A DNA stretch of 33,610 bases from Neglectibacter sp. X58 (GTDB lineage: Bacteria > Bacillota > Clostridia > Oscillospirales > Acutalibacteraceae), in contig NZ_QWEO01000033.1 of the NCBI RefSeq assembly GCF_009936035.1, positions 1 to 33,610 on the forward strand. Reading direction: 5' to 3'. Within the stretch, counting starts at the first letter, position 1. Each line of letters opens with the position of its first letter. The translations under genes were made by a program, and so were the position numbers. The notes beneath the pieces are model-generated. The model saw nothing but the letters and a program-made list of their open reading frames with translations. It searched no databases and was not told the origin of the DNA. Below are positions 1 to 33,610 of this stretch, in pieces.

Positions 1-657
1 GAGCAGTATCAGCAGCTTTTGCTGGAAAGCCCGGGGTATCTGCGGATGTTCTGGAACTCGGTTTTGCTGGTGCTGCCAGTGCTCTTGGGCCAGTGTGTGC
101 TGGCTCCCCTGGCTGCATATGGGCTGGAAAATATACAATGGAAATACAAAGAAGCTATTTTCTTTATGTATATCATTGTCATGCTCATGCCCACCCAGAT
201 TCTGCTGGTGCCAAACTTCATTGTGGCAGGGTGGCTGAACATCCGGGAGTCTTACTTGGCCATACTTTTACCCGCGCTGTTCCATCCGCTGGGGGTGTTC
301 CTCATTCGCCAGCAGCTCAAGAACTTCCCCAAGGAGTGCATGGAGGCCGCGGCCCTGGACGGGGCGGGGGCCTGGCGCACGTATTGGTATGTGGTGCGGC
401 CCAACCTCAGCTCAGTGGTGGCGGCGCTGGTGGTGCTGCTGTTTGCGGATAACTGGAACATTGTGGATCAGGCGGTAGTTTTCATTAAGAATATCTATGA
501 CAACCCGCTGTCTGTGTATCTGGGCAACGTGGTGACAGGGGATCCGGGCATGTTCTTCGCGGTGTCGGTGTTCTATCTGATTCCGGCGCTGCTGGTGTTC
601 CTTTTGGGGCAGGATTATCTCACCGAGGGCATCGCGCTGTCCAGCGTGAAATCGTGA
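1..657 (+). CDS. Sugar ABC transporter permease (MalG type), 5'-truncated
   Basis: The frame is open from base 1, so the N-terminus lies outside the window; 218 residues are visible. Several hydrophobic membrane segments are seen, and the cytoplasmic loop carries the ABC-permease EAA motif (EAAALDGAGAWRTYW, from about fragment residue 115), which docks on the ATPase. The EAA sequence and the short C-terminal tail fit the CUT1 carbohydrate family (MalG/UgpE-like). The partner permease, binding protein and ATPase would lie upstream. The gene ends 12 nt before the next one and is probably co-transcribed with it. The substrate cannot be told. Confidence 0.9.
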   Translation, partial: EQYQQLLLESPGYLRMFWNSVLLVLPVLLGQCVLAPLAAYGLENIQWKYKEAIFFMYIIVMLMPTQILLVPNFIVAGWLNIRESYLAILLPALFHPLGVFLIRQQLKNFPKECMEAAALDGAGAWRTYWYVVRPNLSSVVAALVVLLFADNWNIVDQAVVFIKNIYDNPLSVYLGNVVTGDPGMFFAVSVFYLIPALLVFLLGQDYLTEGIALSSVKS

Positions 658-669
658 GGAGGCGGGAAC

Positions 670-1098
670 ATGAAAAGCAAGGGCAGGCATCATACGGTGC
701 AGGCAAGGCGGAAGCCGTCCAGGAAAACCTCCCGGATTGTATATTTGTGCATTGCGGCGGTATATTTCCTGGTGGTGGTGGGCGCCACAGCCTACAGCCT
801 CACAGCCTATCAGGAGCAGCTTCCCCAGGTGGAGCTGATAAAGCCGGACAGGGGACGGCTGCCCCCGGAGTGCCTTACAGACGGGCCTGATGGGAAAATC
901 ATGAACACAGTGGAGCGGCAAGAGGGGCCTTGGGGCCAGCGGTATGTGATTAAGCAACTGACTGTTTATGCCTATCAGGAGCTGCCGGAAGGGGGTTTCT
1001 TCGTATATGAGGCGGTGAGCAACGAAAATCCGGTGGTGCGCAGCACCACAGCGGACTTCTTGTGGGATGGCATGGAAGTATCCATCTCCCTGGAATGA
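670..1098 (+). CDS. Small membrane-anchored protein of unknown function
   Basis: The protein has 142 residues: a basic cytoplasmic N-terminus (about 1-22, rich in Arg/Lys), one hydrophobic segment (about 23-45), and an extracellular domain of about 95 residues with no motif I recognise. The start is set by a GAGGAGG-like Shine-Dalgarno just after the permease stop. Its place as last gene before a strong terminator suggests an accessory subunit of the upstream sugar importer, or simple operon membership; this is inference from position. The topology is N-in, single-pass. Confidence 0.75.
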   Translation: MKSKGRHHTVQARRKPSRKTSRIVYLCIAAVYFLVVVGATAYSLTAYQEQLPQVELIKPDRGRLPPECLTDGPDGKIMNTVERQEGPWGQRYVIKQLTVYAYQELPEGGFFVYEAVSNENPVVRSTTADFLWDGMEVSISLE

Positions 1099-1114
1099 GA
1101 AAATCTGCACTTTG

Positions 1115-1146
1115 AAAAAGGCGGGGCACAAGGCCCCGCCTTTTTT
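1115..1146 (+). terminator. Rho-independent terminator, probably bidirectional
   Basis: Stem GGCGGGGC (1120-1127) pairs with GCCCCGCC (1133-1140) around a 5-nt loop, followed by six T (1141-1146). Five A precede the stem, so it can also stop the convergent AraC-family gene. Confidence 0.93.
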
Positions 1147-1192
1147 GCTGCCTGCCAAACAGATTGGAAACAGTATTTTTGGCTGGATGCGG

Positions 1193-2035
1193 CTATTTTT
1201 TCACTACAGGCACCCACACCTCAAACTGGGCGTTTGCCGGATCCGGGTTCAGGTACACCTCTATGTCAGGGGCGTTGGCATACTCATAGCCAGAGGTGGG
1301 CAGCCATTCGGTGAAGATGCGGCGCTCCAGCTCCTGGATGGACTGGAAGGTGCCAGAGCCGCTGAAAATGGCCCAGGTGGCGGCGGGCACCACATAGCGT
1401 GTGAAGCCGGGGGCCTCCTGGGAAGAGGCAACGGCAATGTAATACTGCCAAGGCCCTTCGCTGTCCGTTACAGAAACGCCCAGCACCCCCATGGGCTGGC
1501 CCTCCATCAGGCCCAGCAGCCTTTGCAGGCTGCCGTTTTGGCTTGCCTCCTGCCATTTGGCAGGCAGGATTTCAAAGTTGCGCTCTAAATCCCGCTCGAT
1601 GGGTACGCACACCCCCAGGATGGGGAAGGCTTCCTTCTTCTCCAGACGGTATTCCATTTCATCCGCTCCTTTTATAGTGATTTTAAACGAGATGGGCGGA
1701 TAGGAGCGGACGGTAGCGCCGCTGCTTTTCACAGCGGAGGGGGCAATGCCATGGACAGACTGGAAGGCCCGGTTGAAGGCTGTGGGGGAATTGTATCCGA
1801 AACGGCCTGCCACGTCAATGATTTTCTCCCCGTTTTGCAGGCAGACCGCTGCCAGGGACATCCGGCGCCTGCGCACGTATTCCGACAGGGACACGCCTGC
1901 CAGATAGCCAAACATGCGCTGGAAATGGTAAGGGGAGCAGCAGGCAATGCGGCCTAGCTGCTCATAATCCACCTGCTCTTCCAGGTGCCCCTCCAGATAT
2001 TCCATAGCACTGTTTAACTGTTTTACCCATTCCAT
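1193..2035 (-). CDS. AraC-family regulator with GyrI-like effector-binding domain
   Basis: The protein has 280 residues. The N-terminal ~105 residues form an AraC/XylS double helix-turn-helix; the second-helix signature is visible as AGRFGYNSPTAFNRAF and the first as LGRIACCSPYHFQRMF. The C-terminal ~150 residues resemble the GyrI/SOUL-like small-molecule-binding domain seen in SbmC/Rob-type regulators (ending with the ...IEVYLNPDP... strand). I chose the ATG at 2035 because GAGGTG lies 8 nt upstream and relatives begin with MEW; an ATG at 2065 is in frame, but the good ribosome site lies inside that longer version. It points away from the peptide transporter; the target is unknown. Confidence 0.88.
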   Translation of the reverse strand: MEWVKQLNSAMEYLEGHLEEQVDYEQLGRIACCSPYHFQRMFGYLAGVSLSEYVRRRRMSLAAVCLQNGEKIIDVAGRFGYNSPTAFNRAFQSVHGIAPSAVKSSGATVRSYPPISFKITIKGADEMEYRLEKKEAFPILGVCVPIERDLERNFEILPAKWQEASQNGSLQRLLGLMEGQPMGVLGVSVTDSEGPWQYYIAVASSQEAPGFTRYVVPAATWAIFSGSGTFQSIQELERRIFTEWLPTSGYEYANAPDIEVYLNPDPANAQFEVWVPVVKK

Positions 2036-2158
2036 ATCCAATGCACCTCGTTTCTCAGAAGCCATGCCGATCCTGCCGGCTGTGGCTTTTTCTATTTTAT
2101 CCGGGATTTGGGGCCTTGTCCTCTCCGTCTGTGACCGGAAAAGAGAGCCTGCCTTCTA

Positions 2159-2362
2159 GGGCTTGTTTGAAAAATCGTAAACACCGTCTTTTTGCCCCAA
2201 ACGGGTGGTTTCTGTGTTGGAAATCCTCGACGAGGCGAAAACATTCCGTAAACGGAATGTTCAGCCTGTCTAAACGCATGTATATGTTTGCGGTTCATCC
2301 GCCTTGAAACCGCTCCCTTTGGAACAAAAATTCCGGCACTTCCTCTATTTTCAAACAAGCCC
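2159..2362. mobile_element. MITE-like element with 15-bp inverted termini and TA flanks
   Basis: GGGCTTGTTTGAAAA at 2159-2173 is exactly repeated in inverse at 2348-2362, and both outer edges are flanked by TA (2157-2158 and 2363-2364). That is the target duplication expected of IS630/Tc1-mariner-type transposition. The 204-bp interior has no credible gene but holds two more palindromes: AACATTCCGT with its complement at 2240-2261, and CCTCG-A-CGAGG at 2225-2235. The assignment to a family is inference; no transposase is present. Confidence 0.7.
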
Positions 2363-2452
2363 TATGGAGCATTATAAGGCAGGAGGGGAAAATCCGCAAG
2401 GCCGGAGGCGGGGGATGCTTTGGAAAATGATGGAAAGTGCAAAAACGTTTTT

Positions 2453-2480
2453 TCTACATTTTGGGTGTGATTGCTATAAT
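2453..2480 (+). promoter_or_regulatory. Promoter for the peptide-transporter operon
   Basis: The -35 is TCTACA (2453-2458), followed by a 16-bp spacer and a perfect TATAAT (2475-2480) preceded by TGC, an extended -10. Transcription would start near 2487, giving a leader of about 325 nt before the lipoprotein gene. The leader (2487-2812) contains a small dyad, ATGTGC/GCACAT (2554-2578), but no riboswitch class I can name. Confidence 0.6.
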
Positions 2481-2812
2481 ACCTGCGATAATTTGTCGGT
2501 TTATCTATGGGGTTTGTCTAAATATTGAAGAAATAGTCACTTGATTATCGCAAATGTGCGTGGTAAACTAATGCACATAGAAATAACGTTATAGTCAAAC
2601 GCAAGCCCGGGCCGCTGCAAAATGGCCGGCTGCTTTGGCTGGGCACAGGGTTAGAGCTTGTGTGTATAACCGAAAGGGCCGCCCAGAATGGCGGTTTGCA
2701 GGCTATGGATACAAGTTCTGAGGAAGGGGGCGCATAATAAGTCACAGGACAAACAGCTTGACTGGGAAAACAAAAGAAAGCTTTTATTTTCAAAAGGTAT
2801 AGGAGGAGAACC

Positions 2813-4447
2813 ATGATACGGAAATGTACCGCGCTGGTGCTGGTACTGGCGCTGCTGCTGGCCCTTGCGGGCTGCGGGCAGAAGGCGCCGGAAAGCTCCG
2901 GGGCAGAATCAAAGGCAGAATCGAAAGCAGAGTCCAAGGCAAACTCCCAGGCGGCGGAAAGCAAAGAGCCGGCTTCCTCGCAGGCTTCTGAAAGCAGCGG
3001 CGGCGTGCTGCGCATTGTCACAGCGGGCAAAGGCTCGGGCATCGGGTTCCCTGCGGGCTTCATCGGGTATTACGAGCGGATTTACTCTGACCCGGCTTTG
3101 GAATCTTTGGCCCGCATTGGAGAGGACAAGTCCAGCGTGGAGCCTTGGCTTGCAGAGGAGATCACCGTTGACGCGGAAGCCCTGGAGATGAAGGTGACCC
3201 TGCGGGAGGGCATCAGCTTTAGCGACGGCACCCCCTTTAACGCAGACGCAGTGGTGAAAAACTGGGGCTATTACGTGGAGAACGGCTCCAACCGCTTTAA
3301 GAACGTGGAAAGCTTTGAGGCCACCGGGGAATATGAGGTGACGGCAAAGCTGACAGAATATGACAACAGCACCATTTTGAACACCTGCGTGGAGGGCGGC
3401 TGGATGGTTTCCCCCACCTTCTATGAAGAAAACGGCGACGATGTGGTGTACACCACTCCTGTGGGCACCGGGCCGTTTGTGTGCGAAAGCAGCAACCTGG
3501 ACAGCGAAATTATCTATAAGAAAAACGAGAACTACTGGCAGGAAGGCAAGCCCTACCTGGACGGCATTGAGATTACCCTGTGCTCTGACTCTACCACAGC
3601 CATGACCATCTTTAAGAGCGGGGACGCGGACATTATTTTGTTCCCCGACACCACCCAGGCACAGGAGCTGCTGGAGGCGGGCTATCACATGCTGGGCAGC
3701 GCGGACGCTTACTTCCCCTCCACCTCCGGCTTCACCTTCTCCAGCGGCGTGGAAGGCAGCCCTGTCAGCAATCCGGATGTGCGCAAGGCCATCTGCTACG
3801 CCATCGACTCTGAGGCCATTGTGGAGGCTTTGGGGGGCGACTTGTACCAGTATACCAACCAACTGGCAGTGCCTGGCTCTGAAACCTACAACGACCAGGT
3901 GGCAGGCTACTCCTATGACCCGGAAAAGGCCAAGGAGCTTTTGAAAAGCGCGGGCTACGGGGACGGCCTGACCATTAAGGCCACTGGATCCGGGGCCGGA
4001 GCGGAATCCTTCTTCACCCTGGTGCAGGCGTATCTGGCAGAGGTGGGAGTCACCCTGGAAATTGACCTGGTGGACTCCGCTGTGTATAACGCCAAGCGCA
4101 TGGTGGCTGGCGACGACAATTATGACGGCCTGATCATTTTGCAGGGCGCGGCAGTGAAGGAGCGGTATTTCGACATGTTTGGCGAAAGCCCCACCCACTA
4201 TGCCCGCAGCATGGCCCAGTATGACGATGTGAACAGCCTGATGGACGTGATTAAGTTCTCCACCGACGAGGAGGAAGTACACACAGCCCTGATGGATTTC
4301 CAGACAAAGATTATTGACGACTATTGCCTGATAAAGCCCATGTATATTTCCGGATACCTTATGTTTGCCACAGACAGCGTGGCAGACAGCGGCCTGATGG
4401 AAACCCACAAGGGGTGGTGGACGCCTGCCGACTGCAAACTGCAATAA
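2813..4447 (+). CDS. Substrate-binding lipoprotein of peptide/nickel-type ABC importer
   Basis: The protein has 544 residues. It has a signal peptide with lipobox LALAGC (cleavage before Cys at about residue 21), then a low-complexity Ala/Glu/Ser/Lys tether (about 22-65). The rest is a SBP_bac_5 (DppA/OppA family) body, with the usual region of the form GISFSDGTPFNADAVV near residue 130 and GTGPFVCES near 220. It would sit outside the membrane on a diacylglyceryl Cys and deliver ligand to the permeases that follow. The start has an excellent GGAGGAG site 5 nt upstream. Length is typical of the family. The ligand (peptide, opine, sugar or metal complex) cannot be deduced. Confidence 0.93.
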   Translation: MIRKCTALVLVLALLLALAGCGQKAPESSGAESKAESKAESKANSQAAESKEPASSQASESSGGVLRIVTAGKGSGIGFPAGFIGYYERIYSDPALESLARIGEDKSSVEPWLAEEITVDAEALEMKVTLREGISFSDGTPFNADAVVKNWGYYVENGSNRFKNVESFEATGEYEVTAKLTEYDNSTILNTCVEGGWMVSPTFYEENGDDVVYTTPVGTGPFVCESSNLDSEIIYKKNENYWQEGKPYLDGIEITLCSDSTTAMTIFKSGDADIILFPDTTQAQELLEAGYHMLGSADAYFPSTSGFTFSSGVEGSPVSNPDVRKAICYAIDSEAIVEALGGDLYQYTNQLAVPGSETYNDQVAGYSYDPEKAKELLKSAGYGDGLTIKATGSGAGAESFFTLVQAYLAEVGVTLEIDLVDSAVYNAKRMVAGDDNYDGLIILQGAAVKERYFDMFGESPTHYARSMAQYDDVNSLMDVIKFSTDEEEVHTALMDFQTKIIDDYCLIKPMYISGYLMFATDSVADSGLMETHKGWWTPADCKLQ

Positions 4448-4505
4448 GGCAGGAAGCATATATCTATTGTTTAGGACAAAGGCAAGGCGCCTCTTGTAAG
4501 CAGGG

Positions 4506-4531
4506 AGCGGGGCAGGCACATGCCCCGCTTT
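4506..4531 (+). terminator. Hairpin between binding protein and permease genes
   Basis: AGCGGGGCA (4506-4514) pairs perfectly with TGCCCCGCT (4521-4529) over a 6-nt loop, with only a short T run after it. It probably acts as a partial terminator or mRNA-stabilising stem, so that the binding protein is made in excess over the permeases. The remaining 120 bp to the next gene hold a second weaker dyad (CCGGCA 4582-4587 / TGCCGG 4603-4608). Confidence 0.55.
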
Positions 4532-4652
4532 CCCTTAGGATCCCGCTTTGCAGCCCTTGGCCCGCGTCCTGGGGCGGTGTTCCGGCATCCGCGCCTTTGA
4601 GGTGCCGGAGGGGATCCGGCTTACAGACTGCATATAACGGAAAGGTGACGCC

Positions 4653-5597
4653 ATGTATAAGTATATCGGAAAACGCATTCTGCAAATGTTTTTAGCCCTT
4701 TTCCTTATCTCTATCTTTGTGTTCGCGCTGCTGCAAATGATACCGGGCGACCCTGTATACGCCATGCTGGGGGATGAGATTTCCATTGAACGGCACGACC
4801 AGGTGTACAGGGAGATGCGGCTGGACAGGCCCCTGCCGGAGCAGTATGGCGCGTGGATGAAGGACTTTGCCCAGGGCAACATGGGCTATTCCTTCAGCTA
4901 CCGCAAGCCTGTGTCAGAGCTGGTGGCGGCAAGGCTGCCCACCACCATGTACCTGGGGGTGATTTCCTCCATTGTGTCTGTGGTGCTGGGGGTGCTGTTC
5001 GGCGCGGTGACGGCGGTGAAACGGGGGACGTGGATTGACAACGTGGTGACAGTTATCTCCAACATTGGCCTTGCCACCCCTATTTTCTGGCTGGGCATCC
5101 TGCTGGTGCTGGTGTTTTCCCTGAACCTGGGCTGGCTGCCCTCCAATGGGTTTACCTTCCCCTGGGAGGACTTGGGGATGAGCCTGAAGCAAACCATTAT
5201 GCCGGTTATCTGCATGTCCATCGGAGGCATTGCCTCCTACACCCGGCAGAGCCGCTCCAGTATGCTGGAGGTTATCCGCCAGGACTACATCCGCACAGCC
5301 CGCTCCAAGGGCCTGCCGGAGGGGCGCATTATCTGGAAGCACGCCTTGAAAAACGCCCTTATCCCCATCCTCACCCTGATTGCCGTTACCCTGCGCAACA
5401 CCATTGCCGGGGCCGCGGTGATTGAGAACGTGTTCAACATAAACGGCATGGGGAGCCTGATGGTGCAGTGCATCACAAAGCGGGACTTCCAGCTTGTGCA
5501 GGCGTGCATCCTGCTGCTGTCCGCCGTTACCTGCGTGTGCAACCTGCTGGTGGACATTGCCTATGCCTATGTGGATCCCCGGATCCGGCTGCAGTAA
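4653..5597 (+). CDS. ABC importer permease, DppB/OppB type
   Basis: The protein has 314 residues with the family's N-terminal signature (YIGKRILQMF then LLQMIPGDP) and about six membrane segments. The binding-protein-dependent transport loop is ARSKGLPEGRIIWKHALKN (about residues 214-232), and the end is VDPRIR. It forms the translocation pore with the DppC-type partner. The ATG has an AAGGTGA-type ribosome site. The next gene starts 14 nt downstream. Confidence 0.95.
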   Translation: MYKYIGKRILQMFLALFLISIFVFALLQMIPGDPVYAMLGDEISIERHDQVYREMRLDRPLPEQYGAWMKDFAQGNMGYSFSYRKPVSELVAARLPTTMYLGVISSIVSVVLGVLFGAVTAVKRGTWIDNVVTVISNIGLATPIFWLGILLVLVFSLNLGWLPSNGFTFPWEDLGMSLKQTIMPVICMSIGGIASYTRQSRSSMLEVIRQDYIRTARSKGLPEGRIIWKHALKNALIPILTLIAVTLRNTIAGAAVIENVFNINGMGSLMVQCITKRDFQLVQACILLLSAVTCVCNLLVDIAYAYVDPRIRLQ

Positions 5598-5611
5598 AGG
5601 GGGAGAGCAGA

Positions 5612-6457
5612 GTGAAAAAAGCGAAAAGATTTTTCAGTGTCCTGTTCGGCAGGAAGATTGTGCTGGCAGCGGCTGTGGTAGTCCTGTTTTTCCTGGTTTG
5701 CGCCATAGCTTCCCCTCTCCTCTCGCCTTACGACCCCAATGCCATTGACCTGAAAAGCATCCTGGAAGGCCCTTCCGGGGAGCACATTTTCGGCACAGAC
5801 CAGCATGGGCGGGATTTGTTCAGCCGCATTGTGTACGGCTCCCGCATGGCGTTCCTCATTGGCGTGCTGGCGGTGCTGGTGGCGGCGGTGGTGGGCGTGG
5901 CCATAGGCCTTGCGGCAGGCTATTTCGGCGGGGCTGTGGACAATGTGCTCATGCGCCTGATTGAGGCGGAGATGTCCATCCCGGGCATTATGCTGGCCCT
6001 GGCCTTGGTTGCCACCTTTGGCAAGAGCGTGGGGATGCTCATTTTCATCCTGGGCTTTTCCGCCATACCGCCCTATGCCAGGATGATGCGCGCCCAGGTG
6101 CTTTCGGTGCGGGAGCTGGACTATGTGGCGGCTAGCCGCATTATTGGCAGCGGGGATTTGCGCACCATGCTGCGCCACGTGTTCCCCAACTGTCTGTCCC
6201 CCATTATTGTGCTGATGTCCCAGAGCATTGGGGGCACCATCCTGGCGGAGGCCTCTTTAAGCTATCTGGGGGCGGGCATTATGCCTCCCACAGCCTCCTG
6301 GGGGAAGATGGTCAGCGAAGGCTACCAGTATCTGACAACAGCGCCCCTGTTTGCCCTTTTGCCCGGGGTGGCGGTTATCCTGCTGGTGCTTTCCTTCAAC
6401 ATTCTGGGCGACGGCCTGCGGGACGCCCTGGACCCCCATATGCGGGGAAATATATAA
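5612..6457 (+). CDS. ABC importer permease, DppC/OppC type
   Basis: The protein has 281 residues starting with GTG at 5612, fixed by the AGGGGGAGA site just upstream; longer in-frame starts overlap the previous gene and lack such a site. The N-terminal DppC signature (FGTDQHGRDLFSRIVYGSR) sits near residues 58-76. Five to six membrane segments surround the EAA-type loop (AASRIIGSGDLRTMLRH, about residue 170). It is the second pore subunit of the importer. Confidence 0.95.
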   Translation: MKKAKRFFSVLFGRKIVLAAAVVVLFFLVCAIASPLLSPYDPNAIDLKSILEGPSGEHIFGTDQHGRDLFSRIVYGSRMAFLIGVLAVLVAAVVGVAIGLAAGYFGGAVDNVLMRLIEAEMSIPGIMLALALVATFGKSVGMLIFILGFSAIPPYARMMRAQVLSVRELDYVAASRIIGSGDLRTMLRHVFPNCLSPIIVLMSQSIGGTILAEASLSYLGAGIMPPTASWGKMVSEGYQYLTTAPLFALLPGVAVILLVLSFNILGDGLRDALDPHMRGNI

Positions 6458-6469
6458 GGAGGTGGGGAT

Positions 6470-8479
6470 ATGGCAGAGCATTTGTTACAGGTAGACCATC
6501 TCCAAACCGTGTTCCACACCCGGGAAGCCCTGGTGCGGGCGGTGGACGACGTGTCCTTTACTGTGGACAAGGGGGAAATCGTCAGCATTGTGGGGGAAAG
6601 CGGCAGCGGGAAGTCTGTTTCCATGTTAAGCGTTTTGCAGCTTATCCAGATGCCCCCGGGGGAGATTAAGGGAGGGCAGGCCCTGTTTGAAGGGAAGGAT
6701 CTGCTGGCCCTGAAGCCCGGCAGCGAGGAGCTGCGGCAGGTGCGGGGCGGGAAAATCTCTATGATTTTCCAGGAGCCTATGACCTCTTTAAACCCGGTGC
6801 TTACGGTGGGGGATCAGATTATGGAATCGGTTATCCTCCACCTGGGGTATGGGAAAAAGGAGGCCAGGGCCAGGGCCTTGGAGCTTTTGGAGCTGGTGGG
6901 CATTCCCGACGGGGAGGAGCGGCTGGGGTATTACCCGGTGCAGTTCAGCGGCGGCATGCGCCAGCGGATTATGATTGCCATGGCCATGGCCAGCAACCCC
7001 AAGATACTCATTGCGGACGAGGCCACCACCGCCCTGGACGTGACCACCCAGGAGCAGATTCTGGACCTGCTGCGGGACATTGTGCGCAAAACCGGCACGT
7101 CCCTGATTATCATCACCCACAACCTGAGCGTGGTGGCCCGGTATGCCGACCGCATTTACGTGATGTACGCGGGGAACGTGGTGGAAAGGGGCACAACGGA
7201 GGAGCTGTTCGCTTCCCCTGCCCACCCCTACACCCGGGGGCTGCTCCAGGCCATCCCCCGGCTGGACGGGGACAAGAGCCGGCCCCTTGTCGCCATTGAG
7301 GGGATGCCCTTGAACCCTGCCAAAAAGGACGGGCACTGCCCCTTCCTGCCCCGCTGCCGCTATGCGGGGAAGGCCTGCCGGGAAAAGCCCATGCCGCCCA
7401 TGGAGGATATAAGCCCCACCCATGGGGCCGCCTGCTGGCAGGGGGCGCTGGAAGAGGCGGGAAAAGCGGCGGGAGGCGAGGGAGCTTTTTCGGAAAAGAA
7501 TTTGGGGGAGGTGCTGCTTTCTGTCAGCCACGTGAAAAAGTTCTACCCCGTTTACAAGGGGGTGCTGCGCAAGAAGGTGGCGGACGTGAAGGCTTTGGAC
7601 GACGTGACCTTTTCCCTGCGGGCCGGGGAGACTGTGGGCCTGGTGGGGGAAAGCGGCTGCGGCAAAACCACTCTGGCAAAGTCCATCCTGTGCCTCCACG
7701 AGATTACGGAGGGGGAAATCCTCTTTGAGGGGAAGGACATCACCCGGCTGAAAAAAAGCGCTGTGCGCCCCCTGCGCCGGGACATCCAGTTTATTTTCCA
7801 AGACCCCTACGGCTCTTTGGATCCCCGCCAGACAGCGGGAAGCATTGTGGGGGAGGTGCTGAAGGTGAACCGCCTTGTGTCCTCCAAGGAGGAATATGAC
7901 AAGCGGGTGGTGGAGCTGTTCGAGGCGGTGGGGGTTGACCCGGCCCTGCGGGACAGGATGCCCCACGAGTTCTCCGGGGGCCAGCGCCAGAGGCTGGGCA
8001 TTGCCAGGGCTTTGGCCTCAAACCCCAGGCTGGTGATATGCGACGAGCCGATTTCCGCCCTGGACGTATCCATTCAGGCCCAGATTATCAACCTGCTTAT
8101 AGAGCTGCAGAAAAAGCGGGGCCTCACCTACCTGTTCATTGCCCACGACCTTTCTGTGGTCAGGCACATCAGCGACCGCATTGTGGTGATGTATCTGGGC
8201 AAGGTGGTGGAGGTGTCCCCCTGGCAGGAGCTGTATGAAAACCCCCGGCACCCTTACACCAGGGCGCTGCTGTCCGCCATTCCCATTCCAGACCCGGAGG
8301 TGGAAATGCAGCGGGGCCGCTCCTCCTTCCAGGGAGAGGTGCCAAGCCTTTTGAACCGCCCCGCGGGCTGCGTGTTCCACACCCGCTGCCCCTATAAGAC
8401 GGAGCGCTGCGAAAAAGAAGAGCCCCAGCTTCAGGACAGGGGCGCGGGCCATCTGTGCGCCTGCTTCCACAGGACATGA
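6470..8479 (+). CDS. Fused double ATPase of peptide importer (DppD-DppF fusion)
   Basis: The 669 residues make two complete nucleotide-binding domains in one chain. The first has Walker A GESGSGKS (42-49), signature SGGMRQ (160-165), Walker B ILIADE (about 179-184), and the oligopeptide-transporter Cys cluster CPFLPRCRYAGKAC. The second has Walker A GESGCGKT (393-400), signature SGGQRQ (502-507), Walker B LVICDE, and its own cluster CVFHTRCPYKTERC. Both sets of catalytic residues look intact. In most bacteria these are two proteins (DppD and DppF); fused forms are known, and this one replaces both. ATP hydrolysis powers uptake through the preceding permeases. Gap from the previous gene is 12 nt. 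Confidence 0.95.
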   Translation: MAEHLLQVDHLQTVFHTREALVRAVDDVSFTVDKGEIVSIVGESGSGKSVSMLSVLQLIQMPPGEIKGGQALFEGKDLLALKPGSEELRQVRGGKISMIFQEPMTSLNPVLTVGDQIMESVILHLGYGKKEARARALELLELVGIPDGEERLGYYPVQFSGGMRQRIMIAMAMASNPKILIADEATTALDVTTQEQILDLLRDIVRKTGTSLIIITHNLSVVARYADRIYVMYAGNVVERGTTEELFASPAHPYTRGLLQAIPRLDGDKSRPLVAIEGMPLNPAKKDGHCPFLPRCRYAGKACREKPMPPMEDISPTHGAACWQGALEEAGKAAGGEGAFSEKNLGEVLLSVSHVKKFYPVYKGVLRKKVADVKALDDVTFSLRAGETVGLVGESGCGKTTLAKSILCLHEITEGEILFEGKDITRLKKSAVRPLRRDIQFIFQDPYGSLDPRQTAGSIVGEVLKVNRLVSSKEEYDKRVVELFEAVGVDPALRDRMPHEFSGGQRQRLGIARALASNPRLVICDEPISALDVSIQAQIINLLIELQKKRGLTYLFIAHDLSVVRHISDRIVVMYLGKVVEVSPWQELYENPRHPYTRALLSAIPIPDPEVEMQRGRSSFQGEVPSLLNRPAGCVFHTRCPYKTERCEKEEPQLQDRGAGHLCACFHRT

Positions 8480-8495
8480 GGGGCCATGAGGCCCC
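8480..8495 (+). other. Small GC hairpin between ATPase and MFS genes
   Basis: GGGGCC-ATGA-GGCCCC forms a six-pair stem immediately after the ATPase stop codon. No T run follows, so it is not a full terminator; it may set relative expression or mRNA stability. Confidence 0.4.
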
Positions 8496-8538
8496 GGGGG
8501 CGCGGCGCCCGGTAAAAACACAGAAAGGAGGAACGCTT

Positions 8539-9732
8539 ATGACAAAACGGGTGGGAGCAGCCAGGGAGCCTTTGTGGAACAAGCCGTTTATCCTGGTGCT
8601 GGCTATCAGCGTTTTCACCTGCACAGCCTCCCAGATGGTGACGCCGCTCATTTCCAAATTTGCCCTGAGCCTGGGCGCGCCCCTTACCCTGGCTGCAACC
8701 ATTTCCAGCTTTATGTCCCTGGCGGCGCTGTTCTGCCGCCCTGTTTCCGGCATTCTTTCCGACAGGATGAACCGGAAGAAGATTATGATTGTCTCCACTG
8801 CCATTGTGGCCTTGAGCATGGCCTGCTACGCCTTTTCCACCAATATCGCCATGCTCTTTGGGGCCAGGGTGGTGCATGGCATTGCCTTTTCCTTCATGGG
8901 GGTTTCCAACATGGCCCTGGGCAGCGACTTTGTGCCCGAGTCCCGCATGGGGGAGGGCCTGGGGTATCTGGGGCTGGGGAACATCCTGGCCTATGCCATT
9001 GGCCCCAGCCTGGGGCTGGAGATAAGCGGGACATTCGGGTATCCCGCTGTGTTCACCCTGGCGGCGTCTCTGGCCTTTATCAGCGTGGCCGCCATGTTCC
9101 TGATACCCGACACGCCCCGGCCCGCCCCTAAGGAAACGGCGGAGAAGAAAAGGTTTTCCGTCAACAACTTCTTTGCCAAGGACATCACCCTTTACGTGGC
9201 GGTGCTCATCCTCTTCACCTGCGGCAACGGCCTGATGAATACATACCTTGCCATCCTGGGGGAGGAGCGTGGCATCCCCAACGTGGGGCTGTATTTCACA
9301 GCCTACTCCCTGGCGGTGCTGCTGGTACGGCCTGTGGCAGGGAAGATTAACGACCGCTTCGGCCTTTCCGCCATTATGATTCCCGCTTTTGTGCTGGGCT
9401 GCGGGGGGATGCTGCTGGTGGCGGGGGCCAAAAGCATAGGGCCTATTGTCCTGGCAGGGGTGCTGAAGGCCCTGAGCCAGGGGGCGGCCCAGCCCGCCAT
9501 ACAGGCTTACAGCATCCGCTATCTTGGCAAGGAAAACGCCGGGGTGGCCACCAGCACCTGCTATATTGGCCAGGACTTAGGCAACTCGGTGGCCCCCATT
9601 GTGGGCAGCTTTGTGGTGTCCGGCTTCAGCTTCGGGACGCTTTACGCGGGGTATGCGGTGCTGCTGCTGGCAGGAGGCACAGGCTGCTACCTGCTACAGC
9701 GGTTCATAGAGCGGAAAAAAGCGGGACGGTGA
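8539..9732 (+). CDS. Major facilitator superfamily transporter
   Basis: The protein has 397 residues and about 12 membrane segments. MFS motif A is visible as GILSDRMNRKK after the second helix (about residues 69-79), and a related loop GKINDRFG follows at mid-protein. The start at 8539 is set by AAAGGAGG 7 nt upstream; the longer in-frame version overlaps the ATPase gene. It follows the importer by 59 nt in the same direction and lies just before a LacI-type regulator, so it probably belongs to the same metabolic locus. Import versus export and the substrate are unknown; drug efflux and sugar-type uptake are both possible. Confidence 0.9.
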   Translation: MTKRVGAAREPLWNKPFILVLAISVFTCTASQMVTPLISKFALSLGAPLTLAATISSFMSLAALFCRPVSGILSDRMNRKKIMIVSTAIVALSMACYAFSTNIAMLFGARVVHGIAFSFMGVSNMALGSDFVPESRMGEGLGYLGLGNILAYAIGPSLGLEISGTFGYPAVFTLAASLAFISVAAMFLIPDTPRPAPKETAEKKRFSVNNFFAKDITLYVAVLILFTCGNGLMNTYLAILGEERGIPNVGLYFTAYSLAVLLVRPVAGKINDRFGLSAIMIPAFVLGCGGMLLVAGAKSIGPIVLAGVLKALSQGAAQPAIQAYSIRYLGKENAGVATSTCYIGQDLGNSVAPIVGSFVVSGFSFGTLYAGYAVLLLAGGTGCYLLQRFIERKKAGR

Positions 9733-9761
9733 TGGAAAAAGCTTCCATTTTCCAGTATAAT
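9733..9761 (+). promoter_or_regulatory. Promoter for the LacI-type regulator
   Basis: TGGAAA (9733-9738), a 17-bp spacer and TATAAT (9756-9761) lie directly after the MFS stop codon. The regulator may therefore be expressed separately from the transporter operon. Confidence 0.6.
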
Positions 9762-9799
9762 ATGAAGAAGAATAGGGAGCGGAAAGGTGGAAGCGAGCG

Positions 9800-10807
9800 A
9801 TGGTGAAGCTGACGGACATAGCCCAGAGGGCCAACGTTTCAGTGGGGACTGTTTCCCATGTGCTGGGAGGGAAGGGGGACCAGCGGCGGATATCCAAGGC
9901 CACCCAGGAGAAAGTGCTGCAGATTGCGGCGGAGCTGAACTATCAGCCCAACGTGTTTGCCAAAAGGCTGCGGGACCGGCATTCTGTGCCGGTGTTCACC
10001 CTGTTTTACAAGCCCGGCCTCTCCGCCACCTTTCTGGGGGAAATGGTCAAGGGCATCCAGAAGGTGCAGCTTGAAACGGCCCACAGCTTTGAGGTGATGG
10101 TGCAGCCCTATGTGTCTGAGGAGTTCCAATGGGCGAAAACCGCTTTGGGCAGCACCAGCGGCAACGGGGTGATTATGTGCAACACCACCATTGAGGAGTC
10201 CCGGGAGCTGGAGAGCATGAGCCTGCGGGCGCCTGTGGTGTTCTTTAACCGCTATTCCCCGAAATACAGCAGCGTCTACTCCGACTTTTCCAAGGTGGGC
10301 GCACAGACCGCCCGGCTGTTTTTTGAAAAGGGCTACCGGAACGTGGCCCTGGTGGGCACAGGGCAGAACATCTCCAACCACGTGATGCGGGAAAAGGGCT
10401 TCCTTGCCACCTGCGCCAAGCTGGGAATGTCGGCGAGGCTGTGGACAGGGGAGCCGAAGGGGGACAGCGCCTCCTATGGCTACAGGCTGACAAGGGAAAT
10501 CCTCCAGTCCGGCGCTGTGCCGGAGGGGATTTTCTACAGCGCAGACGAGTTTGCCATGGGAGGCATTAGGGCCTGCCGGGAGCTGGGGGTGTCCCTGCCG
10601 GAGGCCATAGGCATGATGGGCTATGGATCCTCCCACTTTAACGAGTACCTCACCCCCTCTTTAAGCTCTGTGGGCTTCCCCATTTCCAATATGATACAGG
10701 ACTGCGTGAACCTGCTTTTGGACAAATACTATAACAACAGCCAGGAGTGCAAGTCCATCCGCTTCCAGGCGGACTTCACCTTCCGGGAAAGCTTCCGGCC
10801 TGATTAG
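9800..10807 (+). CDS. LacI-family transcriptional regulator
   Basis: The protein has 335 residues. The N-terminal LacI helix-turn-helix is clear (VKLTDIAQRANVSVGTVSHV, residues 2-21), followed by the hinge helix (NYQPNVFAKRLR). A periplasmic-binding-protein-like effector domain occupies about residues 65-330, including the inter-domain segment MGGIRACRELGVSLPEAIG. It would bind a sugar-like or other small ligand and control nearby operators. It sits between the transporter genes and the esterases, suggesting local control, but I could not locate a convincing operator. GGTGG is the ribosome site. Confidence 0.92.
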   Translation: MVKLTDIAQRANVSVGTVSHVLGGKGDQRRISKATQEKVLQIAAELNYQPNVFAKRLRDRHSVPVFTLFYKPGLSATFLGEMVKGIQKVQLETAHSFEVMVQPYVSEEFQWAKTALGSTSGNGVIMCNTTIEESRELESMSLRAPVVFFNRYSPKYSSVYSDFSKVGAQTARLFFEKGYRNVALVGTGQNISNHVMREKGFLATCAKLGMSARLWTGEPKGDSASYGYRLTREILQSGAVPEGIFYSADEFAMGGIRACRELGVSLPEAIGMMGYGSSHFNEYLTPSLSSVGFPISNMIQDCVNLLLDKYYNNSQECKSIRFQADFTFRESFRPD

Positions 10808-10811
10808 GGAG

Positions 10812-10856
10812 CGCCCGGAAACAAACCAAGAATACACCTTTATTTTTGCAGGCTTT
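10812..10856 (+). other. Imperfect inverted repeat after the LacI gene
   Basis: CCCGGAAACAAA just after the stop is mirrored by TTTGTTTCCCGG about 40 bp later, with one mismatch. A second GC-rich dyad (GCCCC...GGGGC) follows before 10900. There is no T run; it could be a Rho-type or structured 3' end. Confidence 0.4.
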
Positions 10857-10900
10857 GTTTCCCGGAACCCCCGCCCCAGGCGGGCGGGAGCCCGGGGCCT

Positions 10901-10990
10901 GCATGGCAGGTATCATAAAAATTTAAGAAAGGAGCGATACCGGGCATAAAAGGCCGTTTTTCTCTGGCTTTTTATGCGGATTCTGTATCG
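10901..10990 (+). repeat. Hairpin repeat, copy 1 (tandem with copy 2)
   Basis: A unit of about 89 bp beginning GCATGGCAGGTATCATAAAA. It contains AAAGGAG (Shine-Dalgarno-like), then outer stem GCGATAC (10934-10940) matched by GTATCGC at the end. An inner stem GCATAAAAGGCC is closed by GGCTTTTTATGC, twelve pairs with one G-T wobble. The ATG right after the outer stem opens only a 15-codon frame running into copy 2. Confidence 0.8.
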
Positions 10991-11090
10991 CATGGCAGGC
11001 ATCATAAAAATTTCAAGAAAGGAGCGATACCGGGCATAAAAGGCGGATGTTTCATCTCTTTTTGTGCGAATTCTGTATCGCATGGCGATT
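10990..11090 (+). repeat. Hairpin repeat, copy 2, covering the start of the esterase gene
   Basis: It has the same architecture as copy 1. AAAGGAG lies at 11018-11024, outer stem GCGATAC (11024-11030) pairs with GTATCGC (11075-11081), and the inner stem is GCATAAAAG / CTTTTTGTGC. The next base is the A of ATG at 11082 (ATGGCGATT), which reads in frame into the esterase. Confidence 0.82.
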
Positions 11091-11921
11091 AAAATGGCAT
11101 ATTTGAAGCTGCACATTTTTTCCAACACCCTGGAGATGGCCACCCAGGTGGACGTAATCCTGCCGGAAAGATACCTCTATGGCGGGATGCAGGCCCCGGT
11201 GCGAAAGGACGGCAGGCACCCGGTTTTATACCTGCTCCATGGGGGCGGGGACGACAACACCCGCTGGGTGCGCTTTACCTCCTTAGAGCGCTACGTGACC
11301 CAGTATGGCCTGATGGTGGTGTGCCCCAACGGCCTTGTAAGCCGCTATACCAACATGGCCTATGGCTGGCGGTTCCATGACTATATCGCAAAGGAGCTGC
11401 CGGAGATTATCTCCTCTATGTTCTATGTATCTCCGAAGCGGGAGGACACCTATATTGCCGGGCTTTCCATGGGAGGCACCGGGGCCTTGACCATCGGGCT
11501 TTCCCAGCCGGAAAAATACGCCTGCATCGGGGTGCTTTCCGCCGGCAACTGGGTGGCGGAGAAAATGTATACCCCAGACCAGATGCCCCCGGAAACCATT
11601 GCCAAACGGGTGCGCACAAACCTTATCTGCTATGGGGTGGAGGACACTTCAGAGCTTTTGGGCAACCCCCAGTATGACGCCTTTGAAATGGCCAGGCGGG
11701 CTGTGGAAAAGGGCGGGCCGCTGCCCCGGATTTTCCACAGCATCGGCACAGAGGATCATAAATATGACAACGTCCAGAAAACCCGGCGGTTCTTTGAGGA
11801 CATGCCCGGAAACCCCTTTGGCTATGCGTATCATGAAGGCCCGGGCCGCCACGAGTGGAAGGTGTGGGATCATTGGATACAGGAGTTTTTGAAGTGGGCT
11901 GACATACGGGTGGATAAGTAA
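11082..11921 (+). CDS. Alpha/beta-hydrolase esterase (esterase D/tributyrin esterase family), copy 1
   Basis: About 279 residues of the PF00756-type putative esterase family. It has the oxyanion region YLLHGGGDDNTRW, nucleophile elbow GLSMGG (Ser at about residue 135), a likely catalytic Asp in HSIGTEDHKYD and His in GRHEWKVWD. Such enzymes cut short acyl esters, including acyl groups on sugars; the natural substrate is unknown. No signal peptide is seen, so it is cytoplasmic. Homology starts at MAYLKLHIF, i.e. the ATG at 11094. No ribosome site precedes that codon except the AAAGGAG at the 5' foot of the overlapping hairpin repeat, so 11082 and 11094 are both possible. A GTG at 11064 would add residues encoded by the repeat. 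Confidence 0.88.
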   Translation: MAIKMAYLKLHIFSNTLEMATQVDVILPERYLYGGMQAPVRKDGRHPVLYLLHGGGDDNTRWVRFTSLERYVTQYGLMVVCPNGLVSRYTNMAYGWRFHDYIAKELPEIISSMFYVSPKREDTYIAGLSMGGTGALTIGLSQPEKYACIGVLSAGNWVAEKMYTPDQMPPETIAKRVRTNLICYGVEDTSELLGNPQYDAFEMARRAVEKGGPLPRIFHSIGTEDHKYDNVQKTRRFFEDMPGNPFGYAYHEGPGRHEWKVWDHWIQEFLKWADIRVDK

Positions 11922-11935
11922 AGGAGGGGTTGGAT

Positions 11936-12781
11936 TTGGCACTGATTGAAATGAATTTTTGTTCGCGGATACTGAACATGAACACCCAGATGACCGTGGT
12001 GATGCCGGAAAGGCTTAACGGCGTGGGGGTGCGCCCGGGGTTCTACCGGGAGGACGGCAAATTCCCGGTGCTGTACCTGCTCCATGGGGGCGGCGGGGAT
12101 CACACAGATTGGCTGCGCTATTCCTCTGTGGAGCGCTATGCCTCGGAACTGGGCCTGGCCCTGGTGTGCCCGGCAGTGGCCCACAGCGCCTACTGCAACA
12201 TGGCCTACGGCCCCCGGTATGCAGACTTCCTCCACGAAGAGGTGTGGGAGCTTACCCACGAGATGTTCCGGCTTTCTGACAGGCGGGAGGACACCTTTGT
12301 GGCAGGACTTTCCATGGGAGGCCATGGGGCCTTTAAGTGGGGGCTTTCCCAGCCGGAAAAGTTTGCCGCCATCGGCGCCTTGTCCGCGGGGAACAAGATT
12401 GCGGAGAAGCCCCTGACCACAGAGCAGGTGTCCCAGTTCGGGGTGGACTTCCGGGCCAAGCGCCGGGAGCTGGTGTATGGGAAGCAGGACTTGTCCGGGC
12501 TTTTGGGAAACCCGGAACAGGATTTCTTTGAGATGGCCCGGATCTGCCTGGGGGAAAAGAAGCCCCTGCCCCGGATTTTCCACGCCATTGGCAGGCAGGA
12601 TCACAACTATGAGGGCGTGCAGCTTACCCGGCAGTTCTTTGAGGACATGCCCGGGAACCCCTTCGGCTATGAGTATCACGAGGGGGAAGGCATCCATAGC
12701 TGGGAGTTCTGGGAGGAGTGGATTCAGCGCTTCTTAAACTGGCTGGTGGAGGAAGGGCTGCTTAAGCAGAAAGAGAAGTGA
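11936..12781 (+). CDS. Alpha/beta-hydrolase esterase, copy 2
   Basis: The protein has 281 residues and is clearly homologous to the preceding gene along its length. It has YLLHGGGGDHTDW for the oxyanion hole, GLSMGG for the nucleophile, HAIGRQDHNYEG for the acid and EGIHSWEFWEEW for the His. AAGGAGG overlaps the upstream stop and favours the TTG at 11936 (8 nt away) over TTG 11930. The two genes are a diverged tandem duplication and certainly co-transcribed. The shared insert between nucleophile and acid differs most, which may mean different acyl substrates. Confidence 0.9.
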   Translation: MALIEMNFCSRILNMNTQMTVVMPERLNGVGVRPGFYREDGKFPVLYLLHGGGGDHTDWLRYSSVERYASELGLALVCPAVAHSAYCNMAYGPRYADFLHEEVWELTHEMFRLSDRREDTFVAGLSMGGHGAFKWGLSQPEKFAAIGALSAGNKIAEKPLTTEQVSQFGVDFRAKRRELVYGKQDLSGLLGNPEQDFFEMARICLGEKKPLPRIFHAIGRQDHNYEGVQLTRQFFEDMPGNPFGYEYHEGEGIHSWEFWEEWIQRFLNWLVEEGLLKQKEK

Positions 12782-12783
12782 AC

Positions 12784-12825
12784 AAAAAAAGAAGGGGCCG
12801 CGCGTTTACTATAGCGCGGCCCCTT
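12784..12825. terminator. Bidirectional terminator between esterase and toxin genes
   Basis: AAGGGGCCGCGC (12792-12803) pairs perfectly with GCGCGGCCCCTT (12814-12825) around a 10-nt loop. A run of A at 12784-12790 provides the T run for the minus-strand gene; for the plus strand only two T are present. Confidence 0.88.
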
Positions 12826-12832
12826 GCGGGCT

Positions 12833-13186
12833 TTATGTAGCCCGCAGGCCGAAGCTGATGGAGAGGGCCTGGTTTACCCTGTCCATAGAGTCCCTGTCCA
12901 GCTTGCCCATTTTCTCCCGGAGGCGGTGCTTGTCGATGGTGCGCACCTGCTCTAAAAGCACCACAGAATCCTTTAAAAGGCCGCTGCCCTGGGCGTCCAC
13001 CTCTATGTGGGTGGGCAGGTTTGCCTTGTCCCGCTGGCTGGTGATAGCCGCCGCGATAACTGTAGGGCTGAACCGGTTGCCCACATCGTTCTGCACAATC
13101 AGCACAGGCCGCACGCCTCCCTGCTCCGAGCCTACCACAGGGCTTAAGTCTGCATAATAAATATCGCCTCTACGCACGTTCACCAT
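12833..13186 (-). CDS. mazF: MazF/PemK-family endoribonuclease toxin
   Basis: The protein has 117 residues, matching Firmicute EndoA/MazF in length and sequence. The N-terminus is [20 protein letters not shown], then RPVLIVQND and the core TVIAAAITS (conserved catalytic Arg in the N-terminal RRGD-region and Ser/Thr in AITS). Members cut single-stranded RNA at short motifs such as UACAU. Start ATG 13186 follows GGAG by 8 nt; longer in-frame starts have no homology. The usual MazE antitoxin gene directly upstream is absent: the next upstream DNA is a 250-bp gap and a divergent gene. It may be held by an antitoxin elsewhere. Confidence 0.9.
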
Positions 13187-13373
13187 ATTCACGCTCCGCA
13201 TAAGAATTGCCATGGGGTACGGGGCTGCCCGTACCGCTCCTTCCTGCTGTATTGCCATAATCGGCTTTCACAGGTATTTTGCCCAGGAAAAACCGGATTT
13301 AATCAAAGGCAGGATTTTTTGAGGAATCCCTCTGTTCCATTTTATTGGCCCGGGCCGGTTTTGTGCGCAGGTA

Positions 13374-13403
13374 TTGCACCATTTTCCCCTGCCGTCATAC
13401 TAT
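13374..13403 (+). promoter_or_regulatory. Promoter for the Cys-rich protein gene
   Basis: TTGCAC (13374-13379), an 18-bp spacer and TACTAT (13398-13403) stand 30 bp before the ATG. An overlapping TATGAT is at 13401. Confidence 0.5.
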
Positions 13404-13433
13404 GATACCAAGAACACAAAAGGAGGAGATTCC

Positions 13434-14240
13434 ATGCCTGATAATGAGTACGTCTCCCAGCAGGAGGGAGAGGGCGGTTTTAAGGAAGCCGTGTGCATCG
13501 ACGCTATGCGCATATACGATTCGTGCAGCGATAAAGACTGCCTGGAGGACATACGGGTGCTGTTCCCCGCAGCGCGGCAGCAGCTTGTAGACAGTGCCAC
13601 CAATGTGCGCATCAAGGATGTCAGCGTCATCACCGTGTATGTGGATCTGCAGCCCATCCCCTTTAACAAGGGCTTTTACTCGGTGGATATGACCTTTTTC
13701 TTCGATGTGTGCCTGGACTTGTTCGGCGGGCCTACCACCTGCGCGGTGCCTGTAAACGGCGTTTCCGTGTTCAACAAAAAGGTAATCCTGTATGGCAGCG
13801 AGGGGAATGTAAAAATGTATTCCTCCGGCAGCTACTGCGACGATGTGACTATGCCGGAGGACGAGAAGGTGCTGCCCAAAGCCACCGTGCAGGTGGCAGA
13901 GCCTGTGGCCCTGTCCGCGAAGCTGTGCGAGTATCCCTGCGGGGCCTGCGACCCCTACTGCCGCATCCCCGACTGCGTGTGCCAGCGGTATGGCGGGGAC
14001 TTTGAAACCGGCCCCCAGCACAACTGCGTATACGTGACCATCGGCCTGTTTATCATCGTGCAGATTGTGCGCAATGTCCAAATCCTTATCCCGGCCTACG
14101 ACTTCTGCGTACCTGAGAAGGAGTGCGTCACGTCCTCTGACAACCCCTGCGACCTGTTCCAGCGCATTGAGTTCCCCACTGACGAGTTTTTCCCGCCTAA
14201 GCCCACTGACCTGGGCGGCGGCTGCGGCTGCGGCAGGTAG
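13434..14240 (+). CDS. Conserved Cys-rich protein of unknown function
   Basis: The protein has 268 residues starting at ATG 13434, fixed by AAGGAGGAG. It has no signal peptide. About 18 cysteines are grouped as CIDAM...CSDKDC, then CEYPCGACDPYCRIPDCVC (about residues 164-182), and a C-terminal GGGCGCG. A beta-rich middle (VSVITVYVDLQPIPF and similar) and a hydrophobic stretch (TIGLFIIVQIVRNVQILIPA, about 203-222) are seen. I have a general impression of similar proteins in spore-forming Clostridia but cannot name a family. Clustered Cys pairs suggest metal binding or disulfide cross-linking, as in coat-like proteins; this is inference. It is a single gene with its own promoter and terminator. 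Confidence 0.8.
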   Translation: MPDNEYVSQQEGEGGFKEAVCIDAMRIYDSCSDKDCLEDIRVLFPAARQQLVDSATNVRIKDVSVITVYVDLQPIPFNKGFYSVDMTFFFDVCLDLFGGPTTCAVPVNGVSVFNKKVILYGSEGNVKMYSSGSYCDDVTMPEDEKVLPKATVQVAEPVALSAKLCEYPCGACDPYCRIPDCVCQRYGGDFETGPQHNCVYVTIGLFIIVQIVRNVQILIPAYDFCVPEKECVTSSDNPCDLFQRIEFPTDEFFPPKPTDLGGGCGCGR

Positions 14241-14302
14241 CCCCGGAAAAAGCCCCCAAACTTTGGCCTGGAGGCTTCCCTTTTCAGTGAAGAGCTGTGC
14301 AA

Positions 14303-14350
14303 AAGCCCGCCCCAGGTGTTTTACAGGCGCCCGGGGCGGGCTTCTTTATT
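14303..14350. terminator. Bidirectional terminator between convergent genes
   Basis: AAGCCCGCCCC (14303-14313) pairs with GGGGCGGGCTT (14333-14343), followed by TTCTTTATT on the plus strand and TTTT on the minus strand. It serves both the Cys-rich gene and the coiled-coil gene. Confidence 0.85.
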
Positions 14351-14960
14351 GTGCGGATTTCAGTTTGGCCACTTCTAAGGATAACTTTTCCGTGACTGGC
14401 TTGAGGATTTGCATTTCTTTTTCTAAAGCGGCAACCCGTTCATTTGTGGCACGTGTTTCAGCCAGCCCTGCATGTCCTTCCAACAGCAGCTGGATGCGGG
14501 GCAATACCACGTTTTCCTGGGTGAGGGACACGCGGGTAAGGATTTCCTGCATAGCGCCCATCTGGTTCTGCATGGTATTCATCTGGCTTTGCATGGTGTC
14601 CACGCGGTTTTCCATGGAATCCATCCGGGACTCCATGCTGCCCATGCGGTTTTCCATAGAATCCATCCGGGACTCCATGCTGCCCATGCGGTTTTCCATG
14701 GAATCCATCCGGGACTCCATGCTGCCCATGCGGTTTTCCATGGAATCCATCCGGGACTCCAAGCTGCCCATGCGGTTTTCCATAGAATCCATCCGGGATT
14801 CCATGCTGCCCATGCGGTTTTCCAAGGAGTCCAATCGGGTTTCCACACCACTTAATCGGGTTTCCACACCACCCAGCCGGGTGTCTATAGAGCCGATATG
14901 GGTGTTCATTTGTTCCAATATGGAGAGAATTTTTTCTTCGTTATTCATACCAATCGCCAT
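14346..14960 (-). CDS. Methionine-rich coiled-coil protein with 14-residue repeats
   Basis: About 204 residues, almost entirely heptad repeat. N-terminal part (about 8-45) has RLGGVET/RLSGVET heptads. It is followed by five near-identical 14-mers of the type MGSMESRMDSMENR, then MQNQM heptads, and a C-terminal helix (VAALEKEMQILKPV). Met or Leu fills the a and d positions, giving a long rod, probably a trimer or dimer. There is no signal or membrane segment. The ATG at 14960 is the one supplied by the hairpin repeat (MAIGM); the second ATG at 14948 has no ribosome site of its own. Function is unknown; a spacer, scaffold or sensor stalk are guesses. Confidence 0.78.
   Translation of the reverse strand: MAIGMNNEEKILSILEQMNTHIGSIDTRLGGVETRLSGVETRLDSLENRMGSMESRMDSMENRMGSLESRMDSMENRMGSMESRMDSMENRMGSMESRMDSMENRMGSMESRMDSMENRVDTMQSQMNTMQNQMGAMQEILTRVSLTQENVVLPRIQLLLEGHAGLAETRATNERVAALEKEMQILKPVTEKLSLEVAKLKSAQ
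14599..14840. repeat. 42-bp tandem repeat (coding minisatellite)
   Basis: CCCATGCGGTTTTCCAT recurs at exactly 42-bp steps from 14641, 14683, 14725, 14767 and 14809, with a degenerate unit at 14599. Differences between units are single bases (for example ccatgg/ccatag). It encodes the 14-residue repeat of the coiled-coil protein. Shorter 21-bp repeats (GGGTTTCCACACC) follow. Confidence 0.92.
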
Positions 14961-15041
14961 GCGATACAGAATTCGCACAAAAAGCTATGTAAACATAACC
15001 TTTCGTGCCCGGTACCGTTCCTTTCTTCGTGTTTTTCACAC
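14951..15041 (-). repeat. Hairpin repeat, copy 3, covering the start of the coiled-coil gene
   Basis: On the minus strand it reads AAAGGAACGGTACCGGGCAC, a loop, then CTTTTTGTGCGAATTCTGTA, TCGC and ATGGCGATT. The inner stem GCACGAAAGGTTATGT / ACATAGCTTTTTGTGC is fully paired using three G-T wobbles. It lies just after the stop of the DUF1934 gene and supplies the ATG at 14960. Confidence 0.82.
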
Positions 15042-15064
15042 CAATCCCTCGCTTTATTTCGTCT

Positions 15065-15517
15065 TTACAGCTCTGGCTCTGCCCTGCGGCGGGGCCGGGG
15101 GGCCACTGTTACGGTAAGCTCGTTCTGGCTGGAAAGGTTGGAGTCAATGTCCAGGGTATAGCGGATATCCATGGAGCCGCCCTCCTGGCCCAGGGCCACC
15201 TTCAGCTTGCTGGTGAACACCCCCACAGTGAGGGAGCCGAAGCCTGTGTCATACAGGCACAGATGGCGGCGGCCCTCCTCCAGGATAAGCCGGGTGGAAG
15301 AGCCTTGGCGGATCATGGTAACCTTCCCAGGCTCCACCTTGAGCACGGCGGTGTGGGCCTGCCGGGGATCGTCCTCGTCATATTCCTTATAGGCGATAAA
15401 TTGCGCGCCGTCCCGCTGGGTATAGGTGCCAGTGGTGCTCAAGGTCACTTCCCCGCGGTCCTCGGCCTCGTATAGCTGCCGCCCGGTGATGCTGATATTG
15501 TAATCGTCTTTAAGCAT
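15065..15517 (-). CDS. DUF1934 (YwiB-like) beta-barrel protein
   Basis: The protein has 150 residues. The pattern DRGEVTLSTTGTY..., then TAVLKVEPGKVTMIRQGS, then LYDTGFGSLTVGVFT and IRYTLDIDS matches the DUF1934 calycin-like family. Such proteins are often encoded beside murI, racemase or arginyl-tRNA synthetase genes in Firmicutes; their role is not established. The start at 15517 is set by AAAGGAAAG; upstream in-frame starts lack a site. It is third in the ddl-murI operon. Confidence 0.87.
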   Translation of the reverse strand: MLKDDYNISITGRQLYEAEDRGEVTLSTTGTYTQRDGAQFIAYKEYDEDDPRQAHTAVLKVEPGKVTMIRQGSSTRLILEEGRRHLCLYDTGFGSLTVGVFTSKLKVALGQEGGSMDIRYTLDIDSNLSSQNELTVTVAPRPRRRAEPEL

Positions 15518-15647
15518 GGCTTTCCTTTCACCTCTCATAGGGACAGTGCTGGTTTCCTGTTTTTTACACAATAAAAGAATGCTGGGGACTGTTTTGGGGC
15601 ATGTGCTCTGGTCTTAATATGGGGACAGGCTTTTATTAAGCAAATTG
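15518..15647 (-). other. Intergenic gap between murI and DUF1934
   Basis: 130 bp with no gene and no clear terminator; the three minus-strand genes may be read as one transcript. No strong promoter was seen. Confidence 0.4.
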
Positions 15648-16490
15648 CTAGGCGCCTTCCATGCTTACCCGTCCTGTGCGGCCCTGGACAGAGTGCCCTA
15701 AGAACAGCTCTGCCACGCCTGTAAAGCTTTCCGGCTCGTCGGTGACAAAAAAAGCGGCGCTGCGGGGGTTTCCCTCCCCGCAGAGAAGGCCGTCCTCTGC
15801 CAGCCGCCCGGCTAGGGCCAGGGCGGCTTCCCGGCCCGCGTCCACCAGGGACACGGAATGGCCCATTACGCTGGCGATGATGGGGGCAATGATGGGATAG
15901 TGGGTGCAGCCCAGAATCAGGGTGTCCACGCCGGCTTCCCGCACGGGGCCTAAGTACCGCTGGGCCACCAGCCGGGTGACCTCCTCCTGGGGGGAGATAA
16001 AGGCGTTTTCCACCAAGGGCACAAAGAGGGGGCAGGCCTGGGAGTATACCTCCAGCTTGTAGTCGATCCCCAAAAGGGCCTGGCGGTAGGCGTCGCTGTG
16101 GATGGTGGCGCTGGTGCCGATAACGCCCACTTTTTTGTTCTTGGTAAGCCCGGCGGCAGCCTTTGCCGAGGGGCCGATAACATCGAAATAGGGCACAGGC
16201 AGGCTTCTGCCAATGTCTCCCGCTGTAGAGCTTACTGTGCCGCAGGCCGCCAGCACAGCCTTCACATCGTGGTTCATCAGGAAGGCCATGTCCTGGGCGG
16301 CATAGCGGCGGATGGTTTCCCGGCTGCGGGTGCCATAGGGCACCCGGCCAGTGTCCCCAAAGTATACAATGCTCTCCCGGGGCAGGATTTTCTCCAACTC
16401 CTTCACAGCCGTAAGGCCCCCCAGGCCGGAATCGAATACGCCGATGGGCCGGTTGTCGGGCTTTCGGCTGCCAGCAGGCTGGTTATCCAT
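15648..16490 (-). CDS. murI: Glutamate racemase
   Basis: The protein has 280 residues and makes D-glutamate for peptidoglycan from L-glutamate. Visible motifs are GVFDSGLGGLTAVKEL (substrate Asp/Ser), YFGDTGRVPYGTRS, the first catalytic Cys in AACGTVSS and the second in LILGCTHYP. The first Cys is followed by Gly rather than the common Asn (usually CNTA), a local variation; both cysteines are kept. The ATG at 16490 has AAGGGGG overlapping the end of ddl, so the two are translationally close (13-nt gap). Confidence 0.95.
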   Translation of the reverse strand: MDNQPAGSRKPDNRPIGVFDSGLGGLTAVKELEKILPRESIVYFGDTGRVPYGTRSRETIRRYAAQDMAFLMNHDVKAVLAACGTVSSTAGDIGRSLPVPYFDVIGPSAKAAAGLTKNKKVGVIGTSATIHSDAYRQALLGIDYKLEVYSQACPLFVPLVENAFISPQEEVTRLVAQRYLGPVREAGVDTLILGCTHYPIIAPIIASVMGHSVSLVDAGREAALALAGRLAEDGLLCGEGNPRSAAFFVTDEPESFTGVAELFLGHSVQGRTGRVSMEGA

Positions 16491-16503
16491 TGCCGCCGCC
16501 CCC

Positions 16504-17586
16504 TTAGCAGCCCGCCTGCCGGAAGGCAAGGGCAATCAGCCTGTCAAGCAGCTCTCCATAGCGCAGCCCCATAGCCATCCACAGCTTGGGGTACATGCTG
16601 ATAGAGGTAAAGCCCGGCAGGGTGTTCAGCTCGTTTAGAACCACCCGACCGTCTCCCTCTGTCACGAAGAAGTCCACCCGGGCAAGGCCGGAGCAGCCCA
16701 GAAGCCGGTAGGCCCGCACAGCGGTTTCCTGAATCTGTTTGGCGGCTTCCTCCGGGATACGGGCAGGGATATAGAGCTGGCTGGTGCCGTTTACATATTT
16801 GTCGTCGTAATCATAAAACTGGGCGGAAGCGCCGATTTCCCCCACCATGGAGGCCAGGGCGTCCTGGCGGTTGCCCAGCACAGCGCACTCCACCTCCTGG
16901 CCCTTGATGCCTTCTTCCACCATGATTTTGCCGTCCTCTTTTGCCGCCTTGCGGATGGCCTCGTCCAGGCCCTCGGGAGACTCCACCTTGCTGACCCCCA
17001 CAGAGGAACCGGCGTTGGCAGGCTTCACAAACACAGGGAAGTCCAGGCGGGCGCAGATTTTATTTTTGATGGTTTCCGGCGCGCAGTCGAAGCGGTCGGC
17101 GTAAAACCACAGGTAATGGGCCTGCTCGATGTTGGCGGCGGAAAGCAGGGTGTGGGTGACAGCCTTATCCATGCAGATGGCGGAGGCTTCCGTGTTGCAC
17201 CCTACATAGGGGATGCCGGAAAGGGCCAGAAGGCCCTGGAGGGTGCCGTCCTCCCCGTTTTTTCCATGGAGGGCGGGGAATACGCAGTCCAGATGAATGG
17301 TGCGGGGGTTTTCCCCCAGCACCACCAGCCCGTGAAGGGAAGGATCCGGGGAGAGGAAGGCAGGCTCCACCGGGCCTTTCTCCCATTGCCCTGAGGGAAG
17401 CAGCGCAAGCTCGCCGGTATACAGCAGCCAGCGGCCCTCCTTGGTGATGCCCACCATGTGGATATCATATTTTTCCCTGTCCAGGTTTTCCAAAACCGAC
17501 GCTGCGGACATGAGGGAAACCTCATGCTCAGAAGACTTCCCGCCGAAAAGTACGGCAAGGTTGACTTTTTTACCGGATTCGCTCAT
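16504..17586 (-). CDS. ddl: D-alanine--D-alanine ligase
   Basis: The protein has 360 residues of the ATP-grasp family, joining two D-Ala for cell-wall precursors. Motifs are the N-terminal VLFGGKSSEHEVSLMSA, HGKNGEDGTLQG, VKPANAGSSVGV (ATP loop) and the omega-loop region YDYDDKYVNGTSQ. The metal-binding end is VVLNELNTLPGFTSISMYPK. The omega-loop Lys-Tyr pair fits D-Ala ligases rather than D-lactate ligases of the VanA type. Members with D-Ser specificity also keep a Lys-Tyr, so specificity is likely D-Ala but not proven. It is first gene of the operon, with its own promoter. Confidence 0.94.
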   Translation of the reverse strand: MSESGKKVNLAVLFGGKSSEHEVSLMSAASVLENLDREKYDIHMVGITKEGRWLLYTGELALLPSGQWEKGPVEPAFLSPDPSLHGLVVLGENPRTIHLDCVFPALHGKNGEDGTLQGLLALSGIPYVGCNTEASAICMDKAVTHTLLSAANIEQAHYLWFYADRFDCAPETIKNKICARLDFPVFVKPANAGSSVGVSKVESPEGLDEAIRKAAKEDGKIMVEEGIKGQEVECAVLGNRQDALASMVGEIGASAQFYDYDDKYVNGTSQLYIPARIPEEAAKQIQETAVRAYRLLGCSGLARVDFFVTEGDGRVVLNELNTLPGFTSISMYPKLWMAMGLRYGELLDRLIALAFRQAGC

Positions 17587-17667
17587 AATGATTCCATCTC
17601 ATTTCTATAAAAGGATATTTCATTCGGAAAGTACAGAAGGAGTTCAAAGGACATAACCCCGCTTTTC

Positions 17668-17696
17668 ATTATACTATATGCACCGGGATTTCGCAA
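17668..17696 (-). promoter_or_regulatory. Promoter of the ddl-murI-DUF1934 operon
   Basis: On the minus strand: TTGCGA (17691-17696), a 17-bp spacer and a perfect TATAAT (17668-17673), about 80 bp before the ddl start. Confidence 0.75.
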
Positions 17697-17788
17697 CCTG
17701 CAAAAGCTTTCGGGCAAGACTTTTCACAGGCCGGGCCGCTTCCCCTGGGAAAGGGGCAAAAAGCCGCCTCCCCCTGCGGAAAAAGTGC

Positions 17789-17817
17789 TTGACAAAGCCA
17801 GGGAGGTGTGGTATATT
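17789..17817 (+). promoter_or_regulatory. Promoter of the rplJ-rplL operon
   Basis: A perfect TTGACA (17789-17794), a 17-bp spacer and TATATT (17812-17817). Transcription starts about 17824, leaving a leader of about 240 nt. Confidence 0.88.
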
Positions 17818-17828
17818 GTAGAAGCTGT

Positions 17829-17916
17829 CCAGAACCAGAGACAGCAGGTAACAGCCATAAGCGCTGTGTAAACGGGTTGACCGGCCTGCCGAGGGAAAGA
17901 CAAGCGTTGTGCTTAA
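17829..17916 (+). ncRNA. Ribosomal protein L10 leader RNA
   Basis: The segment with GAGACAGCAGGT (17838-17849) and CCTGCCGAGGGAAAGAC (17885-17901) matches the conserved L10-leader pattern found ahead of rplJ in bacteria. AGCAGG and CCTGCC form the closing helix. Excess L10, with L7/L12, binds this RNA to reduce expression of its own operon. Recognition is by eye from motif and position. Confidence 0.82.
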
Positions 17917-17932
17917 GTTTTTTGCAGCGTTT

Positions 17933-17971
17933 GTGCGCCTTCCTGCGGTTTTGCCGGGAAAGGCGCTTTTT
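17933..17971 (+). terminator. Attenuator in the rplJ leader
   Basis: GCGCCTTCC (17935-17943) pairs with GGGAAAGGCGC (17956-17966) with a small bulge, followed by TTTTT. It is a Rho-independent terminator located between the L10-leader motif and rplJ, so L10 binding probably favours termination here. A further hairpin, TTTGAAAAGG (17995-18004) / CCTTTTCAAA (18026-18035), lies just upstream of the ribosome site. Confidence 0.75.
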
Positions 17972-18062
17972 GTGTTGTTTTGAAACACGTCCCCTTTGAA
18001 AAGGACGAAAGCTTTTGGCTTTATCCCTTTTCAAATGGAACGGCAACCGGAGGTGAAACGAA

Positions 18063-18593
18063 TTGCCCAGTGAGAAAATTTTGGAGCAGAAGCAGCAGCA
18101 GGTGGCGGCTTTAAAGGAAGCCTTTGAAAAGGCCAACGTAGGCGTACTGGTAAACTACAACGGCATCACCGTGGAGAAGGACACAAAGCTGCGCAAGCAG
18201 CTGCGGGAAGCCGGCTGTGTGTATAAGGTTGTGAAGAACACTCTGCTGTCCCGCGCCTTTAAGGATGCGGGAATCGAGGGCCTGGACGAGTGCCTCAACG
18301 GCACCACCGCCATTGCCTACAGCGAGAACGGCTACACCGAGGCCCCGAAGATCCTTTCCGATTACGCCAAGGATAATGAGAACTTCCAGGTGAAGGCCGG
18401 CTTTATTGACGGCGGCGCGGTAGACGCCAAGAGCATCGACGCTCTGGCGAAGCTGCCCTCTAAGGAAGTGCTGCTGGCCCAGGTTCTGGGCGGCCTGAAC
18501 GGGCCTATCCAGGGCTTTGCCAATGTGCTCAATGGCACCATGCGCGGCCTGGTAATCGCGCTTAACGCCATTGCGGAGAAGCAGGGGGCATAA
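18063..18593 (+). CDS. rplJ: 50S ribosomal protein L10
   Basis: The protein has 176 residues of normal length, forming the base of the L7/L12 stalk. Motifs include VLVNYNGITVEKDTKLRKQL, VVKNTLLSRA and the C-terminal helix that binds L7/L12 dimers. The start is TTG at 18063, chosen because GGAGG lies 9 nt upstream and the reading begins with the family N-terminus PSEKI. A TTG start fits tight autogenous control. Confidence 0.97.
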   Translation: MPSEKILEQKQQQVAALKEAFEKANVGVLVNYNGITVEKDTKLRKQLREAGCVYKVVKNTLLSRAFKDAGIEGLDECLNGTTAIAYSENGYTEAPKILSDYAKDNENFQVKAGFIDGGAVDAKSIDALAKLPSKEVLLAQVLGGLNGPIQGFANVLNGTMRGLVIALNAIAEKQGA

Positions 18594-18646
18594 GTCCCCG
18601 GATTAAGTTAAGCTGAAAAGAGAATTTTAAATGGAGGTATTTACCC

Positions 18647-19024
18647 ATGTCTGAGAAAGTAACCAACCTGATTGAAGAAGTAAAGGCCCTTACCGTCCTG
18701 GAGCTTTCCGAGCTGGTTAAGGCTCTGGAAGAGGAGTTCGGCGTATCCGCCGCTGCCCCCGCTGCTGTTGCTGTGGCCGCTCCTGCTGCTGCCGCTCCTG
18801 CTGCTGAGGAAAAGACCGAGTTTGACGTTGTGCTGAAGTCTGCCGGCGCCAACAAGATCAACGTTATCAAGGTTGTGAAGGAAGTCACCGGCCTGGGCCT
18901 GAAGGAAGCCAAGGCTCTGGTTGACGAGGCTCCCAAGACCGTGAAGGAAGGCGCTTCCAAGGATGACGCCGAGGCCCTGAAGGCCAAGCTGACTGAGGCT
19001 GGCGCTGAGGTCGAGCTGAAGTAA
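18647..19024 (+). CDS. rplL: 50S ribosomal protein L7/L12
   Basis: The protein has 125 residues. It has an N-terminal dimerisation helix ([20 protein letters not shown]), an Ala-Pro-rich hinge (about 35-55) and a C-terminal factor-binding domain ([19 protein letters not shown], then [16 protein letters not shown]). It is multi-copy in the stalk and recruits translation GTPases. A strong TGGAGG site is present, and the gene lies 53 nt after rplJ. Confidence 0.98.
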
Positions 19025-19059
19025 GCAGCGTAACGCTGGATCTAAAATGCATAGGAAAG

Positions 19060-19086
19060 GCCCTGGGGTTTCCCAGGGCTTTTTTG
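19060..19086 (+). terminator. Rho-independent terminator of rplJ-rplL
   Basis: GCCCTGGG (19060-19067) pairs with CCCAGGGC (19072-19079) around a 4-nt loop, followed by seven T. Confidence 0.95.
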
Positions 19087-19098
19087 TTTTTTCCGTTC

Positions 19099-19944
19099 CT
19101 ATTTCACAAGCTTGTATTCATAGCAGTTTTCTATGATTTCAAAGCCGATTTTCTGGTATACCCGGTTGGAGATGGGGTTCTTTTTATCCACGAAAAGGGT
19201 GCAGTATTCCTTGCCCTCCCTCAGCTTTTCCTGGCAGATGGCGGCGACTGTGTTCTGGCAGTAGCCCTTGCCCCGGTGCTGAGGCGGGGTGTATACCGCG
19301 CTGATACATGTCCCGTGGGGCAGGTCGCGGAACACAGCCGCCATGGAGACGGCCCCCTCCCCGGGCGCTTCAAAAAGATAATAGAGGCCGTTTTCCACCC
19401 GTCCGCCCTGTTCTTTGCGGATGTCCTCCAGGCTGTGGTCTTCCCCGTGGATGTCCAGATAGAAGCCATGGCACCACTGCGCCACAAGGCCCATATCATC
19501 CCCGGTGGTTTTCCGGACAGCCCCAGGCAGCTTTTCCGGCTGGATAACCTTTTTCAGCACCATGATGTCCATAGAGGAACGCAGGGAAAATTCCCCGCCG
19601 TAAGCTTCCATGAAAGCCTTTGCCAAATCTTCCCGGGCGGTGACGCCCTCGATTTCTATGTTCCCTTCCCGCAGGTACCGGGCCAGTTCTCCTGCCGCCT
19701 CCATAGATTTTTCCATCCCCTGGGGCGCGTTCAGGCAGATATTCCAGGGCGCGGTGTTGCCGAACAGCAGGCACATCCGGCCTTCTTCCTCATATCGTCC
19801 AAAGAGCAGGCCGGGGTGGCAGCCCTCCTCCCGGTGGGTCTGGGCGTTGCCCAAATTGAGCTGCACAAGGGCTTCGTTTTCCAGCAGGAAGTCCCGGTTT
19901 TCCTCCAAAAATTCCCCAGGCTTCCCATAAAGCTTACAAACCAT
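19099..19944 (-). CDS. GNAT-family N-acetyltransferase
   Basis: The protein has 281 residues. The C-terminal half holds the GNAT fold with the acetyl-CoA loop PQHRGKGYCQ (about residue 222), followed by CTLFVDKKNPISNRVYQKIGF, typical of the FR47-like subgroup. The N-terminal ~130 residues are a degenerate GNAT-like half with no recognised loop. The ATG at 19944 is fixed by AAAGGAGG 9 nt upstream; longer in-frame versions have no better site. It is a single gene, convergent with rplL. The acceptor substrate is unknown. Confidence 0.88.
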   Translation of the reverse strand: MVCKLYGKPGEFLEENRDFLLENEALVQLNLGNAQTHREEGCHPGLLFGRYEEEGRMCLLFGNTAPWNICLNAPQGMEKSMEAAGELARYLREGNIEIEGVTAREDLAKAFMEAYGGEFSLRSSMDIMVLKKVIQPEKLPGAVRKTTGDDMGLVAQWCHGFYLDIHGEDHSLEDIRKEQGGRVENGLYYLFEAPGEGAVSMAAVFRDLPHGTCISAVYTPPQHRGKGYCQNTVAAICQEKLREGKEYCTLFVDKKNPISNRVYQKIGFEIIENCYEYKLVK

Positions 19945-20064
19945 CTTTCTTTTCCTCCTTTCGGTTTTTGCCATTATAGCACCGGAGACAGGCTGTGTCA
20001 ATGCGCCGCCTGCAAAGGGAGAATTCTGCGCGGCCTCCCCAGCTTCTAATTTAGAAATATAGGC

Positions 20065-20093
20065 TTGATTTTTCACCTGCCTTTCTGTATAAT
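20065..20093 (+). promoter_or_regulatory. Promoter of the receiver/kinase operon
   Basis: TTGATT (20065-20070), a 17-bp spacer and TATAAT (20088-20093), about 55 bp before the receiver gene. Confidence 0.78.
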
Positions 20094-20147
20094 TTACTAT
20101 ATATGGACTGGGGGATTCCCCGGCAACGAAACAAGGAGGCGAGCCTA

Positions 20148-20510
20148 GTGCAGAAGCGCGTTTTGGTGGTAGACGATGACGAAATGAACCTGACAAGGGC
20201 CAGGATCATCTTGCAGAAGGATTATGAGGTGCTTTTGGCAAATTCGGGGATGGAAGCACTGCATATACTGAGCAAGGAGAAGGCCGACCTGGTCCTGCTG
20301 GATATTGAAATGCCGAAAATGAACGGATTTGTTACATTCAGGCGCATAAAGGAGACGTATGGCGAGATACCTGTCATCTTTTTAACGGCCTCGGGGCTGG
20401 AAGACGATGTGCTCAGCGCAATCAAGCTGGGCGCGGTGAATTACCTGAAAAAGCCTTTCCTGCCCCAGGAACTGCTCAGGCGGGTCGCGCTGGAGTTTGA
20501 GAACCAATGA
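20148..20510 (+). CDS. Stand-alone response-regulator receiver protein
   Basis: The protein has 120 residues, a complete CheY/Spo0F-like receiver with no output domain. The acidic pocket is D9-D10-D11, phospho-acceptor Asp52 (LVLLDIEMP), Thr80 (FLTAS) and Lys102 (LKKPF). GTG at 20148 is set by AAGGAGG; the in-frame upstream ATG lacks a site. Its stop overlaps the next gene's start (ATGA), so production is coupled to the kinase. It probably shuttles phosphate between the kinases and an Hpt domain, or acts by protein contact. Confidence 0.93.
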   Translation: MQKRVLVVDDDEMNLTRARIILQKDYEVLLANSGMEALHILSKEKADLVLLDIEMPKMNGFVTFRRIKETYGEIPVIFLTASGLEDDVLSAIKLGAVNYLKKPFLPQELLRRVALEFENQ

Positions 20511-23038
20511 GGGCGGAGGAACAGACAAGCAAACACCTGCTGCTGGCTGTCATCGCAACAGTTTTCAGCGTGGCGATGAACCTGATGACGGTTTTCATGG
20601 GGTGGGAGCTTTGGGTGATCCCTTTGATGGCGGCAGGCTGCCTCAGCGTGTGGGTTCTGCACATTGGGCGGATTGGCTCCGGGACGCTTTATGAAAGCCT
20701 GTGCGCCGGGCTGCTGCTTTTGGAATACTTTTTTTACAGCGTACACGAAACCAGCCTTTTTGATATCCCCAACATAGCCGGCATCCTGGTGTTTTCCCTG
20801 TTTATACTGAACAGGAAATGGATTCTGCACGCAATGTTTGCCCTGTATGTGCTGGCCCTGCTGTACCATACGCTGGTGCTCCATACCATCACCCCTGCCA
20901 TGGAGCTTCACGACGCGCTGCGCCTGGGGCTTGGCATGGTGGTGGTGCTGGGAGGGACTTCGCTGGCCCGGTACTGGATAAACAAACGCAATGCCCAGTG
21001 GAAATGGTATGAAAATGTGCTGGCAGAGCTGGAGACAGTGGGAAAGCAGAACGCTGTGTTTTTATCCAACGTTTCCCACGAGCTGCGCACCCCCATCAAC
21101 ATGGTTATCGGCATCAGCGAGGTGGCCCTGGGGAAAGACCCTCCCAAGGATATCCGGTCTGATCTGATGTCCATTGAAATGGCGGGCAAACGCCTGTCCA
21201 GCCAGATTAACAACATGATGGACTACACGGAGATTGTGGCAGGCACGCTGATTCCGGCAAAGGAAGAATACATGATCACCTCTGTGCTGAACGATGTGAT
21301 TACCACCACTGCCCTGCAAACAAACCGGCAGCATTTGGAGCTGGTGTTTGATATTGACCCGAAGGTGCCGGCAGCCCTTGTGGGCGACGCGGAGAAGATT
21401 TCCCACGTGCTGAAAATCCTGGTGGAAAACTCCGTCAAGTTCACAGAAGAGGGGGGCGTAAACGTCCGCATAGGATACCGGCAGGAAGCCTATGGCATGA
21501 ACCTGATCATAGATATCCATGACACGGGAATTGGCATGACGGACGCCCAGTTGGTGAAGATGTACGATGACTTTTACCAGGCGGATACCGGAAGCAGCCG
21601 TTTCGCAGGGGGGCTGGGGCTGGGGCTTCCCATTGCCAGAGGGCTTTTGGATGCCATGGGCGGCTTCATCCATTTTGACAGCAAGAGAAAGCAGGGCCTG
21701 CATGCCCACATCGTCATACCCCAAGGCGTGGTGGATCAGCGGCCCTGCATCGTTTTGCCCCATGCGGATAAGCTTTGCATCGGCTGCTACTTCAAGCCGG
21801 ATAAATATGCCTCCGATGAGGTTCGCGGCTATTATGACGGGCTGATTTTAAGCTTGATAAAAGGGCTTAACATCCAGGGGTATCAGGCCCATAATTTTGA
21901 GGGGCTGCTCAAGCTGCAGCGCAGCTATGAGCTGACCCATGTGTTCATTGCGCAACCGGAATATGAGGAAAACCCGGCGTATTATGAGGAGCTGGCGGAA
22001 ACCAAGTCGGTTATCGTCATTGCGGAAAGGGAGTTTGTCCTGAACAGCGGAAGCCGGCTGCTGGTGATACATAAGCCTTTTTCGGCCCTTTCCGTTGCAA
22101 ACCTGCTTAACGGGGAAATGGGTGAACGGGGCTTTATGGAGGATCAGGCCGCGGGCCGCAGGCCCTTCACCTGCATAGGGGTGCGGGCCTTAGCGGTGGA
22201 TGACGAGGAGATGAACCTGGTGGTGGCCAAGGGCGTGCTGGGCAGCTATGGGATAGACGTGGACACCTGCCTGAGCGGGCGGGAGGCTGTGGCCCGGTGC
22301 GAGAAAATCCCTTATGACATTGTTTTCCTGGATCACATGATGCCAGGCTTTGACGGCGTGGAAACCCTGAAACGGATCCGCGAGATCCGCGGCGGCGTAT
22401 ACCAGGATCTGCCCATTATCGCGCTGACCGCCAACACAGTCAGCGGCGCAAGGGAGATGTTCCGCAGCGAAGGGTTTACAGAGTTTGTCCCCAAGCCCAT
22501 TGAGCGCTCTGTTTTAGAGCGTGTCCTGCGGAAAGCCCTGCCGAAAAGCTGCATCCGGTACAGCGCAAAGCCCACAAAACAAGATGTATCCAAAGAGGAG
22601 GAAACTGCCGCCCCGGAAAGAGAAGAAGAGGATCGCGGCCTGGCGGAAGCGCCGGAGGCTGCCCAGCCCAAAGCGGATTTTGGGTCCTCCCCTTACGGCC
22701 GGCTGTCGGAAGCCGGCATCAACGTGAAGCTGGGGCTGGATTATTGTGCCGGGGAAGAGGCCTTTTACGGGGAGATGCTCCAGCTTTTCTGCGACCAGTG
22801 CGCGGACAAACAGGCGGAGATTGTTTCCCTGTATGAAAGCGGGGACTGGGGAGAGTATGCCGTGAAGGTTCACGCGCTTAAGAGCACATCCCTGACAATA
22901 GGCGCGGAAGCCCTTTCCGCACAGGCAAAGGCCCTGGAGCTGGCGGGGAAAAAGGGGGACGCGGATTATATCCGGGAGCACCATCCCGCGCTGCTGCGCA
23001 GCTATACAGAGCTTTGCGAACAGATTGCCGCAATATGA
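20507..23038 (+). CDS. Hybrid histidine kinase with receiver and Hpt domains
   Basis: The protein has 843 residues. It has about five or six membrane helices (15-160), a short coiled linker, and HisKA with phospho-His191 in NVSHELRTPINMVIG. The ATPase has N-box VLKILVENSVKFTEE, G1 DTGIGM and G2 GLGLGLP. A degenerate receiver-like segment (about 395-540, no phospho-Asp evident) precedes a true receiver with phospho-Asp609 (IVFLDHMMPGFDGV). A charged linker leads to a C-terminal Hpt with phospho-His789 (VHALKSTSLTIGA). It can therefore autophosphorylate, pass phosphate to its receiver and on to Hpt, and hand it to the small receiver encoded just before it (ATGA overlap). The signal is unknown; no large outside sensor domain is seen, so it may sense through the membrane segment. 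Confidence 0.93.
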   Translation: MRAEEQTSKHLLLAVIATVFSVAMNLMTVFMGWELWVIPLMAAGCLSVWVLHIGRIGSGTLYESLCAGLLLLEYFFYSVHETSLFDIPNIAGILVFSLFILNRKWILHAMFALYVLALLYHTLVLHTITPAMELHDALRLGLGMVVVLGGTSLARYWINKRNAQWKWYENVLAELETVGKQNAVFLSNVSHELRTPINMVIGISEVALGKDPPKDIRSDLMSIEMAGKRLSSQINNMMDYTEIVAGTLIPAKEEYMITSVLNDVITTTALQTNRQHLELVFDIDPKVPAALVGDAEKISHVLKILVENSVKFTEEGGVNVRIGYRQEAYGMNLIIDIHDTGIGMTDAQLVKMYDDFYQADTGSSRFAGGLGLGLPIARGLLDAMGGFIHFDSKRKQGLHAHIVIPQGVVDQRPCIVLPHADKLCIGCYFKPDKYASDEVRGYYDGLILSLIKGLNIQGYQAHNFEGLLKLQRSYELTHVFIAQPEYEENPAYYEELAETKSVIVIAEREFVLNSGSRLLVIHKPFSALSVANLLNGEMGERGFMEDQAAGRRPFTCIGVRALAVDDEEMNLVVAKGVLGSYGIDVDTCLSGREAVARCEKIPYDIVFLDHMMPGFDGVETLKRIREIRGGVYQDLPIIALTANTVSGAREMFRSEGFTEFVPKPIERSVLERVLRKALPKSCIRYSAKPTKQDVSKEEETAAPEREEEDRGLAEAPEAAQPKADFGSSPYGRLSEAGINVKLGLDYCAGEEAFYGEMLQLFCDQCADKQAEIVSLYESGDWGEYAVKVHALKSTSLTIGAEALSAQAKALELAGKKGDADYIREHHPALLRSYTELCEQIAAI

Positions 23039-23111
23039 ACGCGGTATTTTGAGGCGTGCCCGGTTAAAGGCTTGGGCTTGGGCGCGCTCGTTTTGAGGAG
23101 TGAAAGAATGC

Positions 23112-25811
23112 GTGATTAAAAAATGGTTTGCAATCATCAATGATCACAGAATCAGCTTGTATGACCGGATGTTCCGCATTGTGACGGTTATATGCATGTT
23201 TGCGCTGGTGCTGATCCTGCCCATGGGCAGAAGCATTTGGAACATCCTGGTGCTGGCAGTCAGCCTTGTGGCTATGGGGCTTATTGTAAAGTTCAGCATT
23301 CAGAGGGGGCGTATACAGGCAGGCGCCACAGCCATTTCGGTGCTGCTGCTTCTGATGTTCCCCATCAGCTTTTTTACGGCGGGCGGCTTTTACAGCGGGG
23401 TGCCGGAGTGGTTTATATTCTGCTTCATCTATGTCTGCATCACGCTGCACGGGAGGCGGATGACGGTATTTTTCATTCTCTGTATGGTAGAAACGCTGCT
23501 TTGCTATGGCTTTGCCTTTTACTTCCCCGGGCTGGTGGCGCAAAATACCCAGCAGGCCTCTTTCTTTGATTCCGCGTTTTCCGTAGTTATGGTGGGTATG
23601 CTGACCAGCGTGCTGCTTATGTTTTTAAACAAGATGTATCAGGAGGAAAACAAGCTTTCCCAGCAGCAGAAGAAGGAAATCGAGGAGTTAAACCGGGCGG
23701 AAAACCACTTCTTTTCCAGCATGAGCCATGAAATCCGCACGCCCATCAACACCATCATCGGGCTTAATGAAATCATCCTGCGGGGGGACGTGCCGGAAGA
23801 TGTGGCGGAGAATGCCAGGAATATCCAGGGCGCCAGCAAAATGCTGCTGACCCTGATTAACGACACGCTGGACTTGTCCAAAATTAAATCCGGGAAAATG
23901 GAAATTGTCAATGTTTCCTATGAGACAGGGGCGCTTTTCTCGGAAATCGTCAATATGATATGGATAAAAGCCAGGGAAAAGGGGCTGGAGTTTAAGCTGA
24001 ACGTGGATTCCTCTATTCCCAGCATGCTTTGCGGAGACGAGGTGCGCATTAAGCAAATCCTTATAAATTTGCTGAATAACGCGGTGAAATACACCAGCGA
24101 GGGTTCTGTCACCCTTTCTGTCCGGTGCGAGCGCCGGAGCCTCAACCAGGTGCGCGTCTGGTATTCTGTAGAGGACACCGGGATGGGGATGAAGAAGGAA
24201 AACATCCCGTATATTTTCAACGCGTTCCGGCGGGTGGACGAGGAAAAGAACCGCTATATTGAGGGAACGGGGCTGGGGCTGAGCATTGTCCAGCAGCTTG
24301 TGGAAATGATGGGCGGGCAGATCAGCGTGAACAGCGTCTACACCAAAGGATCTACCTTTATTGTCATGCTGGATCAGGATATTGTAGATGAAAAGGAGCT
24401 GGGCACGTTTACCCTTGCTTCCCGTATAAAGGGCCGCGAAGGGGAGTTATACCATCAGAGCTTTGAAGCGCCGGACGCCCATATCCTGGTGGTGGATGAC
24501 AACGACATGAACCTGATGGTGGTAAGCAAGCTGCTTTCAGAAACCAAGATCCAAATAGATACAGCCCGAAGCGGCGGGGAATGCCTGAAGCTGACCCAGA
24601 ACCACCATTATGACTGCATCCTTATGGATCATTTGATGCCGGAAATGGATGGCATCCAGTGCCTCCATGCCCTGCGCGCGCAGCCGGTAGGGCTGTGCCA
24701 GGATGTTCCTGTGATTGCGCTGACAGCCAATGCAGGCAGCGACAACCAGCTTTTGTACCGGAAGGAAGGGTTCAGCGGGTATCTGGCCAAGCCGGTAAGC
24801 GGGGCGCTGCTGGAGGCCGCTGTGCTGAGCGTTCTGCCCAAGGAGCTGGTGGTGCTCAGCGAGGAAGCCAGCCAGGCGGACATTGAAAAGGGGATTTTAA
24901 TCTTTGAGCAGGTAAAAAGGCGCTCTATTATGGTCACTACAGACAGTGTGTGCGACCTTCCCGGCTCTCTCCGGAAGAAGTTTGGCATTCCTGTATGCCC
25001 TTACTATGTCTGCACAGACGACGGGCGCTTTTTGGACGAGCAGGAATTAAAATCGGATGAACTGCTGCTGCATATTGCCCAGGGGCGCAAGGGCTATTCC
25101 CAGGCGCCGGAGGTGGAGGATTACGAAAGGTTTTTCGCGGAAAAGCTGACAGAGGCCCAGAACATAATCCATATCTCTATGGCAAAGCATGTTAGCGAAG
25201 GGTATCAAAACGCCTGCGAGGCGGCGAAATCCTTTGAAAACGTAACGGTGATAGATTCCGGCCATCTTTCCAGCAGCATGGGGCTGATTGTGCTGTGCGC
25301 GGCCTATATGGCGGAGCACCATGCCGCAAAGGAGGAGATTGTGGAGGCCATAAAGCGGATGAACCGTTTTATCTCCTCGGCTTTCATTATCAACAACACC
25401 CACATGCTGCGCCAGTCCGGGCGGATATCCAAGAAAGTGCAGGTGCTGTGCGATTCCCTGCTGCTGCATCCTGTGCTGGTGCTGAAAAAGAGCAGGATGG
25501 TTGTGGGCGGCATGAAGATGGGCGGGTTTTACCGCGCGGCCAAAAGCTACATCAAGCGCACGCTTCTTGATACCAGGAATATTGACCGGCGCATTCTGTT
25601 TATCACCTATTCCGGCATGGATGAGAAAAAGCTTCAATATATCCGGAAACTAGTACAGCAGTATTGCCCCTTTGAGCGGGTCTATATGCAAAAGGCTTCT
25701 TCTGCCATCGCAAGCAACTGCGGCCCGGGTTCCTTTGGACTGCTGTTTATGAGGCGTGATGACTCTACGGCCTCCTTCTTCCATGTAGCTGAGCAGAACC
25801 GGGCTGAATAG
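23112..25811 (+). CDS. Hybrid histidine kinase fused to a C-terminal DegV domain
   Basis: About 899 residues. Six membrane helices fill roughly 15-180 with the loop TAGGFYSGVPEWF. HisKA carries phospho-His at about 206 (SMSHEIRTPINTIIG), then an ATPase with ILINLLNNAVKYTSEG, EDTGMGM and GTGLGLS. The receiver has phospho-Asp about 506 (CILMDHLMPEMDGI). From about 607 to 890 is a DegV-type domain: VTTDSVCDLPGSL, HVSEGYQNACEAA, VTVIDSGHLSSSMGL, RQSGRISKK, and SNCGPGSFGLLF near the end. DegV/FakB proteins bind a fatty acid. The usual His of the T-H-x-G-P-G motif is Asn here, so hand-over to a FakA-like kinase may be lost while binding remains. GTG 23112 is chosen by GAGGAG 11 nt upstream; GTG 23100 is in frame but overlaps that site. 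Confidence 0.88.
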   Translation: MIKKWFAIINDHRISLYDRMFRIVTVICMFALVLILPMGRSIWNILVLAVSLVAMGLIVKFSIQRGRIQAGATAISVLLLLMFPISFFTAGGFYSGVPEWFIFCFIYVCITLHGRRMTVFFILCMVETLLCYGFAFYFPGLVAQNTQQASFFDSAFSVVMVGMLTSVLLMFLNKMYQEENKLSQQQKKEIEELNRAENHFFSSMSHEIRTPINTIIGLNEIILRGDVPEDVAENARNIQGASKMLLTLINDTLDLSKIKSGKMEIVNVSYETGALFSEIVNMIWIKAREKGLEFKLNVDSSIPSMLCGDEVRIKQILINLLNNAVKYTSEGSVTLSVRCERRSLNQVRVWYSVEDTGMGMKKENIPYIFNAFRRVDEEKNRYIEGTGLGLSIVQQLVEMMGGQISVNSVYTKGSTFIVMLDQDIVDEKELGTFTLASRIKGREGELYHQSFEAPDAHILVVDDNDMNLMVVSKLLSETKIQIDTARSGGECLKLTQNHHYDCILMDHLMPEMDGIQCLHALRAQPVGLCQDVPVIALTANAGSDNQLLYRKEGFSGYLAKPVSGALLEAAVLSVLPKELVVLSEEASQADIEKGILIFEQVKRRSIMVTTDSVCDLPGSLRKKFGIPVCPYYVCTDDGRFLDEQELKSDELLLHIAQGRKGYSQAPEVEDYERFFAEKLTEAQNIIHISMAKHVSEGYQNACEAAKSFENVTVIDSGHLSSSMGLIVLCAAYMAEHHAAKEEIVEAIKRMNRFISSAFIINNTHMLRQSGRISKKVQVLCDSLLLHPVLVLKKSRMVVGGMKMGGFYRAAKSYIKRTLLDTRNIDRRILFITYSGMDEKKLQYIRKLVQQYCPFERVYMQKASSAIASNCGPGSFGLLFMRRDDSTASFFHVAEQNRAE

Positions 25812-25865
25812 GGAAAATCTTGGGCTTCTCTTAGCAGGGTTCCCGCCAGCTTTGGTGGCTATAGC

Positions 25866-25955
25866 GTAAAAAATACAGAGAAAAGAATGATACCGGGCAC
25901 AAAAGGCTGATATTCCATCTCTTTTTGTGCGTATTCTCTATCGCATGGCGATTAA
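25866..25955 (+). repeat. Hairpin repeat, copy 4
   Basis: GATACCGGGCACAAAAGGCT, a loop, CTCTTTTTGTGCGTATTCTC then TATCGCATGGCGATT. The inner stem GCACAAAAG / CTTTTTGTGC differs from copy 1 by paired changes that preserve base pairing. The Shine-Dalgarno-like part is degenerate (AAAGAATG). The ATG opens a ten-codon frame only (MAIKMEKAAA). Confidence 0.8.
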
Positions 25956-25970
25956 GATGGAAAAAGCAGC

Positions 25971-26001
25971 GGCATAGGAAAACCGTTGCTTTTCCTATGC
26001 C
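25971..26001 (+). terminator. Perfect 12-bp hairpin after repeat copy 4
   Basis: GGCATAGGAAAA (25971-25982) pairs with TTTTCCTATGCC (25990-26001), loop CCGTTGC. It lacks a T run. It may end transcription of the kinase operon or stabilise its 3' end. Confidence 0.55.
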
Positions 26002-26248
26002 CAGCTTGCCTGGCTCCGGGTTCGCAAGCCTTCCAGACGCATGTATTTCCCCGGGAATAGCCTTTGTCCCCGGCTTTCAGGATTCCCAGTCCAGCTTTGA
26101 AGGGGAGGCCATTTCCTGATACCTTGCGGCTCTGGTGCTTTTTTTAAAGCTCGGGAGGTTCCTGCTGCTGAATAAAGTCAATTATTAGACGGTTTGCGAT
26201 TTGTCTGTACAATGTGATACCAACTTTATCTAATGAAGGAGGGCCAAC
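26002..26248. other. Gene-free stretch at the edge of the mobile region
   Basis: No credible gene. The composition falls toward AT after 26140. A TACAAT at 26208-26213 with a poor -35 is a possible promoter for the fragment that follows. Confidence 0.4.
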
Positions 26249-26459
26249 ATGAATCGGGAAGAAGTGAGAGCATGTGTATTGCAGCGGAATATCCTCTTTC
26301 AATGCTGCAAACTGTTGTCTATTGTTCTCCGTCCGGCTGACGGATTGCGAAATCTGCGGCCTGGAAACGCCCGCCGCAGAACGGGCGGCGGCGCAGAACC
26401 CGGATGCTCCTGCCTATGTCCTGTATACCTCCGGTACCATGGGACGGCCCAAGGACGGT
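26249..26459 (+). pseudogene. Gene start fused to a relic of an NRPS adenylation domain
   Basis: ATG 26249 has a fine GAAGGAGGG site and opens MNREEVRACV, which then runs into sequence without meaning. In another frame, 26337-26459 reads LTDCEICGLETPAAERAAAQ then NPDAPAYVLYTSGTMGRPKD. This is the adenylation core A3 (normally YTSGSTGRPKG) of non-ribosomal peptide synthetases or acyl-CoA ligases. Only about 40 residues survive and no other domain is nearby, so this is debris from recombination. Confidence 0.65.
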
Positions 26460-26466
26460 GGACGGT

Positions 26467-26580
26467 ATGAGGGAAAAACCTTATCATTTGTATGTAGACA
26501 GCAGGGAGAAAACATTACTTTTACATAGCCTTGTGGAGCTGAAAAATCAGCTCATACAGCAGGGCAAATACGGGGATTGC
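26467..26580 (+). pseudogene. Fragment of a small ICE-type protein
   Basis: From ATG 26467 the frame reads MREKPYHLYVDSREKTLLLH then SLVELKNQLIQQGKYGDCV. This resembles small proteins common in Clostridial integrative elements (a helix of the form LxNLKNxLIxQGRYTDxVD). After Val/Asn at about 26580 the resemblance stops and the frame runs on into antisense of the next fragment, so the C-terminus is lost. Confidence 0.5.
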
Positions 26581-26587
26581 GTTAATC

Positions 26588-26705
26588 CTCTGCTTCCTCT
26601 TTTGCCTTACATAGTCCGTTTACAGTTGCTTCTATGACGGAAAGCTCTTTATCGTCTAATCTGTTGAGCTTTGCGTCTAAGCGTCTGCGGACAGAACTTT
26701 TTTCG
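26588..26705 (-). pseudogene. C-terminal fragment of an unknown protein, reverse strand
   Basis: On the minus strand an open segment ends with RLDAKLNRLDDKELSVIEA, TVNGLCKAKEEAED and a stop. It looks like a genuine charged helical protein end, but it has no start and overlaps plus-strand fragments. I cannot name the family. Confidence 0.4.
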
Positions 26706-26727
26706 ACTTTCCTGTTTGGGAAAGGTA

Positions 26728-27081
26728 AACCCCTTAAAGCACGTTGAGGACGCTATCGAGCAGAACGACAATAATTTTGACGGTATCATCAACAACACGC
26801 CCACCCCTACTGCCGACGAGATGGAAGCAAAGGCGAGAAGCGGCGAACAGATCTCCCTTACATACATCAATCTTCTCACAAGCGGCAGGCTCATCACCTA
26901 CCTTGCCGATATTGACAGGCAGGCGCAGGAACGCTTTGAAAGGCTCATAGAGGGCATGAAACAGTCACAGGGCATAACGGAACAGCTAAAGGAAGAAAAT
27001 TCCTTAGAATGGACAGGGCGGCTCAACAACATAAGGGCGTGTGCGAGGGAGATTGTGAACGAGGAAATTGTAAATGTATAG
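26728..27081 (+). pseudogene. Chimeric relic: DUF4316/YodL-like piece joined to TnpV C-terminus
   Basis: The first ~44 residues (NPLKHVEDAIEQNDNNFDGI and NNTPTPTADEMEAKARSGEQ) resemble the DUF4316/YodL-type segment of conjugative-element proteins. The remainder (TYINLLTSGRLITYLADIDR, then FERLIEGMKQSQGITEQL, and NIRACAREIVNEEI) matches the C-terminus of the Tn4451-type protein TnpV. The join sits near GEQISL/TYINLL. No ribosome site or start fits, so it is a recombinant relic and probably untranslated. Confidence 0.6.
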
Positions 27082-27138
27082 TAAACTGGTGGCAGGGTGT
27101 AAAAGCCCTGTCGCTTTTCTTGTCGGGAGGCTATTATT

Positions 27139-27372
27139 AAATTTGCTTAGTTGATAGAGTTTGTTTGAAGATTTATGATGAAATATTTTGTGAGAAGCGG
27201 CAAAATCTTGTGAAACAGCGCATTATGCCGCATTTCCTGACAACAGACCACCCCAATTACTACGAATTTACTACCAAGGGATGAGCTTTGATACGACGAA
27301 ACACCGGGAAATGCGGACATACGGTTTTGCGCCGACCTTTGAACTGCCCTCTAAAATCACATATCGCCCGAC
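27139..27372 (+). pseudogene. Frameshifted relic, unidentified
   Basis: Two adjoining open pieces in different frames: LVKQRIMPHFLTTDHPNYYE to a TGA near 27284, then MSFDTTKHREMRTYGFAPTF and a stop near 27372. Both read like real protein and together suggest a broken gene end; I do not recognise it. Confidence 0.35.
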
Positions 27373-27377
27373 TGGAT

Positions 27378-27412
27378 AAGCCGTCTTTTCTGCATGGAAA
27401 AGGCGGCTTTTT
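27378..27412 (+). terminator. Rho-independent terminator
   Basis: AAGCCGTCTTTTC (27378-27390) pairs with GAAAAGGCGGCTT (27397-27409) with one G-T pair over a 6-nt loop, ending in TTTTT. It probably belonged to the broken gene before it. Confidence 0.8.
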
Positions 27413-27466
27413 CTATGCCCGTTGTAGCTTTGCAAAAAAACCGCAAAATAATTTCAAATTATCTGC

Positions 27467-27520
27467 AAAAAAAGAAGAGCGCTTAAATGGTAAAATAAAC
27501 CGTTTAAGCGCTCTTACTTT
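27467..27520 (-). terminator. Terminator of the XRE gene
   Basis: AAGAGCGCTTAAA (27475-27487) is perfectly complementary to TTTAAGCGCTCTT (27503-27515). On the minus strand it is followed by a run of seven T (A-rich 27467-27473 on the plus strand). Confidence 0.88.
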
Positions 27521-27527
27521 TTAGAAA

Positions 27528-27797
27528 TCAGTTTGGCTTTTTCCTGCGGTTTCCGTGTTCCTCCAGGATCAGGTTTTGTCCTGTCCTGGGCTGCTGGTTC
27601 GGTATGTATTCCAGCAGCTCCGACAGGTCGCAATCTAAAGCTTCACAGATTTTGTCCAGGTGGTCGAAGCTTACCCGCTCGGCTACTTCTTGATATAAAT
27701 CGCTGATAGTGCCGGGCCGGATGCCTGTTTCCCTGGCCAGCTTAGATTGTTTCCACCGGCGTTCGCCGAGGATTCTGGATAGATGAATTTTAATCAT
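27528..27797 (-). CDS. XRE (Cro/C1)-type DNA-binding protein
   Basis: The protein has 89 residues: helix-turn-helix KLARETGIRPGTISDLYQ (about 19-36), then LDKICEALDCDLSELLEYIP, which is the usual end of the short YozG-like XRE family. The C-terminal ~20 residues are polar. It probably represses genes of the mobile island and itself. The ATG is preceded by a weak AAAGGGG site. It lies downstream of the methylase in the same direction. Confidence 0.88.
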   Translation of the reverse strand: MIKIHLSRILGERRWKQSKLARETGIRPGTISDLYQEVAERVSFDHLDKICEALDCDLSELLEYIPNQQPRTGQNLILEEHGNRRKKPN

Positions 27798-27852
27798 CTT
27801 TCATGCCCCTTTATTGGGCATTTTACCAGAAAGAGTATAATTTGTCCGCACT

Positions 27853-27889
27853 TTGTAAGGTTGTGACAAATATCGTAAGAGCCTTACAA
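27853..27889. promoter_or_regulatory. Inverted repeat ahead of the XRE gene, possible operator
   Basis: TTGTAAGG (27853-27860) and CCTTACAA (27882-27889) form an 8-bp dyad with a 21-bp centre, about 60 bp upstream of the XRE start. Two centres three turns apart would suit a dimeric repressor; a role as operator is inference. A minus-strand TATACT at about 27830-27840 is close by. Confidence 0.4.
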
Positions 27890-27895
27890 TATCTG

Positions 27896-28654
27896 TTAGA
27901 AATTGCGGATAATCAGCTCTGCATAGTGCTTTTTGTTGTTCCCGCTGCCGGACAGGTTTTCCCTGCGTTCCACCCTTTCAATATTATAGCCCATATACAA
28001 TTCCCGCACCTCGGGGCAGTCATTGTAGGAGAGGATAAAACGGCCCTTAAGAGGCTCCAGAGAGGCCCGTAAACGCTGGTGGTCATCGGGGGTAAAGGGG
28101 GAGTCATAATACCCCTCGGTGCCAATATACGGCGGGTCAAGATAGAACAGCGCGGCCTTGCGGTCATACACCCGGATAAGGTCTGCAAAGTCCTTGTGTT
28201 CTATGTTCACGCCCCGGAGCCGTTCTTTTATGGCGGTTAAGCGTTCAACCGCATTGTCTACCATCTTTTTACTGGTTCCATAGGTTCTGTGCTCACTGCC
28301 AAAGCTCAGCTTGACCATATAGAAAAACCGGGCGGCCCGCTGGATATCTGTAAGCCCCCGCATATCAGCCTGGGCCACATAGTCAAAAAACTGCTCCCTG
28401 GAGGACAGCAGCCAGTCAAATTCCCGCTGCAGCTCCCCACAGTGATACTTTACACAGCGGAACAGGTTCACCAGATCGCCGTTGATATCGTTATAGACCT
28501 CCAGCTGGCCCGCCTGCCTTTCCTTGGCGAAAAGCACCCAGGCCGCGCCGCCGAACACTTCAATATACCGCTCCACCTTATCCTTGGGGAAGCGCTCTAA
28601 AATGGCTTTGCGCAGGGTACGCTTGCCGCCGATCCAGCCCATAAAGCTGTCCAT
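27896..28654 (-). CDS. Dam-type DNA adenine-N6 methyltransferase
   Basis: The protein has 252 residues. It has the S-adenosylmethionine-binding MGWIGGKRTL at the N-terminus with EVFGGAAWVLF, and catalytic DPPY at about 173-176 (LFYLDPPYIGTEGYY). This is the D12/Dam class, common in phages and integrative elements; relatives often methylate GATC, but the target here is unproven. Start 28654 is chosen because relatives begin with MxSFxxWIGGK; ATG 28666 is in frame but sits against the AAAGGG site. No partner endonuclease is present. Confidence 0.9.
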   Translation of the reverse strand: MDSFMGWIGGKRTLRKAILERFPKDKVERYIEVFGGAAWVLFAKERQAGQLEVYNDINGDLVNLFRCVKYHCGELQREFDWLLSSREQFFDYVAQADMRGLTDIQRAARFFYMVKLSFGSEHRTYGTSKKMVDNAVERLTAIKERLRGVNIEHKDFADLIRVYDRKAALFYLDPPYIGTEGYYDSPFTPDDHQRLRASLEPLKGRFILSYNDCPEVRELYMGYNIERVERRENLSGSGNNKKHYAELIIRNF

Positions 28655-28723
28655 ATAATAGTCCATCCCTTTCTGTAAATTAAGGGGCCAGAATCCTCGG
28701 GCGGACTACCGAAGGGCAGCAGG

Positions 28724-29415
28724 CTATTTCAGCTTTTCCGCGATCCGCTTGGCAAGCACAGCGGCCTTGCACTCGCTATGGGTCAAGCCCAGCTTGCCGC
28801 CGCCCACGCCGGAGATAATACCTTTCTCCACCAGCTCCCGGATATCCTCCCGCCAGTAGCTGGGCACCTCATCCAGGGTGTTGTAGGTGGGGTTGATCTC
28901 GTCGTACATTTTCTTAAACTGCTTGCCGTCCATGATGCTTTCCTCCTTTGCCGCCAGGTCTTTTGCCGAGGCAATTTTGTTGATGTAGTCCAGGCACACC
29001 CAGCCCTCGCCACAATAGCCCCAGTTGCCATCCTCTTTGGTAATGGTGAGCACTGTGCCGTCCTCAAAAGCCTTAATGACCGATCCGCTTACCGGGGCCG
29101 TGCGGCAGTTGAGGCCGTCATCGGCGTTTACCTGGCCCTGGTACGGCTTAAAGGGCTCAGAGGATACGCTGCTCAGTTTCCGATTGACTTCTTTGGCAAT
29201 CTGCCCCAGCCGGTTATAGATATAATCACCGGGACAGGACTTGTTGGCGTAGTCCCGATGGACTGTCAGGTTGCAGCCATTCAGATGATTCATGCGGGTG
29301 TTTTTGTCCGTAGACCACACCAGCTTCTTGATGCCGTTGCGCCTGCAAATGTCCGCACACAGCTCAATGAGGGACTTCCACACATGTAGGCTTTGATTTC
29401 GTTCCTGATATTCAT
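28724..29415 (-). pseudogene. N-terminally truncated peptidoglycan amidase (endolysin-type)
   Basis: The surviving frame holds the C-terminal part of an amidase_2/PGRP-like fold (LIELCADICRRNGIKKLVW, then LTVHRDYANKSCPGDYIYNR, with a zinc-site His and Cys). An SH3b domain follows (DDGLNCRTAPVSGSVIKAFE), then a C-terminal SLH-like motif (VPSYWREDIRELVEKGII). The amidase front half is missing. A good AAGGAG with ATG 29415 starts MNIRNEIKAYM, the N-terminus of another small protein type, which is out of frame with the amidase after about 29385. Thus a deletion joined two genes. An open frame can be drawn up to 29521, but it has no family N-terminus. Confidence 0.7.
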
Positions 29416-29680
29416 AATCATATCTCCTTCGATAATCGTATTCGCCATCCGGCGTAGAATTTGAAAACGCTCCCAGCGACCAGGGCAAGCTGTTCACAAT
29501 GCCCAGGCCACAGGAGCGCACATCGGATTTCAGCGTTCAGCGTGAAGCCATGCGAAACCATGAATACCAGCAGAGGACAGCGTACCATGTTCGCCGTCCG
29601 GCGTTGCGTGTTTCCACGAAAAAGCGCCATACTGATGCCGTTCTATTCGCTGATTTCACATAGATTAAAATTTAGTGTGC

Positions 29681-29711
29681 AAAAAGGGCGGCCTACCGAA
29701 GCAAGCCGCCC
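29681..29711 (-). terminator. Terminator of the serine recombinase gene
   Basis: GGGCGGC (29686-29692) pairs with GCCGCCC (29705-29711); on the minus strand it is followed by TTTTT (29681-29685). Confidence 0.82.
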
Positions 29712-29716
29712 ATATC

Positions 29717-31534
29717 TCAGGTGCTTTCCGTATTCTGCTGGGCCTCCAAAGCCTTCTGCCGCCGTTTCGCCATGTACCGCCTGTTGTACTCGGCTTTCTT
29801 TGCCCGCTTCTTCCGAAGCTGCTCCTGTTCCTCCAATTCTTCCGCAGTCGGTTCCGGGATAGGCACATCAAATTTACCGATAAACTTCAAGTAAATATCG
29901 ACTTCCTGCGTCCGTTCGCCGGTAGACCTGTCCGCTTCATGGACAACGATCTTGTCCACAAACTCGTTAATCATCGGCGTGGTCAACTCGGAAAAATCGG
30001 TGTACTTCCTGGCAAGGGCCATAAACTGATCGACCTTTGCCGTATCCGCTTCAAAACTCTCCAAGTCCGCCTGTGCTTTCTGGATGGACGCTTCCAGCGT
30101 TTCCTGTTCCTGCTCGTATTCGGCAGACAGCACATCAAACCGCTTTTCGCTGATTTTGCCAATCGCATAGGATTCGTAAAGTTTCTTGATGATACCATCC
30201 AACTCTGCCGCCCGCTTCTGCTCCCGCCGCACACGTTGTTTCAGCGCCTTAACGGTTTCAGCCTGCCGGACCTCTGACGCGCTGCGAACCTTCTGAATAA
30301 ACTCGGCCTCGTTCTTGATCGCGTAGGTACTGGCGGAACGTATTGCCTCCAAGACCAATTCCCGCACAACGGCAGTCCGAATAAAGTGCTGGGAGCAGAC
30401 TGTGCTGAATCTGGCCCTGCTGTTGTTATAGGTGGAGCAGTTGTATTCGTCCCGGTCCGGCCTGCGCTTCCCGTTGGGCCTGCCCTGCCAATCCCGCGCC
30501 TGTCCCGCGCTGCCCCGATGATTATACATCTTTGCGCCGCAGTCGGCACAGAACATCAGGCCCGTCAAAGGATTCGCCTCGCCCAGAGTGTCCGTCCGGC
30601 GCACGACCTTTCGCAACTCCTGCGCCAAATGCCACGTCTTTTCATCCACAATGGCTTCCTGGGTATTCTCGAAGATCACCCAATCCTCTTTCGGCGCTTT
30701 TTTAGGCCGTTTGTCCTTGTAGGATTCTTTATAGGTGCGGAAATTAACAGTATGCCCCATATATTCGGGCCTTGTGAGCATATCGGCAACGGTGGTTCCC
30801 TGCCAGATATAACGTTCATCTGAATAGTCCCTGCTCTGGCAAGTTCCCTGGTTCCGCTGTCCCAGGTAGTAGGCGGGCCGCTCTACCTTCTCCTTCGTCA
30901 AAATGCGGGCAATTTGGTGGGGACCATTCCCTTCAATCGTAAGCTGGAAAATCCGGCGCACAACCGCCGCCGCTTCCTCATCAATCAGCCAGTGTCCAGG
31001 GTCGTCCGGGTCCTTGCGATACCCATAGATAGCGTGGTTCGTGGTGTGCTTGCCGCTCATGCCCTTGGCTCGGAGTACGGAAGTCACTTTTCGGCTGCAA
31101 TCCCGAATATACCATTCGTTTATGACATTCAAAAAGGGGGCGAACTCCCCGCTGCTTTGTACGCTGCTGTCTATACCGTTGGAGATGGCGATAAACCGGA
31201 CGCCCTTTTCCCGAAACATAACCTCGGTATAGAAGCCAGTTTGGAGATAATCACGCCCAATCCGGCTCATATCCTTGGCAATCACACAGCCGACCTTTCC
31301 GGCCTCAATGTCCGCAATCAGGCGTTTCCAGTCCGGGCGGTCGAAGCTGCCGCCCGACCAGCCGTCGTCTGTGTAATGGGCACAGTTACTGAACCCATGC
31401 TGGGCAGCATACGTTTCGAGCATCAGTTTTTGATGAACGATCGAGTTACTATCGCCCGCCGACATTTCATCGTCACGCGATAACCTCTCATAGAGGGCCG
31501 TGATCTTCTCTGTGTCCAACCGCTTTGTGTTCAT
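29717..31534 (-). CDS. Large serine recombinase (TnpX/TndX family)
   Basis: The protein has 605 residues. The resolvase domain has catalytic Ser19 (ALYERLSRDDE), then IAKDMSRIGRDYLQTGFY. The recombinase domain (about 165-290) includes the HAIYGYRKDP segment. A zinc ribbon starts with CADCGAKM and ends CSTYNNS...C. A long coiled coil (about 430-520) and the DUF4368-type C-terminus (EVDIYLKFIGKFDVPIPEPT) follow. Such enzymes excise and insert Tn4451/Tn5397-like elements by strand exchange at a GA dinucleotide. ATG has an AAGGGAG site, and its first bases overlap the stop of the upstream TnpW frame (ATGA). The catalytic parts look intact, so the island may still move. Confidence 0.93.
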   Translation of the reverse strand: MNTKRLDTEKITALYERLSRDDEMSAGDSNSIVHQKLMLETYAAQHGFSNCAHYTDDGWSGGSFDRPDWKRLIADIEAGKVGCVIAKDMSRIGRDYLQTGFYTEVMFREKGVRFIAISNGIDSSVQSSGEFAPFLNVINEWYIRDCSRKVTSVLRAKGMSGKHTTNHAIYGYRKDPDDPGHWLIDEEAAAVVRRIFQLTIEGNGPHQIARILTKEKVERPAYYLGQRNQGTCQSRDYSDERYIWQGTTVADMLTRPEYMGHTVNFRTYKESYKDKRPKKAPKEDWVIFENTQEAIVDEKTWHLAQELRKVVRRTDTLGEANPLTGLMFCADCGAKMYNHRGSAGQARDWQGRPNGKRRPDRDEYNCSTYNNSRARFSTVCSQHFIRTAVVRELVLEAIRSASTYAIKNEAEFIQKVRSASEVRQAETVKALKQRVRREQKRAAELDGIIKKLYESYAIGKISEKRFDVLSAEYEQEQETLEASIQKAQADLESFEADTAKVDQFMALARKYTDFSELTTPMINEFVDKIVVHEADRSTGERTQEVDIYLKFIGKFDVPIPEPTAEELEEQEQLRKKRAKKAEYNRRYMAKRRQKALEAQQNTEST

Positions 31535-31752
31535 AGCGAACTCCCTTCAAGCGGCTGGGTCATTTGTGGTATGTTCATTGTACCACAGTCCGCCGCATTT
31601 GTCACGGCCTCATGCTGAATTAAATGCAGAATTTTGTCGTTCATGGTTTCCTGGGCGGTATCGCTGAAATGAACCCGGAGTTTGTAGGTGGTAGAACCGA
31701 TACGCCGGTAGATCGTGGCAGTTTTCGCCTCTGCCGGTTGAATTGTAGTTAT
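31531..31752 (-). CDS. tnpW: TnpW-like transposon protein
   Basis: About 73 residues. The core TATIYRRIGSTTYKLRVHFS, then ETMNDKILHLIQHE, matches TnpW proteins found before TnpX in Tn4451-type elements. The homologous start falls on an ATA at 31750-31752, about 6-9 nt after AAAGGAAGG, where relatives appear to have ATG. In-frame alternatives are an ATG far upstream (31923) with no homology. So it may use a rare ATA start, start weakly, or be dead. It overlaps the recombinase start by four bases. Confidence 0.62.
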   Translation of the reverse strand: MTTIQPAEAKTATIYRRIGSTTYKLRVHFSDTAQETMNDKILHLIQHEAVTNAADCGTMNIPQMTQPLEGSSL

Positions 31753-32026
31753 ATTGGCCTTCCTTTCTTGCGGTAGGTCGCAACCCGTGGTATGATGTTG
31801 GTGGGTGTTCCAGGCAAACGGAAAGCCAGCCCTCAGTTGCGTAATGTCGTTTGCAACCGAAAGCTGGCTTGATGTGCCTATGTAGTTTTGTCGTGAAAGG
31901 ACGATGGTTTTCACAGCGTCCAAAGCATCCTCTCACTAATAGGAGAAAAACCGTGAGTAAAGCGGAACCATTTTCAAAAGATTTTTGAAATTTCCTTGGA
32001 GCGCCCCGGTTTGTTCGCCTATTTCT

Positions 32027-32056
32027 ATTATACGGTGAAAATCGCCTGGACCACAA
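32027..32056 (-). promoter_or_regulatory. Promoter for tnpW and the recombinase
   Basis: Minus strand TTGTGG (32051-32056), an 18-bp spacer and a perfect TATAAT (32027-32032). Confidence 0.55.
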
Positions 32057-32141
32057 AAATATGGCGATAATGCAAGATTTGTCCATGCCGCTCAGAAAAA
32101 TTGCAAAAATGCAAGATGGAATCAAACTGCGCCAAGCATGG

Positions 32142-32446
32142 TCTGGTCAGTAGTAAAATGCTGTTGACCAGAACCAAGAGTGCAAAATGCACACTTGGTC
32201 CTGGGTACAACGCGGCCGACAATTTGTCGGTGACGTTACGGACAAATTGTCCGTTTGGTTTTGGCCTGCGTCATTTTGCTGCTGACCACAAAATCAGAAC
32301 GCCATTTGTTGTTCTGATTGGTGGCGGTCAAAATGTCCGGCACCAGCAGAGAAAGGTGATGGCATATTTCGCTGCCACCTCAACGGCAACGTGACGGAAA
32401 TTTTGACCACAACGTTGGCAAAAATCAGAATTACATTTCTGATTTT
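32142..32446. repeat. Array of DNA hairpins with no gene
   Basis: At least five dyads within 305 bp: TCTGGTCA/TGACCAGA (32142-32172); ACCAAGAGTGCA/TGCACACTTGGT (32173-32199); CCGACAATTTGTCGG (32216-32230); ACGGACAAATTGTCCGT (32238-32254); AATCAGAAC/GTTCTGATT (32292-32319) nested inside TGACC/GGTCA and CATTTTG/CAAAATG; AAAATCAGAA/TTCTGATTTT (32421-32446). The 8-mer AATCAGAA occurs four times counting both strands. It may be the end of the mobile element, a recombinase or protein-binding region, or a transfer origin. Confidence 0.65.
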
Positions 32447-32520
32447 CAGCGGAATTATTGTATTGGGCGAGGCATTACCACCTTTCTGGCTATATTCATT
32501 CACCACAAATGACCAGCCGC

Positions 32521-32565
32521 TATGTTATATTTGGGTAGCTTTTCTAAACTACCCTTTATAACATA
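32521..32565. repeat. Long imperfect palindrome at the cut end of the adhesin gene
   Basis: TATGTTATA-TTT-GGGTAG (32521-32538) is mirrored by CTACCC-TTT-ATAACATA (32549-32565), with a 10-nt centre. The stop codon of the adhesin frame (32549-32551) lies inside it. It may be the terminus of an inserted element or a terminator-like stem. Confidence 0.7.
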
Positions 32566-33610
32566 CATCCTCGGTGGAATTGTCGGGGGTGATGTCAAAA
32601 TACACAGGCTCAGAATTGAGAACATAGCCATAAGGGGCCTGTACCTCGACAAGGGAATAACCGGTTCCATAGGGCAGGACTTCCGGGGTGATGAGGGTGC
32701 CGTCTGTGGTGGTATAGAAAGTGTCGATGGTTGTAACTGCCGGGTAGGTGAACCGCATGGTAACAAGCTGACCGTTGGGGTCAAAAATCTGGAAGCCAGC
32801 CCCGGCGTAGGGGATAGCCTTGCCAGTTTCCGCGTCCGTCTTGATTACTTTGACGTAGCTGGTGAAGGGAGCGCTGTTAATGAGATAGCGATAAACCCCA
32901 CCGTCTTTGTTGATGAATACGTCAAAGTCCTTCATGAGTTCACGCCCGTCCCAGCCTTTGGTCTGACGTACAGTATACACGCCGTAGGGCAGCAGCTCGG
33001 TTTCCGCATAGCCGTTTTCATCACAAATCAGGTAGTCCCGCTCAGACTCCTTGGCGCTGTCATAGCTGCCGGAGGACTTCAGGAACACGGCAAACTCCGC
33101 GCCGACTTCGGGGGTCTCTATTTGGGTGGAGCCATCGTCACAGTGCTTGATGATGGTGATTTTTCCCTTCTGTACGGTCTCAGGGCTGGTAAGGGCAGGT
33201 GCGGAGTTAAACTCTACCTCATACTGCTTGGGATCAGCGCCCACAGGGTACACGGTTTCATCCAGCAGATATCCCTCGCTGGGGCTGATCTCCTGCACTG
33301 TCCAGCCGGAATCGCATACATAGTAACTTGTAGTGAAATGACCGTCGCTGTCGGTGGTGTAGGTGTCCACCAACTCGCCGTCTTTATACACACCATACAC
33401 GGCCCCCGCCAGAGTAGCGTCGCCCTGCTGAGTGCCGTCCTCGGAGGTCTTGACGATTTTGGCGGAGCCGTAAGAAACATTGAGTTTCAGGTAAGCAGCA
33501 ATGGGGTCTGTGACGGACTGCGTATAGGTGACGGTCCAGCCCCGTATACATGCTGGTTTCCCCGCACACCAGCCATACCCTTTTCCCCCGTCTTGGGGGT
33601 GGGGATTTTT
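32549..33610 (-). CDS. SpaA/Cna_B-type surface adhesin, partial at 5' end and truncated at 3' end
   Basis: The frame is open to the window edge, giving 353 visible residues of repeated prealbumin-like domains. Isopeptide Lys candidates are AKIVKTSEDGT, ITIIKHCDDG and VKVIKTDAETGK; matching Glu regions are VQEISPSEGYLL and LVEVQAPYGYVL. The middle domain has VRQTKGW, a Gln in place of the usual Glu. Such proteins are wall-anchored by sortase and often carried on conjugative elements in Clostridia. Here the frame ends abruptly (PDNSTEDVCYKG then stop) inside a palindrome, with no LPXTG-type anchor or membrane tail, so the C-terminus is lost and it may be secreted or dead. Confidence 0.85.
   Translation of the reverse strand, partial: KNPHPQDGGKGYGWCAGKPACIRGWTVTYTQSVTDPIAAYLKLNVSYGSAKIVKTSEDGTQQGDATLAGAVYGVYKDGELVDTYTTDSDGHFTTSYYVCDSGWTVQEISPSEGYLLDETVYPVGADPKQYEVEFNSAPALTSPETVQKGKITIIKHCDDGSTQIETPEVGAEFAVFLKSSGSYDSAKESERDYLICDENGYAETELLPYGVYTVRQTKGWDGRELMKDFDVFINKDGGVYRYLINSAPFTSYVKVIKTDAETGKAIPYAGAGFQIFDPNGQLVTMRFTYPAVTTIDTFYTTTDGTLITPEVLPYGTGYSLVEVQAPYGYVLNSEPVYFDITPDNSTEDVCYKG

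Follow-up and report, generated by a model that had tools for sequence, protein, structure and literature searches.

Gut Clostridia inhabit a lipid-rich environment and, to our knowledge, the intracellular sensing of free fatty acids or of membrane lipid state by bacteria is poorly known. DegV-type domains normally ferry fatty acids to lipid synthesis. Among signalling proteins, hybrid histidine kinases of the BarA/TorS/ArcB type end in an Hpt domain. RpfC of Xanthomonas is a hybrid kinase with REC and Hpt domains, and its response regulator, RpfG, carries HD-GYP; HD-GYP and GGDEF domains are c-di-GMP enzymes. RpfC senses DSF by a 22-residue N-terminal sensor region, according to the part of PMC5391125 used here. 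In Staphylococcus aureus, free fatty acids, the Fak system and the two-component system SaeRS have been linked (PMC5539427, in part). The carboxylate ligands of FakB1 from the same species are Thr62 and Ser95, with His270 in the carboxylate network; Arg205 binds FakA, and Arg173 is a latch needed for catalysis (PMC8892158, in part). A search of the published literature on DegV found no description of a kinase–DegV fusion.

We analysed such a fusion in Neglectibacter sp. X58 (assembly GCF_009936035.1, contig NZ_QWEO01000033.1). The window, that is, the whole stretch of DNA analysed, covered positions 1–33,610 of the forward strand (33,610 nt). The fusion gene is the third in a conserved cassette of the plan REC / HK-REC-Hpt / HK-REC-DegV, with the following features:

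20065..20093, + strand: candidate sigma-70-like promoter TTGATT-17-TATAAT ahead of the cassette, by consensus scan only (10/12 matches; 14 such sites in the window versus 6.3 expected)
20148..20510, + strand: stand-alone REC response regulator, 120 aa from GTG 20148, AGGAGG upstream
20507..23038, + strand: partner membrane hybrid kinase HisKA-HATPase-REC-Hpt, 843 aa (Pfam)
22772..22975, + strand: Hpt of the partner kinase (Pfam); no other Hpt was found in the cassette
23112..25811, + strand: fusion gene TM-HisKA-HATPase-REC-DegV, 899 aa, GTG start
23112..23666, + strand: membrane region of about six helices, without a match to a Pfam family
23703..23894, + strand: HisKA with phospho-acceptor H206 (Pfam, residues 198–261)
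24033..24377, + strand: HATPase_c (Pfam, residues 308–422), motif residues intact
24483..24824, + strand: receiver domain with phospho-acceptor D506 (Pfam Response_reg, residues 458–571)
24927..25751, + strand: DegV/FakB-like domain (Pfam, residues 606–880), after a low-confidence linker (585–602)

A single open frame (23100–25811, + strand) holds the entire fusion. Its likely start is the GTG at 23112, 11 nt downstream of AGGAG, where a first-pass annotation made from the sequence alone had also placed it. That annotation described a hybrid kinase and a DegV domain in one protein; Pfam finds HisKA, HATPase_c, Response_reg and DegV within the 899 aa, and all four DegV landmark strings that it listed are present in the translation. 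Its count of six membrane helices held in the full-length model, which has six of membrane length or nearly so (residues 16–39, 42–65, 68–89, 97–111, 114–137 and 150 on), but not by hydropathy alone, which gave five N-terminal peaks and a marginal one at 568–586, outside the membrane region. Conservation is lower in the membrane region than in the kinase, REC and DegV parts. A frameshift joining two genes in this assembly, named at first pass as a possible source of error, was excluded because the full fusion lies in one frame at 73 of 80 relative loci in public genomes; five of the other seven are truncated by a contig end and two are partial (L050 and L109). No Rfam family matched the window at gathering thresholds.

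Residue conservation was counted over 81 core fusion rows and 10 deeper rows, with 26 free DegV proteins for contrast. Position 206 is His in all 76 core rows covering it, and position 506 is Asp in all 78. Wherever covered in the core and deeper rows, H206, N319, D355, G357, G387, D462, D463, D506, T538 and K560 are invariant. Judged by these residues, the fusion is a membrane hybrid histidine kinase whose catalytic residues are all intact. It shares the TM-HisKA-HATPase-REC core of BarA, TorS and ArcB, whose NCBIfam models score 249 to 304 bits, under their cut-offs of 677 to 890. Unlike in those kinases, DegV stands in the place of the Hpt, and the neighbour gene provides the Hpt.

By score and by its predicted two-domain fold, the C-terminal domain belongs to the DegV family. 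A profile search and a structure prediction, both proposed at first pass, agreed on this. Residues 606–880 matched well above the curated cut-offs, with 144 bits for Pfam DegV (PF02645; cut-off 27, E 6e-42, profile positions 2–278 of 280) and 154 bits for TIGR00762 DegV (cut-off 99.7). The AlphaFold2 model of the DegV part (pLDDT 94.5, pTM 0.91) shows a two-domain DegV fold resembling fatty-acid-loaded DegV/FakB structures in the PDB (5uto, 6alw and 2dt8; TM ~0.85), and its first 45 Foldseek matches were all DegV/FakB chains (TM 0.77–0.87 by query length). Domain placement in the full-length model was poor (pTM 0.40), and a REC–DegV contact is therefore without support from it. The domain resembles FakB1 in predicted fold, in its above-cut-off family score and in the hydroxyls at both carboxylate positions. 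It differs in being fused inside a membrane histidine kinase, in having Asn for His270, in lacking Arg205 and in its relaxed Arg173. The covalent placement of a FakB-like domain in the kinase also differs from SaeRS, for which no fusion is described in the part of PMC5539427 used here.

In a tree of 26 fusion and 26 free sequences, the fusion DegV domains form one clade, on one side of a 100/100 branch. Frequent transfer between families was unsupported: in a quick tree built from 76 fusions, a single branch sets the 27 Lachnospiraceae-labelled rows apart from the rest; 24 of the rows had no family label. A long DegV frame in genome G305 (874 aa from the first start) was rejected as a fusion. 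Its N-terminal part contains no kinase domain and is antisense to a release-factor-3 gene, so the frame probably arose by chance. No kinase or receiver match was found in a 580-aa frame of G433 (L178), and no split version was seen near the genes of eight free DegV proteins that are close to the fusion domain (L179–L186, stretches of 5.6 to 13.5 kb), where matches to the cassette kinases were absent. A weakly similar receiver protein does occur near the free DegV of L180.

The first-pass annotation did not mention the conserved partners of the gene, nor that there is a single Hpt, nor the c-di-GMP enzymes that deeper relatives carry on their response regulator. The REC gene lies in an ORF of 135 aa (20103–20510; Pfam Response_reg, E 3e-29) and overlaps the partner kinase by 4 bases. 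Pfam places HisKA at residues 185–244 of the partner, HATPase_c at 293–406, Response_reg at 562–673 and Hpt at 756–823. The X58 genome has three Hpt matches, including that of the cassette. An Hpt-bearing ORF was found upstream of the fusion at 73 of 80 loci; at L121 only the end of the Hpt-bearing partner is on the contig, and at L061 the partner is divided between two frames. The REC gene was present at 71 of 80 loci. The nine misses comprise seven contig ends or partial contexts, one broken gene (L050) and one locus where it was not found (L076). All 73 partner ORFs examined, the window included, carry the Hpt His motif, and the first gene carries the receiver Asp motif in 72/72. The parts of a His-Asp-His-Asp phosphorelay (Hpt and terminal receiver) are encoded alongside the hybrid kinase. 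Culturable commensals with the cassette in their genome records include Oscillibacter sp. 1-3 and Sporofaciens musculi.

To look for functional hints, we clustered the genes flanking the 80 core loci. The most widespread cluster, counting both sides, spans 11 loci and is represented by a GGDEF protein, and thus no fixed neighbour was found outside the cassette. Of the representatives of recurrent flanks that were scanned, none was recognisable as a lipid-synthesis gene. Nor is a c-di-GMP gene fixed beside the cassette across the 80 core loci, where a narrow motif scan found seven.

The position of the Hpt varies among deeper relatives. In L175 it is attached C-terminally to the DegV fusion and the partner shows none; in L177 it is on a separate REC-Hpt protein. 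One was always present in the cassettes checked, except in L170, a 5-kb contig. The response regulator is REC-HD-GYP in L159, L160 and L171 (Pfam) and in L161 (by motif), REC-GGDEF-REC in L173 and L174, and REC-GGDEF-REC-HD-GYP in L172. With HD-GYP or GGDEF attached to the final receiver, the readout in these relatives is probably c-di-GMP. The response regulator in the window has no HD-GYP and is a stand-alone REC by Pfam. By domain plan, the cassette resembles RpfC–RpfG in combining a hybrid kinase with REC and Hpt and a response regulator. Five deeper relatives have a response regulator with HD-GYP, one of them also with GGDEF, and a fatty acid is the signal we propose for the fusion. RpfC differs in that its DSF sensor is the N-terminal region, not a DegV domain, and fusion cassettes have two hybrid kinases.

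We propose that the DegV domain acts as a gate that senses lipid within a His-Asp-His-Asp phosphorelay and is no longer coupled to the fatty-acid kinase; we give this reading a probability of about 0.5. H206 would autophosphorylate and pass the phosphate to D506 of its own receiver. From there it would move to the one Hpt that the cassette encodes, here on the partner kinase, and then to the stand-alone receiver of the first gene, through which we infer a readout in X58. The DegV domain would hold a fatty acid, or an acyl lipid like it, taken from the membrane. Occupancy of the domain would decide whether phosphate flows onward or the relay is drained by phosphatase action, and the domain would have abandoned lipid delivery to FakA. 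Alternatively, the actual sensor could be the membrane region.

The residues that bear on these possibilities are as follows:

25098..25100, + strand: Ser663, equivalent to FakB1 Thr62; Ser in 80/80 core rows with a residue there
25194..25196, + strand: Ser695, equivalent to FakB1 Ser95; Ser in 80/80 core rows with a residue there
25422..25424, + strand: Arg771, equivalent to FakB1 Arg173 and relaxed in the family; Arg in 58/81 core rows
25518..25520, + strand: Met803, at or adjoining FakB1 Arg205; Arg in 0/81 core rows
25716..25718, + strand: Asn869, replacing FakB1 His270; Asn in 81/81 core rows

Both carboxylate-ligand positions thus bear a hydroxyl in 80/80 core rows. Free DegV proteins have Thr (24/26) or Ser (2/26) in the Thr62 column, and all 26 keep the residue of the Ser95 column. 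This retention, together with a predicted fold that is that of lipid-loaded structures, makes it rather unlikely that the DegV domain has stopped binding lipid and serves as a scaffold docking the partner kinase, the Hpt or the receiver protein. A scaffold would nevertheless fit the Hpt fused behind DegV in L175, the 99 of 279 DegV columns that are invariant in the core, and the whole or partial loss of the ligand hydroxyls in four of ten deeper relatives. The residues at the first and second positions there are A/G in L170, T/N in L172, P/H in L173 and P/N in L174, so the known FakB carboxylate site is unusable in these four. Invariance of the binding site is weak evidence by itself, because with 99/279 columns equally conserved the chance of three binding-site columns all being invariant is ~4%. 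At the tunnel position Ala121 of FakB1, Leu occurs in 80/80 core rows and in 20/26 free DegV proteins. FakB1 with a bulky residue there has a partly filled tunnel and is still active (PMC8892158, in part).

The replacement of the THxGPG His by Asn, recorded at first pass, corresponds to N869. Asn is found in nine of ten deeper rows and 90/91 fusion rows overall, L170 being the row that keeps His; free DegV proteins have His in 25/26 and Asn in 1/26. This change of a head-group residue would suit a sensor of another small molecule, such as another acyl metabolite or a bile-derived gut lipid, with a pocket retuned by clade, as would the Thr-to-Ser change at another position and the clade-specific hydroxyl loss. 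We consider such a ligand improbable, however, as the predicted fold is nearest to fatty-acid-loaded structures.

The FakA-docking Arg205 column has Arg in 26/26 free DegV proteins versus 0/81 core rows, and the columns beside Met803 (802 and 804) have Arg in 1/81 and 0/81; in L175 the docking column is occupied by Arg. The Arg173 column has another residue in 23/81 core rows, and Arg in 26/26 free proteins. These losses, which include the FakA-binding residue and His270 in 81/81 core rows and Arg173, catalytic in FakB1, in 23/81, make it improbable that the DegV domain is an output whose lipid loading or release is switched by D506 phosphorylation, with the kinase controlling fatty-acid supply via FakA, even though DegV follows the receiver, the usual place of output domains, and FakA and free DegV proteins exist in the genome.

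The first-pass annotation had taken the Asn to argue for sensing rather than feeding lipid synthesis. Sensing is supported by the Asn in 90/91 rows combined with the docking Arg in 0/81 core versus 26/26 free proteins. The Asn alone is no proof of a sensor, because one of the 26 free DegV proteins also has it and four of ten deeper relatives lack one or both hydroxyls. Because the delivery parts of the DegV domain are lost, the fusion probably reads lipids as a signal rather than delivering them. The X58 genome also encodes three free DegV proteins and FakA, and lipid delivery is therefore covered elsewhere.

More tentatively, gut Clostridia may have turned a fatty-acid carrier into a sensor of membrane lipids or free fatty acids within a two-kinase phosphorelay that sets c-di-GMP. 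This would be an independent Gram-positive counterpart of DSF-type signalling, with the carrier domain placed at the receiver-to-Hpt step. A carrier domain of known fold is here joined to a complete kinase, and natural variants (a moved Hpt, several output domains and lost ligand residues) make the question directly testable. If the DegV domain binds lipid, it would be a new type of sensor and would provide a route from host or dietary lipids to c-di-GMP-controlled behaviour in commensals.

We confirmed that the gene at 23112-25811 is one real gene encoding a histidine kinase with its own DegV domain, as the first-pass annotation had proposed. It lies in a single uninterrupted frame on the plus strand (23100-25811), with a likely GTG start at 23112, AGGAG 11 nt before it and a product of 899 aa. 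The coordinates, domains and landmark motifs reported earlier were all correct by frame, Pfam and NCBIfam, and the C-terminus matched both Pfam DegV and TIGR00762, the latter above the family cut-off. The window spans all of contig C101; the genome measures 3.36 Mb (computed completeness 99.99%). The Pfam domains of the fusion are:

residues 198-261, HisKA
residues 308-422, HATPase_c
residues 458-571, Response_reg
residues 606-880, DegV (E 6e-42)

Relatives were collected with a pattern scan of 84,980 species, one genome per species, which gave 135 confirmed relatives; the best 80 of the 135 were kept as core loci. The full fusion occupied one frame in 73 of the 80, which excludes a frameshift artefact; five were interrupted by a contig end and two were partial (L050, L109). 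In a congeneric genome (G002; loci L037 and L050), the cassette is broken and the Hpt kinase shortened. There the fusion start is absent from the frame; the kinase-REC-DegV portion is still open (696 aa).

The fusion is the third gene of a cassette, preceded by:

20148-20510, plus strand, stand-alone receiver (GTG start, AGGAGG before it)
20507-23038, plus strand, partner hybrid kinase with REC and Hpt (Pfam; 4-base overlap with the receiver gene)

An Hpt-bearing ORF was found upstream of the fusion in 73 of the 80 core loci, counting L121, where only the ORF end is on the contig, and L061, whose partner is divided between two frames. The receiver gene was found in 71; of the other nine, seven lie at a contig end or in a partial context, L050 is broken, and in L076 the gene was not found. 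With the window counted, the Hpt His motif was present in 73/73 partner ORFs, the His motif of the kinase and the Asp motif of its receiver in 72/73 (the exception being L061), and the receiver Asp motif in the first gene in 72/72. No fixed neighbour was found outside the cassette across the 80 loci. In one relative (G009, L036:15956-17434), a hemerythrin-receiver protein lies upstream. The rest of the window includes a short ORF at 26274-26528, possibly a gene remnant, with a partial match to an AMP-binding enzyme below the Pfam cut-off, and what seems to be a mobile element downstream of the cassette (26671-31923: TnpV, methyltransferase, recombinase, TnpW). Individual features are:

12833-13258, minus strand, PemK/MazF-like toxin gene (Pfam, 128 bits)
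27896-28666, minus strand, D12-class DNA methyltransferase
29717-31534, minus strand, serine recombinase

Three Hpt matches were found in the genome, one in a CheA-like protein, one in this cassette and one on contig C125. The last belongs to a second relay (L187:3792-9189), where a REC-HD-GGDEF protein, a small, 148-aa Hpt protein and a kinase with the plan HisKA-HATPase-REC-REC are adjacent. The cassette's receiver and the REC of the REC-HD-GGDEF protein share 31% identity; a connection between the two systems would be a guess.

The AlphaFold2 model of the DegV domain (95 sequences; pLDDT 94.5, pTM 0.91) gave the predicted fold: the top Foldseek ranks were DegV/FakB structures (TM about 0.85), several of them fatty-acid-bound, with matches including 2dt8, 1pzx, 4x9x, 5uto (FakB1 with palmitate) and 7w7h_E (FakB2 in a FakA complex). 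According to passages on Staphylococcus aureus FakB1 (PMC8892158), a Ser171-His270-Thr62-Ser95 network holds the carboxylate, Arg173 acts as a latch on the lipid and is required for catalysis, and Arg205 has a key part in FakA binding and membrane contact. We compared these columns in 81 core rows (the 80 loci, seven of them incomplete, and the window), 26 free DegV domains as a control and ten additional, deeper fusion rows (L159-L161, L163, L170-L175), of which L163 is a close relative truncated at a contig end.

Residues at FakB1 columns (core rows; free DegV domains; deeper rows)
Thr62: Ser in 80/80; T24 S2; S in L159-L161, L163, L171 and L175, A in L170, T in L172, P in L173 and L174
Ser95: Ser in 80/80; S26; S in L159-L161, L163, L171 and L175, G in L170, N in L172 and L174, H in L173
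His270: Asn in 81/81; H25 N1; N in nine of ten, H in L170
Arg205: M58 V10 I8 L2 T2 S1; R26; M in L159-L161 and L163, I in L170, T in L171, F in L172-L174, R in L175
Arg173: R58 Q8 K6 L5 H4; R26

The Asn already noticed in place of the usual His of the GPG motif is thus invariant in the core. At Thr62 the HMM alignment to FakB1 is gapped, and a gapless count from the EY/EW motif gives Ser663; the same alignment shifts the Arg205 match one column on, to Gly804 (Gly in 81/81), with no Arg either way. Judged from the core and deeper columns, nearly all fusions have lost the FakA-related residues, and the putative ligand hydroxyls are retained in most, not all, clades. The domain is a member of the DegV family and not of FakB, since it lacks two of the residues that define FakB. 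The NCGPG Cys (residue 870) stands in all 81 core rows and in 20/26 free DegV domains. In a tree of 26 fusion and 26 free domains, with several long branches flagged, a 100/100 branch separated the fusion domains from the free ones, compatible with a single origin.

A close relative of the fusion's DegV part was found in 7 of 29 Neglectibacter genomes (identity 69-100%, frames 720-915 aa), a set not independent of the 80 loci, as several contigs, to judge by their lengths, are common to both. Submitters' family labels of the 80 were Lachnospiraceae (30), Oscillospiraceae (24), others (3) and none (23). The fusion is rare overall: matches of at least 560 bits occurred in 4/398 genomes of the family sample (one, G174, interrupted by a contig end), matches at E <=1e-80 in 6/394 of the order sample, at E <=1e-60 in 7/391 of the class sample and at E <=1e-50 in 38/398 of the phylum sample. 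Three of these 38 were kinase fusions (the window's own, G884 and G859); no kinase was fused to DegV in nine opened of the other 35, and the remaining frames were 284-397 aa. Many records among L048-L127, such as MGBC contigs and isolates like Sporofaciens musculi, presumably come from mouse gut, which would suggest a niche link.

Searches of open-licence literature, with the DegV passages of the papers found, turned up no kinase-DegV fusion; the architecture may be catalogued in domain-architecture databases without a study. As a comparison for how the cassette might work we took RpfC/RpfG, a system whose receptor kinase is activated by a fatty acid (PMC5391125).

From the anatomy we infer every relay and gating step: H206 would be autophosphorylated and pass phosphate to D506, from which it would move on to the shared Hpt and then the bare receiver, and the DegV domain would trade acyl lipid with the membrane beside the kinase, biasing phosphate flow. 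The linker before DegV looks flexible in the model (residues 585-602, pLDDT <50), and the full-length model (pTM 0.40) does not fix domain positions. Kinase, REC and DegV had mean majorities of 0.933, 0.908 and 0.833; the membrane region, at 0.755, is less conserved and may sense something else.

Deeper relatives, with L177 added, varied in both Hpt position and output. BLAST matches placed the Hpt on the partner in L159-L161 and L171-L174 (35-42% identity; in L171 also by Pfam). In L175 the 1145-aa DegV kinase itself ends in the Hpt, and Pfam found none on the partner kinase; in L177 a distinct REC-Hpt protein carries it, and visual reading of the partner's C-terminus showed an Hpt-like stretch that lacks the usual His motif. 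In L170 a bare receiver adjoins the fusion, and the 5-kb contig shows no partner kinase. Elsewhere the bare receiver is replaced by REC-HD-GYP (L159, L160 and L171 by Pfam, L161 by motif), REC-GGDEF-REC (L173, L174) or REC-GGDEF-REC-HD-GYP (L172). REC-GGDEF also lies downstream in L159 (Pfam), L160 and L161 (BLAST and motif), as does a solute-binding protein in L159 and L161, the two of these loci in which that ORF was scanned. Together, these changes in Hpt position and output domain argue for a phosphorelay in which the fusion uses a single Hpt, and for c-di-GMP as the readout of several lineages.
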